Assembly (NCBI GenBank): GCA_001775755.1
Contig: MEYF01000018.1
Span: 892-54,742 of the forward strand
From: Candidatus Aminicenantes bacterium RBG_19FT_COMBO_65_30
GTDB lineage: Bacteria; Acidobacteriota; Aminicenantia; Aminicenantales; Saccharicenantaceae
Direction: 5' to 3'
Length of the DNA stretch: 53,851 bases
Part shown: positions 1 to 53,851 of the stretch, one piece after another
How positions within the stretch are numbered: position 1 is the stretch's first letter
Layout of the letters: every line of letters begins with the position of its first letter
The notes under the pieces: model-generated
Told to the model about the DNA's origin: nothing
Databases searched by the model: none
Seen by the model: only the letters and a program-made list of their open reading frames with translations
Program-made: the position numbers and the translations under genes

Positions 1-4
1 CCGC

Positions 5-190
5 TCAGAACCGGGAAAATACCGTGATCAGGACAAGGGCTGTGCCATATACCGTAGCGATGACGAGGTGGGAGACTCTCCCGGCGCGGCCGAACGAACG
101 GCTTGTAGGACTTTTCAATCCGACCGACCAGATAGACAACATGGCCGCGGCCAGCTTGCCGAAAATCCGGAATTTCAGCAGATCGATCAT
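5..190 (-). CDS. Possible small membrane protein (low confidence)
   Basis: A 61-residue ORF at the left edge with two hydrophobic stretches, around residues 12-26 and 40-58, separated by a short basic loop. I do not recognise a family. A purine-rich AAGGATAG lies about 15 bases before the ATG, too far for a convincing ribosome binding site. It could be a real two-helix membrane peptide or the remnant of a longer gene, because it ends cleanly at a stop inside the window. Its overlap with other short ORFs and the lack of any motif keep confidence low. Confidence 0.2.
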   Translation of the reverse strand: MIDLLKFRIFGKLAAAMLSIWSVGLKSPTSRSFGRAGRVSHLVIATVYGTALVLITVFSRF

Positions 191-436
191 CGTTCCGGCA
201 CTCTATCCTTCCTCAATCCTGTGAACGGATGCTGCCCTTCACAAAGCGGATGATAACGCGGAAGATATTTCATTTCAAACTGGACTTGCGATCCAGTGTG
301 GAGAGATCTTGGGGGCAGGTCAAACGCTTGAAAATCTCACTTCAGAGGTGGTACATTGAGTGGGCCGGATCCGTCTATTTTAGGTGGCCGGGGAAGCCCG
401 GGGCCGGCATCGATTTCTGGTCGGGAGGCATAAGGC
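191..436. other. Non-coding stretch upstream of the AsmA-like gene
   Basis: No convincing gene is present. The stretch holds a short inverted repeat (ACTGGA/TCCAGT) near position 280-298 and a possible promoter listed separately. With the doubtful ORF at 5-190 excluded, the first 436 bases are otherwise unexplained. Confidence 0.5.
328..357 (+). promoter_or_regulatory. Candidate sigma-70-type promoter for the AsmA-like gene
   Basis: TTGAAA and TACATT are separated by 18 bases, leaving a leader of roughly 70 bases before the ATG at 437. Match quality is moderate. Confidence 0.35.
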
Positions 437-1876
437 ATGGCGAACCGTAAGAGAAAAATGTTATGGATTGCGGGTGGGGTGATCCTGGCCGTCATCGTCT
501 TGGTCATCTTTACTCTCCTTTTCGGCGCCAACATTATCAAATCCCGGATCGAAGCGACCGCATCGAAGGCCCTGGGGATGGATGTCCGTGGCGGCGGCGG
601 AGGAAAAGTCTCTTATTTCCCGGTCTTCAGCGCTTCGCTCGCGGACGTCACCGTCAAGAACGGTGGCTTTGACGTTGCGACCGTGGCGAACGTGAAGATA
701 GGGCTGAAGCTCCTGCCGCTCATCACGGGCAGGGTCAGGATCAGCCGGATGGAGCTCGTCAAACCCGTCATCTCCATCGTCCGGCAGAAAAACGGAAAGC
801 TCAATATCGAAACGCAGAGAGGCAAGCGGCCGGGAAAGCGCGTGGACTTGAAAAAGCTGGCCGTTTCCCAGGGAAGCCTCCTTTATACCAACCTTCAATC
901 CGGCGGGGAAATCGAATGGGAGGGTTTCGATATCATGGTCGGAAATCTTTCTGCCGGGAGGACGGCGGGCGGGGACCTGCTGAAGACCCTGTCATTCACC
1001 GATGATATCCGGTGCCGCATGATCAGGGTCGGGAACTTCACGCTGACCGACCTCGCCATGAAAGTAGCGGGAGGAGAGGGAGTTTTCGATGTCAACCATG
1101 CCAGCAAGCAACTTCTCGGCGGGACGGGGAGCGGAACCCTCCACGCGGACTTCACGGGGACCGAGCCGCATTTCAGGATCATCCTTGCCGTGAGCCGGCT
1201 CAAGCTCCAGGACCTGCTTCAAGAATCCCCGAACGCGAAGAGCATGGAAGGGCTGGCCGACCTTTCCGCGGATTTGACCGCGAAAGGGAAAACCGCCCTC
1301 GAAGTGAAAAGATCCCTCAGCGGCCAGGTTTCCTTGAACGGCGAGAACATCGTTCTCAACAGCGTGGATATCGACGGCTTGATCTCGGCGATCCAACAAA
1401 GCCGGAGGTTCAACCTCGTGGACGTCGGGGCGTTCTTCCTCGCGGGCCCCTTGGGGCCGGTCCTCAACAGAGGATACCGTTTTGCCGACCTTTACCAGGA
1501 ATCCCGAGGGGGGAAAGGGGTCATCGCCAAGCTCGTTTCGGTCTGGAAAGTCGGAAACGGCGTCGCCGAGGCGGTCGATGTCGCCATGGCCACGAAAGAA
1601 CGCAGGATCGCCATGAAGGGCGGGCTGAATTTCCTCGACAACCGCTTTGAGGACGCCGTCGTGGCGGTCGTCGATCAAGACGGCTGCGCGGTCCTCACCC
1701 AAAAAGTCCGCGGACCGTTCGGCAGTCCGGAGATCGGCACAATCAACATCTTGAGGTCGCTCACGAGTCCTGTGATGAGTTTGGTGAAGAAGGCGTTGAA
1801 ATTGTTCGAAAGCGGGCCATGCGACGTGTTCTACTCGGGTTCCGTCGCGCCGCCGGAGCCTGCCAAGCTGCCGTAG
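437..1876 (+). CDS. AsmA family protein
   Basis: A 479-residue protein with one N-terminal membrane helix (about residues 8-31) followed by a long beta-rich periplasmic region. The segment after the helix (SRIEATASKALGMDV, then a run of strand-forming repeats ending in an INLxx-type pattern) is typical of AsmA/TamB-like proteins, and the C-terminal third resembles the AsmA C-terminal domain. AsmA-like proteins sit in the inner membrane and are linked to phospholipid traffic and outer-membrane homeostasis; the exact role here is inferred. It is shorter than E. coli AsmA (about 617 residues). A GGGAGG box about seven bases before the ATG supports the start. It converges on the CPBP gene and shows no operon partner. 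Confidence 0.8.
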   Translation: MANRKRKMLWIAGGVILAVIVLVIFTLLFGANIIKSRIEATASKALGMDVRGGGGGKVSYFPVFSASLADVTVKNGGFDVATVANVKIGLKLLPLITGRVRISRMELVKPVISIVRQKNGKLNIETQRGKRPGKRVDLKKLAVSQGSLLYTNLQSGGEIEWEGFDIMVGNLSAGRTAGGDLLKTLSFTDDIRCRMIRVGNFTLTDLAMKVAGGEGVFDVNHASKQLLGGTGSGTLHADFTGTEPHFRIILAVSRLKLQDLLQESPNAKSMEGLADLSADLTAKGKTALEVKRSLSGQVSLNGENIVLNSVDIDGLISAIQQSRRFNLVDVGAFFLAGPLGPVLNRGYRFADLYQESRGGKGVIAKLVSVWKVGNGVAEAVDVAMATKERRIAMKGGLNFLDNRFEDAVVAVVDQDGCAVLTQKVRGPFGSPEIGTINILRSLTSPVMSLVKKALKLFESGPCDVFYSGSVAPPEPAKLP

Positions 1877-2043
1877 CCTACTCCGGACGATAATCTCGAT
1901 ATCTCCGATACGCCTAAACCAGCCAAATTCTGACTCCTATCGCCCGTCCATGTCAGGGCACGGGCATTCTGCCGCCCTACCTCGCCGTGAGCATCTCCTT
2001 GTAGGCGGTGTTCTGGGCGTAGATGCCGACGCACTTGGCTCAC

Positions 2044-2850
2044 TCAGGCTTTCACCCGCAGGAGTGCGTAGGAAAAGAAAACCACCACATCCGGCAGGAA
2101 ATGGATGAGCCAGGGCCAGGCGAATCCCCTCGTCTCGAGCATGCTCTTCCCAATCAGCCAAGCCAGGAAGCCGGGCATCAGGACCCCGAGGATACCGGGC
2201 GGCGACCCGTACAGCCAATGGGCCAGTCCGAAGAAGACCGCGGTGAGGAGGAGTGACTGGTTCTTTCCGATGATCTCCGTCAGCGTGGCCAGAGGTCCGG
2301 CGCGAAAATAGACCTCTTCGGTGGAGGCGTTGATCGTGGCGAAGAGCAGAACCGCGGGCAGGAGGGGCAAGGCCTTGACGACAATCGCCGTAGACGGCCC
2401 GATGGCCAGTATCGTCGGCACCAGGACGGCCAGCGCGGCGGCACAGGCGAAGATCCAGCCGAATGTCTTCCATGATTCCCCCGGCTTGATGCCCAGCCAG
2501 CGGACCGGCTCGATCGGCGCGTCCAGCCGGCCCTTGGTCATAAAGAACGCCCGCCGGTCCCGTTTAATGACCCAAAGGATGGCTATGACGGCCAGGGCGA
2601 CACCGATGTCCAAGACGAATTCGGCCATGAAGCCTTGGAAGAAAGAAACCCCGGGCCCGTTGAAGCGTCCCTGGAACCAGGCCGTGCCCCGGATGAGCGC
2701 TTTCAGGCCCAAGGCCAGATAAAAGACGGCCAGGACCACCACCCAGGCCGTGATGATCAGGATCCGGCGCGCGTCCCTGGCTTGGACCGCGTCTTCCTCG
2801 TTTACCGGCCCGCGGCCTTCTCGAGGCTCCGGTAGACCAATTCCAGCCAC
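2044..2850 (-). CDS. CPBP family intramembrane metalloprotease
   Basis: A 268-residue multi-pass membrane protein. Three signature elements of the CPBP (Abi/CAAX-protease-like) family are visible: EEVYFR near residues 178-183, FxxxH ending at His211, and HFLPD at 250-254, giving the expected glutamate, histidine and aspartate active-site set. Family members cleave within or near membranes, for example prenylated proteins or bacteriocin-related substrates; the substrate here is unknown. The only start in frame is a GTG that overlaps the end of the upstream metallo-hydrolase by 49 bases, so the two are probably co-transcribed. The first 25 residues are polar and could be non-native if a non-standard start lies further in. 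Confidence 0.82.
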   Translation of the reverse strand: MAGIGLPEPREGRGPVNEEDAVQARDARRILIITAWVVVLAVFYLALGLKALIRGTAWFQGRFNGPGVSFFQGFMAEFVLDIGVALAVIAILWVIKRDRRAFFMTKGRLDAPIEPVRWLGIKPGESWKTFGWIFACAAALAVLVPTILAIGPSTAIVVKALPLLPAVLLFATINASTEEVYFRAGPLATLTEIIGKNQSLLLTAVFFGLAHWLYGSPPGILGVLMPGFLAWLIGKSMLETRGFAWPWLIHFLPDVVVFFSYALLRVKA

Positions 2851-3695
2851 TGGGGCGCTTTCATGAATCCGTTAGCCCAGGGCGAAAGACTCTCCGGCAC
2901 GCCCGCGGCCTTGATCTCATCGAGCGTCTTCCCCGCTTTCATCTGTTTTCGGACCAGATCGGCCGAATCGGCGAGCATGCCGCGGAAGGCCTTGAGCTCG
3001 GCGACGCCGGCCAGCGGGCCGTGTCCCGGAATGATCATGCTATCCCCGGGCAGAGAGTCGAGGATGATGTCCAACTGCCGCACCCAACTGTCGATGTCGC
3101 CGCCGTTAGCGACGTCCAGGAACGGGAACATGCCGTTGAAGAACATGTCGCCCATGTGGACGACCTTCAGCCCGTCCAGGAAGACCACGATGTCCCCATC
3201 GGTGTGGGCATGAGGGAAGTGAACCAACCTGATGGTTTCGCCGCCCGCGTACGCGGCCAATCTATCCGAAAAAGTGACGTCGGGCAGGGCGTTCGCCGGC
3301 AGGGCCTTCGTTTGACCCCCCATCAGGGTCTGGTCCTTGGCGAGGAGAGCCCGGACGTTCTCATGGGCGATGATGACCGCGCCGGGCCCCAAGGCCTTGT
3401 TCCCGTCCGTGTGATCGGAGTGCCAGTGCGTGTTCACCAGCACGCGAACCCGGTCGCCTCCGGGGAGGGACTTGACCGCCTCACGGATCGCTCCGGCCAC
3501 GCGCTCGAACATGGCGTCGATCATGATGAGCCCCGTGTCGTCGGCCACGACGCCGATGTTGCCGCCCCCGCCCTGCAGCATGTAGACCGGCCCGGCCACG
3601 GGCACCAGCGTGATCTGGGGCGGATTCTGCTGGGCCGAGAGGAACAAAGCGAGACAGGGGACCAAGAATAAAACGCTCAAGGCTTTTCGTTTCAT
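2802..3695 (-). CDS. Secreted metallo-beta-lactamase-fold hydrolase
   Basis: A 297-residue zinc hydrolase with a Sec signal peptide (MKRKALSVLF onwards, cleaved near the SAQ at 20-22). The metal-binding HxHxDH motif reads THWHSDHTDG at about residues 89-98, and further histidines occur in HFPHAHTDGD and in the late PGHGP motif, so the dinuclear site looks intact. Related proteins include B3-like lactamases and assorted periplasmic hydrolases; the substrate cannot be predicted. I moved the start from 3734 to the ATG at 3695 because GGAAGG stands seven bases before it and the signal peptide begins there. The downstream CPBP gene overlaps its 3' end. Confidence 0.85.
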   Translation of the reverse strand: MKRKALSVLFLVPCLALFLSAQQNPPQITLVPVAGPVYMLQGGGGNIGVVADDTGLIMIDAMFERVAGAIREAVKSLPGGDRVRVLVNTHWHSDHTDGNKALGPGAVIIAHENVRALLAKDQTLMGGQTKALPANALPDVTFSDRLAAYAGGETIRLVHFPHAHTDGDIVVFLDGLKVVHMGDMFFNGMFPFLDVANGGDIDSWVRQLDIILDSLPGDSMIIPGHGPLAGVAELKAFRGMLADSADLVRKQMKAGKTLDEIKAAGVPESLSPWANGFMKAPQWLELVYRSLEKAAGR

Positions 3696-3730
3696 ATCAA
3701 ACCTTCCTTTCGACGACGCGATTACGATGA

Positions 3731-4591
3731 TCACGGGCCGGCGCCGATCGCGTTTTTAAGCGCCTGGAGGTTCGCCGCCGCGACCCGTTCCCCCCTCATG
3801 GTGATCCTCCGGGTGTCGGAAAAATCGAGGATCCCCAAGTCGACGGGGACCCGAAGGACGAAATCGGCCCGGCGCGCCCTCTCTTCATAGGCCGCGGCCC
3901 AGGCCACGTCGATCATCCTCTGGACGACCTGGAACGTGTTCTTGATCCTTTCCGGAGGCATCTTCTTGAGAGGCCGATGGATATCCACCAGGACCGTGAC
4001 CTCGGCTCCCGCCGCCTTGGCGGCTTCGACCGGCGCGCTGTTGAGGACCCCGCCATCGAGCAGGAGCTTCCCCTTCATTCGGACCGGGGCGAAGACGAGC
4101 GGCAGGGATATCGTCGCCCGGAGAGCCTTGGTGAGTTTACCCTCGGTGAACACGACTTCCTTGCCGGACACCAGGTCGACGGCGTTGCATACGAACTTGA
4201 TGGGCAGGTCTTCGATGCGGACGTCGCCGACGCAGCTCTTCAAGTAGGCCTCGATCGCGTCTTCCTTGTCGAGACCCATCTTGCCGAAGAACCTGTTTTT
4301 ATAGTCCGAGATCATCACGTATTCGAAAAGGTTCTTCGGGCGTTTGAAAAGCTTGGCGCGGGCCGGCTTGTCGGAGTAGCTCGTCAAGTTCAGGCCGCCC
4401 AGCATCTCCGTCATCTTGGCCCCCGTCAGGCCGGCCGCGTAGAGCCCCCCGACGATCGCCCCCATGGACGTCCCGGCGACGATGTCCGGGACGAGCCCGT
4501 TTTTCTCGAGGACGCGGAGGACGCCGACGTGGGCCAGCCCCCGGGCGCCGCCGCCCATGAGGACCAGGGCCCAGATCTTATCGGCTTTCAT
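3731..4591 (-). CDS. Patatin-like phospholipase (RssA/YchK-type)
   Basis: A 286-residue alpha/beta lipid acyl hydrolase without a signal peptide. The oxyanion motif GGGARG (residues 13-18), the nucleophile elbow GTSMG (Ser42) and the catalytic aspartate in LLLDGG (about residue 170) are all present, so a Ser-Asp dyad is expected. Such proteins hydrolyse lipids at membranes. The ORF track begins 306 bases earlier, but the patatin fold starts at MKADKIWALVLMGGG and the longer version would run into the divergent PilZ gene's upstream region, so I use the ATG at 4591. No clear ribosome binding site precedes it. The gene ends 35 bases before the metallo-hydrolase start and could share its transcript. 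Confidence 0.85.
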   Translation of the reverse strand: MKADKIWALVLMGGGARGLAHVGVLRVLEKNGLVPDIVAGTSMGAIVGGLYAAGLTGAKMTEMLGGLNLTSYSDKPARAKLFKRPKNLFEYVMISDYKNRFFGKMGLDKEDAIEAYLKSCVGDVRIEDLPIKFVCNAVDLVSGKEVVFTEGKLTKALRATISLPLVFAPVRMKGKLLLDGGVLNSAPVEAAKAAGAEVTVLVDIHRPLKKMPPERIKNTFQVVQRMIDVAWAAAYEERARRADFVLRVPVDLGILDFSDTRRITMRGERVAAANLQALKNAIGAGP

Positions 4592-4760
4592 GATGGGCGC
4601 CCAAAGGATAACACCGCGCCGGAGGCCCGTCAACGGAGGCGGTTTTTGGGGGGGGTGGGAAATCACCGTCCGAATCACCCCTCGAGGCGATTGCGCCTGT
4701 CCGGTCCTCATAGCACGATCATACGCGAAGAATGATAAACGCTCTCCGCAGGAGCCAGAC

Positions 4761-5123
4761 ATGTTCGAAAGACGCAAGAGACACCGGTTCATCGACCAGA
4801 ACGAAGTCCTCGTCCGAACGTCCGTGGACAAATACCAGGGCCCGGGCATCGCCGCCCACACGTACGACCTGTCCACGGGCGGGGCGAGGATCATCACCTC
4901 GAAAAGCTACGCCGTTGGGACCGTCATCAGGGTCCGGCTCAACCTGGCCGAGACGGACCAGTTCGTCAACCTCGACGGGGAAGTCAAATGGCTCAAGCCC
5001 AGGGAGAACGAGGACCTCTACGAGATCGGGGTCGAGTTCCAGCGTCTGACGTCTCAGGCCGTGCTTACGCTGATCCGGCATCTCTACGGCCGGCACGAAG
5101 GCATCCCGACGACGGTCGCCTAG
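4761..5123 (+). CDS. PilZ domain protein
   Basis: A 120-residue single-domain protein. The cyclic-di-GMP binding signature is visible in two parts: a basic RRKRHRF near the N-terminus and DLSTGGARI about 30 residues later. PilZ proteins bind cyclic-di-GMP and pass the signal to motility, adhesion or export machinery; the partner is unknown. The ORF track extends the frame 99 residues upstream, but AGGAG lies just before the ATG at 4761 and the domain begins there. It is divergent from the patatin gene and convergent with the serine hydrolase. A GGDEF-PilZ protein and an HD-GYP protein at 44.8-49.3 kb could make and degrade its ligand. Confidence 0.88.
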   Translation: MFERRKRHRFIDQNEVLVRTSVDKYQGPGIAAHTYDLSTGGARIITSKSYAVGTVIRVRLNLAETDQFVNLDGEVKWLKPRENEDLYEIGVEFQRLTSQAVLTLIRHLYGRHEGIPTTVA

Positions 5124-6239
5124 CTATTTCCCGCCGGCGAGATAAAATCCCGCGATCTTGAGCGCGAGCGCCGTGGCGTCGACGTCGGCGCGGTTGCAAA
5201 GGACGATCACCGTGAGCCCGTCGGCCGTGAAACGCTGGATGGCCGTCCGGAAGCCGATCGTCTCGCCGTAGTGCCACATCCGGGCGCGCCCCTTCCACGG
5301 ATCCAGGAACCAGCCGAAGCCGTACTCCGCCGGCTTCCCGTCAGGCCCGGTCGGCCCCTTGCCGGGGACTCGCACGGGGGTCAGCGCGGGCTTCATCTCC
5401 GCTTCGGTGAGCAGGATGCGCCGGCGCAGGGCCTCGTCCCAGAGGGATAGATTATAGAGGGACGAATACACGCCGCCGTCCCCCAGGGTCGCCGACGTCG
5501 GGCTCTGGTCGGTGAAACGCCACCGGCCGCCGTCCTTTGTATAGCCGAAGGCCCGGTCCGCGACGCTGTTCCCGCCGCGGACGAAAGCCACGGTGCCCCT
5601 CATTTTCAAGGGTACGAAGATGCGTTCCCGGAGGAACGAAGGGAAGGACGATCCCGAAGCCTTGGCCACGATGAGGCCAAGGAGGACGTACCCCGAGTTG
5701 CTATATCTCCAGAGCGATCCCGGCACGAACCACCCGGCGTTCTGTCGCTTCAGGAGGTCGAGGACACCGGCGTCGTCGATCTGGCTATCCTCCGCGGGCT
5801 TCGAGGGATCGGCGGACGGCATCGAGTCCTCGTAGTCGGGCAGACCCGACGTATGGTCGAGGAGATGGCGCACGGTGATGGCCCGGCCGTAATCGGGAAA
5901 ATCGGGGAGAAGGTCGGTCAGGCGGTCCTCGTAGTGGAGCTTGCCGTCGCGGACGAGCAGCATGACGGCCGCGGCCGTGAATTGCTTCGTGAGCGAGGCC
6001 AAGCGGAAGTTCGTCCGGCCGTCGATGGGGCGCATGGCCTGGAGGTCGGCGACCCCGCGGGTCCCGAGATAGATGACCTCCCCATCCTTCAGCACCATGA
6101 CCGCCGCGCCGGGCTCCCGCTCAGAGCCGATGCCCCTGAGGAGCGCGTCGACGAGCTTCGCCGGCTTGTCCGCGCCTCCGGCCGGCCGGCTCACGGCAAG
6201 GAGCGGCAGGGCGAGGCCGAGGATCACGGCCGTCTTCAT
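5124..6239 (-). CDS. Secreted serine hydrolase, class C beta-lactamase fold
   Basis: A 371-residue penicillin-binding-protein-like enzyme. A signal peptide occupies about residues 1-22. The active-site motifs are SLTK (Ser82 and Lys85), YSN in WRYSNSGY (near residue 180), and HYG in WHYGE in place of the KTG box, which is common in esterase/peptidase members of the family. It probably acts on peptidoglycan-derived peptides or esters in the periplasm; true beta-lactamase activity is not implied. The start is placed at the ATG at 6239, where the signal peptide begins. An ATG eight codons earlier is possible. The gene is divergent from pldA. Confidence 0.85.
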   Translation of the reverse strand: MKTAVILGLALPLLAVSRPAGGADKPAKLVDALLRGIGSEREPGAAVMVLKDGEVIYLGTRGVADLQAMRPIDGRTNFRLASLTKQFTAAAVMLLVRDGKLHYEDRLTDLLPDFPDYGRAITVRHLLDHTSGLPDYEDSMPSADPSKPAEDSQIDDAGVLDLLKRQNAGWFVPGSLWRYSNSGYVLLGLIVAKASGSSFPSFLRERIFVPLKMRGTVAFVRGGNSVADRAFGYTKDGGRWRFTDQSPTSATLGDGGVYSSLYNLSLWDEALRRRILLTEAEMKPALTPVRVPGKGPTGPDGKPAEYGFGWFLDPWKGRARMWHYGETIGFRTAIQRFTADGLTVIVLCNRADVDATALALKIAGFYLAGGK

Positions 6240-6364
6240 GACCGGTCCCAAGGGAATTCCCATTTCCAGCGCATCGTAATCCAAGAGCCGGGGAGATTTC
6301 AAGGCTCGGGAAAATAGCCGTTTGCGCGCTGCCCCGTGTCGGCTTAAAATAGGGGAGGACACCC

Positions 6365-7291
6365 GTGCCGGCCATGAATAGACGCGTCGCGCTTCATCTC
6401 ATCACCGGCCTGGCCGTTGCCCTCGTCCTCGCGGCCGCCGTCACGCCGGCCGTGCTCGCGGCCTCGCCCCAAGACCCGGCCGGCCCCGGGGAAAAACCGT
6501 CCCACTTCACCCGGCTCTGGGACCTGGACGAGGAGAACCGCCGCGACAGGTTCGCGTTCACTCCCTACCGGTCCAACTATATCCTGGTCTTTTCCACCAA
6601 CAGCTCGCCCAATATCGAAGTCTTCCGGGACGTCGATCCGGGCAGGACGCTCATGAAATCGGAAACCGCGTTCCAGCTGAGCATCAAGGCGAAGCTTTGG
6701 CAGGACGTTCTCGGCCGGAAGATGGACCTGTGGCTCGGCTACACGCAGATGTCTTTCTGGCAGCTCTACAACGTCGCTGAATCCTCCCCCTTCCGGGAAA
6801 CGGACCATGAACCGGAGCTCATTCTCAATATCCGGACCCGTTTTCGCTTCATGGGGCTCGCGGGCCGCTTCGTCCAAATCGGCCTGAACCACCAGTCCAA
6901 CGGCCTGGCCCAGCCCCTGTCGAGGAACTGGAACCGCGTCGTGGCCAGCGTCGGCCTGGAGAGGGGGCCTCTCTCTTTCCTCGTGACCGGCTGGGTCCGC
7001 GTTTTCTACAATCCCGAGGCCAACGAGAACCCCGGGATCTCGAGATACCTCGGCTACGGCCAGGTCCAGGCTTACTATTTCCTCAGGAGGCACAGGTTCG
7101 GGATCAAGCTCCGCGACAACCTGAATTTTCGTTTCAATCGGGCCGCCCTGCAGGCCGATTGGAGCTTTCCGCTGTTCGCGCAGGTCGGCGCGCTCGTCCA
7201 GTGTTATTTCGGGTACGGCGAGAGCCTTCTCGACTTCGACCACCGGGTGAGCCGGATCGGTGTCGGCATCGTCCTGGCCGACTGGTATTGA
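6365..7291 (+). CDS. pldA: Outer membrane phospholipase A (OMPLA)
   Basis: A 308-residue outer-membrane beta-barrel lipase. The OMPLA core is very clear: YTQMSFWQLYN, then SSPFRET, then NHQSNG with SRNWNR. Counting from the catalytic His, the Ser is at +2 and the Asn at +14, exactly as in the E. coli His-Ser-Asn triad. The enzyme hydrolyses phospholipids misplaced in the outer leaflet and so protects membrane asymmetry. The first 33 residues form a signal peptide. GGGGAGGA six bases before the GTG at 6365 favours that start over the in-frame ATG at 6374. It sits alone between a divergent serine hydrolase and a convergent DUF5916 gene. Confidence 0.92.
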   Translation: MPAMNRRVALHLITGLAVALVLAAAVTPAVLAASPQDPAGPGEKPSHFTRLWDLDEENRRDRFAFTPYRSNYILVFSTNSSPNIEVFRDVDPGRTLMKSETAFQLSIKAKLWQDVLGRKMDLWLGYTQMSFWQLYNVAESSPFRETDHEPELILNIRTRFRFMGLAGRFVQIGLNHQSNGLAQPLSRNWNRVVASVGLERGPLSFLVTGWVRVFYNPEANENPGISRYLGYGQVQAYYFLRRHRFGIKLRDNLNFRFNRAALQADWSFPLFAQVGALVQCYFGYGESLLDFDHRVSRIGVGIVLADWY

Positions 7292-7336
7292 CGCCCGTCG
7301 CCCGACGTTGGAGGGCTTTGCCGGCGGCGAGGAGGG

Positions 7337-9463
7337 TCAGATCCGGAGCAGGTAGGACACCTTCAGGGTGATGGAGTAGCCGCCCACCCGGCCGAGGAGC
7401 TCGTTCCGCTCACTCTTCTTGAATGAGAGCTGGACAATGTTCCCGGCCCCGAAGTAATAGCCGACGAGGAAATCGAGGCTGTACTGGTTCTCCCTGGTCT
7501 CCCCGAGGAAGCGGGTGTTGAGGAAGAGGCTCCGGGTGAGCTGGTAGTGGAGCGCCGTCTCGTAGGCGAGGCCGTTGAAGGCTTCCGCCCCGGTGCCGTC
7601 GATCGTCTGGCGGATCCAATCGCCCTCGATCGACCATTCGAGATTGCTCCGGGGCCGCAGGACCAGCTGGCCCTCGACGCTCGTCTGGGTGCCGGGGACG
7701 ACGGCGGTGAACTCCTCGTTGTAGACGCCGCGCTTGTCCCAGCCGCCCTCGACGCTGATCTCCTTCAGGAAGCCGCCGCGCTCCCAGCTGAAGTCCAGGT
7801 TGCCGCCGTAGGTCTTGATGTAGTCCGGGGTCCAGACGAGCTCGTCGGCGACGTCGAGGACCTGGTACTTGCTCCGGCCGAGGTCGAAGCCGCCGTGGAC
7901 TTCGATCCGGTTGAACAGGTCGGAGAAGAACATCACCTCCATGCCTTCGCCGGTGGCGTTGCCGTGGGAATCCTGGCGCAGCTCGCCGCCGACATCGAAG
8001 CTGAAGCGCTTGAAAAGACCCTTGTTGTAGCGCCAGGCGTACCCGGCCATGAGGTCGAAGGACTGGACGTCGACCTGATCGATGTAGCCGGTCCGGATGT
8101 CGACGTTGTCCTCGATCCTCTGGAAGCCCGACATGATCTGCAGGCCGGCGTCCGGCTCTCTTTGGAACTGGATCTGGTGGATGCCGTTCCGCGCGCCGGC
8201 GACTCCCTCGTTGAAGGTGAGGGCGCTCATCCCCTGGATGTAGTAGAAATCCTTGAAGTTGAAATTGAAGTCGACGGCGACGTTCTGGTTGCGGTCGGCG
8301 CCGTCATGGATCCCGGCGTAATAAACCCCGACCTGGGAGTTCTTGAAGATGTCCTTCTGGACGCGGAAGACGCCGAAGAAGGAGTCGCCCGCGTCCTCCT
8401 TGTTGAGCGCGCCGAGGATGCCGAAGCCGAATCCGCCTGTCTTGCCGGAGATCTTGGCCGCGATCTTTGGGTTGCGGACGCGCCGGGAGTAGAAGAGGCT
8501 GATCCCGCCGCCGTGGTATTCGTCCCCCGTGGACAGGCTGAAGTAGCGGCTGCCCTCGGTGAAGAAGGGGCGGTTCTCCTCGAGATAGTTCTCGTAGGGG
8601 GAGAGCTGGTAGATGAAGGGATCGGATTCGACCTCGCTGAAGTCGGGGCTGGCCGTGACGTCGAGGTAGAGGTTGGGCTTGATGCCCCACTTGGCGTCGA
8701 GGCCGACCGCGGCCTTCGTGTCGGTCTCGTCCTCCCATTTCGACGTCCGGACGCCCGCGTAGGGGAAGAATTCGAGGTTGTAGCCGGGCCGGAGGCCGGT
8801 CAGGCCGCAAAGCTCGCCGCTCTGCTGGAGCTTGGGCAGGTCGCGGTCGACGTCGGTCCAGTAGTCCGTTTCGTTGAGCCGGTGGATATACCTTTCGAAA
8901 TTGACGCCCCAGACTTCGAGCTTCCGTGCGGAAAACCGCAGGGATTTGAAGGGAATGGCCATCTCCGCGCTCCAGCCGTCCGGGCGCATGGCCGCTTCGG
9001 ACTTCCAGATCGTTTCCACGGAGTTCTTCTGGATGCCCTTGGGGTTCAGGGAGAAGGTGATGCTCGTCCGCTTGTCGTTGTAGGCGTCGAGGATGAGGGT
9101 GATCGAATCGTTGTTCTCGAACTCGTTGCGCGGCGTCAGCTCGGCCCAGATCTTGTCCGGCTGGGAGTCCTTCATCAGGAAGGCGAAATAGAGGTAGTCC
9201 TGGTCGAAGGCGGCCCAAACGAGGGTCTCCTCGGAGGCCTTGGCGCCGTTGATGGGGTCGTACTGGAAAAATCCCGAGACGGGCTCCACGCCCTGCCAGC
9301 AGGCGTCGTCGACGAGGCCGTCGATCTTAGGGGGGGCGGTAACGATGCAGCTGACGGTCTGCCTCTTGGCCGGCTCTTGGGCATCGAGGGGGAGGACGAG
9401 ACCGGCGAGAACGGCCAAGGCGCCCATCCAGGCGAGGGGACGGTGTCGATATCGCGGCATCAT
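7337..9463 (-). CDS. DUF5916 protein: CBM9-like domain plus outer-membrane barrel
   Basis: A 708-residue secreted protein. After a signal peptide (residues 1-28) comes a CBM9-like carbohydrate-binding module (about 40-210; its PPKIDGLVDDACW opening and the FENNDSITLILDAYND region are characteristic), then a long strand-rich C-terminal region of DUF5916 type, probably an outer-membrane beta-barrel ending in an aromatic-rich strand. Proteins of this architecture are common near surface glycan or peptide uptake genes, but no function is established. AGGAG precedes the paired ATGs at 9463. It lies 67 bases downstream of the small membrane protein and may be the last gene of the esterase transcript. 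Confidence 0.82.
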   Translation of the reverse strand: MMPRYRHRPLAWMGALAVLAGLVLPLDAQEPAKRQTVSCIVTAPPKIDGLVDDACWQGVEPVSGFFQYDPINGAKASEETLVWAAFDQDYLYFAFLMKDSQPDKIWAELTPRNEFENNDSITLILDAYNDKRTSITFSLNPKGIQKNSVETIWKSEAAMRPDGWSAEMAIPFKSLRFSARKLEVWGVNFERYIHRLNETDYWTDVDRDLPKLQQSGELCGLTGLRPGYNLEFFPYAGVRTSKWEDETDTKAAVGLDAKWGIKPNLYLDVTASPDFSEVESDPFIYQLSPYENYLEENRPFFTEGSRYFSLSTGDEYHGGGISLFYSRRVRNPKIAAKISGKTGGFGFGILGALNKEDAGDSFFGVFRVQKDIFKNSQVGVYYAGIHDGADRNQNVAVDFNFNFKDFYYIQGMSALTFNEGVAGARNGIHQIQFQREPDAGLQIMSGFQRIEDNVDIRTGYIDQVDVQSFDLMAGYAWRYNKGLFKRFSFDVGGELRQDSHGNATGEGMEVMFFSDLFNRIEVHGGFDLGRSKYQVLDVADELVWTPDYIKTYGGNLDFSWERGGFLKEISVEGGWDKRGVYNEEFTAVVPGTQTSVEGQLVLRPRSNLEWSIEGDWIRQTIDGTGAEAFNGLAYETALHYQLTRSLFLNTRFLGETRENQYSLDFLVGYYFGAGNIVQLSFKKSERNELLGRVGGYSITLKVSYLLRI

Positions 9464-9530
9464 GCGGACTCCTGGATACGAAAAATCACCATCCCTTTTG
9501 ACGGGAAGGAGCGGATTTTCTTCCCGAACG

Positions 9531-9878
9531 CTAGAAAAGGAATCCCCCGCCGCGGTTCTTCATGGCCAGGGCGGCCATCCGGATGATCATGAAAATGATG
9601 CCGCCTCCGAGAGCGGCGGCGTAGAGGGTCAGGAGTGCGGCGTTCAAGCGGGGGAGTTTCTTCGAATAGACCCAGGGGTAGATCAGGTCGAAAAGGGTCT
9701 TGCCGAAGAAGATGATCAGGAGAGTGAGCCCGAGGGCGGACCGGTAGAGGTACGACTTGACGTTCGACATGTCGACCCGGTCAAGGTTGATCAGAGGATA
9801 GAGAAGCCAGGCCGCGAGGACCCAGAGGCCGAGAGTCAAGCCGATGACCCAGCCTCGGTCCCGCGCCGTCTTAGGCAT
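9531..9878 (-). CDS. Three-helix membrane protein of unknown function
   Basis: A 115-residue protein with three hydrophobic helices at about residues 10-29, 46-66 and 80-103, with charged loops between them and a glycine-rich C-terminal tail. I do not recognise a family. The ORF track starts 50 residues earlier, inside the upstream esterase; the ATG at 9878 follows that gene's stop by 14 bases and has GGGCAGG just upstream, so I chose it. Its placement between a secreted esterase and a DUF5916 outer-membrane protein suggests co-transcription, but nothing in the sequence reveals its role. Confidence 0.65.
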   Translation of the reverse strand: MPKTARDRGWVIGLTLGLWVLAAWLLYPLINLDRVDMSNVKSYLYRSALGLTLLIIFFGKTLFDLIYPWVYSKKLPRLNAALLTLYAAALGGGIIFMIIRMAALAMKNRGGGFLF

Positions 9879-9892
9879 GCCTGCCCTATTTC

Positions 9893-11638
9893 TCAGTACC
9901 GCCAGCTTTTGATGTCCGAGCCCGGGGGCGCCGTAGCCTCGATCCGCGTGACGATTCGCGGGATGTACATCTGGTGGTAGCGGAGGCGCGAGATCGCGTT
10001 CGGCCGGTCGTGGTCGCCGTTCCAGCAATGCTCGGCCCGGTCCCCGTAGTCGACTTCGCCCGCGTAATACGGAGCTTTCGTGCTTTCAAGGAACGCCTCG
10101 GCGAGATAGACGGCGTTGTTCAGGTAGTAGTTGTCCATGTCGCCGACGTAGATGTGGATCTTGCCTTCGAGCTTCGGGCCGAGCGTCTTCCAGTCGCGTT
10201 CGAGGATATGGACGAGGTCGTAGTTTTCTTTCCAGTACTCGGCTACTTCGCGGTCGATCTCTCCCGTGAACTTATCCCAGATCGGCTTGGGATAGCCGTC
10301 CCCGCCGACGGGCCCGAACACCGCCTGCCAGATGTCCCATTGGTCGCCCGACCGAGAATGGGTGCCCAGCGCGAGCTCGCGATGGCCGGTCTCCTCCAGG
10401 GTCGCGCTGACCTCGCCAAGGTAGTTGCGGAGAGCGGGCCGCGGCGTTTTCTTCCAGGGACTGTCGACGAAATAGGCGTTCCGGTGTTCATAGATGTTGA
10501 CGATCGTGTAGGCCCGGAAGTCGATCGGGTCGGGGCAGGAGGCGAAGCAGCCGTTGAACTCGTCGGGATAGAAAACCTGGGCGGCCAGGGCCTCCCAGCC
10601 TCCCGTTGAGCCGCCGTAAAGGAACCGGGCCCAGCCCCGGCCGAGGCCCCGGTACTTTTTTTCGATATGGGGGATGAGCTCGCGGACGATGGCGTCGCCG
10701 TATGGGCCGAGGTTGGCCGAGTTCACGGCGTAGGAATCGTCGTAGTACGGATTGGCGTGCTGGATCTCGACAAGGATGACCCGCGGGAAATCCTTGCCCG
10801 TCCACTCCTTGTAGAACTGGTGGGCGTACTCCTCCTGGATCCGGTTGTAGCCCGAAAGGCGGAAGCGCTCGCTGTAGTCGGGTTTGAGGTTGGCGTCGGG
10901 CGGCGTTTCCCGGAAGCCGCCGAAGGTGTACGGGAAATGGCCGTGGAAAATGACCAGGGGATAGCGGGCTTCGGGGTGTTCGTCGAAACCCTCGGGCAGG
11001 AGGATGCAGGCCCCGAGGTGCATGGGTCGGCCCCAGAACCTCGTCAGCAGACCGCTTGGAATGCGCTCGTGGCGGATGTATTTCGTGTCCTTGGGCGGCT
11101 CGATGGGCGGGATCTCCTTGTCGAGGACGAGGCGCACGGTCTCGGTCCGGCCGGGATCGATGGCGAGCTTGCGGGGAGCGCAGTAGAGGTTGCCGGGGGC
11201 CGCGTTCCAGCGCTGGCCCTCGCCGCGGTCCATGGGCAGCTTGACCGTGTGGCCGTCGGAGCGATGGAAGGTTTCATAGCGGTGGAGGAGGGCCTGGATA
11301 TGATATTCGCCGGCCGGCAGCTCGGCCAGGCTGCGCAGGGGATAGCCGAAGGCGGAAGCGTCGATGACCGCTTCGGCGCCCGGCGCGAGGCCCTCGACGT
11401 CGACGCCGAAAACGAGCTGGGTCGCGGGGCCGTCGCTGATCTGGAACCGGGGCTCGGCATCGCCGTTCGTCGACAGGAGAAGGAGCATCCGGCCGTCGAG
11501 GGGCGTTTTCGAGCGTGCGCTCGGGAAGGACACGGCGAACCTGACCTCGGCTGGGGAGGCGAGCGGGGTCGCCAGCAGAATGACGGCCGCGGCGAGCGGC
11601 GGCGCCCAGGGGAGGAAGCGGAGACGAGGCTTTTTCAT
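9893..11638 (-). CDS. Secreted alpha/beta-hydrolase, putative esterase
   Basis: A 581-residue protein. A signal peptide (residues 1-30) precedes an N-terminal beta-rich domain of about 150 residues, followed by an esterase-D-like alpha/beta-hydrolase. The nucleophile elbow is YGGSTGGW (Ser344), a likely acid lies in the YVGDMDNYY segment, and EHCWNGDH near residue 555 offers the catalytic histidine. Related enzymes cleave acyl esters, including feruloyl or acetyl groups on polysaccharides; this substrate is unknown. AAGGAGG before the ATG at 11638 and the signal peptide fix the start, which is 61 codons downstream of the track's. The gene begins 75 bases after the 12-haem cytochrome gene on the same strand. 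Confidence 0.82.
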   Translation of the reverse strand: MKKPRLRFLPWAPPLAAAVILLATPLASPAEVRFAVSFPSARSKTPLDGRMLLLLSTNGDAEPRFQISDGPATQLVFGVDVEGLAPGAEAVIDASAFGYPLRSLAELPAGEYHIQALLHRYETFHRSDGHTVKLPMDRGEGQRWNAAPGNLYCAPRKLAIDPGRTETVRLVLDKEIPPIEPPKDTKYIRHERIPSGLLTRFWGRPMHLGACILLPEGFDEHPEARYPLVIFHGHFPYTFGGFRETPPDANLKPDYSERFRLSGYNRIQEEYAHQFYKEWTGKDFPRVILVEIQHANPYYDDSYAVNSANLGPYGDAIVRELIPHIEKKYRGLGRGWARFLYGGSTGGWEALAAQVFYPDEFNGCFASCPDPIDFRAYTIVNIYEHRNAYFVDSPWKKTPRPALRNYLGEVSATLEETGHRELALGTHSRSGDQWDIWQAVFGPVGGDGYPKPIWDKFTGEIDREVAEYWKENYDLVHILERDWKTLGPKLEGKIHIYVGDMDNYYLNNAVYLAEAFLESTKAPYYAGEVDYGDRAEHCWNGDHDRPNAISRLRYHQMYIPRIVTRIEATAPPGSDIKSWRY

Positions 11639-11712
11639 GGGACCCTCCTTGGAGGAATAGCGGCGTTCTTCAGGAGGGGAAAATAACACAGGAAAGCCGG
11701 GCTTGTCGACGT

Positions 11713-12729
11713 CTAACCGTTTCCCTGCGGGTGGCAGGAGTAACAGGCCTGGGAGCTGTAGGAGTATCCGGTGACACCTCGGTGCTCGTTGTCCATGTCC
11801 GTCTGGTCGTGGGCGTGGCATTCGAGGCAGCTGAAGACCCTGTAGTCACTCGTCCGGTGGCATTCGGAGCAAGCGACTGCGTGCCTTCCCGACTGGATGG
11901 GGAACGCGTGGTCGAAATTCGCGCCCGTCCAGCCGGTCGCCGATGTCCCGTGACATTCCGTGCAATCGAGGGGGAAACCGGAAGCGCTGTGGTTGGGGTC
12001 GGTCGTGCCGTTGTAGTCGGCGAGATGGCAGGAGGCGCAGGCCGGGGAAGTCCCCGCGTAGACGCCGTTCTTGTGGCAGTCCGAGCAGGCCGCCGACGCG
12101 TGCGCCCCCTGGAGGACGAAATCCGCGTGGTTGAAGGAGGCGTCCTCCCAGGCCCGCTGGCTGTGGCAGGACGGGCAGCTCGTCGGAAAACCGGCTTCGG
12201 CGTGATTCGGCTCCCGGGTTCCCAGGTAGTCGGATTCGTGGCAGGAATAACAGTCGGTCGGCCGGGGAGCGAAGCCGCCGCTTCCATGACAGGCCTCGCA
12301 GTCGAGAGTCCGGTGGATGCCCTCGAGCCGGAATCCGGCATCCGTCTCGTGGTTCCATTTTGCCGGGTCGACCTTCTTCCAGGATTGAGGCGTGTGGCAG
12401 TCGGCGCAGCGCGTGCCGAGGCGGAGGCCGTACCGGTCGTCCTGGCGGCGCTGCCAGTGGCAGACCTCGCAGTCCGTTGGGGTGCCCTCGAAGACGAGAT
12501 TGAGGTGACACTCCCGGCAACCGAGCGTCCGGTGCTTTCCGACGAGGGGGAAGTTCGTCCGGTCATGGGACTCGACCGTCCCTTCCTGGCCGGCCTTTAC
12601 CGCTTTGGTGCTTCCGCCCGTTTTCTCTTGTCCCGCGCCCCTTTGAGCTCCGAGGACGAGGAAAAAAGGGATGACGAGTGCTCCTGCCAGGGCGATGACC
12701 AGCCCGGCTTTGCTGCGAAGTCGGTTCAT
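11713..12729 (-). CDS. Dodecahaem c-type cytochrome
   Basis: A 338-residue exported protein with 12 CXXCH haem-attachment motifs by direct count (the first CRECH, the last CYSCH), or one haem per 28 residues. The N-terminus carries a hydrophobic signal segment (residues 8-28) without a clear lipobox. Many additional histidines occur in regular F/N-H-x spacing and could be the distal haem ligands, as in cytochrome c3/c7-like arrays. A dense linear haem chain is suited to moving electrons across a distance. GAGGAAG precedes the ATG. The gene lies seven bases after the barrel gene and is the third member of the cytochrome-barrel-cytochrome operon. Whether the product ends up periplasmic or at the cell surface cannot be told from the sequence. 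Confidence 0.9.
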   Translation of the reverse strand: MNRLRSKAGLVIALAGALVIPFFLVLGAQRGAGQEKTGGSTKAVKAGQEGTVESHDRTNFPLVGKHRTLGCRECHLNLVFEGTPTDCEVCHWQRRQDDRYGLRLGTRCADCHTPQSWKKVDPAKWNHETDAGFRLEGIHRTLDCEACHGSGGFAPRPTDCYSCHESDYLGTREPNHAEAGFPTSCPSCHSQRAWEDASFNHADFVLQGAHASAACSDCHKNGVYAGTSPACASCHLADYNGTTDPNHSASGFPLDCTECHGTSATGWTGANFDHAFPIQSGRHAVACSECHRTSDYRVFSCLECHAHDQTDMDNEHRGVTGYSYSSQACYSCHPQGNG

Positions 12730-12736
12730 GGCTTCC

Positions 12737-14035
12737 TCAATGGCTCCTGTAGATCATCCTGACGAATAGAAAGTGCTCGTTGAGGCCGGACTGGAGGAAC
12801 CCGCCGTATTCGATGGACGCCGAGAGGCCCCGGCCGAGCCGGATGAGCGTCCCGAGCGATACGTTCCTGTAATTGTCGAGATGGATGAGCTGGGGGTCGC
12901 CGCCGCTCGAGTCGAGGCGCATGCCGTTGAAGGAGTTGGAGTAGCTCCCGTTCAAGGAGAACCGCCCGAAGTCCTTGGTCAGGGAAATGTAATAGGTGTC
13001 GGATTCGGACAGGTCGCCCCGGTTGAGGGCGTAATCCCCGACGGCGGAGATGCCCTGTCCGAGGATGTTCCAGGCGGAGGCGCCGAACCGCCAGGTGTGA
13101 TTGCGGACGCCGAGGTCTTTTTGCTGGCTTTCTTGGCGGCTTACGGACAGGCGCACGGTCCGTGTCGGCTTGAGGCTCAGCCGGACGCCGTAATAGCCCG
13201 TGTAGTAGAACCGCTCGACGTTCTGGTCGTAGATCGTCGGGTCTTGGGAGGCGGCGATGAGGTAACCGTGGAAGTCGAGGCCCCGGCCCGAGCTGTAGCT
13301 GGCGGTCAGGTCGGCCCACCGGCCGAGGTCCAGCCGGATGTTCCCGAAGAGTCGCGACAAACGGTTCGTGCCGTCGACGTGGTTCCCCAGTTCGTATTCC
13401 GCGTTCCCGTAGAAGACGAAGATCTTCCTGACGGGAAGAAAGACGTTGGCGTAGGCGTACTGCCGTTCGACGCTGCCCTCGTACCTCAGGTGGTTGAAGG
13501 TGAGGCCGATCGTCCGGCCTTGCGGGCCGAGCCAGCGGACGAAGGCCCCGGCCTTGAGGTACTTCGTGTCGAGGCGGTTGATGTAAGGCGTGGATTCGAA
13601 CCCTCCGTACGCTCCGGCCATAATGTCCCAGTTGAGCTTGAAGCCGGCTACGCCGCCGAGGAGGGAGCCGATCCCGGCGGTGTCGTAAAGGTTCATTTGG
13701 CCGAGCGCGAGATAAAAGCGCGAGCCGGGCTTATCGTAGGTCAGACGGGCGTTGTAGAGGATGAGCTGGTTCGTCGCGTCGCCGCGGATGCCGATACGGT
13801 CCCGGGCGTCCACGGTCAGGGTCCAACCCTGGCCGGGCCGGTTGATGAGGTCGAACCTGAACCTGGCGGAAACCTGGTTGAAGAACGTCCCGTCGGAATA
13901 GCGCGAACCGTTCCAATCGAGATAGATCGTCCCCTTCTGGTAGAAGGAGGCGCCGGAGGACTGACCGGCCAAGCGCGTCCCGGCGACGAGAAGCGCCGCT
14001 CCCAAGAGGACAATCGCCGGTTTTCGCAGCCGCAT
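12737..14035 (-). CDS. Outer-membrane beta-barrel of a porin-cytochrome cluster
   Basis: A 432-residue protein with a signal peptide (cleaved near GQS at residues 24-26) and a succession of alternating amphipathic strands, ending in an aromatic-containing strand (LFVRMIYRS) as outer-membrane barrels do. I count roughly 18-22 strand-like segments by eye. No haem motif is present. It is flanked at short distance by a 6-haem and a 12-haem cytochrome gene, the arrangement seen in MtrCAB and OmbB/OmaB/OmcB electron conduits, where the barrel sheaths a cytochrome. It is shorter than MtrB (about 700 residues) and shows no recognisable MtrB or PioB motif, so homology is not claimed. AAGGA precedes its ATG inside the end of the upstream gene. 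Confidence 0.75.
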   Translation of the reverse strand: MRLRKPAIVLLGAALLVAGTRLAGQSSGASFYQKGTIYLDWNGSRYSDGTFFNQVSARFRFDLINRPGQGWTLTVDARDRIGIRGDATNQLILYNARLTYDKPGSRFYLALGQMNLYDTAGIGSLLGGVAGFKLNWDIMAGAYGGFESTPYINRLDTKYLKAGAFVRWLGPQGRTIGLTFNHLRYEGSVERQYAYANVFLPVRKIFVFYGNAEYELGNHVDGTNRLSRLFGNIRLDLGRWADLTASYSSGRGLDFHGYLIAASQDPTIYDQNVERFYYTGYYGVRLSLKPTRTVRLSVSRQESQQKDLGVRNHTWRFGASAWNILGQGISAVGDYALNRGDLSESDTYYISLTKDFGRFSLNGSYSNSFNGMRLDSSGGDPQLIHLDNYRNVSLGTLIRLGRGLSASIEYGGFLQSGLNEHFLFVRMIYRSH

Positions 14036-14038
14036 GGT

Positions 14039-14605
14039 TCAGTCCTTTGCCCGCCGGCGATCGACCGTCCAGCTCTCCTGCGTGTGGCAGGCCAAGCAAT
14101 TATCCTGTCGGCCCGGATGCGGGGGATTGTGACAACCCCGGCAGCCCGGAACCTTTAGCAGGTAGGATTTGCCCTGGGTTCTGGGGTAGGTGCTGGCCGG
14201 CGTGTGGCAGGCTTCGCAATCCTTGGTCTTCAGATGGGCGCCCTGGAGGTCGGCCCCGGTTTCGGCATGATCGAAGCTCGCTGGCTCGAGGGGGACTATG
14301 TTCGCCTGACGGCCCTGATGTTCGGCGTGGCAGACGGCGCAGTCGTCGGCCTTGTCGCGGTGATAGCCCTTTTGGGCGGCGACGCGGGAGGCGATCTCGG
14401 CGTGACAGGCGAGGCATTTAGCGGGGGACACCTTGCCCGCGGCCACGTGACACGCTGAGCAGTCGGTCTCACCCGGCTTAGACGCATGGGCTGCGCTCAG
14501 GGGGCCCGGGATTTCCTGGGCGCCCGCCCCCCGGCCCAAAGGGGGAGCCATGGAAGCGGCGACAGCCAGGGCGAAGAGCGGGACGAACAGGCTGGTGATT
14601 TTCAT
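14039..14605 (-). CDS. Hexahaem c-type cytochrome
   Basis: A 188-residue exported cytochrome with six CXXCH motifs (CSACH, CLACH, CAVCH, CEACH, CRGCH, CLACH) after a signal peptide ending near GAGAQ (residue 30). Histidines between the motifs (for example GYHRDK, FDHAET, GAHLKT) may be second axial ligands. It is the first gene of a three-gene operon with the barrel (three bases downstream) and the 12-haem cytochrome. By analogy with known conduits it would be the periplasmic electron donor. The AGGA sequence directly abuts the ATG, an unusually short spacing, and promoter elements lie very close, so translation may be leaderless or nearly so. Confidence 0.88.
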   Translation of the reverse strand: MKITSLFVPLFALAVAASMAPPLGRGAGAQEIPGPLSAAHASKPGETDCSACHVAAGKVSPAKCLACHAEIASRVAAQKGYHRDKADDCAVCHAEHQGRQANIVPLEPASFDHAETGADLQGAHLKTKDCEACHTPASTYPRTQGKSYLLKVPGCRGCHNPPHPGRQDNCLACHTQESWTVDRRRAKD

Positions 14606-14622
14606 TCCTATTATTATTATAT

Positions 14623-14651
14623 ATCCTATAGAATTAATATGAGGCTGTCAA
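14623..14651 (-). promoter_or_regulatory. Promoter of the cytochrome-barrel-cytochrome operon
   Basis: On the minus strand a perfect TTGACA is followed after 17 bases by TAGGAT; an alternative TATAAT lies a few bases further on at 14616-14621. Either choice puts the transcription start within about 15 bases of the ATG at 14605. The surrounding sequence is markedly AT-rich against a GC-rich background. Confidence 0.5.
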
Positions 14652-14777
14652 CCGCGGCCCGGCCCTTGTGCCCCGGGCGCGGTGGGAAATTCCTCCCGGG
14701 GTTCACCCTTAGGGGTGATTGACCGGGGCCGGGGGTGAGCCGGATGATAGGGCTGGAATAGGCTGAAGAACTCTTGT

Positions 14778-14807
14778 CCGGGCGGTTCCGTGTTATAATC
14801 CGCCCGG
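14778..14807 (+). promoter_or_regulatory. Extended -10 promoter bracketed by a perfect palindrome
   Basis: TGTTATAAT at 14791-14799 is an extended -10 element. It is bracketed by an 8-base inverted repeat, CCGGGCGG (14778-14785) and CCGCCCGG (14800-14807). A repressor bound to this palindrome would cover the -10 box. It lies 23 bases before the ATG at 14831. Confidence 0.5.
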
Positions 14808-14830
14808 CGCGCTTTGAAAGGAGCCGGCCC

Positions 14831-16150
14831 ATGGCCAAGATTTTGCTGCTCGATTTCACAGAAGCCGAAAGAGACCATCTCGTCTCCCAGAAATACGACG
14901 TCGAGACCCGGACGACGGGCTGGACGACGGGCGGGGACGAATCCCTCAACCTGCCCGACGATAGCGAGATCGTCTTCTATCAGGTCGGCGGCGGGGCCGC
15001 AGCGGGCCGGGCCGACCTCCACGCCGGAGTCCACGAAATCCTCATGGCGAGGGTGAAGGAAGGCGCCCGGGTCGTCTGCTTCATCGGCGGCGGCGACACG
15101 CGCCAGCTGACGAATATCATCGGGCCCGTCGCCGGACTCCAGATCAAGGACAGCGTCCGGGCCGACGCCGTCGTCTTCAGCCCCCGCGCCCTGTTCCACG
15201 CCCCCTTCGAACGGTTCAAGCCCTTCATCGCCAAGGCCTTCCGGCTCCTCCCCGAGACCTTCGCCGACGGCGTATGGGAGAAAGAGACCGCCACGTCCGG
15301 CAAGTTCGAATTCCTGGCCAAGACGACCGACGGCGCGCCCGTGGCGATGATCCTGAGGAAAGGCAGGGGCCATGTCCTCCTCCTGCCTTCGTTCGGGCCG
15401 AAGAACGTCGAGGTCGTCGACTCCATCCTGAAAGACAAGCTATCGCTCGGCGCCGAGCTCCTCGATGAGCCGGCCGGCGATTGGCTCGACGCCGACGACT
15501 ACGCCTTCCCGGAGCTCAAGGCCCTGGCGGCCAAGCGGGACGAGGAGAAGAAGCGGTTCGACGAGGTCCTGGCCGACTACGACCGCCAGATCAAGGACAT
15601 GAGGGCCGGCGGCCAGGAGGAATTCCACCGCCTGCTCACGGGCGAGGGGGCCGTCCTCAAGAAGGCCATCGTCCATGCGTTCCGCTATCTCGGCTGGGGC
15701 CGGGTGGTGGACGTCGACGAGTATTGGAAGAAAGTCATCCGGAACAAGGAGGAGGACGCCTGGCTCATCGAGCCCGGCGACTCACCCGTCGAGGTCGGCA
15801 TCCGCAAGGGCGAGCTCGTCATCGTCCTCGTCCGGAGCAATAAGAACTGGGCAACCGACGATGAGTGCGCGCTCCTTCAGAAGTACAAAGGCCGGCGGAT
15901 GCAGGAGTTCGACAACACCCGGATGAAGGCCGTCCTCGTCGGCAACTACTTCTCCGCGACCGAGGCCAAGATCCGGGAGAATCCGTTCTCCGCCTCCCAG
16001 ATCGAGGAGGCCCAGAAGGACGGCAACGGCCTGCTCGCGACCTACGAGCTCTTCCGGGCGATCAAGGCCGAGAAGGAAAGCCGCATCTCCAAGGACGCCA
16101 TTCGCGAGCAGATCAAGCTCAAGACCGGCCTGATCACGTTCGAGATCTGA
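14831..16150 (+). CDS. Two-domain protein with a degenerate nuclease-like C-terminus
   Basis: A 439-residue cytosolic protein; no named family recognised. Residues 1-215 alternate strand and helix (opening AKILLLDF, with a glycine-rich VCFIGGGDT) and could be a flavodoxin- or glutamine-amidotransferase-like sheet without an obvious catalytic cysteine. A helical linker follows (about 220-265). Residues 270-439 follow the layout of PD-(D/E)XK nuclease-fold proteins: an ALxYLGW-like start, EDAWLIE, a central strand, KAVLVGNYF, then a late GLLATYELF helix. The expected E-x-K on the central strand reads VIVLVRSN, so the nuclease centre appears lost. AAGGAG supports the ATG at 14831, 19 codons after the track start. 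A binding or sensing role is inferred. Confidence 0.6.
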   Translation: MAKILLLDFTEAERDHLVSQKYDVETRTTGWTTGGDESLNLPDDSEIVFYQVGGGAAAGRADLHAGVHEILMARVKEGARVVCFIGGGDTRQLTNIIGPVAGLQIKDSVRADAVVFSPRALFHAPFERFKPFIAKAFRLLPETFADGVWEKETATSGKFEFLAKTTDGAPVAMILRKGRGHVLLLPSFGPKNVEVVDSILKDKLSLGAELLDEPAGDWLDADDYAFPELKALAAKRDEEKKRFDEVLADYDRQIKDMRAGGQEEFHRLLTGEGAVLKKAIVHAFRYLGWGRVVDVDEYWKKVIRNKEEDAWLIEPGDSPVEVGIRKGELVIVLVRSNKNWATDDECALLQKYKGRRMQEFDNTRMKAVLVGNYFSATEAKIRENPFSASQIEEAQKDGNGLLATYELFRAIKAEKESRISKDAIREQIKLKTGLITFEI

Positions 16151-16206
16151 GGCCCGCGGCCCCCGCCCCAGGCCGTCCCATCACTGACCGGGCGGCAACG
16201 CGCACA

Positions 16207-16221
16207 GTTTGACCCCTTCTT
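16207..16221 (+). repeat. Solo end of the GGGGTCAAAC repeat family
   Basis: GTTTGACCCCTTCTT matches the right end of the repeat elements at 23131-23232 and 23813-23952. No partner end is found nearby, so this is a half-element or remnant. It sits two bases before the -35 box of the next gene. Confidence 0.6.
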
Positions 16222-16223
16222 GT

Positions 16224-16252
16224 TTGACCGTTGTGGTCGATTGTGCTACAAA
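16224..16252 (+). promoter_or_regulatory. Promoter for the TPR membrane protein gene
   Basis: TTGACC, a 17-base spacer and TACAAA. The -35 region repeats the TTTGACC of the adjacent repeat end, suggesting that the box derives from the repeat family. Confidence 0.5.
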
Positions 16253-16286
16253 AGAAGGCTGCCGATATCCGGCGCGGGAGAGAGAA

Positions 16287-16943
16287 ATGAAGAGAACGGA
16301 GAGGCACCACCTTCAAGAAGACGGTATGGCCCACGGGCTGAACTGGCTCGTCGAGACGATCAGGAAGTATCGGCGTGAGATCGTCATCGTCGCCGGGGCG
16401 CTCGTCTTCGCGGCCGTCGTCTTCGGCGCGCTCCTCCTCGTCCGTTCTCACGGGCGGAGCGTTCAGAGCCGGGCTATCGGGGAAATCGGCGACCTCGCCG
16501 CCGAGGTCGTTCTGAAACCCGAAAAGCTGGCCGACCTGGAGAAGCTCGCCGAGAAAGGGCGCACCGCCCGCCTGGCCAACATGGAACTGGCCAGGTACTG
16601 GGCTGAGAAGGGCGATTGGGCCAAGGCGGAATCGTACCTGGGCCGGATCGCCGACGGCAGGAAGGACCTCCTTCATTACCAGGCCGAGGACCTCAAAGCC
16701 CAAGTCGCGCTGGGGAAGAAGGAGTTCGACAAGGCTATCGCCATTTACAAAAAGATCGGCGACGAAAAGCCCAAGGTCTATCCGCTCGACGCCGCCCTGT
16801 TCCACCTCGCCGAGAGCCACGAGCTCAAAGGCGAGACCAAAGAGGCGCTGGACCTTTACAAGAAGCTCCAGGAGGAGTACGCCCAGTCCTACTACGGCTA
16901 CGAGGCGTCCCTCAAGGTCGGCCGGCTGGGGCTCCAGAAATAG
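16287..16943 (+). CDS. Membrane-anchored TPR protein (YfgM-like)
   Basis: A 218-residue protein with a basic N-terminal tail, one membrane helix at about residues 33-55 and a C-terminal region of helical repeats. The repeats (ARYWAEKGDWAKAESYLGRI, KKEFDKAIAIYKKI and HELKGETKEALDLYKKL) follow the tetratricopeptide pattern, and the layout (short cytosolic tail, one helix, periplasmic TPR) is that of YfgM-type ancillary translocon proteins. Function is inferred from the layout only. The ATG at 16287 is preceded by GGGAGAGAG. The longer track start would place a polar leader before the membrane helix. A ferredoxin gene with its own -10 box follows 39 bases later. Confidence 0.7.
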   Translation: MKRTERHHLQEDGMAHGLNWLVETIRKYRREIVIVAGALVFAAVVFGALLLVRSHGRSVQSRAIGEIGDLAAEVVLKPEKLADLEKLAEKGRTARLANMELARYWAEKGDWAKAESYLGRIADGRKDLLHYQAEDLKAQVALGKKEFDKAIAIYKKIGDEKPKVYPLDAALFHLAESHELKGETKEALDLYKKLQEEYAQSYYGYEASLKVGRLGLQK

Positions 16944-17231
<288 letters not shown>

Positions 17232-17256
17232 TCCCTCATCGATCGGGCTAGTCTTG

Positions 17257-17292
17257 AAGGAGGAGTGAACGGGCTTCACTCCTCCTTTTTTT
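17257..17292 (+). terminator. Intrinsic terminator after the ferredoxin gene
   Basis: A perfect 13-base stem (AAGGAGGAGTGAA pairing with TTCACTCCTCCTT), a five-base loop CGGGC and a run of T residues. It ends about ten bases before the M50 protease start, so that gene needs its own start signal or read-through. Confidence 0.9.
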
Positions 17293-17301
17293 CTTGGGAC
17301 C

Positions 17302-18264
17302 ATGAATGACGCGTCGGTTGGCGAAAGGCCCTGGCTGAACGGGCTCCTCTTCGTCCTGACCATCCTGTCGACCTGCTTTGCCGGACTCGGCTGGAGCGCG
17401 AGCTATCTCTATCTCGACGGCGGCGCCGCGTCCGGGGCGGACTTCGTCGCCGGGGCAGGCCGCGCGTTCACTGATCCCCGGATCTTCCCGCTGAGCGCCC
17501 TCTATGCGGCCGCCCTGATGACCATCCTCGTCGGGCACGAGCTCGGTCACTACTTGACCTGCCGCCGCTACGGCATTCGGGCGACGCTGCCCTTCTTCAT
17601 CCCCGGCCCTCCGTTCATCGGGACCTTCGGGGCGTTCATCCGCATCAAGTCACCCATCCGCTTCAAGCATCAGATCTTCGACGTCGGCGCCAACGGTCCG
17701 CTCGTCGGATTCTTCCTCGCCCTGCCCGCCCTGGCCGGCGGCCTGGCCTTTTCGAGGGTGACGGCCTATATCCCCGCGGCGGATACCATCTCCTTCGGCG
17801 AGCCGCTCCTCTTCAAGCTCCTGACGGCCCTTTTCTTCGGGAGGGTCCCCGAGGGTTCGGCCCTTATCCTGCACCCGGTCGGCTTCGCCGGCTGGGTGGG
17901 ACTCCTGGTCACGGCCATCAACCTGGTGCCGCTCGGCCAGCTCGACGGCGGGCACATCGCCTACGCCCTTCTCGGAAGGAAGGCCCGGTTCGTCTCCAGG
18001 ATCATGGTCGGATTCCTCGTCGTCATGGGCGTCTTTTTCCACATCACCTGGCTCATCGTGGCCGCCGTGATCCTCTTTTTCGAATTCAAGTCGAAGTCCC
18101 GCATGAAACACCCGCCGGTCATGGATGAGGACGCGCCGCTCGACCCGAAAAGGCGGTTCCTGAGCGTTCTCATCGTTCTTATTTTCATCCTGTCCTTCAT
18201 TCCCGACCCGGTCAAGGGCATGGGATTGTTGAGTGTTATCAAGGGCGCGCTCGGAGCCGGATGA
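17302..18264 (+). CDS. Site-2 protease family zinc metallopeptidase (M50)
   Basis: A 320-residue polytopic membrane protein. The zinc motif HELGHY (His79, Glu80, His83) lies in a membrane helix, and the third ligand motif LDGGH occurs near residue 215 in NLVPLGQLDGGH, as in EcfE/FtsEX-independent M50B and plant EGY-like proteases. No PDZ domain is present. The PGPPFIGTFGAFIRIKSP region and the C-terminal helices match the EGY-like group, so it may cleave membrane-bound regulators; the substrate is unknown. The ATG directly follows an intrinsic terminator and has only GGGACC before it, so initiation may be weak. The next 199 bases carry no gene but contain a palindrome and promoter. Confidence 0.87.
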   Translation: MNDASVGERPWLNGLLFVLTILSTCFAGLGWSASYLYLDGGAASGADFVAGAGRAFTDPRIFPLSALYAAALMTILVGHELGHYLTCRRYGIRATLPFFIPGPPFIGTFGAFIRIKSPIRFKHQIFDVGANGPLVGFFLALPALAGGLAFSRVTAYIPAADTISFGEPLLFKLLTALFFGRVPEGSALILHPVGFAGWVGLLVTAINLVPLGQLDGGHIAYALLGRKARFVSRIMVGFLVVMGVFFHITWLIVAAVILFFEFKSKSRMKHPPVMDEDAPLDPKRRFLSVLIVLIFILSFIPDPVKGMGLLSVIKGALGAG

Positions 18265-18387
18265 CGGAGCGCGATGACAGCGAGCCGGCCCGGATTTTTA
18301 CACAACATTTGTGGAAAAGTTAATGTCCGGCCCTGCTTGAACATAACTCGGATTGCACAAGAATTCATCATGGCCGCAATTCGGGCG

Positions 18388-18442
18388 TTTTCAATGAGTT
18401 AACAGCTCATTGAAAAGACTGATGTTGTGGCGTTAATATAAT
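18388..18442 (+). promoter_or_regulatory. Palindromic operator and promoter before the zinc-ribbon gene
   Basis: A perfect 11-base inverted repeat, TTTTCAATGAG (18388-18398) and CTCATTGAAAA (18406-18416), with a seven-base spacer TTAACAG. Its right arm supplies TTGAAA at 18410-18415, which stands 18 bases before TAATAT (18434-18439); a perfect TATAAT overlaps at 18437-18442. The arrangement suggests a dimeric regulator binding over the -35 box. No T-run follows, so a terminator is unlikely. The region is AT-rich relative to its surroundings. Confidence 0.5.
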
Positions 18443-18463
18443 GGAGGGCCGAAGGAGGCGCGC

Positions 18464-19147
18464 ATGGCCGACCAGTTCCGTGAAGCCGAGGCGACATTCA
18501 GCCTCCTGCGCGAAAAGTTCAGGGACAATAAGATCTCCCAGAGGGAGTTCGCCGACTCCCTGAAACAGCTCCGGATCAGGGACGATCAGGGCCGCTTCTG
18601 GGTGATCGGCGCGCAAAGCGGCAAATGGTACGCCTTCGAGAACGGCGAATGGGTCGAAGCCAAGCCTCCTTCCCAGATGGAGAGGAAGGCGATCTGCATC
18701 GCCTGCGGCTTCGAGAACGACCTCGAAGCCGAGTTCTGCGCCCGCTGCGGCAACCGGCACGACGAGGAAGCCCCCGAAACGCCAACGGCGGCGGACGAAG
18801 GCGGATTGTCCGCGCCGGACGAAGCGGCCCAGCCGCCGGCGGGCGGAGAGATCGTCATCCGCTCCGCCAACGTGATTTCGTTTTTCTGGTTCTTCGGCGT
18901 CCTGGGGCTGTTCGCGGGGATCCTCTTCGGCCTCCTCGCCGGCGTGACGAGCCTCTTCACCGGTTTCGTCGCCGGCCTGCCCGGCTTTTTTGTGGACCAC
19001 CAGGGTGACCTCCTGGGAGGGCTGGCGTTCTCCATTATCGGCGGGATCCTGGGCTTCGGCATCGGCGGGGCGGCGGGCGCGGCCATAGCCGCCGTTTCGA
19101 ACGGGATCCTGTCGCTCGTCGGCGGCCTCAGGTTCCGCCGGTCTTGA
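18464..19147 (+). CDS. Zinc-ribbon membrane protein
   Basis: A 227-residue protein in three parts. Residues 1-65 form a helical start followed by a tryptophan- and tyrosine-rich strand pair (FWVIGAQSGKWYAFENGEWV), reminiscent of a GYF-like tile. A zinc ribbon follows, CIACGF and CARCGN with ten residues between the pairs (about 77-95). After an acidic linker come two or three glycine-rich membrane helices (about 140-225). No function is known to me. GGAGG before the ATG is a good ribosome binding site. Its 3' end overlaps the convergent hypF gene by 20 bases. Regulation through the upstream palindrome is likely. Confidence 0.7.
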   Translation: MADQFREAEATFSLLREKFRDNKISQREFADSLKQLRIRDDQGRFWVIGAQSGKWYAFENGEWVEAKPPSQMERKAICIACGFENDLEAEFCARCGNRHDEEAPETPTAADEGGLSAPDEAAQPPAGGEIVIRSANVISFFWFFGVLGLFAGILFGLLAGVTSLFTGFVAGLPGFFVDHQGDLLGGLAFSIIGGILGFGIGGAAGAAIAAVSNGILSLVGGLRFRRS

Positions 19148-21416
19148 CCCTGGCCAGGCCCCAGGCGATCTGGCCGAGCGACAGCGATTCGTCGTTGGGG
19201 GAGTAAGCCAGCGGCCGGAAAACGCGGAACCCCTTCGCGGCGAGCCGTCTCTCCGTCCTTTCGAGAAGCCGCCTGTTGAGGAAGACCCCTCCCGCGAGCG
19301 AAACATCCCCCGTCCCGTGTTCGCGCCGCGCGCGTTCGGCGACGCGGACAATGAGGCCGGCCAGGGAATCATGGAACTTGGCTGAAACCGCCGCAACGGG
19401 CGTTCCTTTTTCGATGTCGCGGACGAAGGAGCGAATGAGCGGCGCGAAGGATATCTCCACGGGCCGGCCCGGGCCCGGATCGGACAGGGCGATCGGGTAG
19501 GCGCCGCGGAAGGCCCCGTCGGCGGCGGCCTCGAAGCGCATGGCCGCCTCGGCCTCGAATTCCTGACGCTCGGGCGCCGTGCCGGCGAGGAACGAAGCGG
19601 CGTCGAAGAGCCGGCCGCAGCTCGAAGAGAGGGGGCTCCGGACGCCGCCGCGGATCATTCCGAGGACGGCGACCGCGCGCCGATTGCCGATCCTGTGGAA
19701 GGCGGCGAGGCCGGGGACGTCCGCGCCGAAGGCCCGGTCGAGGTAGGCCAGGGCCATCCGCCACGGCTCGCGTGCGGCCAGGTCGCCGCCGGGCAGGGGC
19801 ACGGGCTCGAACCTGGCGAAACGCTCGTAGCCGTCATAATCAGCCAGGAGAAATTCCCCGCCCCAGGCCGTCCCGTCCTGGCCGTAGCCGTAGCCGTCGA
19901 GGGCCACGCCGAGGACGCGGCGCTGCGGCACGTGCCCATGCTCAAGGAGCGGGGCGAGGACGTGGGCGAAGTGATGCGGAACGCGATGGTGGGGGATGCC
20001 CATCTTGGCCGCGTAGCGGGTCGTCCGGAAGTCGGGATGGAGGTCGGTGACGACGGCCGCCGGCCTGGCGTCGAAGAGGCGCAGGAGATGGGCCAGGGTC
20101 TCTTCGAAATAGCCGAAATTCCGGTAATCGTCGAGATCGCCCAGGAACTGGCTGGTGACGACGTAGCCGTTCTTGTAGAGGGAGATCGTGTCCTTGAGCT
20201 CGCCGCCGAGCGCGACGAGGACGGTGTCGGACCGGAGCGCTTCGGGAACGGACTGGGGGGTGGGGACGTAGCCCCGGGCGCGGCGGACGAAAAGAGGCCT
20301 CTTGTTGACGACCTTGACCACGGAGTCGTCGGCCCGCGTCGCGATCGGACGGTCGTGCGTCAGCACGGCGTCGCAGAGCTTCCGGATCCCCTCTTCCTCG
20401 TCCTTGATGATCGGGGCGTCCTTGGCGTTGGAGCTCGTGGCCACGACGAGCTCGAGGTGCTCGAGAAGAAGACGGTGGAGGGGCGTATAGGGCAGCATGA
20501 AGCCGACCTCGTCGAGGTTGGGCGCGATGAGCGGGATGTCCTTCTTTTTCCTGAGAAGAACGATCGGCCGGCGCGGCGAGAGGAGGAGCCGGCGCTCGGC
20601 CGGGCTTGCGTCGGCGAAGCGGCCGACGACGGCGACGTCCCGGGCCATGAGCGCCAGCGGCTTCGTTCGGCGGTCCTTCGTCCGGCGCAGCCGGGCGACG
20701 GCCTTCCGGTCGAAGGGGTCGCAGACGAGGTGGAAGCCGCCGAGCCCTTTCACGGCCAGGATCTTTCCCGCCCGGATGAGCTCGACGGCCTCGGGGATGT
20801 CGCCGCGGAGCTTGCGTCCGGTTCGCGCATCGAGGAGCGTCAGGCGCGGCCCGCAGGCCGGGCAGGCGATGGGCTGGGCGTGATGCCTGCGGTCGAGCGG
20901 ATCCTCGTACTCGCGGCGGCAGTCCGGGCACATGGGGAAGCCGGACATGGTCGTCCGCGGCCGGTCGTAAGGCAGGCCCCGGACGATGGTGTAGCGGGGG
21001 CCGCAGTTGGTGCAGTTGGTGAAGGCGTAGCGGTAGCGGCGCTCCCCGGGCGTTTCGATCTCCTCGAGGCAATCGGGGCACGTGGCGATGTCGGGGGAGA
21101 TGAAGACGAATCCCGCGGCGTCCCGGGTCTTCCGGATCTCGAAGCCCCGGCTGTTCTCGACCGGCGCGGGGCGCACGTCGAGCTTCTCGATGACGGCCAG
21201 GGGCGGCAGGCCCGCGCGCAGGGCGGCGGGGAATTTTTCGCGGACGACCGAGGGCGGCCCTTCGACGTGGATCTCGACGCCCGAGCCGGCGTTCTCGACC
21301 CAGCCGTCGAGCCCCAAGCCGCGGGCGAGGCGGTAGATGTAAGGGCGGAACCCGACTCCTTGGACGACGCCGAACACGGTCAGGCGCGCCGCGGCCTTGC
21401 GCGTTCTTGTCGTCAT
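19128..21416 (-). CDS. hypF: Carbamoyltransferase HypF
   Basis: A 762-residue HypF of full length. The N-terminal acylphosphatase domain carries VQGVGFRPY; two zinc-finger blocks follow (CPDC with CTNC, then CPDC with CPAC, residues about 115-195); next comes a YrdC-like domain and a C-terminal Kae1-like domain with LDGYGYGQDGTAWGGEF. HypF uses carbamoyl phosphate and ATP to carbamoylate HypE, the first step in making the cyanide ligands of [NiFe]-hydrogenases. No other hyp gene or hydrogenase is in this window, so the partners must lie elsewhere. It starts 13 bases after queH and probably shares its transcript. Confidence 0.95.
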   Translation of the reverse strand: MTTRTRKAAARLTVFGVVQGVGFRPYIYRLARGLGLDGWVENAGSGVEIHVEGPPSVVREKFPAALRAGLPPLAVIEKLDVRPAPVENSRGFEIRKTRDAAGFVFISPDIATCPDCLEEIETPGERRYRYAFTNCTNCGPRYTIVRGLPYDRPRTTMSGFPMCPDCRREYEDPLDRRHHAQPIACPACGPRLTLLDARTGRKLRGDIPEAVELIRAGKILAVKGLGGFHLVCDPFDRKAVARLRRTKDRRTKPLALMARDVAVVGRFADASPAERRLLLSPRRPIVLLRKKKDIPLIAPNLDEVGFMLPYTPLHRLLLEHLELVVATSSNAKDAPIIKDEEEGIRKLCDAVLTHDRPIATRADDSVVKVVNKRPLFVRRARGYVPTPQSVPEALRSDTVLVALGGELKDTISLYKNGYVVTSQFLGDLDDYRNFGYFEETLAHLLRLFDARPAAVVTDLHPDFRTTRYAAKMGIPHHRVPHHFAHVLAPLLEHGHVPQRRVLGVALDGYGYGQDGTAWGGEFLLADYDGYERFARFEPVPLPGGDLAAREPWRMALAYLDRAFGADVPGLAAFHRIGNRRAVAVLGMIRGGVRSPLSSSCGRLFDAASFLAGTAPERQEFEAEAAMRFEAAADGAFRGAYPIALSDPGPGRPVEISFAPLIRSFVRDIEKGTPVAAVSAKFHDSLAGLIVRVAERARREHGTGDVSLAGGVFLNRRLLERTERRLAAKGFRVFRPLAYSPNDESLSLGQIAWGLARVKTGGT

Positions 21417-21429
21417 GGGTCCCGCCGCC

Positions 21430-21990
21430 TCACGATGAGGACCTTTTCCCGACGGCGGCCCGGCTGTAGAGACAGCCGCAGTAATCCTGCCGGTAGAGCC
21501 CGTGGGCCCGGCTGAGGTCGACGCTTTTCTTGAAGCCGTCCTTCTTCTTGAAGTCCGCTTCGAGGAAGGCGACGCCGTAACGGGCGGCGAATTGACGGCC
21601 GATGCGGTTCATGACGGCGGCCTTTTTCCAGGGGCTGAGGCTCATGACCGTGGCGTAGGCGTCGAACCCCTCGCCGGCCGCCCTCTCCGCCGTCCGGCGG
21701 AGCCTCGCGGCGTAGCAGACGTCGCAGCGACGCCCCTTCTCCGGCTCGTCCTTGAATTTCCTGGTCAGGGCGAACCAGCCGGCCGGGTCGTATTCGTCCT
21801 CGAGTAAGGGGACGCCGACGGTCCGGGCGACCTTGCGGGCCTCTTCGAGCCGGAGGTCGTACTCCTCGCGGGGATGAATGTTGGAGTTCGAGAAAAAGCC
21901 GGTCACTTCGTAAGCTTCCTTGAGGACGCCGAAGACGAACAGGGCGTCAGGCGCGCAGCAGACATGAACCAAAATGCTGGGTTTGGGCAC
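21430..21990 (-). CDS. queH: Epoxyqueuosine reductase QueH
   Basis: A 186-residue QueH, which converts epoxyqueuosine to queuosine in tRNA and replaces the unrelated QueG. The conserved cysteine clusters are present: HVCCAPD (Cys11-Cys12), GRRCDVCY (Cys89, Cys92) and YRQDYCGC (Cys171, Cys173), which hold the iron-sulfur cluster and neighbouring metal. The start is a GTG; a weak purine stretch precedes it. No other queuosine gene is nearby. It is followed at 13 bases by hypF, an association I regard as transcriptional rather than functional. The C-terminus is a few residues longer than usual. Confidence 0.92.
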   Translation of the reverse strand: MPKPSILVHVCCAPDALFVFGVLKEAYEVTGFFSNSNIHPREEYDLRLEEARKVARTVGVPLLEDEYDPAGWFALTRKFKDEPEKGRRCDVCYAARLRRTAERAAGEGFDAYATVMSLSPWKKAAVMNRIGRQFAARYGVAFLEADFKKKDGFKKSVDLSRAHGLYRQDYCGCLYSRAAVGKRSSS

Positions 21991-22062
21991 CCGACTATTC
22001 TAGCTGTACTCTGAATTGGGGACAAGTCAGCGCGGACATCCGCCGAATACGATCCCCTCGGC

Positions 22063-23091
22063 CTATTTTAAATGTTCGAGACGGTCCTCGAGGTCGGCGA
22101 TCGTCTTGTTCACGCCGTCGATCTGAAAGTAGACGACGGCCAAGTCCTCATGGCCGATCCGCGCCTCGTCGAGGATGCGGCCGACATTCTTGAACAACGG
22201 CTCCATGAGCCGCTTGACATCGACGATCTTGTCCTGAATGAGCGCCTTCGCCTTCTGCCACTCCCGGATCTCCTTTTCCCGGACCTGGAGGCGCTCGCGG
22301 TACTCCTCCTCGATCCGGTGGATGGCGGCGTTGAAGACGCGCACTCGGCCCTCGACCTCTTCAAGGCGGCGCTCCAGCCGGTAGCGCTCCTCCTGGAGGA
22401 GGGGCGCCTTCTCCCGGAGGGCGCGGACGAGGCCGGCCAGGGAGGCCGCCTTGTCCCGGGCCTTGTCCAGCCGGGCCGTCCTGTCGGCTTCATTGAGTTT
22501 TGGATTCTCCTCGGCGTTACGGACGTCCTTTTCGACCGCCCTGACCTGGGCTTCGGCGGCCTCGGCTTCGCGAAGCGATGCTTCCAGGGGGTCGAGAATT
22601 TCCTTCTTCTTGTTGGCTAGGGCGAGCATCTCCTCCTGGTGCGGCCGCCGGGCCTCTTCCTGTTCGCTGACGAGGGCCCGGAACCGCTCAAGCGCCGCCT
22701 CGTGTTCGCGGCCGAGGACCTCGATCCGCGAAAAGACGTCGTGCCACGTCTTCTGGTGACGGCCGATCTCCTGCTCAAGGCCGGAAAGCTTGCCGCATTC
22801 CTCTTCGATGCAGGGCGCCCGCACGTCCTCTTTCCAGGCGAGCTTGCCGAGCTCCCTCCAGAGCCCGGCCTTCTTCTCATTTTCCTTCTTCAGCTTGACC
22901 TGGAGGCGGAGGCGGAGCATGTGGCGGCGGGCTCCCGACAGGAACGCGCTGATCCTGCGGCGGAGGTCCTTGTCCCGAAGGAAGATGAAAACGATGAGGA
23001 GCAGGATAACGCAGAGAAGGAACCAGAGCAGCCAGAAGGGGAGGCCCTCGGGAACGCCTGAAGGTGGCTGGGTCTGGAGGGTCGCGTCCAC
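22063..23091 (-). CDS. Membrane-anchored coiled-coil protein
   Basis: A 342-residue protein with one N-terminal membrane helix (about residues 15-38) and then almost continuous heptad-patterned coiled coil rich in Glu, Lys, Arg and Leu (about 60-325). Two cysteines in RAPCIEEEC could coordinate metal or crosslink. No family recognised; the shape suggests a structural or tethering role on the inner membrane. The track start is a TTG inside a repeat element, so I use the GTG at 23091, which has GGGG close upstream and begins a sensible pre-helix segment. Repeat element A separates it from the thioredoxin gene upstream. Confidence 0.6.
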   Translation of the reverse strand: MDATLQTQPPSGVPEGLPFWLLWFLLCVILLLIVFIFLRDKDLRRRISAFLSGARRHMLRLRLQVKLKKENEKKAGLWRELGKLAWKEDVRAPCIEEECGKLSGLEQEIGRHQKTWHDVFSRIEVLGREHEAALERFRALVSEQEEARRPHQEEMLALANKKKEILDPLEASLREAEAAEAQVRAVEKDVRNAEENPKLNEADRTARLDKARDKAASLAGLVRALREKAPLLQEERYRLERRLEEVEGRVRVFNAAIHRIEEEYRERLQVREKEIREWQKAKALIQDKIVDVKRLMEPLFKNVGRILDEARIGHEDLAVVYFQIDGVNKTIADLEDRLEHLK

Positions 23092-23130
23092 GCCCCAATT
23101 ATGGCACAAGGGCGGCCTTGCGGACAATCC

Positions 23131-23232
23131 AGAAGGGGTCAAACCTTAATTCTTATACTTTTTAGGTTCTTAATCTCTGCCCGCACGGAGATTAGGTTTA
23201 AAAGTATAAGAATTAAGGTTTGACCCCTTCTT
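23131..23232. repeat. Dispersed palindromic repeat, copy A (long hairpin)
   Basis: The left end AGAAGGGGTCAAACCTTAAT and its reverse complement at the right end belong to a perfect arm of about 32 bases on each side, continuing imperfectly inward to a GC-rich loop near 23177-23187. The whole 102-base element folds into one long hairpin. Its right end overlaps the stop codon of the thioredoxin gene. Its interior differs from copies B and C, so copies share the ends but not the core. Confidence 0.85.
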
Positions 23233-23734
23233 ATTCATATTGCCGGAAAAGGCGGATGAGCGTCGCCTTGTCCATGAGGCTGGACTGGCGGTAGCGGATG
23301 CGACCTTGGCGGTCGACGATGATCGTAGCCGGGATGAACTCGCCCGGCTCGTAGTCCTGGACGATCTCCGGCGTAGCCAGGGCGACCGGATAATTAATCC
23401 CTACCTTCTGGGTCCACTCGAGGAGAGCCGACGCCGATGCGTCGTCGACCGAAACGCCGAGGATCTCCAGGCCCTTGTCCTTGAGCTCCTTGTAGGCCTC
23501 GATGAAGTCGGGGATCTCCCGGCGGCAGGGAGGGCACCAGGTCGCCCAGAAGTTGAGGACCAGGACCTTGCCTTTATACGAGGACAAGGACAGGGAGTTG
23601 CCCTGGAGGTCTTTGAGCGAGAAATCCGGGGCCGGGACGGCTTCCGCTTCCGTCTTGGCCTGGGCGCAGGCGATCCCGGTCACCGCGAGCGTGAACATCG
23701 TCAGTGCCGAAGCGGCGGCAAGAAGTCTCTTCAT
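23231..23734 (-). CDS. TlpA-like thiol-disulfide oxidoreductase
   Basis: A 167-residue exported thioredoxin-fold protein. A signal peptide (about residues 1-25) precedes a redoxin domain with FWATWCPPC (Cys67, Cys70) and the cis-proline segment EFIPATIIVD. TlpA/ResA-type proteins keep periplasmic cysteines reduced, classically for c-type cytochrome assembly, which fits the multihaem cytochromes at 11.7-14.6 kb although the genes are unlinked. The cysteine at residue 23 (TGIACAQ) is not in a good lipobox, so a soluble periplasmic form is more likely. The gene lies between repeat copies A and B; its stop codon overlaps copy A. A TATAAT at 23788-23793 on the minus strand is a candidate -10. Confidence 0.9.
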   Translation of the reverse strand: MKRLLAAASALTMFTLAVTGIACAQAKTEAEAVPAPDFSLKDLQGNSLSLSSYKGKVLVLNFWATWCPPCRREIPDFIEAYKELKDKGLEILGVSVDDASASALLEWTQKVGINYPVALATPEIVQDYEPGEFIPATIIVDRQGRIRYRQSSLMDKATLIRLFRQYE

Positions 23735-23812
23735 CGGTATCTCCTCGATCTGCGGTCAACCGCCAAAATCTGACAAATACGATATAAATTATAGTGAAAA
23801 AAGGGGGGAAAG

Positions 23813-23952
23813 AGAAGGGGTCAAACCTACTTTTTACGCCCTTAACAACACCATTCAGATATCTCCCAGAAGTCCGGCTCCGAACCACTCCGCCGCACTT
23901 CTGTTGGTCGCTCCTCAGAATCCGCTCCCCGCCGTAGGTTTGACCCCTTCTT
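23813..23952. repeat. Dispersed palindromic repeat, copy B
   Basis: Perfect 18-base terminal inverted repeats, AGAAGGGGTCAAACCTAC at 23813-23830 and its reverse complement at 23934-23951, enclose a core with a hairpin: AGAAGTCCGGC (23868-23878) and GCCGCACTTCT (23892-23902), 10 of 11 bases paired over a 13-base loop. The core aligns without gaps to copy C. There is no coding capacity. It lies four bases after the porB stop codon and upstream of the thioredoxin gene. Confidence 0.85.
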
Positions 23953-23955
23953 ATC

Positions 23956-24849
23956 TTAGACGGAGAGTTTGAGGAGGCGCTCCCAGCGGGCGTCGACCTC
24001 GGCCTGGATGGAGCCGATTTGCTCATCGGTCAGGTGCCGGAACCGGCCCTGGATCCGGACGTAGTCGTTGACCGGCTTCTTGTCCTTGAGCTTCAGGTTC
24101 AGCGTGTACTTTTCGCCGTCCTCGATCTCGAGGAGCGGGAAGTAGGCGTTCTGGACGGCCATCCTGGCCAGCTTGACGGTGTCCTCGGGCCGGCTCTTCC
24201 AGCCGGTCGGGCACGGGGCGTAAACGTGGAAGAACCGCGTTCCCTTAATGTCCTTGGCCTTCTTCATCTTCTTGAAGAAATCCTCGGGATGCGAGACGCT
24301 GGCCGTGGCGATGTACGGGACGCGGTGCGCGGCCAGGATGGCGACGATATCCTTTTTCGGCTGGGTCTTGAAATGCTTGACCGGGGTCGTCGTCGTCCAG
24401 GCGCCGTAGGGCGTCGCCGACGAGCGCTGGATGCCCGTGTTCATGTAGGCTTCGTTGTCGTAACAGACGTAGATGATGTCATCGTTCCGCTCGGCCGCCC
24501 CGGACAGGGCCTGGAGGCCGATGTCGAAGGTGCCGCCGTCCCCGGCCCAGGCCACGACCGTCGTTTCCGCATCTCCCGTCATCTCCAGCCCGGCCTTGAC
24601 GCCCGTCGCCGTGGAGGCGGCGGTCTCGAAGGCGCAGTGATAGATGGGGACGTCCAGGGAGGAATAGGGATATGGCCCGTCGATGACCGCCCAGCAGCAG
24701 GCGGGGATGCAGAGCACGGTCTTCTGGCCGAGGGCCTTGAGCATGTAGCGCATGGCCAGCGCCGCGCCGCAGCCCTGGCAGGCCAGGTGGCCGCAGGCCA
24801 TCAGCTCTTCGGCCGGAAGGGTCAGGGTCATCTTCTTATCTTTTTTCAT
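23956..24849 (-). CDS. porB: Pyruvate:ferredoxin oxidoreductase, beta subunit
   Basis: A 297-residue thiamine-diphosphate-binding subunit. An iron-sulfur cysteine cluster appears at the N-terminus (CGHLACQGCGAA; Cys19, Cys24, Cys27). The cofactor motif GDGGTFDIG with the later YDNEAYMNTG is intact, and SSATPYGAWTT is characteristic of pyruvate-type rather than 2-ketoglutarate-type enzymes. With the other three subunits it splits pyruvate and CoA into acetyl-CoA, CO2 and reduced ferredoxin in the cytosol. The ATG at 24849 overlaps the porA stop (ATGA), showing translational coupling; the 735-residue track ORF is a read-through in porB's frame over porA. It is the last gene of the operon. Confidence 0.95.
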   Translation of the reverse strand: MKKDKKMTLTLPAEELMACGHLACQGCGAALAMRYMLKALGQKTVLCIPACCWAVIDGPYPYSSLDVPIYHCAFETAASTATGVKAGLEMTGDAETTVVAWAGDGGTFDIGLQALSGAAERNDDIIYVCYDNEAYMNTGIQRSSATPYGAWTTTTPVKHFKTQPKKDIVAILAAHRVPYIATASVSHPEDFFKKMKKAKDIKGTRFFHVYAPCPTGWKSRPEDTVKLARMAVQNAYFPLLEIEDGEKYTLNLKLKDKKPVNDYVRIQGRFRHLTDEQIGSIQAEVDARWERLLKLSV

Positions 24850-26000
24850 TTCTTGACTCCGATCCAGACGATCTCTTCGTCCGCTCGATCCTTGGCCAGG
24901 GCGTGGGCGGCGACTTCCTTGAATGAGTCCGTGGTGATGTCGCGCCCGCCGAGCCCGGCGATGTAGCCGAAGACGGGCGGTGTCCCGGGCTCGCCGTAGA
25001 GGGCGGATTTCACTTCCTGGAAGAAGATGCCGTGGGCGCCATAGGAGCAGTTCCGGTCGACGACGGCCGCCTTCTTGACCTTCTTGAGGATCTCGCGGAC
25101 CTTGGCGAACGGGAAGGGGCGGAAGACCTTGATCCGCAAGTTCCCGGCCTTGACGCCGGACCGGCGGAGCTCGTCGACGGCGACGCGGGCCGTGAAGCCC
25201 GCCGTCCCCGAGGTGACGAAGACGAACTCGGCGTCGTCGCATTTGTAGGCGTCGACGAGGCCGAGGTTGCGGCCGAACATCTTCTCGAACTCGCGGCCCG
25301 TCTCCTCGATCAGGGCCGGCGCCTTCTCCATGTCCTTCTGGAGCTTGTAGCGGAGCTCCATGTAGTGCTCCGCGCCGGTCAGGCCGCCGAAGGCCCGGGG
25401 GTCGTTCGGCGTCAGCCGGATCTCGGGTTTGAACGGCGGCAGGTACTTGTCGACCGCGGCCTGGTCCGGGACGTCGACGACCTCGTAGGTGTGGGACAGG
25501 GCGAAGGCGTCCAGGACGACCATGCCCGGGATCATCAGCGCCTCGGAGACCTTGAAGGCCTGGATGACCGTGTCCAGGACTTCCTGGTTCGAGGCGCAGT
25601 AATACTGCATCCAGCCCGTGTCCCGTTCGGACAGGCTGTCGTTCTGGTCGGTCCAGATCGACCAGCCCGGGGCCATGGACCGGTTGATGTTGCCCATGAC
25701 GACGGGGTGGCGCCCGCCCGAGGCCCAGTGGAGCATCTCGTGCATCAAGGCCAGCCCCTGGGCCGAGGTCGCGGTGAACGTCCGCGCCCCGGCGACCGAG
25801 GCGCCGATGCACGCGGCCATGGCCGAATGCTCGGACTCGACCTTGATGAACCGGGCGTCGAGCGTCCCGTCGGCGCACATCTCCGACAGGAGCTCGACGA
25901 CCTGGGTCTGCGGCGTGATGGGATAGGCGGCGATGACCTGCGAGCGGGAAAGCATGGCGCCGTAGGACAGCGCGTGGTTGCCCATCATGACTTTCTTCAT
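24846..26000 (-). CDS. porA: Pyruvate:ferredoxin oxidoreductase, alpha subunit
   Basis: A 384-residue alpha subunit. The pyrimidine-binding domain opens with the AAYPITPQTQ motif and has the conserved ESEHSAMAACIGAS and TATSAQGLALMHE segments; the C-terminal third is a transketolase-C-like domain ending before a KVKKAAVVDRNCSYG strand. Together with PorB it forms the active site. The ATG at 26000 overlaps the porD stop by four bases and GGAGGAG precedes it; the track's longer start is inside porD. Gene order is gamma-delta-alpha-beta, as in archaeal and Thermotoga enzymes. Confidence 0.95.
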   Translation of the reverse strand: MKKVMMGNHALSYGAMLSRSQVIAAYPITPQTQVVELLSEMCADGTLDARFIKVESEHSAMAACIGASVAGARTFTATSAQGLALMHEMLHWASGGRHPVVMGNINRSMAPGWSIWTDQNDSLSERDTGWMQYYCASNQEVLDTVIQAFKVSEALMIPGMVVLDAFALSHTYEVVDVPDQAAVDKYLPPFKPEIRLTPNDPRAFGGLTGAEHYMELRYKLQKDMEKAPALIEETGREFEKMFGRNLGLVDAYKCDDAEFVFVTSGTAGFTARVAVDELRRSGVKAGNLRIKVFRPFPFAKVREILKKVKKAAVVDRNCSYGAHGIFFQEVKSALYGEPGTPPVFGYIAGLGGRDITTDSFKEVAAHALAKDRADEEIVWIGVKK

Positions 26001-26293
26001 CTCCGCTCCTCCACCATGACGATGCACTTCGCCGGGCATTCCTCGGCGCAGATGCCGCAGCCCTTGCAGTAGTCGTAGTCGACGACGGGCCATTCGTCGA
26101 CGATGTCGATCGACGGCTCGGGGCAGAACTTCCAGCAGATGCCGCACTTGAGGCACTTCCCAAGGTCGATCTCGGGGCGGATGTTCCGCCAGGCGCCCGT
26201 CAGGTTGTGGGTCTGGCTGCCAACGGACGCGATCATCAGCGGCATCTCCTCGGCCGAGTTGAAGACGATCTTTTTGGCTTTCTTTTCCCTCAT
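25997..26293 (-). CDS. porD: Pyruvate:ferredoxin oxidoreductase, delta (ferredoxin) subunit
   Basis: A 98-residue subunit with two [4Fe-4S] motifs, CLKCGICWKFCP and CKGCGICAEECP, followed by another cysteine in AKC. It carries electrons from the beta-subunit cluster to free ferredoxin. The first 45 residues include the GAWRNIRPEID segment usual in PorD. It starts 12 bases after porG and overlaps porA by four bases. Confidence 0.95.
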   Translation of the reverse strand: MREKKAKKIVFNSAEEMPLMIASVGSQTHNLTGAWRNIRPEIDLGKCLKCGICWKFCPEPSIDIVDEWPVVDYDYCKGCGICAEECPAKCIVMVEERR

Positions 26294-26305
26294 GTGATCT
26301 CTCCC

Positions 26306-26848
26306 TCAGGCCAACTCGTAGGCCTCTTGGGCCGCCTTGACGTTGTCCTCCGGTTTGATGGAGATGTCCTCACGGATGGCCGCGGCCAGGGACTCGAGCT
26401 TGGTCAGGCCGAGGACCTTGATGACGGCGCCGGCGATGGCCGTGTTGACGATCGGGGCGGCCAGCGTTCCCAGCCTGTTCTTGACGGCGATCTCCGTGGC
26501 GTTGATCGTCCGGACCTTGAACTTGCCGTGGAAGGGGAAGGCCTCGGGCCGCCGGTCGCTGTTGATGATGATCGTCCCGCCCGGCTTGAGGCCGTCCGTG
26601 ATGTCGATGGCCTCGACGAGCGTCGGGTCGACAACGACGACGCTGTCGGGCGTGTAGATCCGGCTCTTATCGTAAATCGGCTTGTCGTCGATGCGGATGA
26701 AAGCGACGACGGGGGAGCCCCGCCGCTCGACGCCGAACTCGGGGTAGGCTTGGACCCAATTGCCCTCCTTGGCGATGGCGTCGGCCAGGATCTTGGAGGC
26801 GACGACGGTGCCCTGGCCGCCGCGGCCGTGGAAACGGATTTCGACCAT
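26306..26848 (-). CDS. porG: Pyruvate:ferredoxin oxidoreductase, gamma subunit
   Basis: A 180-residue gamma subunit with the GRGGQGTVVAS motif at residues 8-18 and the PEFGVERRGSPV segment, both diagnostic of this family. It is the first gene of the four-gene operon. AAGGAGAGG precedes the ATG. The promoter listed separately borrows its -35 box from the end of repeat copy C. Confidence 0.95.
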   Translation of the reverse strand: MVEIRFHGRGGQGTVVASKILADAIAKEGNWVQAYPEFGVERRGSPVVAFIRIDDKPIYDKSRIYTPDSVVVVDPTLVEAIDITDGLKPGGTIIINSDRRPEAFPFHGKFKVRTINATEIAVKNRLGTLAAPIVNTAIAGAVIKVLGLTKLESLAAAIREDISIKPEDNVKAAQEAYELA

Positions 26849-26881
26849 GTGCCTCTCCTTAGCGATTTTGGATGAAGCGCT

Positions 26882-26910
26882 ATTATATGCCCGGGGCGAA
26901 TCAGGGTCAA
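26882..26910 (-). promoter_or_regulatory. Promoter of the porGDAB operon
   Basis: On the minus strand TTGACC (26905-26910), a 17-base spacer and a perfect TATAAT (26882-26887). The -35 box is part of the GGTTTGACC end of repeat copy C. The predicted start leaves a leader of about 27 bases with a good ribosome binding site. Confidence 0.55.
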
Positions 26911-27043
26911 ACCAACAAATCGGCCCACAGCGAACCAGTAGCGAAGAGTAATTCAGGATTTGTTTAAGATATTTACCAGAATAGCGGCTTCGAGCCGCTC
27001 CGCCGCTATTCTGCCGGTCGCTCCCAAGAGTCCGCTCCCTGCC
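26904..27043. repeat. Dispersed palindromic repeat, copy C (right end lost)
   Basis: The left end reads GGGTCAAACC. The core hairpin AGAATAGCGGC (26978-26988) and GCCGCTATTCT (27002-27012) is perfect over 11 bases with a 13-base loop. About 61 of 78 core positions match copy B by hand count, without gaps. A second short inverted repeat, AACAAATC and GATTTGTT, lies between the left end and the hairpin. The right terminal motif seen in copies A and B is missing. Confidence 0.75.
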
Positions 27044-27053
27044 GGCCGGGGAG

Positions 27054-27908
27054 CTAGAGATTGGCGGCGCCGAACGTGTCGCCCTGGCGGATGTCGCCGG
27101 TCTCCAGCCCCTTCTTGAACCAGCGCACCCGCTGTTCGGACGTGCCGTGAGTGAACGCGTCCGGAACGATGTAGCCCTGCGTCTGCTTCATGATCCTGTC
27201 GTCGCCGACCGCGCCGGCCGCGTTGATGCCCTCCTCGATGTCGCCCGATTCGAGGAAGTCCGTCGACTGCCTGGCGTAGTGGGCCCAGACGCCGGCCAGG
27301 AAATCGGCCTGGAGCTCCATGCGGACCATGAGCTGGTTGAAGTCCCGTTCGCTCAGCCGTCCTCGCTTGGCCATGACCTGGTCGTTGATGCCGAGCAGGT
27401 TCTGGACGTGGTGGCCGACCTCGTGGGCGATGACGTAGGCCAGGGCGAAATCGCCCGGGGCGCCGAGCTTGCGCTGCATGTCCTCGAAGAACGAAAGGTC
27501 GATGTAGACCTTCGAGTCCCCGGGACAATAGAACGGGCCCGAGGACGCACCGGCGTAGCCGCAGGCTGAATCGACCTGGCCCGTGAACAGGACGAGCTTC
27601 GGCTCGCGATAGCCCTGTCCCATCTGCTGGAACTGCGCCTTCCAAACGTCCTCGATGTCGGCCAGGACGACGGAGACGAAATCGCCCATCTCCTTGTCCT
27701 TCTCGCTGAGCGGCTGCCCAGCCCCCGTGGTCGCCAGCGGCCCGTCGACCTGGAGGCTCTCTGTGATCTCGGACGGATTGCCGCCGAGGAGGAAGTACAG
27801 GACAACGATCACCAGGCCGCCCAAGCCGCCTCCGACCGCGAGGCCTCGGCCGCCGATCCCCCGCCGGTCTTCGACGTTGTCGCTCTTGCGTCTTCCCTGC
27901 CATCTCAT
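27054..27908 (-). CDS. Neutral zinc metallopeptidase, YpfJ-like
   Basis: A 284-residue protein with a basic N-terminus (MRWQGRRKSDN), one membrane helix (about residues 22-42) and a periplasmic zinc-peptidase domain. HEVGHH (His162, Glu163, His166) is the zinc motif; the preceding PFYCPGDSKVYIDLSFF and the CGYAGASSGPFYC cysteine pair are family hallmarks, and the two cysteines may form a disulfide. The family is widespread and conserved but its substrate is unknown. AAGGAGG before the ATG at 27908 decides the start; the track's version runs into the upstream gene. It ends near repeat copy C and starts 14 bases after the endonuclease-like gene. Confidence 0.87.
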   Translation of the reverse strand: MRWQGRRKSDNVEDRRGIGGRGLAVGGGLGGLVIVVLYFLLGGNPSEITESLQVDGPLATTGAGQPLSEKDKEMGDFVSVVLADIEDVWKAQFQQMGQGYREPKLVLFTGQVDSACGYAGASSGPFYCPGDSKVYIDLSFFEDMQRKLGAPGDFALAYVIAHEVGHHVQNLLGINDQVMAKRGRLSERDFNQLMVRMELQADFLAGVWAHYARQSTDFLESGDIEEGINAAGAVGDDRIMKQTQGYIVPDAFTHGTSEQRVRWFKKGLETGDIRQGDTFGAANL

Positions 27909-27922
27909 GTGTCCCCTCCTTA

Positions 27923-28771
27923 TTATCTCGCCCTTTGGGCCCGGTAGAGCTTTTTCAGCATCAGGGCGTCCTCCTCGAGGTTCGGGCTCTCGCAGATGAC
28001 CATGCCCTCGACGCCCAGGTCGCGCAGGGCTTGGAGCCATTCGTCGTAGCGGAAATCCGTCTCCTCGAGGTTGAGGTGCTTGATCTCGCCCTTATCTCCG
28101 TAGTGGATGCCGGCGATGTGGATGTGGACGTTGCGCAGGGCCCGCGGCCCGAGCTTTCTCGCGACCTTGCTCAGGACCCGGTGGAAGTCCGTGTAGGAGT
28201 TGATCCTCCCCTCCCGGGCGTAGAGGTGAGAGAAATCGAGGCAGGGCTGGAGCCCGGCGACGTCGCGGCAGAGGGTCAGAACCTCGTCGAGCGACCCGAA
28301 CTGGGACCGCTTGCCCATCGTCTCGACCCGGAGGGTGACGGCCAGGCGCTCGGTCCGGACGATGGACTGGACCGCGCCCAGCTCTCTCTTGACGGCCTCG
28401 TAGGTCTTTTCCGCCGAATCCTTGCCGTAGAAAGCGGCGTGGAAAACGACGCTCGCCGCGCCGCAGGCGGCCCCGACCCGGGCGGTGTTGAGGAGGCGCT
28501 CCTGGCTCTGGAGGCGCTTGCCGGGGTCCTCGGAGTTGAGGTTGATGAAATAGGGGGCGTGGACGCTCAGCCGGACGCCCAGCGCCGCGGCCTTTTCGCG
28601 GACCTTGCGGGCCGTGTCGAAGCCCATCTTGACGCCCTTGACGAACTCGATCTCCAGGCAGTCGAGCCCGAGCGCCTTGATGCGCTCGATCGCGGCCAGG
28701 CTGGAGTCGTCGGCGGACGAGAGGGGGACGCCGGCCGTCCCGAAGTGGAGGCCCCTAGGCGCAATCGCCAT
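27923..28771 (-). CDS. Endonuclease IV-like TIM-barrel protein
   Basis: A 282-residue AP-endonuclease-2/xylose-isomerase-like barrel. Residues matching the zinc ligands of endonuclease IV can be followed in order: [14 protein letters not shown], the glutamate in [28 protein letters not shown] and the late CESPNLEED glutamate. The enzyme would nick DNA at abasic sites in base-excision repair; a sugar isomerase role is less likely because the ligand spacing fits endonuclease IV. The ATG at 28771 has GGAGGGAAGG upstream and overlaps the thiC stop by 17 bases. It belongs to a thiC, nuclease, peptidase transcript. Confidence 0.82.
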
Positions 28772-30062
28772 CGGCCTTCCCTCCGGAGCCGAGGAATTCG
28801 CTGACGATCCGCATGGCGCAGAAATCCCCGCACATGGAGCAGGCCTTGGTGCGGGTTTTCCGCCTCTTCCGGACGGCCGCGAACTTCGCGGGGTCGATGG
28901 CCAATCGTCGCTGGGTCTCCCAATCGAGACGCTTCCGGGCCCGGGCGAGCGCGAGGTCGCGCTCGAGGGCGCCGGGAACGCCCTTGACGATGTCGGCCGC
29001 GTGGGCGGCGATCTTCGAGGCGATGAGCCCCTCGCGGACGTCGTCATCGCTGGGCAAGCCGAGGTGCTCGGCCGGAGTGACGTAGCAGAGGAAATCGGCG
29101 CCGGCCGCGGCGGCGACGGCCCCGCCGATGGCCGAGACGATGTGGTCGTAGCCGGGGGCGATGTCGGTGACCAGGGGGCCGAGGACATAGAACGGCGCGG
29201 CGTGGCAGACCCGCTTCTGGAGGCGCACGTTCATCTCGACCTGGTCGAGCGGGACGTGGCCCGGGCCCTCGACCATGACCTGGACCCCGGCCTCCAAAGC
29301 GCGCTTGACGAGCTCGCCGAGCGTCAGGAGTTCCTCGATCTGGGGGCGGTCGGTGGCGTCCAGGATCGAGCCGGGACGGAGGCCGTCGCCCAGGCTGAGG
29401 GTGACGTCGAAGCGCCGGGCGATCTCGAGCAGGCGGTCGAACCGGGCGTAGAAGGGGTTTTCCTTTTCGTTGTGGAGCATCCAGGCGAGGTGGAAGGCGC
29501 CTCCCCGGGAGACGACGTCGGCGACACGGCCCTGCTTTTTCAGGCGGTCGATGGCCTTCAGGGTTAGCCCGCTGTGGACGGTCATGAAGTCGACGCCCTC
29601 GCGGGCCTGGGATTCGACGGCCTCGAAAAGGTCCTCTTCGGCCATATCGACGATGGTCGCCCGGCGGTCGATGGCCTTGACCGCCGCCTGGTAGATGGGC
29701 ACGGTTCCCAGCGGGACCGGCGTCCGGGCGAGAATGGCCTTGCGGATCTTGCGCAGGTCGCCGCCCGTGCTCAGGTCCATCAGGGTGTCCGCCCCGTGCT
29801 GGAGGCTGATCATGACTTTGCGCAATTCGTCGGCGAGCCTCGGGAAGTCGCGCGAAGTGCCGATGTTGACGTTGACCTTGGTCCGGAGGCCCTGGCCGAT
29901 GCCGGCGGGACGGGCGGGGGAGTGGTTCGGATTGAAGGGGATGACGGCGAGGCCGCGGCCGACGAGCCCGGCCAGCATGTCCGCGGCCATGCCCTCGGCC
30001 GCGGCGACCTTTCTCAAGACAGGAGTGAGGACACCTTTCCTTGCTTTTTCCGTCTGCGTCAT
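28755..30062 (-). CDS. thiC: Phosphomethylpyrimidine synthase ThiC
   Basis: A 435-residue ThiC that rearranges aminoimidazole ribotide to the pyrimidine of thiamine, using S-adenosylmethionine and a [4Fe-4S] cluster. Diagnostic segments include NIGTSRD, the MDLSTGGD loop and [12 protein letters not shown]. The cluster motif is CSMCGDFC near the C-terminus (Cys408, 411, 415), with three rather than four residues before the last cysteine. It is the short type without the N-terminal extension of proteobacterial enzymes (over 600 residues). I found no TPP riboswitch upstream. The thiamine made would serve the thiamine-dependent pyruvate:ferredoxin oxidoreductase. Confidence 0.95.
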
Positions 30063-30224
30063 GATGGGTCGATCCCGCGCGAAAGAATGGAATATAGAGT
30101 ATAGAGGAGGGGCCGGGGGCTGTCAAGAAAGCGGCGGGCGGACCCGGGGCGACCTCGTCCGCCGCTTCGCCAGGAAAAAAATCTCGTGGTCCTATGGAGA
30201 ACTCGTGAAGTCCATGATATCCTG

Positions 30225-30707
30225 ATGGCCGAGATGTCCTCCTGGAAGAAGTTCGCCGTCTACGGCCTGCCGCCGCTCCTCTGGATGGCCTTTATTTTCC
30301 CGTTGGGAAACCCGGCCCTGGGCTCGAGCCGCATCTTCGAGGTCTTCGCCGACGTCTTTAGATGGTTCGCGCCGCACGCTTCCGCCCGGACCCTCGGCCT
30401 GGTCTACATCGTTTTTCGTAAGACCCTCCACTTCATCGAGTACGGTTTCCTGGCCTTCCTTCTCTACCGGGCCTTCCGCGCCGGACGAGGCCCGACTTGG
30501 TCCAAGCCGAAGGCGCTCCAGGCGGCCTCCATAGCCATCGCCTACGGTTTCCTCGATGAACTTCTCCAGTCCTTCGTCCCGAATCGGTTCGGCAGTCCGT
30601 TCGACTGGGCCGTGGACACCGCCGGGATCCTGGCCGCCATCGCCGCCATCGCCTGGGCGGGTTCGAGGCGGGACACGGGTCCGGACGGCTCCGCGCCCTT
30701 TTCCTAA
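30225..30707 (+). CDS. VanZ-like membrane protein
   Basis: A 160-residue protein with four membrane helices. The VanZ-family elements are visible: KTLHFIEYGFLAFLLYRAF in the middle and FLDELLQSFVPNR followed by DWAVDTAGILAA near the end. VanZ itself confers low-level teicoplanin resistance, but most family members are uncharacterised, so a resistance role should not be assumed. The ATG at 30225 is preferred over the longer track start because it removes a polar leader; the ATG three codons later is equally possible. It is divergent from thiC. Confidence 0.78.
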   Translation: MAEMSSWKKFAVYGLPPLLWMAFIFPLGNPALGSSRIFEVFADVFRWFAPHASARTLGLVYIVFRKTLHFIEYGFLAFLLYRAFRAGRGPTWSKPKALQAASIAIAYGFLDELLQSFVPNRFGSPFDWAVDTAGILAAIAAIAWAGSRRDTGPDGSAPFS

Positions 30708-30790
30708 AGAGGCCGTTCGACATCACCCCGTCGTCCCTCGGTCTCCTGCTCTCCGCGCCCTCTTCCCTTGTTTTCTCGTGAACCGTAATC

Positions 30791-30799
30791 TGCTAATAT
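30791..30799 (+). promoter_or_regulatory. Extended -10 element before the secreted unknown gene
   Basis: TGCTAATAT fits an extended -10 and stands 21 bases before the ATG at 30821. No -35 is evident. Confidence 0.35.
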
Positions 30800-30820
30800 G
30801 GGGAAGAAGGTTCGACCGCC

Positions 30821-31420
30821 ATGAAAAAAACGGCTCTGCTGACGTTTGCGATCATCGTGACCATGGCCACGGTCGCGACACGTTCGCCCGCCCGGACCGG
30901 AGCCGGCGGCCAGGTCAGCTCCGAGGTCCGGGCCAGGGCGGCCGGGATCTTCACCGCCCTTGACAAGATCGAGGCGGAACAGGGACGGCCCGGACCGGCG
31001 CCGGGTTCCCGGAGCCTGACCTTCACCGAAGCCGAGCTCAACGCCTACGCCGCCTGCCGGCTCGATGCCGAGAGCGGGCCTTACGTCAAGGCCGCGGAGT
31101 TCAAGCTTCTCGCCGGCGACAAGTTCGAGGGGCGCATCACCATCGACCTCGGCAAGCCCCGAGTTTCGGGCATCCTGCCGCAGAAGCAGGACCTGCTCTT
31201 CGCGGCCCGCAGCGAGACCCGGGACGGGAAGATCAGGATCAACATCGACAGCCTTTTCCTCGGCACCCAGCCGATCGCGCCGGCCTTCGTCGACGTCATC
31301 ATCGACGTCGTCGCCCGCCTGCAGGGGGTCGAGCCGGCGAGCCTCAAGGACTGGTACGACCTTCCGCCCGGGGTCCTTCGGCTCGAGACGCGGCCGGGCC
31401 GCGTCGTCGTCATCTACTGA
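30821..31420 (+). CDS. Secreted protein of unknown function
   Basis: A 199-residue protein with a signal peptide (about residues 1-22) and a mature region of mixed helix and strand. A conserved-looking LTFTEAELNAYAACRL segment precedes strand-rich GRITIDLGKPRVSGI and a C-terminal VLRLETRPGRVVVIY. The pattern (helix, then a barrel-like set of strands) recalls small lipid-binding periplasmic proteins, but I cannot assign a family. It is 29 bases upstream of rsmD on the same strand and may lead that transcript. Confidence 0.65.
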   Translation: MKKTALLTFAIIVTMATVATRSPARTGAGGQVSSEVRARAAGIFTALDKIEAEQGRPGPAPGSRSLTFTEAELNAYAACRLDAESGPYVKAAEFKLLAGDKFEGRITIDLGKPRVSGILPQKQDLLFAARSETRDGKIRINIDSLFLGTQPIAPAFVDVIIDVVARLQGVEPASLKDWYDLPPGVLRLETRPGRVVVIY

Positions 31421-31449
31421 ACGGACAAAGGGAAGAGGAGGGGGAGAGA

Positions 31450-32103
31450 ATGATCCGGGTCATCAGCGGCATTTACAAGGGCAGGCGCCTGAAGCTCGTG
31501 CCCAGCCCCTTGGTCAGGCCGATGCAGGACAAGGTCAAGGGCGCGCTCTTCAGCATCGTCGGCGACCGGATCAAGGGGAGCGTCTGCCTCGACGGCTTCT
31601 CGGGGACGGGTTCGGTCGGCCTCGAGGCCTTGAGCCGCGGCGCCGGCCGGGTCGTCTTCGTCGACGAGTTCTACCCTTCGGTCAAGGTCATCCGGCTGAA
31701 CGTCGCCAAGTGCGGGGCCGAGGAGAAGTCGGTCGTCCTCCACCGGGAGTTCAACCGGGCGGTCATCGACCTGGCCAAGAAAGGCGTCCGCTTCGACATC
31801 ATCTTCCTCGACCCGCCCTACCGGCTCCTCGAGGAGCGGAACCCGCTCAGGGTCATCCGCAAGCGGGACCTTCTCAAGCCGGGCGGCCTCATCGTCCTCC
31901 GCCACTACTTCAAGATCAAGCCCAAGCTCGGGGACTTCAAGCTCGAGCGCCGGGTAGCTCTCGGCGACGACGTCCTCGCCCTGTTCGTTCCGGAGGCCGC
32001 GGCCGCGGCCGGCGAGGCCGGGCCCGCCGACGCCGAAACCGCGGCGAAACGGCCGAAGACGGGCTTGCCCCGCGCGCCGCGTTCCCTTAAAATGAGACCA
32101 TGA
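31450..32103 (+). CDS. rsmD: 16S rRNA (guanine(966)-N2)-methyltransferase RsmD
   Basis: A 217-residue Rossmann-fold methyltransferase. MIRVISGIYKGRRL is the usual N-terminus, DGFSGTGSVGLEA (about 48-60) binds S-adenosylmethionine, and FLDPPY (residues 119-124) is the N2-guanine catalytic motif. It modifies G966 of 16S rRNA. A C-terminal tail of about 30 residues rich in Ala and Pro is extra compared with E. coli RsmD (198 residues). GGGGAGAG precedes the ATG. It overlaps the next gene by four bases (ATGA). Confidence 0.93.
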   Translation: MIRVISGIYKGRRLKLVPSPLVRPMQDKVKGALFSIVGDRIKGSVCLDGFSGTGSVGLEALSRGAGRVVFVDEFYPSVKVIRLNVAKCGAEEKSVVLHREFNRAVIDLAKKGVRFDIIFLDPPYRLLEERNPLRVIRKRDLLKPGGLIVLRHYFKIKPKLGDFKLERRVALGDDVLALFVPEAAAAAGEAGPADAETAAKRPKTGLPRAPRSLKMRP

Positions 32104-32972
32104 AAAAAACCGGGAGCGCGGCGGCCCCGTTCTGGAAAGAGGCGCCGCTCGTCGACGAGCGCGAGATCTTCACCGAGTTGGCCGCAAAGAAAGGCAGCTC
32201 CCTCTTCCTCGGCCGCTACTCTCTCAACGAGGTCCTGGCCGTCCTCAACAAGAAGGGGTTCCTCAAGGAGGCCCGCAAGCGCTTCCTCTGGCCGCTCGCC
32301 TACGAGCTCGATTCGTCCGCTTACCCCCTCCAGAGGCTCCAGATCTACCTGCGCGAGCCGGGGCCGGAGAACCTCATCGTCGACGTCAAGGTCAAGGAGA
32401 CCGAGTTCGTCCCCAAGGAGACGGCGGAGGGCCTGCCGCTCCTGCCGCCGCAAAAGGCCCTGGCCTTCGAATGGCTGACCCTCCAGAACCCCCTTGTCAA
32501 GCCCGGCGAGCCGTTCGCGCCCCTGCCCGGCCAGACGCGTCCCGGACTGAGGTTGCGGGCGAAGATCATGGACCTGTTCCTCTACCTCGCCCGGCTGATC
32601 CACAAGGACTGCCTCCTGGCCTTCCCGGCCTACTTCCACAACGCCGTCCTTTTTTCGCGGTACTTCCACTTCTGGAATCCGCGCAAGGAAGCCGAGGTCC
32701 TGGCCATCCGCCGGACCTTCAGCCACATGCCGTTCCGACAGCTGGCCTGGGTCGTCCACCTGAACTGCCTGAGGCGGGAGGACGGCACGGTCTACGAATG
32801 GGCGGCCGAGGAACAGCTCTATCCCATGACCCGCCCCCTCAAGGACTACTTCGATTCCCGGCGGTACAAGGACGTCGTGAGAACGGGCCGGAAAAATCCC
32901 GTTTTTTCCGTCGATTGGGCCGAATTCGAGAGGAGATCCACCGACATCCCCGCGTTTTGCGGCGGCCCTTAG
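32100..32972 (+). CDS. Conserved-looking protein of unknown function in a translation block
   Basis: A 290-residue cytosolic protein, no family recognised. It has no signal peptide or transmembrane helix. Notable features are an N-terminal helical stretch, a strand region with LIVDVKVKETEF (around residue 100), a hydrophobic KIMDLFLYLARLIHKD segment and aromatic-rich FPAYFHNAVLFSRYFHFW, then a C-terminal YPMTRPLKDYF. The translational overlap with rsmD and the neighbouring rpmE, prfA and prmC suggest a housekeeping role linked to ribosomes or RNA, but that is only context. Confidence 0.7.
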   Translation: MKKTGSAAAPFWKEAPLVDEREIFTELAAKKGSSLFLGRYSLNEVLAVLNKKGFLKEARKRFLWPLAYELDSSAYPLQRLQIYLREPGPENLIVDVKVKETEFVPKETAEGLPLLPPQKALAFEWLTLQNPLVKPGEPFAPLPGQTRPGLRLRAKIMDLFLYLARLIHKDCLLAFPAYFHNAVLFSRYFHFWNPRKEAEVLAIRRTFSHMPFRQLAWVVHLNCLRREDGTVYEWAAEEQLYPMTRPLKDYFDSRRYKDVVRTGRKNPVFSVDWAEFERRSTDIPAFCGGP

Positions 32973-32976
32973 AATC

Positions 32977-32985
32977 TGCTATAAT
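32977..32985 (+). promoter_or_regulatory. Extended -10 promoter for rpmE
   Basis: TGCTATAAT, a perfect extended -10, lies 23 bases before the rpmE ATG with no strong -35. It gives the rpmE-prfA-prmC part its own start. Confidence 0.45.
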
Positions 32986-33008
32986 ACCGCGCTCAAGGAG
33001 ATCGTCCC

Positions 33009-33287
33009 ATGAAGAAAGACGTCCACCCCGAATACCAGGAATGCGTCGTGACCTGCGCCTGCGGCAGCACGTTCAAGACGAGGTCCACGAAGAAGGAGAT
33101 CCGGGTGGAGATCTGCTCCCAGTGCCATCCGTTCTTCACCGGCAAGCAGAAGTTCATCGACAGCGCCGGCCGGGTCGAGAAGTTCAAGAAGAAATTCGGC
33201 GACGCCAAGGACTTCAAGACGGCCAAGGACGTCAAGACCGCCAGGGACGTCAAGAGCCTCGCGAAGACTAAAAAATCGTCTCGATGA
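33009..33287 (+). CDS. rpmE: 50S ribosomal protein L31, zinc-binding form
   Basis: A 92-residue L31. The zinc ligands CAC (TCACGSTF preceded by VVTCACG) and CSQCHPF are present, marking the zinc-containing C+ type. [11 protein letters not shown] and [20 protein letters not shown] are family signatures. The C-terminal tail beyond residue 63 is lysine-rich and built of imperfect six-residue repeats ([18 protein letters not shown]), longer than in E. coli L31 (70 residues). AAGGAG precedes the ATG. The stop overlaps the prfA start as ATGA. Confidence 0.95.
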
Positions 33288-34387
33288 TCCAGGAACTACA
33301 GGCGATCGAAGACAAGTATCGCCGGCTGACGGCAGCGCTTTCCGACCCCGCGATCGCCGCCAACCCCCAGAAGATCCGCGCCCTGGCCAAGGAACGGGCC
33401 GAGCTCGAGCCCGCCTTCCGGAAGTATGAAGAGTACAAGCGCGTCCGCAAGGACCGCGAGGAGGCCCGCCGCCTCCTGGCCGATCCCAAGACGGAGCCGG
33501 AGCTCCGGCGCATGGCCGAGGGCGAGACCGAGGAGCTCGAGACGAGGGAGAAAGCCCTCGTCGACGAGCTCCGGACCATGCTCCTGCCCAAGGACCCCAA
33601 CGACGAGAAGAACGTCATCCTCGAGATCCGGGCCGGGGCGGGAGGGGACGAAGCGTCGCTGTTTGCCCAGGACCTTTTCCGGATGTACTCGCGGTTCGCC
33701 GAAAAAAAGGGCTGGAAGCTCGAGGTCGTCGACACGAGTTTCTCGCCGATCGGCGGCCTCAAGGAAGCGATCGGCAACATCCGCGGCAAGGGCGCCTACT
33801 CGCTCCTCAAGTACGAGAGCGGCGTCCACCGCGTCCAGCGCGTGCCCAAGACCGAGGCCTCCGGCCGCATCCACACCTCGACGGCGACCGTGGCCGTCCT
33901 GCCGGAGGTCGACGAGATCGAACTCAGGATCGACCCCAAGGACCTCAAGATCGAAGCCTTCGGCTCGTCCGGCCCGGGCGGACAGAGCGTCAACCGGAAT
34001 TACACCGCGATCCGCGTCACCCACAAGCCGTCGGGCCTCGTCGTCTCCTGCCAGGACGAGAAATCCCAGCACCGGAACAAGGAGAGGGCCCTGCGGGTCC
34101 TGCGCGCCCGGCTCATGGACATCGCCCAGCGGGAACAGCAGGCCGAGATCGCCCAGAACAGGCGGTCCCAGGTCGGAACGGGGGAGAGGAGCGAGAAGAT
34201 CCGGACCTACAACTTCCCCCAGTCGCGGATCACCGACCACCGGCTGAATGAGAACTTCCACAACATGGAGGGCATCCTCGCCGGCGACCTGGACGACATC
34301 CTGGCCAGGCTCGTCCTCCAGTCCCAGGCCCAGGCGTTGGGCGAGATGCCGCGCGACTCCGGCCAGGCCAAGGACGTTGGAATCTAA
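33284..34387 (+). CDS. prfA: Peptide chain release factor 1
   Basis: A 367-residue release factor. The GGQ motif (residues 232-234, in [13 protein letters not shown]) triggers peptidyl-tRNA hydrolysis, and the stop-codon recognition tripeptide reads PKT (188-190), the PxT type of RF1 rather than the SPF of RF2, so UAA and UAG are read. The length is normal. It is translationally coupled to rpmE (four-base overlap) and overlaps prmC, whose product methylates the GGQ glutamine. Confidence 0.96.
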
Positions 34388-35225
34388 GAAAACCCTCGGC
34401 GAGCTCTACCGGAACGGGATCGCCCTTTTAGGCGACCGGCCCCAGGCCGTTCTCGAAGCCAAGGTCCTCCTTCTCCGGGCCGCGGCCGTCACGGAGGCAC
34501 GGTTCCTCGCCGCCCCCGACAAACCGTGCTCCTCGAAAGCGGAGGCCTTTTTCCTGAGGCTCGTCGGGAGGCGGCTCGACGGCGTGCCGCTGGCCTATCT
34601 CACCGGCAAGAAGGAATTCTGGTCCATCCCGTTCGAGGTTTCGCCGTCCGTCCTGGTGCCGAGGCCGGAGACCGAGGTCCTCGTCGAAAAAGTCCTCGGG
34701 CTGGCGACGCGGGAGGACGAGTCCATCCTCGACGTCGGCACGGGCAGCGGCTGCATCGCCGTCGCCCTGGCCAAGGAGCTGCCGCGGGCCCGCATCCAGG
34801 CCGTGGACATTTCGGAACGGGCGTTGCGCGTCGCCCGGCGGAACGCTGCGCTCCATAAGGCCGGGCATATCCAATTCCACAGATGCAGCCTCTTCTCGGC
34901 CTTCCGCGGGACGGGCGTCCGCTTCGATTTCATCGTGTCCAACCCGCCGTACATTTCGCGGGGCGAGTGGGACGGGCTGCCGCCCGAGGTCCGGGACTTC
35001 GAGCCGCGGCGGGCCCTCCTCGCCGGGGAGTCCGGGCTGGAGCTGATCGAGCGGCTGATCCGCCGGGCCGGGACGTTCTTGAGGCCGGGCGGCTACCTCA
35101 TCTTCGAGATCGGAGACGGCCAGCGCGACAGGGTCCTTTCCCTATTCGGCAAACGTTGGACCGAGATCGAGACGGCCTGGGACCTGGCCGGCCAGCCTCG
35201 CGTTATTACGGCCCGTCGGGCCTGA
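34377..35225 (+). CDS. prmC: Release factor glutamine N5-methyltransferase PrmC
   Basis: A 282-residue methyltransferase that methylates the glutamine of GGQ in release factors. DVGTGSG (119-125) binds S-adenosylmethionine and SNPPYI (188-193) is the catalytic motif; PLAYLTGKKEFW and LVPRPETE are PrmC signatures. The track places the start 43 codons upstream in low-complexity out-of-frame sequence inside prfA. The best start for the PrmC homology is the TTG at 34377, with AAGGA just before it, overlapping prfA by 11 bases. The rare start and short spacing suggest translational coupling and modest expression. Confidence 0.93.
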   Translation: MESKKTLGELYRNGIALLGDRPQAVLEAKVLLLRAAAVTEARFLAAPDKPCSSKAEAFFLRLVGRRLDGVPLAYLTGKKEFWSIPFEVSPSVLVPRPETEVLVEKVLGLATREDESILDVGTGSGCIAVALAKELPRARIQAVDISERALRVARRNAALHKAGHIQFHRCSLFSAFRGTGVRFDFIVSNPPYISRGEWDGLPPEVRDFEPRRALLAGESGLELIERLIRRAGTFLRPGGYLIFEIGDGQRDRVLSLFGKRWTEIETAWDLAGQPRVITARRA

Positions 35226-35308
35226 AACGGTCAGGAACCGGCGGGCAGGCATGATGGGCAGAGGGCGAAAAATATCCCAATGTTGCGGGCCATAGTTATG
35301 GGAATGGA

Positions 35309-37393
35309 CTACTTCTTGATCCGGTCGAGGTTCTCCCTGACACGATCCTGCTGAGGATTGATAGCCAGGGATTTTTCCCAAGCGGTCCGGGCCTCTTCGA
35401 GATCCCCCAGCTCGAATGCGCACTGGCCGATGGAGTTCAGGATATCCAGCCTCATCCCGGCCCGGTCAAGGTAAGTCCGGTAATAAAGGATGGCCTCCCG
35501 GTACTGTCCCAGGGCTTGACTGCAGGTCCCCAGGAGGGCCAGGACCTCGTGTTTTTCTCCCGTCGCTTTGGAAAAGGGGCTGAGGACGTCTTTGGCCCTC
35601 GCGTACTCCTCGCTCCGAACCAGCCATTCGGAATAAGCCAGGGCGTAATCCAGCATATTGGGATTCGCGCGGTAAGCCTTGGCCAGGAGCTCGCCGCCGC
35701 CATCCCGATCGCCCGCCTTCACGAGCTGGCCGCCCGCGAGATAGGCATACATGGCGTTGTCGGCCGGCGGCATGACCTTGGCCACGACCCAGGGCCTCGG
35801 GATCTCCGCGAGAGGCGAGACCACGAAATCCGCGTCGGCGGTGACCGCCGTCCGGGCTTGCGCGTCGCGGAGGGTCACCCGAAGCTTGTAGTAATCGGGG
35901 GGGAAAGTCCGCAGGGGGAATTCCTGAACGACATCCATCGCCGGCAGGTCCTTGAGCGGGACCTCGCTCCGCAGGAACTCCCGGCCTTGCCGCTCAAAAA
36001 CGAACTCCGCGCGTCCCGTCCTCCGCAGATCGTCGGGCATGGCGAAGACTTGGAAGAAAACGGCCAGGGTTTCCCCTGAGGCGAAGGTTCGGCCCGGCTG
36101 GCAGGAGATCTGGATGTCGCCGGCGCGAAAAGGCTTGACCTGGCGCGGCGCGGCGGGCAATCGCTTCGCCCGATAGCCCAGCAGGAGAGGGCTCATCCCA
36201 AACTCGGCGGGCCGGGCGCCGGGCACGGCGATCCGTTTTTCGAAGGACGCGAACTCCTTGGAGACGGTGTTTTTCAGGAGGAGGCTGAAGTTGTATTCCC
36301 CCGAGACCAGGGGAATAGCATCCTCGATGAGGATGCCCGTCTTCCGGACGTCCTCGATCTGGCCTTCGCCGAAATCCAGCGGGAAGGTCTTGTCGTACTG
36401 GAAGATGACGCGGCCGTCCGAGGCCGTGACGATCCCGTTGAGCGCGAAGTTGACGCTGGCCTTCCCGTCGTGGGACAAGAGCGACAGTTTCGCCGGCTGG
36501 ACCGCATAATGGACGAAGAAGAGGCCGGAGTCGTCCCGGATGATCGAGACCAAGCTGTCACTATCGATGTAGTTGGCCGTGTAATCGATCTCGATGACAT
36601 CCTTGAACCTAAGCAGGGCCTCGGCGTACCCGGGATCAACGGCTTTTTCAGGGAGGCCGTGGACGCGGCCGATCAACATGTCGGAGGCCAGGGACGGCTG
36701 GCCGAGGGGAAGTCCCTCCCCGGGAATGAGGGAAAGGGAGACCTCGGCCAGACGGGCGTTGAATTTGCGGAGCTGTTCGTAGGCGGCCGAGAGGCTTGTC
36801 GGGTCGCCGCGGAAGTTGACGAGGAGACTCGCGGGGCCGTCCTGGGCCGGGCTGTAGAGGACGTATTCCCCCGCGCCTTTCCGCTTGAAGAAGACGATGT
36901 CGAAATGAGACGGCAGGCCGAGTTCCGGCCGGCCGGCATAGGACCAGATCAACGTCGGGTAGACATAAGATTCCCCTTCGAACCGGCTGATATCCAGGGG
37001 AGGTCCGAGGATGACGTAGATCCTCCCGCGGTCGGTCATCCAGCCGGGCCGGGTCGTGTCGCGCGAGAAGAACTCGTCGGCATAGGCGATCCTCTTGTAG
37101 TGCTCTTCCTTGGTCTCGTTCGCCGGCGTTCCCGGCGTGGGATCCCGCTGCTTCCAGAAGGCGTCGATGAAGATGTCCCGCTCCCGGTCGTTCCCGAGCC
37201 GGAGGAAGACGTCGCGCTCCCTGGCGCTGATGATGTAGACAACCTCTTTTTCCAGCCATTCCCGGAACCGCTGAGGAAGGTTTTTCAGGGCCGCCCGGGT
37301 CTGCCCTGAGGTCGAGACCGGGACCGCGATCCATAGGAGGACGAGGGCGAGCAACGATAGGATACCGGTTCTTCTCTTGGACCTAGGACTCAT
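35309..37393 (-). CDS. GWxTD domain protein with C-terminal TPR
   Basis: A 694-residue secreted protein. A signal peptide (about 1-30) is followed by the GWxTD domain, with GWMTDRGRIYVILGPP at residues 117-132, then a middle beta-rich region and C-terminal tetratricopeptide repeats (about 560-690; for example LGQYREAILYYRTYL and LGDLEEARTAWEKSL). The GWxTD domain is found mostly in Acidobacteria and relatives, with no known function. The gene overlaps the end of the sulfatase-fold gene by 11 bases, so the two are one translational unit. Both end in TPRs, suggesting that they share or form a complex. Confidence 0.85.
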   Translation of the reverse strand: MSPRSKRRTGILSLLALVLLWIAVPVSTSGQTRAALKNLPQRFREWLEKEVVYIISARERDVFLRLGNDRERDIFIDAFWKQRDPTPGTPANETKEEHYKRIAYADEFFSRDTTRPGWMTDRGRIYVILGPPLDISRFEGESYVYPTLIWSYAGRPELGLPSHFDIVFFKRKGAGEYVLYSPAQDGPASLLVNFRGDPTSLSAAYEQLRKFNARLAEVSLSLIPGEGLPLGQPSLASDMLIGRVHGLPEKAVDPGYAEALLRFKDVIEIDYTANYIDSDSLVSIIRDDSGLFFVHYAVQPAKLSLLSHDGKASVNFALNGIVTASDGRVIFQYDKTFPLDFGEGQIEDVRKTGILIEDAIPLVSGEYNFSLLLKNTVSKEFASFEKRIAVPGARPAEFGMSPLLLGYRAKRLPAAPRQVKPFRAGDIQISCQPGRTFASGETLAVFFQVFAMPDDLRRTGRAEFVFERQGREFLRSEVPLKDLPAMDVVQEFPLRTFPPDYYKLRVTLRDAQARTAVTADADFVVSPLAEIPRPWVVAKVMPPADNAMYAYLAGGQLVKAGDRDGGGELLAKAYRANPNMLDYALAYSEWLVRSEEYARAKDVLSPFSKATGEKHEVLALLGTCSQALGQYREAILYYRTYLDRAGMRLDILNSIGQCAFELGDLEEARTAWEKSLAINPQQDRVRENLDRIKK

Positions 37394-39590
37394 GCCTCTC
37401 CTTCTTCAGCCTCTCGATGACGCCCTTGACCTCCTCGATGTCCTTGGCATCCTGCCGGGGAGATGCATACCGGACGAAGAGCTCGAAGCGCCGGAGCGCG
37501 TCCTCTTTCCGGCCCAGCCTCAGGTAGACCCGCCCGAGGTTGTAGAGCGCCTCGGTCTGACGGGGTTCGATCTCAAGGGATTTTTCCCAGAGCTTCACCG
37601 CCTCGTCGACCCGGCCTTGGCGGTATAAGACCGCGGCCAGGCCGTTATGGGCGGAGGCCAGCCGGTCGTCCATGGTGATAGCCGATCGATACCGCTCCGC
37701 CGCTTCCGGATAGCTTTTCTGGGCCAGGTAGCAGTTGCCCAGGTTGTTCATGGCCATGGCGTAGTGCGGATTCAGCGACAGGGCCTTCCGGAACGCCACG
37801 GCCGCCTCTTCGACGCGGCCGCTCTTATATAGGCTGACGCCGATGTCGTTGTGGGGCTCAGCGGCATCCGGATTGAGCGCCAAGGCCTTTTCCAGGGCGC
37901 GGACGGACTCCTCGAGCCGGCCGGCCTCCTGGTAATACAGGCCGAGATGGGCCAGGAGTTGGTCGGTGGCCAGGCCGCGGCCGACGGCCTCTTCGAGAAG
38001 ACGGATGGCGTCGCCGCCCCGGCCCATCTTGGTGAGATTGTAGGCGGCGTAATCATAGCCGATGATGTAATCCGGCTGACGGCGAAGGATATCCTTGTAC
38101 ATCGCTTCCGCTTCCTCGAGCCGGCCGGTCTCCGAGGCGTTCACGGCGTCGCTCAACAGGTTGTCGAGGGCGATCATCGTCTTGGGGTCCGGCCGGGGTG
38201 TCGTTGCCGGGGCGACGCCGCTGCTGAGATATCCGAGGGACTGGAGCTTTTGCCTCGCCTCGCGGTCGAGGGCCGGGCCCGGCGCCGTGTCGGGAGGCGG
38301 CGCGGCCTGCCGCTTGATCATGGTCTCCATCTCCCCGCGGAGCCGATGGACGACCTCCGCGCGGCCGCCGTGGATGTTGACGGTTTCGCCGGGATCGGCC
38401 TTGAGATCGTAGAGCTCGGCGGCCGGGGCGTCGATGTACTTCCATTCGGACGTGCGGACACCCCGGAGCGGGGCCCAGTTGCGGCCGAGCAGCGGGGCCA
38501 TGGACTCGATGTAAAGGGTCCGCCCGGAGCCCTCGCGGCCGGCCCCCGGACGCGTCATCATCGGGACCATGGACCGGCCCGGCAGATCCCCTTGCGGCGG
38601 CCAGCCCATGAGGTCCAGCACGGTCGGGAGGACGTCCGCAAGGCCGACCTGGGCCTCGACCGTCCGGCCCCGCGGCAGGGGCCCGGGTCCGGCGATGATC
38701 AGCGGAACGTGCAAGGTCGGGTCGTAGATGAAGATCCCGTGGGTCTTCTCCGCGTGGGCGCCCAGCCCCTCCCCGTGGTCGGACGTCAGGACGACCAGGG
38801 TGTCGTCGGCGCGGCCGAACTCCTCCAGGGCCTTCATGAGCTTCCCCAAGCACTCATCGGCGTAGGCGATCTCTCCGTCGTACTCCCGGCCGGCGAAATC
38901 CCTGTCGAAGGGAGGAGGCGGATCATATGGGGCATGGGGGTCGAAATAGTGGACCCAAACGAAAAAAGGCTCCCGGCTGTGGATCCGGATCCATGCCTCG
39001 GCCTTCCTGTTCACATCTTCGGCCCGCCGTTCGACGAAGGCCATGTCCCGGACCCTGTTCCGGCTGCCATAGAGGTCATCATAGGTCTCGAAGCCCCGGT
39101 CCAGGCCGAACCGCGAATCCAGGGGGAAGGCCCCCACGAACGCGGCCGTGGAATACCCCCGCCCGCGGGCGATCTCGGCCAGCGTCGCGGGCGTCGGCCG
39201 GAGGCGCTCGCCGTTATCGCGGACGCCGTGGGTGAGAGGCAGGAAGCCCGTGAAGAGCGTGCAGTGGGACGGGAGGGTCAGTGGGACATGACTGAAAGCC
39301 CGGGAAAAGAGGACCCCCCGCCGGGCCAGCTTGTCCATGGACGGCGTCCGGGCCCCCTTGTGCCCGTAGGCCCCGACCCTGTCGGCGCGCAGGGTGTCGA
39401 CGGTGACGACGAGAAGGTTGGGCTTCCCGGGGACAGCGCCGGCCGGCCGGGCGAAAACGGCCAGGATCCCGCCGAGGAGGAGACAGGTCACGACCCGGAA
39501 CCGAATCGAGGGAATTCTGCGGGGATCGGTCGACCCTGTTTTTATGGGACGTCGGGCCGGGTCAGCCGCAACAGCCACTTCCACGAACAC
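37383..39590 (-). CDS. Sulfatase-fold hydrolase fused to TPR repeats
   Basis: A 735-residue protein: an N-terminal hydrophobic segment (about 33-52), an alkaline-phosphatase-superfamily domain (about 57-400) and at least six C-terminal TPRs (about 500-725). Metal-site motifs VDTLRAD (64-70), FDPHAPYD and TSDHGEGLGAH are present. At the nucleophile position, where sulfatases have C/SxPxR, the sequence reads TLPSH (Thr105), so formylglycine chemistry is not expected; a threonine nucleophile as in phosphodiesterases is possible. It may act on phosphoryl or phosphoethanolamine groups, but that is inference. The GTG start at 39590 is uncertain; other GTGs follow within five codons. Confidence 0.83.
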   Translation of the reverse strand: MFVEVAVAADPARRPIKTGSTDPRRIPSIRFRVVTCLLLGGILAVFARPAGAVPGKPNLLVVTVDTLRADRVGAYGHKGARTPSMDKLARRGVLFSRAFSHVPLTLPSHCTLFTGFLPLTHGVRDNGERLRPTPATLAEIARGRGYSTAAFVGAFPLDSRFGLDRGFETYDDLYGSRNRVRDMAFVERRAEDVNRKAEAWIRIHSREPFFVWVHYFDPHAPYDPPPPFDRDFAGREYDGEIAYADECLGKLMKALEEFGRADDTLVVLTSDHGEGLGAHAEKTHGIFIYDPTLHVPLIIAGPGPLPRGRTVEAQVGLADVLPTVLDLMGWPPQGDLPGRSMVPMMTRPGAGREGSGRTLYIESMAPLLGRNWAPLRGVRTSEWKYIDAPAAELYDLKADPGETVNIHGGRAEVVHRLRGEMETMIKRQAAPPPDTAPGPALDREARQKLQSLGYLSSGVAPATTPRPDPKTMIALDNLLSDAVNASETGRLEEAEAMYKDILRRQPDYIIGYDYAAYNLTKMGRGGDAIRLLEEAVGRGLATDQLLAHLGLYYQEAGRLEESVRALEKALALNPDAAEPHNDIGVSLYKSGRVEEAAVAFRKALSLNPHYAMAMNNLGNCYLAQKSYPEAAERYRSAITMDDRLASAHNGLAAVLYRQGRVDEAVKLWEKSLEIEPRQTEALYNLGRVYLRLGRKEDALRRFELFVRYASPRQDAKDIEEVKGVIERLKKERHES

Positions 39591-39605
39591 GGCATCAGCA
39601 TAGCA

Positions 39606-39644
39606 TATTGAAAAGAAAAGGGGAACTCGCGGGAGTTCCCCTTT
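39606..39644 (-). terminator. Intrinsic terminator after the TonB-dependent receptor
   Basis: A perfect 12-base stem, AAAGGGGAACTC (39617-39628) and GAGTTCCCCTTT (39633-39644), with loop GCGG; read on the minus strand it is followed by TTTTCTTTTC. It stops receptor transcripts before the sulfatase-fold gene. Confidence 0.87.
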
Positions 39645-39674
39645 GAAGAGTCGATGACCGCTGTCAGTCCGGGC

Positions 39675-42512
39675 CTAGAACTGCCATTTCAAACCGAGCC
39701 TGAGGATCCGCGGGGCGAGGACCATCAGGATCTGGTGATATCCACTCCACGATTCGTTGTCCCAATCCAGGGTCGTATTGGCGTTTGAGGTGTTGAAGAC
39801 GTCGGCCATGACCTCGAACGTGCCGATCCTCTTGAAGCGGAAGACCTTGCTCAGCCTCAGATCGAAGATGGTCATGGCGGGATAGCGGTGCGTCCCGTAC
39901 TTCTCGAACTCGACGTTGATGGCGTCCTGGTTCACGTCCGGGTAGTAGTAGTACCGTTGGGCCGGCAGGCCGGCGCGGTAGTTGAAGAAGCCGCCCAAAG
40001 TGAATCCGAAGGGCAGCTCGTAGCTGCCGACGACCTTGATGATCCAAGGGGAGTCGTTCCACGAGACGACGCCGTCGTTGAAGACCCTGTTGTTGGGGTC
40101 GTTGACGGCCGTGATCGGGAGCTTGGTGTTGGTGCGGCCGTAGGTCACGGACGCCTGGCCCAGCCACTTGTGGGAGAATCTTTTGCGGAGGACGAGCTCC
40201 ACGCCGCGGTAGGAGTTCTTGTAGCCTTCCCGGGTGGTGATGTAATAGTCGATCAGCCCGACCTTGTCTGCCGCCAGATCGTAGACCGTGGCGAAGCCGC
40301 CATCGTCGGCCGTGCCGTATTCGCCGTCCGGGCCGGGGTCCTGGACCTCGATGGGCGTGTAGTCCGCCACCGGATCGTTGGCCAGGTTGTACTCGTAGAA
40401 GAGACGCTTGTTCTCGCGGTACATGAAGTTCAGGCTGAGGCCGATGTCGTTGGTCAGCTTCCTCTCGAAGCCGATGACGGCTTCATCGATGTAGGGGGCC
40501 TTCAGGTTGGGATCGATCGAGTACTTGGAGGCGATGTCGACGAACCTGATGCTGCCGAGCTCGTCCGTCTGGGCCTGCGCATCCTCGTTGGCGTCATCCC
40601 AGGAATAGTCGACCTCCCAGGTGCCGGTGTCGATGATCCTCCAGGCCGGGTCGTAGTTGACCTGGTAGGAGTAGCGGGCCAGGTTGATCTTGAAGACCGT
40701 GGACCCGTCGTTAAAAAGGTCATAGGTGAGCCCGATTCGAGGATAGAGGACGTTCCAGGCCACGACGTTCTTCCTGGCCGGGGAGTGGGTGGCCACGGGC
40801 TCTCCCGTCCGCGTGGTGTAGTAGTCCGTCCAGATGTTCCCGGCGGTATCGGTTTCGTTCGTGTGCATGTGGGTGCTGTCGAACCTCAGGCCGAGGTTGA
40901 TGGTCAGGTTCTTTTTCAGGGTAAAGATGTCCTGGATGAAGGCGGAGTAGACGTCGTTCGTCTGCGACCATTGGACCTCGCGGAACGTCCAGACGCGGTA
41001 GGACCCCGTCCGATCCGGATAGTCGAAATAGAGCAGGTGATTTCCCGGGAATTTCCGGTCCGTATGGAACGGCGTCTTCTGGTAGTCGAAGCCGACCTTG
41101 ATCTCGTGATCGCCTCCGAGGAGGTCGTCCTTGAAGTAGTCGGCGTAGGCCGTCAACGAGTACCGGTCGCTGTAGTACCAAGTATACTGGTAATAGGCGT
41201 CCTCATACATCCGTCGGTAAGGCTCGGAATAGTAGATCAGGACCGCCGGCTGGTCCATGTTCACGGACGGCTGAGGGGCCATTTGGTAGTACATGTCGTA
41301 GTAGCCGAGCTTGAAGTTCACGAGGAGGTTCGGGCTCAGCGTCCAGGTGTCCTCGACGTGGAAGAACCAGGAGGGCGAGTCCTGGAAGGAGGTCGTTTCG
41401 GGGGGCCGGCGGGGGCCGGCGCCCCTATTGGGCATGGCCTTGGAGTCGTAGTTGACCCAACCCATGATGCGGTTGTTCTTGGCCAGCTGACCGGTGATCT
41501 TGCCCGTCCAGTGCATGAGGTCCGAGTACTCGGTGCCCGGCTGGCCGTCGATCTCGTAGCCGATGATGTACTTGTTGATCTCGGTCCGCCGGAAGGCCGT
41601 GTAGAACCAGAGCTTGTCCTTGAGGATGGGGCCGCCCAGCTCGCCGCCGTAGTCGTAGAGGTATTTCGTGGGATTGCCGAACCCGACGCCGTCGTAGGCC
41701 GGGGTGTCCGGGATGTTGTTGGACTGGAAGGTCTCATCCTCGCCGTAGAGGCTGATCCCGCCGCTGAACTTGTTGCCGCCGGATTTGGTGATCATGTTGA
41801 GGACGACCCCGCTCGACTGGATGTCGACGGCGTGGGCGCCCGTTTCGACCGAGATCTCGGCGAAGGAATCGAAGTCGAAGTACATGGCCGTGGCCCCCGC
41901 GGCCGCGGCGTCCGTGACCTGGATGCCGTCCAGGTTGTACTGGGTCTGGTCGGTCATGGTCCCATGGGCGTAGCCGCGGCTCTGCTGGCCGCCCTCGCTG
42001 CCGCCGACGTTCTGGGTGTTCATGACCATGCCGGGCGTCATCTCCATCAGGACCCACGGATCGCGGGCGGTGGGCAGCTTCTGGAGCATGTCCAGCGTGA
42101 AGTTCGTGGCGATCGTGGACGACTTGATATCGATGATCGGGCTCTCGCCGACGACCGTCACAGTCTCCTGAAGGGCCGCCGGCTCCAGGGCGGCGTTCAC
42201 GGTGGTCGTCACGCGGATGGCCACGTTGACGCCCGTCTTCACCAGAGTTTTGAACCCGCTCAGTTCGAACGTCACGTCGTAGTTGCCGACGGGGAGCAGG
42301 ACGAATCGATAGATTCCGTTCACGGAGGTGACGGCGGATTGGGTTTTCTGGATCAGGGCCGGGCTGGCGATGGTCACGGCGACACCCGGCAGCAGAACGC
42401 CTTCCTGGTCCGTCACCCGGCCGCTGATGATACCCGTCTGGGTCGAGTCCTGGGCCGAGAGCAGTGAAGCGACAAAGACGAGGGACAGTGCGAGAAAGCT
42501 CAATTTTTTCAT
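39675..42512 (-). CDS. TonB-dependent receptor with carboxypeptidase-regulatory-like domain
   Basis: A 945-residue outer-membrane receptor. After the signal peptide (about 1-20) comes a carboxypeptidase-regulatory-like beta-sandwich (GIISGRVTDQEG onwards, about 25-110), then a plug domain (VTVVGESPIID, YNLDGIQVTD) and a C-terminal barrel ending LRLGLKWQF. No TonB box is obvious. The class imports large nutrients such as oligosaccharides or peptides, energised from the inner membrane; the cargo is unknown. I place the start at the ATG at 42512, 11 bases after GGAGG; the GTG at 42521 is too close to that site. A TTGACA promoter precedes it and a strong terminator follows, so it is monocistronic. 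Confidence 0.9.
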   Translation of the reverse strand: MKKLSFLALSLVFVASLLSAQDSTQTGIISGRVTDQEGVLLPGVAVTIASPALIQKTQSAVTSVNGIYRFVLLPVGNYDVTFELSGFKTLVKTGVNVAIRVTTTVNAALEPAALQETVTVVGESPIIDIKSSTIATNFTLDMLQKLPTARDPWVLMEMTPGMVMNTQNVGGSEGGQQSRGYAHGTMTDQTQYNLDGIQVTDAAAAGATAMYFDFDSFAEISVETGAHAVDIQSSGVVLNMITKSGGNKFSGGISLYGEDETFQSNNIPDTPAYDGVGFGNPTKYLYDYGGELGGPILKDKLWFYTAFRRTEINKYIIGYEIDGQPGTEYSDLMHWTGKITGQLAKNNRIMGWVNYDSKAMPNRGAGPRRPPETTSFQDSPSWFFHVEDTWTLSPNLLVNFKLGYYDMYYQMAPQPSVNMDQPAVLIYYSEPYRRMYEDAYYQYTWYYSDRYSLTAYADYFKDDLLGGDHEIKVGFDYQKTPFHTDRKFPGNHLLYFDYPDRTGSYRVWTFREVQWSQTNDVYSAFIQDIFTLKKNLTINLGLRFDSTHMHTNETDTAGNIWTDYYTTRTGEPVATHSPARKNVVAWNVLYPRIGLTYDLFNDGSTVFKINLARYSYQVNYDPAWRIIDTGTWEVDYSWDDANEDAQAQTDELGSIRFVDIASKYSIDPNLKAPYIDEAVIGFERKLTNDIGLSLNFMYRENKRLFYEYNLANDPVADYTPIEVQDPGPDGEYGTADDGGFATVYDLAADKVGLIDYYITTREGYKNSYRGVELVLRKRFSHKWLGQASVTYGRTNTKLPITAVNDPNNRVFNDGVVSWNDSPWIIKVVGSYELPFGFTLGGFFNYRAGLPAQRYYYYPDVNQDAINVEFEKYGTHRYPAMTIFDLRLSKVFRFKRIGTFEVMADVFNTSNANTTLDWDNESWSGYHQILMVLAPRILRLGLKWQF

Positions 42513-42547
42513 TTTCGGCACGGCCTCCTTTCGTGTTTCCGAATGTC

Positions 42548-42577
42548 ATGATATTCCACGCTTTATTTCGATGTCAA
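42548..42577 (-). promoter_or_regulatory. Promoter of the TonB-dependent receptor gene
   Basis: On the minus strand TTGACA (42572-42577), an 18-base spacer and TATCAT (42548-42553). The leader is about 30 bases and includes AAAGGAGG. Confidence 0.55.
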
Positions 42578-42647
42578 GAGCGTGGTCTCGTGGTCTCGGC
42601 CATCACATCAGCGCCGCGCCGGACAGACGAAATCATGCTCTCCGGAC

Positions 42648-44648
42648 CTAGGGTCGGCGGTCACTCCCCGCCGCGGCCCGCCCCGGCCGGAACTGGGTTT
42701 CGTATAGGGCCGCGTAGAGGCCGCCCTTGGCCAGGAGCTCCACATGTGTGCCCTGCTCGACCAGGCGGCCGGCCTCCAGCACCAGGATGACGTCCGCCGC
42801 CAGGATCGTGCTCAGGCGGTGGGCGATGACCAGGCTCGTCCGGCCCTTCATGATCCGCTCCAGCGCCTCCTGGATCAGCGCCTCGGACTGGCTGTCGAGC
42901 GACGACGTCGCCTCGTCCAGCACGAGGATGCGCGGGTCCTTGAGGATGACCCGGGCGATGGCGACGCGCTGCTTCTCGCCGCCGGAGAGGCGGTAGCCGC
43001 GGTTGCCCACGACGGTGTCGTAGCCTTCGGGTAGGCCCGCGATGAAGGCGTGGATATTCGCGGCGGTGCAGGCCGCCTCGATCGCGGCCGGGGTGGCGTC
43101 CGGCCTGGCGTAGAGGAGGTTGGCCCGGATGGTGTCGTTGAATAGGAAGGTTTCCTGCGTCACCATGCCGATATGCGCCGACAGGGTGCTCATGGCCAGA
43201 CCGCGCAAATCATGGCCGTCGATGCTGATGACGCCGCTCGTCGGATCGTAGAGCCGGGGCAGCAGGTAGGTGACCGTGGTCTTCCCCGCCCCGCTCGGGC
43301 CCACCAGCGCGGCCAGCTGGCCGGGCTTGATCTCGAAGCTGAGGTCGCGGAGCGCCCAGGGTTCGGCGGCGGGAGGCTCGTGGGCCGGAGTCTCTTCGGG
43401 GAATTGCGGATCGGGCGTTTGGAGCTTCCCCCCCTCTTGCGAGAGAGGAGGGGGGGCCATGCCCCCGCCGCGGTGGCCGAAGCGGACCACATCGCTCAAC
43501 CCCTCGGCCGCGGCCTCCGTCTCGTTCTTCCCCGGCCGATAGCTGAACGAGACGCCCGAAAAACGCACGTGCCCTCGGACCGACTTCAGCGTCAGCGCGC
43601 CCGCCCGCTCCTCGATCTCCACCGGCAGGTCCATGACCTCGAAGACCCGCTCGAAGCTGACCAGCGAGGTGGCCAGGTCCATGCGCGCGTTTGTCAGCGC
43701 CGAGAGCGGACCATAGAGCATCCCCAGGTACGCCGTGAAGGCGACGATCGTGCCGATGGTGAAGCCGGCCCCGCGCAGGACGAGCAATCCGCCGCCCCAG
43801 AACACCACCACCGTGCCGACCGCGCTGATCAGGCTTACCGTTAAGAAGAACCAGCGCATCATGAAGGCCTGGCGCACGCCGGCCCGGCGCACGCGGTCCG
43901 CCCGGCCGCGGAACCGCGCCACCTCGAGGGCCGCGCGGCCGAACAGCTTGACAAGCAGTGCCCCGCTGACATTCAGGGTCTCGTCCATCATGGCGTTCAT
44001 CTCGGCGTTGAGCGTCATCTGCTGGCGCACGACGGCGCGCAGCCGCCGGCCCAGGAGACGCGCCGGGATCAGGAAGAGCGGCAGCACGGCGATGGCCAGC
44101 AGCGTCAGCCGCCACTCCAGCCGGAGCATGATCACCAGCGCGCTGACCAGAGTGATGGAATTGGTGAAGACGTCGACGATCGTGCCGCTGACCGCCCTCT
44201 GGGCGCCGATGACGTCGTTGTTCAGCCGCGAGAGGAGCTCGCCGGTCTTGGTGTGGGTGAAGAAGCGCAGGGACATGCGGTGCAGATGGTCGAACAGCCC
44301 CGTCCGCAGGTCGCAGATGATCCCCTCGCCCACGGACGCGCCGAGGTAGCGTTGGGCCACTCCCAACAGCCCGTTGACCAGGGGGACGGCCAGCATGCCC
44401 AGCGCGAGCAAGGTCAGCCGGTGGAAGTCGCGTTCCGGCAAAGCCCGGTCGATGAGGTCGCGCACGAGCAGCGGGGGCGCCAGTCCGAGCAGGGTCACGA
44501 CCAGGATCAGGAGCAGCATGGCCGCGATGCGGCCGAGGTAGGGGCGGCCGTAGGCCAGGGCGCGCCGAACCAACGCCCGGCTGATCTCCGGACGATCCTG
44601 CTCCTCGTCGTAGCGCAGAAAGGACCGCCAGCCGCCGCCGTTAGGCAT
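42648..44648 (-). CDS. ABC exporter, fused membrane and ATPase domains
   Basis: A 666-residue half-transporter of the MsbA/LmrA-like type. Six membrane helices span about 40-320, followed by the nucleotide-binding domain with Walker A GPSGAGKTT (450-458), signature LSGGEKQRVAIAR and Walker B ILVLDEATSSLD. It would act as a dimer at the inner membrane, exporting lipids, peptides or drugs. An insertion of about 57 residues (374-430, rich in Pro, Gly and Glu) separates the A-loop region FSYRPG from ALRDLSF, where homologues have only a few residues; it may be a repeat-derived expansion. The gene stands apart from neighbours, ending 126 bases upstream of the receptor start. Confidence 0.92.
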   Translation of the reverse strand: MPNGGGWRSFLRYDEEQDRPEISRALVRRALAYGRPYLGRIAAMLLLILVVTLLGLAPPLLVRDLIDRALPERDFHRLTLLALGMLAVPLVNGLLGVAQRYLGASVGEGIICDLRTGLFDHLHRMSLRFFTHTKTGELLSRLNNDVIGAQRAVSGTIVDVFTNSITLVSALVIMLRLEWRLTLLAIAVLPLFLIPARLLGRRLRAVVRQQMTLNAEMNAMMDETLNVSGALLVKLFGRAALEVARFRGRADRVRRAGVRQAFMMRWFFLTVSLISAVGTVVVFWGGGLLVLRGAGFTIGTIVAFTAYLGMLYGPLSALTNARMDLATSLVSFERVFEVMDLPVEIEERAGALTLKSVRGHVRFSGVSFSYRPGKNETEAAAEGLSDVVRFGHRGGGMAPPPLSQEGGKLQTPDPQFPEETPAHEPPAAEPWALRDLSFEIKPGQLAALVGPSGAGKTTVTYLLPRLYDPTSGVISIDGHDLRGLAMSTLSAHIGMVTQETFLFNDTIRANLLYARPDATPAAIEAACTAANIHAFIAGLPEGYDTVVGNRGYRLSGGEKQRVAIARVILKDPRILVLDEATSSLDSQSEALIQEALERIMKGRTSLVIAHRLSTILAADVILVLEAGRLVEQGTHVELLAKGGLYAALYETQFRPGRAAAGSDRRP

Positions 44649-44790
44649 AAGATGAAGCCTTTTTGAAAGGTGATGCCGGCACGAGGCGAATGAGATTCAA
44701 GAGAGAGAATGGTAACACCGGGAGGACGCGCGGTCAACAACGGGCATCGGCCGGGGAGGGGAATTCGGAAACGGGTATTGTGTCCCCGAA

Positions 44791-45858
44791 TTAGATGGGC
44801 GGCAGGAGGCGCGTCGTCTCGAAGCGGATCTTCTCCCAGACGGCCAGGTCCAGGCCGCAGAAGACGTCGACGACCTTCGGGTCGAATTGCCGCCCCGCGT
44901 TCCCGACGAGCTCGCGCCGGGCGGCGCGGAAGTCCCGCGGCGCCCGGTAGGGGCGGTGGGAGGTCACGGCGTCGAGCGTGTCGGCCACGGCGAAAACGCG
45001 CGCCTCGAGCGGTATGGCCTCGCCCTTCAGGCCCTTGGGGTAGCCCGTGCCGTCGTATTTTTCGTGGTGGCAGAGGATGATGTTCCCGACCTCGCGGACG
45101 AGCTTGACGTCCCGGACGAGACCGTAACCGAGCATGGGGTGCCTCTTGATGACCTCCCATTCCTTGGCCGTCAGCGGCCCGGGTTTCTTCAGGATGGAGT
45201 CGGGGATGGCCATCTTGCCCGAATCGTGGAGGAGCGCCCCCTTGCGGATGCTGTCGAGCGCCCGCGGGTCGCGGACGCCGACGGCCTCGGCCAGGACGTG
45301 GCTGTAACGGGAGACCGTCTTGGAGTGCCCGTAGGTCTCGACATCCCGCAGGTCCAGCGCGGCCATGAAGTTCTCGAGGGTCGTGTCGTAGACTTCCTCG
45401 AGCTCCCGCGATCTGCGGAGGTGGAAGGCCAGCTCTTTCTTGAACCGGCGCAAATCCTCTTTTGAACGATCGATGCGGCGGCGGGCCTCGCCCTTTGACC
45501 GCCCGTTGCGGACGGCCGAATAAACGGCGGCCGGATTGGCCGGGTCGGCCAGGTGGTCGAGCGTGCCGTCCTCAAGGGCGGGGATGAAGCGGACCGCCGC
45601 TTCCGAACCGACGAGGGCGATGATCGAGAGAACAGGATGGAGCCGCCTCCATTCCTTGATCGAGGACGGGAGGCGGCTCTGCCCTTCGCCCGGGGCGACG
45701 ACCAGGGCGAAGAGGCCGTCCCTCTGCCCGGGCGCTTCCGGAGGGGCGGGAAGGGCTCGCCGGGCATCGACTCTAACGCCGAGACCGGACAAAAATGCGT
45801 CAAGTTCTGCCCGTTTTTTGTCATTCTCGACGATTAAAAGGACCCCGGCTTCGTTCAT
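44791..45858 (-). CDS. HD-GYP domain protein with degenerate receiver
   Basis: A 355-residue protein. Residues 1-120 have receiver-like alternation of strand and helix, but the phospho-acceptor aspartate position reads LVVAPGEG, so it is probably not phosphorylated. A coiled-coil linker (125-160) leads into an HD-GYP phosphodiesterase domain with LLHDSGK (209-215), KRHP and HHEKYDGTGYP (264-274), all metal and substrate residues intact. It should hydrolyse cyclic-di-GMP. A TTGAAA/TATAAA promoter sits so close to the ATG that the mRNA may be leaderless. It is divergent from the coiled-coil gene. Confidence 0.93.
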   Translation of the reverse strand: MNEAGVLLIVENDKKRAELDAFLSGLGVRVDARRALPAPPEAPGQRDGLFALVVAPGEGQSRLPSSIKEWRRLHPVLSIIALVGSEAAVRFIPALEDGTLDHLADPANPAAVYSAVRNGRSKGEARRRIDRSKEDLRRFKKELAFHLRRSRELEEVYDTTLENFMAALDLRDVETYGHSKTVSRYSHVLAEAVGVRDPRALDSIRKGALLHDSGKMAIPDSILKKPGPLTAKEWEVIKRHPMLGYGLVRDVKLVREVGNIILCHHEKYDGTGYPKGLKGEAIPLEARVFAVADTLDAVTSHRPYRAPRDFRAARRELVGNAGRQFDPKVVDVFCGLDLAVWEKIRFETTRLLPPI

Positions 45859-45866
45859 GACGCTTT

Positions 45867-45895
45867 TTTATACCTTTTTTCATTCGGGCTTTCAA
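45867..45895 (-). promoter_or_regulatory. Promoter of the HD-GYP gene, leaderless geometry
   Basis: On the minus strand TTGAAA (45890-45895), a 17-base spacer and TATAAA (45867-45872). Transcription should begin within a few bases of the ATG at 45858. Confidence 0.55.
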
Positions 45896-45912
45896 GCCGG
45901 GCCATTTCTTTC

Positions 45913-45942
45913 TTGACAAGGAAGCGATCGTATCATCATAAT
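45913..45942 (+). promoter_or_regulatory. Promoter of the coiled-coil gene
   Basis: A perfect TTGACA, an 18-base spacer and CATAAT. It is divergent from the HD-GYP promoter and only 17 bases from its -35 box, so the two may be co-regulated. Confidence 0.6.
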
Positions 45943-45968
45943 ATGTTCGCTAAGGTTAAGGAGCGGCC

Positions 45969-47258
45969 ATGGAACACGACGCGAACATCTTTAGGGATTC
46001 CTCGCAGGTCATCCAGGAAGTCGAAGACCAGCTTGAACGGATCCTTCAGAAAAAATTCCGCGACGTCGACTCCGAGCTCGTCGAGCGCATCAACCGGGAA
46101 AAGGAAGCCGCCCGCAAGCGCAAAGAAGAGATCGAGCACGAGTTCGAGAAGGAAAAAACGGCCCTGACCGACTACCGGGTCATGGTCCGGGACTTCGAGG
46201 AAAAGAGGGCCGGCCTTCTCAACGAGGCCCGCGACCGCTTCCAGAAAGTCCTCAAGTTCCAGGCCGAGATCGAAAGCCTGGCCAAGTCCACGGTGGACGA
46301 GATCAAGAGGGTCAACGAGATCCAGGAGCGGCTCGAGGGCCTGCGGGCGAAGACGTCGGAGCGCGCGGCCTTCCTCAAGAACGACCTCAAGGAGCGATTT
46401 GGGATCGTGGCCGAGGTCATGGAGGAGGAGCCCAAGCCGCTCGGCCTCGATCTCGACGAGGAGCTGGAGAAGCTCCGCAAGATCAAGGACCTCCTGACCC
46501 TCGAGTCGGCGGCCGCCAGCCTCGGCCGCATGGGCGGCGAGCCGGCCCGCCGGGAGGACCTGGCCGTGATGGACGCGGCCGCGGAAAGGGCCGGCCCGGA
46601 CATCCCCGAGATCCGGGACCTCATCGCCGGGCCGGCGTCCCCCGATAGTCCGGAAGCCCCGGCCGAAGAGGCGCCGCGCCCGGCCGTCGAAACCGCGGCC
46701 GCGGCAACTCCCGAACCCGTCCGGGAGCCCGAGTCCGACCCGGAGGCTTGCGAAGTGGTCACCGAAGAAGAGGCCATCGCCTGGCTCGAAGCCTGCCGCC
46801 GCACGGAACCCGCCAACGGGAGCGGCGAGATCCACTACTTCCAGAAGGACAAGGTCGTCATCGCCGACCCGGAAAAGATCCTGACCGCCGTCGGCAACAC
46901 GATGGACGAGGCCCAGCGGCTGTCCTTGAAGCTCGGCCTGACGGAGTCGCCCAAGGACCAGTTCTTCATCAAGCAGGAGCTCATAAACTGGCAGGAGGGT
47001 TTGCGGGCGCTTTTCCTGCGGATCATCAAGATGTGCGAGAAGAGCTCCTGGGCTCTGCCCCTCTACACCGAGGAGATCCTCAACCCCGAGGTCCTGCGGC
47101 GGCTGCTCGAGCGGCTGAGCATGGAGAACTGGAGCAACCTCGAGGAGTTCGCCTCGTTCTCCGCCGCCGTGGCCGAGATCCGTAAGGCCTTCCAGGCCCG
47201 GATCGAGCCGCGTCTCGCCTATCTCTTGGCGCTCAAGCGGGAGATCGAAGCGGAATAG
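45969..47258 (+). CDS. Coiled-coil protein of unknown function
   Basis: A 429-residue soluble protein, no family recognised. Residues 10-180 are heptad-patterned coiled coil dense in Glu, Lys and Arg. A Pro/Ala/Glu-rich linker follows (about 205-255), then a compact helical C-terminal domain (about 260-429) with IHYFQKDKVVIADPEKILTAV and a repeated helix pattern. AAGGAG before the ATG and a strong promoter indicate solid expression. It lies between an HD-GYP gene (divergent) and a GGDEF-PilZ gene (convergent), so it may be a scaffold or effector in cyclic-di-GMP-controlled behaviour, but this rests on position only. Confidence 0.65.
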   Translation: MEHDANIFRDSSQVIQEVEDQLERILQKKFRDVDSELVERINREKEAARKRKEEIEHEFEKEKTALTDYRVMVRDFEEKRAGLLNEARDRFQKVLKFQAEIESLAKSTVDEIKRVNEIQERLEGLRAKTSERAAFLKNDLKERFGIVAEVMEEEPKPLGLDLDEELEKLRKIKDLLTLESAAASLGRMGGEPARREDLAVMDAAAERAGPDIPEIRDLIAGPASPDSPEAPAEEAPRPAVETAAAATPEPVREPESDPEACEVVTEEEAIAWLEACRRTEPANGSGEIHYFQKDKVVIADPEKILTAVGNTMDEAQRLSLKLGLTESPKDQFFIKQELINWQEGLRALFLRIIKMCEKSSWALPLYTEEILNPEVLRRLLERLSMENWSNLEEFASFSAAVAEIRKAFQARIEPRLAYLLALKREIEAE

Positions 47259-47285
47259 GCTCCGGCCCCTCGGGCCGGCGGCGGA

Positions 47286-49307
47286 TCAGGAGAGAGTGTC
47301 CTTTCTCCTGAAGTGGAACAAATAGCTCTCGATCCCCTTGATCTCCTTGAAGGTCAGGTCCTTGAACTTCATGCCTGAATAATAGAAGCCCGGGTCGCCC
47401 CCGCCCTTCTCCGAATAGATGATGTCGCTTTTGATCAGTATGGCCTTGTCCTCGACGACGAGGATCGTTTCGAGCGTCTGGAGCGGGGGGAGGGCGGTGT
47501 CGGAGACGACGCGCGCCCCTTCGAGGCTGATGTTGACGGTTTTGGCGACCTTGAAGCCGCCGTTCTCCCGGAAGAGGAAGGGCGTCGAGACGTTGTAGCG
47601 CTCGTATTTCCTCCTCTCCCGGACGAAGCGGCCGGCCGCGGCCGCGCCCTCGGCTTTCTTGCTCTCCCCGACTTCCTCCCAGACGAAGTTGCAGACGCGG
47701 TTCTTGTCGATGGGGACGTCGGTGGGGCCGCGGGGAGCGAGGTCCGGCCGGCATTTGCCCTTGGCCTCAGCCAGGGCGAGGTCCGCCTCGCCGGCCAGGC
47801 GCTTGAGGTCGGGCTTGGTCAGGGGGCCCGGCTGTTCGCCGTCGTTCTTGGGGAAGATCGTCACGCCGAACGACATGGTCAGGTTGGAGCGCGGCTGGAA
47901 CTCCTGGAGCTCGAAATAGTGGTCTTCGACGTTCTTCCGGATACGTTCGGTGAGCAGGAAGGACTCCTCGACGCTCTTGACGCCCATCAGGAAGAAGAGG
48001 AACTCCTCGCCGCCGTAGCGGCAGAGCAGGTCCTCCTCGCGGATGGAGAGCTTGAGGACGTGAGCGAGCTCGCGGAGGAGCCTGTTCCCGGCCTCGTGGC
48101 CGTTGCGGTCGTTGTAGGCCTTGAACCAGTCGACGTCGCCCATGACCAAGGCCATGGCGCCCTCCTCGCGGCGGCGCTTGCTCAGGGCGTTGACCTTCTG
48201 GAGGACTTTTTCGAAGAACGGCTCGGGCCTGAGGAGCCCGGTCAGGGGATCGAACTGGATGAGGTTGAGCTTGGTCATGGCGATGGCCATGTGGTCGGAA
48301 AGGCCGCGGAGGATCTCCAGGTCCTCCCGGGTGAATCCCTCGGGGTTCAATTTCCCGGCGGCCATTTTGTTGTAGACCTCGAGGACGCCGATGACGTTGG
48401 GTCCGTGCATGATGGGCACGCCGAGCAGGCTCTTCGGCGGGGTTTTGAGGAAGGCCGTGTAGCGCTTGCTCAGGCGCCGGTCGAAGGTCAGGTTGGCGAC
48501 GCTGACGTCGTGGCCGAACCGGGCGACCGAGGCGGCGAAGTCCTGGGCCTCGAGCGGGGCGATGTACTTGGAGAAATCCGAATGGGCCAGGAAGGCGTTG
48601 TCCCAGACGAGGGGCTTCAGGTAGCGGCCGATGACCTCGTTCTCGTCGATGATGTAGACGGTGGCGCTTTCGGCCTGGACGATGTCCCGGATCTCGGGGA
48701 CGATGTCGAGAAGACTGCTGACGTCGTCGGCGCCGTAGATCTTCCGCAGGGTCGTCTCGACCCGCTGGCGCTCCTTCTGGGATCCGACGTATTGCGCCTC
48801 GATGGCGATCCGCTTTTCGACCTCGCGTATGAAGCCGGTGTTGAGCAGGCCCTTGATCTCGTGGATCTCGGCCAAGACGTCCTTGACTTTGGCGTCCTGG
48901 AGGCCAAGCGACAGGCGGAGGTCGGCCGCCTCCGTATTCAGCCGGGCGTGTTCGACGACGCGGCCGAGGGCGCGAAGGAAAGCGAGCTCCCGCGGCGCCG
49001 CGGGCGAGGTGCGGCAGAAGTCGACGTCGACGCCCGGCGGCCATTCGTCGGCGGCACGCGAAACCTGATCCTCGTCGTCGCCGGCGAGGAGGACTCCGGT
49101 CGGAGGGTGGACCATGGCCTTGAGCGCCGTCGATCCGGCGAAGGCCATGTCGATGACCGCGACGGCGACGTTCCCCTCGGCGAACACGGCCAGGGCCGCT
49201 TCGGGGTCGCTCTCGGCCCGGACCGGGCCGTACTTCTGGGCCAGGCGGGCGAGGCGGTCGGCTTCCGTGGACAACGGATGGATAACGAGGATGAGCTTTT
49301 GGATCAT
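47286..49307 (-). CDS. Diguanylate cyclase with GAF and PilZ domains
   Basis: A 673-residue signalling protein: an N-terminal receiver-like domain (1-120, with VIDMAF and Asp53 at the acceptor position), a helical linker, a GAF sensor domain (about 190-350), a GGDEF domain (about 350-520) with GGEEF at 432-436, and a C-terminal PilZ domain (about 575-670; RRKYERY and NISLEGARV). The inhibitory site REED (423-426) stands five residues before GGEEF, so product feedback is expected. It makes cyclic-di-GMP and can also bind it through PilZ, an unusual pairing in one chain. It is convergent with the coiled-coil gene and divergent from hutU. Confidence 0.92.
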   Translation of the reverse strand: MIQKLILVIHPLSTEADRLARLAQKYGPVRAESDPEAALAVFAEGNVAVAVIDMAFAGSTALKAMVHPPTGVLLAGDDEDQVSRAADEWPPGVDVDFCRTSPAAPRELAFLRALGRVVEHARLNTEAADLRLSLGLQDAKVKDVLAEIHEIKGLLNTGFIREVEKRIAIEAQYVGSQKERQRVETTLRKIYGADDVSSLLDIVPEIRDIVQAESATVYIIDENEVIGRYLKPLVWDNAFLAHSDFSKYIAPLEAQDFAASVARFGHDVSVANLTFDRRLSKRYTAFLKTPPKSLLGVPIMHGPNVIGVLEVYNKMAAGKLNPEGFTREDLEILRGLSDHMAIAMTKLNLIQFDPLTGLLRPEPFFEKVLQKVNALSKRRREEGAMALVMGDVDWFKAYNDRNGHEAGNRLLRELAHVLKLSIREEDLLCRYGGEEFLFFLMGVKSVEESFLLTERIRKNVEDHYFELQEFQPRSNLTMSFGVTIFPKNDGEQPGPLTKPDLKRLAGEADLALAEAKGKCRPDLAPRGPTDVPIDKNRVCNFVWEEVGESKKAEGAAAAGRFVRERRKYERYNVSTPFLFRENGGFKVAKTVNISLEGARVVSDTALPPLQTLETILVVEDKAILIKSDIIYSEKGGGDPGFYYSGMKFKDLTFKEIKGIESYLFHFRRKDTLS

Positions 49308-49367
49308 AGCCCTCGTTGCCTCTTTCCTGACGAAAGAGCGAAAAACTCTTCCTTTTCCTCTTTAATA

Positions 49368-49395
49368 TGTATACCAGATTTTCGGCCCTCGTCAA
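49368..49395 (-). promoter_or_regulatory. Promoter of the GGDEF-PilZ gene
   Basis: On the minus strand TTGACG (49390-49395), a 16-base spacer and TATACA (49368-49373), in an AT-rich stretch. Confidence 0.5.
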
Positions 49396-49411
49396 TCGTT
49401 TTTTTTGACTT

Positions 49412-49441
49412 TTGATTAGCCTTCCGGCGATGTGGTATATT
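49412..49441 (+). promoter_or_regulatory. Promoter candidate for hutU
   Basis: TTGATT, an 18-base spacer and TATATT. An upstream TTGACT at 49405 is too far from the -10. Confidence 0.4.
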
Positions 49442-49473
49442 TCCCGGGCGAGAAACGTTCGAGGAGACAAAAA

Positions 49474-51144
49474 ATGGCAAAAACGGCGAACGAACCGGTC
49501 GCGAATATCCGGGCCCCGAGGGGCTCCCGCCTGACAACCAAAGGCTGGTCCCAGGAGGGGGCACTGCGGATGCTCATGAACAACCTGGATCCGCAGGTGG
49601 CCGAAAAGCCCGGCGAGCTCATCGTCTATGGCGGGACCGGCAAGGCCGCCCGGAGCTGGGAAGCCTACCGGGCCATCGTGGCCAGCCTGAAAAAGCTCGA
49701 GAACGATGAAACGCTCATCGTCCAATCGGGGAAGCCGGTGGCCGTCTTCAGGACTCACGCCGAGGCGCCCCGGGTCCTCATCGCCAACGCCCTGGTCGTC
49801 CCCCAATGGGCCAACTGGGACGAATTCCGGCGCCTCGAAGCGCTGGGCCTGACCATGTACGGCCAGATGACGGCCGGCAGCTGGATCTACATCGGGACCC
49901 AGGGCATTCTCCAGGGGACCTACGAAACCCTGGCCGCCGCGGCCCGAAAGCATTTCGGAGGCTCGCTCAAGGGGACACTGACCTTGACCGCGGGGCTCGG
50001 CGGTATGGGCGGGGCCCAGCCCCTGGCCGTGACCATGAACGACGGTGTCGCCATCGTCGCCGAGGTCGACTCCCGCCGTATTGAGAGGCGTCTCGCCACG
50101 AAATACGTCGACATCATGACCGACAGCTTGGACGAGGCCCTGCGCCTGGCCGGTGAGGCCATGAAGAAGGGGACGCCTCTCTCCATCGCCCTCCTCGCGA
50201 ACGCCGCCGACGTCCTGCCTGAGTTCGTCCGCCGGGGCATCACGCCGGATGTCCTGACCGACCAGACCTCGGCCCACGACGAGCTCAACGGCTACGTGCC
50301 GAACGGGCTTTCCTACGAGGACGCGCTGGCTCTCCGGACGAAGGACCCGGCCGACTACATCCGCCGATCTTACGCCGCGATGGCCGCCCACGTCGAAGCC
50401 ATGCTCGAACTGCGGAAAAGGGGAGCCCGGGTTTTCGACTACGGCAACAACATCCGCGGCCAGGCCCGGAAAGCGGGGGTGGCCAAGGCCTTCGACATCC
50501 CCGGATTCGTCCTGGAGTACATCCGGCCTCTCTTCTGCCTCGGCAAGGGGCCTTTCCGCTGGGCGGCGCTCTCCGGAAAGCCGCAGGACATCGCCGCCAC
50601 CGACGCGGCCGTGCTCAAGGAGTTCCCCGAGGACGAGGCCCTGGCCCGCTGGATCCGCAAGGCCCGGAGCCGGGTCAAGTTCCAAGGCCTGCCGGCCCGC
50701 ATTTGCTGGCTCGGTTACGGCGAGCGGGCCCGCTTCGGCGCCGTCATCAACCACCTGGTGAAAAAAGGAAAGACGGCCGCGCCCATCGTCATCGGCCGCG
50801 ACCACCTCGACACCGGCTCGGTCGCCTCGCCGAACCGCGAGACCGAGGGCATGCGGGACGGCTCGGACGCCATCGCCGACTGGCCCGTCCTCAACGCCCT
50901 CCTCAACGCCGTCAGCGGCGCCTCGTGGGTTTCCGTCCACCACGGCGGCGGCGTGGGCATCGGCCTGTCGATCCACGCCGGGATGGTCATCGTCGCCGAT
51001 GGAACGGCGATGATGGGGCGCCGGCTGGAGCGCGTCCTGACGGTCGATCCGGGCCTGGGCGTCGCCCGCCACGCCGACGCCGGATACCCGGACGCCATCG
51101 CCTGCGCCAAGAAGAACGGCCTCAAGATCCCGATGATGAAATAA
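49474..51144 (+). CDS. hutU: Urocanate hydratase
   Basis: A 556-residue urocanase of normal length, with the family blocks [43 protein letters not shown] and WLGYGERAR. It binds NAD and converts urocanate to imidazolonepropionate in histidine breakdown. GAGGAG before the ATG at 49474 sets the start, 14 codons after the track's. No hutH, hutI or formimidoyl-transfer gene is in the window, so the rest of the pathway must be elsewhere. It is divergent from the GGDEF-PilZ gene; a weak hairpin follows the stop. Confidence 0.95.
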
Positions 51145-51207
51145 GCACCGTCAAAGGGAAGCGACGCGCCGCGGCGCGTTCCCCCGGCGGGTGTCAACTC
51201 GCCTTTC

Positions 51208-51230
51208 CGAAAGCCCTCGGCTTTCGTTTC
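51208..51230 (+). terminator. Weak terminator-like hairpin after hutU
   Basis: CGAAAGCC, loop CTC and GGCTTTCG form a perfect eight-base stem followed by only a short T stretch (TTTCC). It may reduce read-through into the peptide cluster. Confidence 0.4.
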
Positions 51231-51280
51231 CATCCCGATTGTTTTGAGCGGGTTGGACCAGGCTCCGGAGGCTCGGCCGC

Positions 51281-51296
51281 TGGCACGCCGCTTGCT
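51281..51296 (+). promoter_or_regulatory. Sigma-54 promoter of the peptide cluster
   Basis: TGGCACGCCGCTTGCT matches the sigma-54 consensus YTGGCACGN4TTGCW at every fixed position, with C just before TGGCAC. The predicted start lies about 12 bases after the GC of TTGC, leaving a leader of about 16 bases that carries AAAGGAG. No sigma-70 promoter is seen. Sigma-54 transcription needs an activator ATPase, which is not in the window. Confidence 0.65.
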
Positions 51297-51322
51297 TTGA
51301 AGAGGGCGAAAGGAGACACCCG

Positions 51323-51541
51323 ATGAAAAAGCTGGCGATCTTAGCCCTGGCCGGGCTCGTCCTCGTTTCCGCGGCCCTTTTTTTCCCCATGGCCGCCGCC
51401 GGACACGATGTCAATGAATGCGACAGGGATCACCGGGATTGCCGGGAGAACGTCCTCAACATGGACGCCCCCTGGTACAAGGTCATGATCTTTCTGACGG
51501 TCTGCGACATCGGGCTCGGCAAGTGCATCCTCTTCATGTGA
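51323..51541 (+). CDS. Small secreted peptide with twin CX6C motifs
   Basis: A 72-residue precursor. Residues 1-26 form a clear signal peptide with an AAAG cleavage region. The mature part (about 46 residues) holds just four cysteines in two equal pairs, CDRDHRDC (33-40) and CDIGLGKC (61-68), an arrangement suited to a disulfide-linked helical hairpin. No family recognised. AAAGGAG precedes the ATG, and a sigma-54 promoter stands 27 bases further up. A stem-loop and then a beta-propeller, a CPVC thioredoxin-like protein and ABC transporter genes follow, so it may be the product or substrate of that system. It is too short for homology to be judged by eye. Confidence 0.75.
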   Translation: MKKLAILALAGLVLVSAALFFPMAAAGHDVNECDRDHRDCRENVLNMDAPWYKVMIFLTVCDIGLGKCILFM

Positions 51542-51551
51542 TCGAGGCGGA

Positions 51552-51577
51552 GAGGGCCCTCGCTTTCGAGGGCCCTC
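51552..51577 (+). promoter_or_regulatory. GC-rich hairpin between peptide and downstream genes
   Basis: GAGGGCCCTC, loop GCTTTC and GAGGGCCCTC form a perfect ten-base stem without a T-run. Such hairpins often stabilise an upstream message or cause partial termination, which would give more peptide than transporter. Confidence 0.5.
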
Positions 51578-51606
51578 CATGCCGGCCGGCGAAAAGCACG
51601 GTCGGC

Positions 51607-52602
51607 ATGGGCATGACAAGACGCGCGGCCGAGGCCATGGTCGTCATCCTGTCGCTGACCGTCGCCGCGGCGTCCGGAGGCGCGAAGGAGCAAGCTGTTG
51701 AACGCTGGAAGGCGGTCGAGGTCGCGGCCGCGGCGAACGAAGCGGACGAAGCCTTGCTCGGACGGCCCCTCTCCCTGGCCCTCGACGCCGAGTGTCTCTA
51801 CGTGGCCGACGCCCAGGATTGCGCCGTCAAGGTTTTTTCGAAGGACGGGAGATTTCTGAGAGCGTTCGGCCGGAAAGGCCGCGGGCCCGGCGAGCTCACT
51901 TTCCCTTCCGGGGTCTCCGTCGTCGGCGGGAGGGTCTATGTCGCCGACAAGCTCAACTACCGGATCCAGATATTTGACGGAGAGGGGAAGCCGCGCGGGG
52001 GCTATCCCGTGCCCTTCGCGCCGGACAAGGTCTTCGCCATGGGCGCCGAAACGCTTCTGATCACGGGAAATCCGACCGGCCGTCGGGCGGGAGAAATGCT
52101 CCTCCACATCTACGGCGACGCCGGCCGCCTCCGCTGGGAAGGGCTCGAAGCGCGATCCTCGTCAGACCCGATGTACGACACGTTCCGGAACATGATCCTG
52201 GTGTGCCCAGGGGAGGAGAAAGACTTCTACGTTGTTTTCCGGAGCGGCGACCGGACGATCCTCCGCTTCGCCGGGACGGGCGTCCTCCGGGGGAAAACCC
52301 CCGTCGACGAGCGCCACGCCTTCCGGCCTTTGGACATGCCCTTCAAGGGACCGAAGAAGCGCCTCCTCGGCTTTTGCTGGGCAGCGGCCCGGGACCGGGG
52401 ACTCTTCTATCTTTCGGCGCCCGAGCCCGTGGACGGCAAGGACCTCGGGCCGGGCCGGCGGTTGTCCGTTATCGATAAAGACGGCCGCCTTCAGGCTGTC
52501 GTCGAGCTGCCGTGCCCCGTCCATCGGTTCGTCGTCGAGGAGGATCGTGTTTTTGCCATAGATGACGAGGGCGGACTGAGGATCTTCGAGATCGTCCGAT
52601 GA
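51607..52602 (+). CDS. Secreted six-bladed beta-propeller protein (NHL-like)
   Basis: A 331-residue exported protein. A signal segment (about 8-25) leads into repeated propeller blades of the NHL or 6-bladed type: SLALDAECLYVADAQDCAVKVF, GVSVVGGRVYVADKLNYRIQIF and later degenerate blades ending in DDEGGLRIFEIV. Propellers of this kind bind peptides, proteins or sugars at the cell surface or in the periplasm. The ATG at 51607 is chosen because it begins the signal peptide; another ATG lies two codons on and the ribosome binding site is poor, consistent with reduced translation relative to the peptide. Its stop overlaps the thioredoxin-like gene start (ATGA). Confidence 0.77.
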   Translation: MGMTRRAAEAMVVILSLTVAAASGGAKEQAVERWKAVEVAAAANEADEALLGRPLSLALDAECLYVADAQDCAVKVFSKDGRFLRAFGRKGRGPGELTFPSGVSVVGGRVYVADKLNYRIQIFDGEGKPRGGYPVPFAPDKVFAMGAETLLITGNPTGRRAGEMLLHIYGDAGRLRWEGLEARSSSDPMYDTFRNMILVCPGEEKDFYVVFRSGDRTILRFAGTGVLRGKTPVDERHAFRPLDMPFKGPKKRLLGFCWAAARDRGLFYLSAPEPVDGKDLGPGRRLSVIDKDGRLQAVVELPCPVHRFVVEEDRVFAIDDEGGLRIFEIVR

Positions 52603-53069
52603 AACGCTGGTTCTTGATCGTCGCCGTCGCCGCGTCCCTCGCGGGAGGCTTGGGGGGGACGGCCGGGGAACCCGTCGACGTCCGCATCTGCGCCAGCCTC
52701 GACGAAGCGGCCCCGTCCGGCGCCGGCCCCGTGCTTCTCGTCTTCTTCTCGACGGATTGCCCCGTCTGCTATGACGACCTCTTCGAATCGAGATACCTGA
52801 TCGACAAGGGACGCTGGCCGGTCTCCGTGGTCGGCGTCTGTTCCGGGCTCCGGGAGGACCTCAGGATCTTCCTCGAGAAACACGCCTGGGCGCTCCCCGT
52901 CGTCCTGGACAGGCGGAAGATCCTTTTCAGGAGATTCAAGGTGGACGCCGTCCCGTTCAAGGCCCTGCTCTTGGGGACGGAGGCGGTCTATCGGGACGAT
53001 CCCTACCGCGATCCCGAGGGACGCCGGGAGGAATTGAAACAATGTTTGACACGGCTCTTTTCCCGATAA
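52599..53069 (+). CDS. Exported thioredoxin-like protein with CPVC
   Basis: A 156-residue protein with a signal peptide (about 1-23) and a shortened thioredoxin fold. The redox motif is STDCPVCYDD (Cys54, Cys57), followed by VVGVCSGLREDL and the cis-proline region VDAVPFKALLLG. The context of a four-cysteine secreted peptide two genes upstream suggests that it forms or reduces that peptide's disulfides; this is inference. It is translationally coupled to the propeller gene and overlaps the permease gene by 28 bases. Confidence 0.8.
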   Translation: MKRWFLIVAVAASLAGGLGGTAGEPVDVRICASLDEAAPSGAGPVLLVFFSTDCPVCYDDLFESRYLIDKGRWPVSVVGVCSGLREDLRIFLEKHAWALPVVLDRRKILFRRFKVDAVPFKALLLGTEAVYRDDPYRDPEGRREELKQCLTRLFSR

Positions 53070-53776
53070 CGTGGCGCGTCACCCGGCGGAGGCTTCTCGC
53101 CTCGCCGCTGGCGATAGCCGCCGGCCTGGCCTTCCCCGCGTTCGTCGTCTGGATCGGCTTCAACGACTCGTACGAAACGGCGGCGAAGTTCTTCTTTTTT
53201 CTCCTGCCTCACGTCTTTCTCATCGCCGCCCAGGACACGGTTCGGACCGATATCGAGAGCGGGGCCCTCGAGAACGTTCTCTTCCTCGGCGGCAGGTTCC
53301 GAGGCTTCCTCAGGGCGAAGAGCTACGTCCTGGCCGCGGCCGTCGGGGTTTACGCCTGCGGCTTGTTCGGATTATTCACGGCTTGGGGACTGGCCGCCGG
53401 CGCGTTCAGGCCCTATTTCGTCATAAGGTTCGCGCTGGGGCTCCTGGCCGGGTCCTACTATATCGCCTTGGCGGGGACCCTGAGCTACTTTCTCAGGGCC
53501 GGGTCGAATGTCCTGGCTCTTCTGCTCGCCCAGTCGGCCGCCCTGATCGCGCTGCTCTTCTCGGCCACTTCGCGGACGGGCTTTCTCGATTACGCGGCCT
53601 CGGGGCATTTTCCTGGGCTTGGCCCGAAGCTCCTCTTCGGCGGCCTGGTCGCCATACTGCCCAACGTGGTCGTGTCCGGACGGCTTCTCGTCTTTGCCGC
53701 CGAGGTCCTGACCGGGCTCGCGCTATCGCTTTTCGTCCAGAATCGGCTGGCCCGGGCGCTCGAGCTGGGGAAATAG
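53042..53776 (+). CDS. ABC-2-type transporter permease
   Basis: A 244-residue membrane protein with about six hydrophobic helices. The order (a short N-terminal cytosolic segment TWRVTRRRLLASPLA, a helix pair, then TDIESGALENVLFLGGRFRGFLRAKSY) is the ABC-2 permease pattern, in which the permease follows the phrase ESGxLE. It is probably an exporter subunit at the inner membrane. The start lies within the thioredoxin-like gene (28-base overlap), and the ATPase gene begins nine bases after its stop, so they form one unit. The exported cargo could be the twin-CX6C peptide, or the pair could act in lipid or antibiotic efflux. Confidence 0.8.
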   Translation: MFDTALFPITWRVTRRRLLASPLAIAAGLAFPAFVVWIGFNDSYETAAKFFFFLLPHVFLIAAQDTVRTDIESGALENVLFLGGRFRGFLRAKSYVLAAAVGVYACGLFGLFTAWGLAAGAFRPYFVIRFALGLLAGSYYIALAGTLSYFLRAGSNVLALLLAQSAALIALLFSATSRTGFLDYAASGHFPGLGPKLLFGGLVAILPNVVVSGRLLVFAAEVLTGLALSLFVQNRLARALELGK

Positions 53777-53785
53777 GGGGCGAAC

Positions 53786-53851
53786 ATGATCGAAGCGCAT
53801 CGGCTATCCAAACGATTCGGCCCGGTCGAGGCCCTCCGCGACGTTAGCTTC
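53786..53851 (+). CDS. ABC transporter ATPase, N-terminal fragment
   Basis: Twenty-two codons are visible before the window ends. They read like the start of an ABC ATPase (MIEAHRLSKRFGPVEALRDVSF), matching the usual opening strand and A-loop region. GGGGGCGAAC precedes the ATG. The Walker motifs lie beyond the edge. Confidence 0.8.
   Translation, partial: MIEAHRLSKRFGPVEALRDVSF

Follow-up and report, generated by a model that had tools for sequence, protein, structure and literature searches.

Three adjoining genes, encoding a 6-haem cytochrome, an outer-membrane barrel and a 12-haem cytochrome, likely build an electron conduit across the outer membrane that operates as the porin-cytochrome complexes do. 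They lie within a 53,851-nucleotide window (the whole stretch of DNA analysed here) from Candidatus Aminicenantes bacterium RBG_19FT_COMBO_65_30. The initial annotation had proposed the trio as a candidate conduit, and this reading is well supported by the strict conservation of the cytochromes beside the barrel, the wide predicted barrel and the lack of an MtrB_PioB match. Its further suggestion of a distinct conduit family holds in part: a conduit with a barrel family of its own is well supported, but the trio is not a free-standing compact family, as the related clusters L128 and L131 are larger. Specifically, two features of porin-cytochrome conduits are found here, namely a co-encoded multihaem cytochrome (the 6-haem gene is adjacent and co-occurs with the barrel in 17 of 17 genomes) and a wide barrel (predicted to have 22 strands). 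The 12-haem gene is present and conserved, and its product, which has no lipobox, is a candidate for the outer cytochrome.

Organization and conservation of the trio

The features of the locus are as follows.

14039-14605, minus strand: 6-haem c-type cytochrome gene (188 aa, six CXXCH)
12737-14035, minus strand: outer-membrane beta barrel gene (432 aa, no Cys)
11713-12729, minus strand: 12-haem c-type cytochrome gene (338 aa, twelve CXXCH)
14623..14651, minus strand: sigma-70-like promoter TTGACA-17-TAGGAT (consensus match only), directly upstream of the 6-haem gene
12409..12456, minus strand: first-module linker WQRRQDDRYGLRLGTR of the 12-haem protein, in which WxRxxDDRY replaces the distal His of the other modules

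All coordinates and counts given earlier for the three genes, including the gaps of 3 nt (6-haem/barrel) and 7 nt (barrel/12-haem), were reproduced. The TTGACA-17-TAGGAT site, one of three promoter-like sites in a region where 0.2 would be expected, is consistent with a single transcript, and the three genes would constitute one operon for a trans-outer-membrane electron conduit with 18 haems in total. Across the window, 20 CXXCH-type DNA matches were counted against 0.9 expected, 18 of them inside the two cytochrome genes, and shuffled versions of the two cytochromes average only 0.04 and 0.12 CXXCH, which excludes chance. Additionally, each of the three proteins has a cleavage-like site that ends in A or G ahead of Q.

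The barrel profile was run against 142 Aminicenantia genomes (about 141 for co-occurrence) and detects the barrel in 17 of the 142; across the phylum Acidobacteriota, the barrel is present in 47 of 396 sampled genomes. The earlier proposal to survey neighbourhoods for the trio yielded a consistent picture: the cytochromes adjoin the barrel in all class loci with enough flank, and outside the class a cytochrome lies immediately upstream of the barrel in 25 of 26 loci, the contig of the 26th ending 36 nt past the gene. The prospect that barrel homologues mostly lack cytochrome neighbours is therefore not borne out, in that 25 of the 25 loci with enough flank outside the class have one. In line with this, the 17 class genomes with the barrel are all recovered by the 6-haem profile as well, which adds one further genome (G170) and two weak cross-matches to other cytochromes. 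The 6-haem gene and the barrel thus occur together in 17 of about 141 class genomes and the barrel never alone (Fisher test, p about 5e-21, with the relatedness of the genomes ignored). G170 retains a remnant without the barrel, in which the front of the 6-haem gene runs directly into the tail of the 12-haem gene, so that the trio was lost as a unit in one deletion. The contig scan used an Aminicenantia-only barrel alignment, the mixed alignment being too diverse, and its patterns reach close relatives only, so that absence from other phyla cannot be claimed.

The host MAG comprises 2.45 Mb in 136 contigs and is 86% complete; the named relatives that could be located are mostly Candidatus Aminicenantes MAGs. 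It carries another large cytochrome with a membrane partner (L126), and the idea that it has no other cytochromes was rejected because three further loci emerged when the spacing pattern was widened. A CcsA/CcmC-type maturation gene (PF01578) was sought in the MAG and not found. Since PF01578 occurs in the majority of near-complete genomes of the genus, this gene probably lies in the missing part of the MAG, and an inability of the organism to mature c-type cytochromes was rejected on the same ground.

The barrel and its relation to known conduits

The barrel protein has a signal peptide and no plug domain. AlphaFold2, supplied with 17 sequences from one class (Aminicenantia), returned a model with a mean pLDDT of 79.2 and a pTM of 0.69, which has 22 membrane strands (a manual count of DSSP elements that excludes two short loop strands), short turns and no plug. 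If the chain ends are taken to be periplasmic, the long connections lie outside and the short turns inside. Residues along the strands point in turn to a hydrophobic and to a polar face, as assigned by hydropathy and not by coordinates, and the polar face is better conserved than the lipid face (0.79 versus 0.68). The outer loops are about as conserved as the strands, without excess; the best-conserved among them are NLYDTAGIG (115-123) and the 251-279 loop, possibly because a partner docks there. Foldseek placed the model nearest to the 24-strand ushers PapC and FimD (best TM-scores 0.51-0.52), with about 0.35-0.45 for OprD/AlgE-type porins. An ideal 22-strand barrel has a computed backbone radius of 19-22 Å, and the lumen of the model is predicted to be wide enough for a haem chain. 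The barrel had been called much smaller than those of known conduits, which is true in residues (432 aa) but not structurally, because with 22 predicted strands it need not be narrow despite its few residues. A closed barrel too narrow for haems, which would speak against a conduit, is accordingly not what this plug-less model shows.

The barrel family is separate from MtrB. No Pfam or NCBIfam family matched the window barrel (MtrB_PioB and NCBIfam at E<=0.1), PF11854 (MtrB_PioB) matched none of 17 barrel homologues at E<=1, and profile-profile alignment by hhalign against MtrB-type barrels of class genomes gave a probability of 1%. Additionally, known families gave nothing credible for the barrel homologues, and PDB sequences gave no credible match to the barrel, single-sequence searches returning only noise. 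One genome of the same genus (G241) combines this barrel with a true MtrB, which lies on a different contig beside a ten-motif MtrA-like gene.

Like MtrCAB, MtoAB and PioAB, the trio is an operon that joins a small multihaem cytochrome to a plug-less wide barrel, and MtrCAB likewise includes a larger multihaem cytochrome. The trio differs from MtrCAB in its 22 predicted strands within 432 aa, compared with 26 strands in MtrB, and in its 6 + 12 haems instead of 10 + 10, and its candidate outer cytochrome lacks a lipobox. MtrB has been likened in size to FimD and LptD; the first four of its strands are short and make no contact with MtrA, which leaves 22 (PMC7198977). The Geobacter conduits OmbB-OmaB-OmcB, ExtABCD, ExtEFG and ExtHIJKL have mutually unrelated barrels and cytochromes, with 18 strands predicted for ExtB and 21 for ExtE and ExtI, and with dodecahaem and pentahaem cytochromes among the partners (PMC6148476). 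The window barrel matches no NCBIfam model at E<=0.1; with OmbB, ExtB, ExtE and ExtI it is compared here by published description. Unlike the 12-haem protein, the outer cytochromes of the Geobacter conduits are mostly lipoproteins (OmcB, ExtC/D), as is MtrC. OetABI and OmcKL of syntrophic sulfate reducers, proposed for direct interspecies electron transfer, comprise a periplasmic cytochrome, a barrel and an extracellular cytochrome (PMC10553843); by description they share, in a different phylum, the three-part layout proposed for the trio.

A search of the accessible literature found no description of this conduit in Aminicenantes. Within Acidobacteriota, one report describes a group 1 of ghost-rock MAGs with a porin of about 20 strands, a multihaem cytochrome and a ferredoxin-NADP reductase nearby (PMC13264449). 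This group resembles L128 and L131 but differs in having one large decahaem cytochrome of 4-5 kb. MtrB-type and ExtB/E-type porin-cytochrome clusters are described for Holophaga in another report (PMC7399161). The clusters in these two reports may include relatives of the window barrel family.

The cytochromes and the larger clusters of Acidobacteriota

The 6-haem protein has a signal peptide and lacks a lipobox, and its haem motifs are spaced 15-25-41-25-15. Besides the CXXCH set it has six His (His40, 82, 96, 113, 124 and 163), which are invariant in 11 of 11 aligned homologues, so that all six haems can be, and on sequence grounds are expected to be, bis-His ligated. The homologue at L029 has lost one CXXCH, which reads YQACH. 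AlphaFold2 gave an unusable model (pLDDT 44); by computed geometry, the protein packed to a radius of 13 Å would measure about 48 Å in length. Longer versions occur in the class, with 23 motifs at L037 (the same locus as L021) and a similar length at L022.

The 12-haem protein also has a signal peptide, and neither it nor the homologues inspected have a lipobox, which leaves its outer-surface location unproven. Its sequence is built from four tri-haem modules that repeat every 71-73 aa, and identity is 26-44% between those modules that can be aligned along most of their length. Complete homologues contain 9, 12, 15, 21, 24 or 27 haems, always multiples of three. The protein had been considered unusually haem-dense, yet its 28 aa per haem is ordinary, as 26-29 in complete homologues is the norm for this type of protein. 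A similar density is known from the dodecahaem cytochrome GSU1996, which is built of four tri-haem modules, is regarded as periplasmic and, to our knowledge, has no barrel neighbour; the two proteins share twelve haems in about 320-340 aa and an array of tri-haem c7-like modules. The match of the 12-haem protein to PDB chain 3ov0 (318 aa) is weak (E 0.057). Among 13 of its homologues, the HmcA model matches 11 (best E 2e-10) and TIGR04257 (nanowire_3heme) matches three (best E 2e-4), the window protein being unmatched by the latter.

In addition to its twelve CXXCH, the 12-haem protein carries twelve His. The first-module haem has no conserved His partner at the WxRxxDDRY position, and this motif is conserved among Aminicenantia and shared by L128 (CHWVRRQDDRFKLQLG); the haem is a possible open or catalytic site. 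The N-terminus of the protein is hydrophobic (best 19-mer KD 2.7). A role for it as inner-membrane anchor is possible but disfavoured by the cleavage-like sites of the three proteins, and a module number that differs so strongly between homologues speaks against the 12-haem protein as a fixed span of the periplasm.

Two lineages outside Aminicenantia, represented by L128 and L131, have five genes in a row, which encode an FAD/NAD-binding and 2Fe-2S protein, a cytochrome-b-like membrane protein, a 24-haem cytochrome, a tri-haem-repeat cytochrome and the barrel. In L128, the N-terminal part of the 24-haem cytochrome matches the window 6-haem protein (E 8e-26), and the tri-haem-repeat cytochrome, with 27 haems, matches the 12-haem protein (E 3e-75). 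Within Aminicenantia, a cytochrome-b-like homologue with 36% identity to that of L128 stands beside the cluster at L035, together with a different FAD/4Fe-4S protein, and L037 has a similar pair. Given this homology, the window trio is best seen as a larger Acidobacteriota cluster in reduced and reordered shape, and the long version may be the ancestral one. More tentatively, we consider it possible, if short of probable, that these loci represent a class of conduits that spans the Acidobacteriota and has a barrel family to itself; in this class, one cluster would encode the complete line from NAD(P)H through a flavoprotein/2Fe-2S protein, a cytochrome-b-like protein and a multihaem plug to an outer wire of tri-haem modules. 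The length of this wire would evolve by whole modules (9 to 27 haems), and the window form would be strongly reduced, with its possible open or catalytic haem site.

Proposed route and direction of electron flow

In the proposed mechanism, the barrel of about 22 strands would act as an insulating sheath, and the 6-haem bis-His cytochrome, placed in or under its lumen, would carry electrons across the membrane. The 12-haem cytochrome with its four tri-haem modules would extend the haem path on the outer face towards a terminal acceptor, which may be minerals, humics or a partner cell. Electrons would probably enter from a cytochrome-b-type donor in the inner membrane. The candidate elsewhere in Acidobacteriota is the NAD(P)H-type flavoprotein and cytochrome-b-like protein of the same cluster, which do not adjoin the trio here, and a search of the 86% complete host MAG for a cytochrome-b-like donor of the L035 type did not find one. 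Outward flow is more likely than inward flow, being favoured by these flavoprotein and cytochrome-b neighbours and by a presumed fermentative lifestyle.

Porin-cytochrome conduits can run in both directions, and MtoAB and PioAB run inward, so the same conduit might instead oxidise extracellular Fe(II) or draw electrons from a partner. According to FeGenie, Ca. Aminicenantes carry marker genes for iron oxidation (PMC7005843), which agrees with such a role. We nevertheless regard inward flow as unlikely, as the NAD(P)H-type flavoprotein and cytochrome-b-like genes of the clusters elsewhere are most simply understood as an electron source. Aminicenantes are, moreover, generally regarded as anaerobic heterotrophs, which also weighs against it.

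The loci have other neighbours as well. Exported-type molybdenum hydroxylases adjoin L031, L036 and, by a 2Fe-2S subunit, L004, and a cholesterol-oxidase-like GMC enzyme lies beside L029, L032 and L033. Together with the missing lipobox of the 12-haem protein, these enzymes would suit an arrangement in which both cytochromes stay in the periplasm as electron sinks for oxidoreductases located there, and the barrel serves as a plain diffusion pore for the substrates of those oxidoreductases. This arrangement is distinctly unlikely, as the neighbouring enzymes vary by locus while the cytochromes and the barrel stay constant, and 9-27 haems are too many for an enzyme sink. The predicted barrel is, furthermore, wider than diffusion porins and plug-less, and an empty 22-strand hole would make the membrane leaky. 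Still less probable is a barrel that mainly exports or anchors the tri-haem-repeat cytochrome like an usher, with that cytochrome instead of the 6-haem protein as the membrane-crossing wire: the nearest folds are ushers, the repeat cytochrome adjoins the barrel in the non-Aminicenantia loci read and its haem number changes by whole modules, but the clusters of Aminicenantia and of L128/L131 also contain the 6-haem gene or its long homologue, which no barrel-bearing genome of the class lacks. Besides, this would be a conduit for electrons all the same, and so a variant of the main reading.

Taken together, the trio appears to be a conduit of a kind already known, with a barrel that by its sequence falls outside MtrB_PioB and every Pfam and NCBIfam family; surveys of conduit barrels based on such models would therefore miss it. 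The small trio, with 18 haems in three short proteins, lends itself to reconstitution, and the natural variation from 9 to 27 haems offers a way to ask how conduction depends on wire length. Aminicenantes are common in anoxic sediments and aquifers and are mainly uncultured. If the conduit reading is true, they would gain a specific path by which electrons reach minerals, humics or partner cells, and one more unrelated barrel would join the ways in which bacteria wire the outer membrane.

Loss of the probable conduit and an MtrB-type barrel within the genus

In G170, a genome of the same genus as the window's MAG, the front of the 6-haem gene is naturally fused to the tail of the 12-haem gene, and the barrel gene is absent, indicating that a single deletion removed the conduit from this genome.

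L101 (G170) 1486-1917: 6-haem/12-haem fusion gene

G241, also of this genus, carries both a window-type conduit and, at locus L074, a true MtrB_PioB barrel that adjoins an MtrA-like gene with ten CXXCH motifs.

Further multihaem cytochromes of the window's MAG

Three other contigs of the window's MAG encode multihaem cytochromes.

L125 (G000:C4:1-6000) 2-1228, +: ExtKL-like multihaem cytochrome
L125 (G000:C4:1-6000) about 1240-2430, +: single-CXXCH protein, barrel-like remainder, 391 aa
L126 (G000:C11) 827-1603 and 1519-4794, -: large multihaem cytochrome and adjoining multi-span membrane protein
L127 (G000:C136) 3210-4721, +: DmsE/GSU2203-like multihaem cytochrome

In L125, the ExtKL-like gene is followed by that of the single-CXXCH protein, which has no family match, and the pair may represent a further conduit, one of the cytochrome-porin fusion type. 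The L126 cytochrome bears a C-terminal membrane segment and, together with the adjoining membrane protein, is a candidate inner-membrane donor for the window conduit. The N-terminus of the L127 cytochrome is lipobox-like (ILAAFLGSCSTAG).

Enzymes and taxonomy of related probable conduit loci

Among loci with relatives of the conduit, L037 (SPCN01000058.1) is titled Chrysiogenales yet matches a contig of equal length in an Aminicenantia genome (G305:C403), and the title is probably a misassignment. In three related MAGs, a cholesterol-oxidase-like GMC flavoprotein gene accompanies the conduit, convergent with it in L032 and L033 and near it in L029. In several Aminicenantes, the conduit is flanked by genes for molybdenum hydroxylases of the exported type, encoding the Mo-binding subunit, the 2Fe-2S subunit or both.

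L031 4851-7004; L036 10485-13105; L004 2-442: molybdenum hydroxylase genes

These hydroxylases may serve as periplasmic electron donors.
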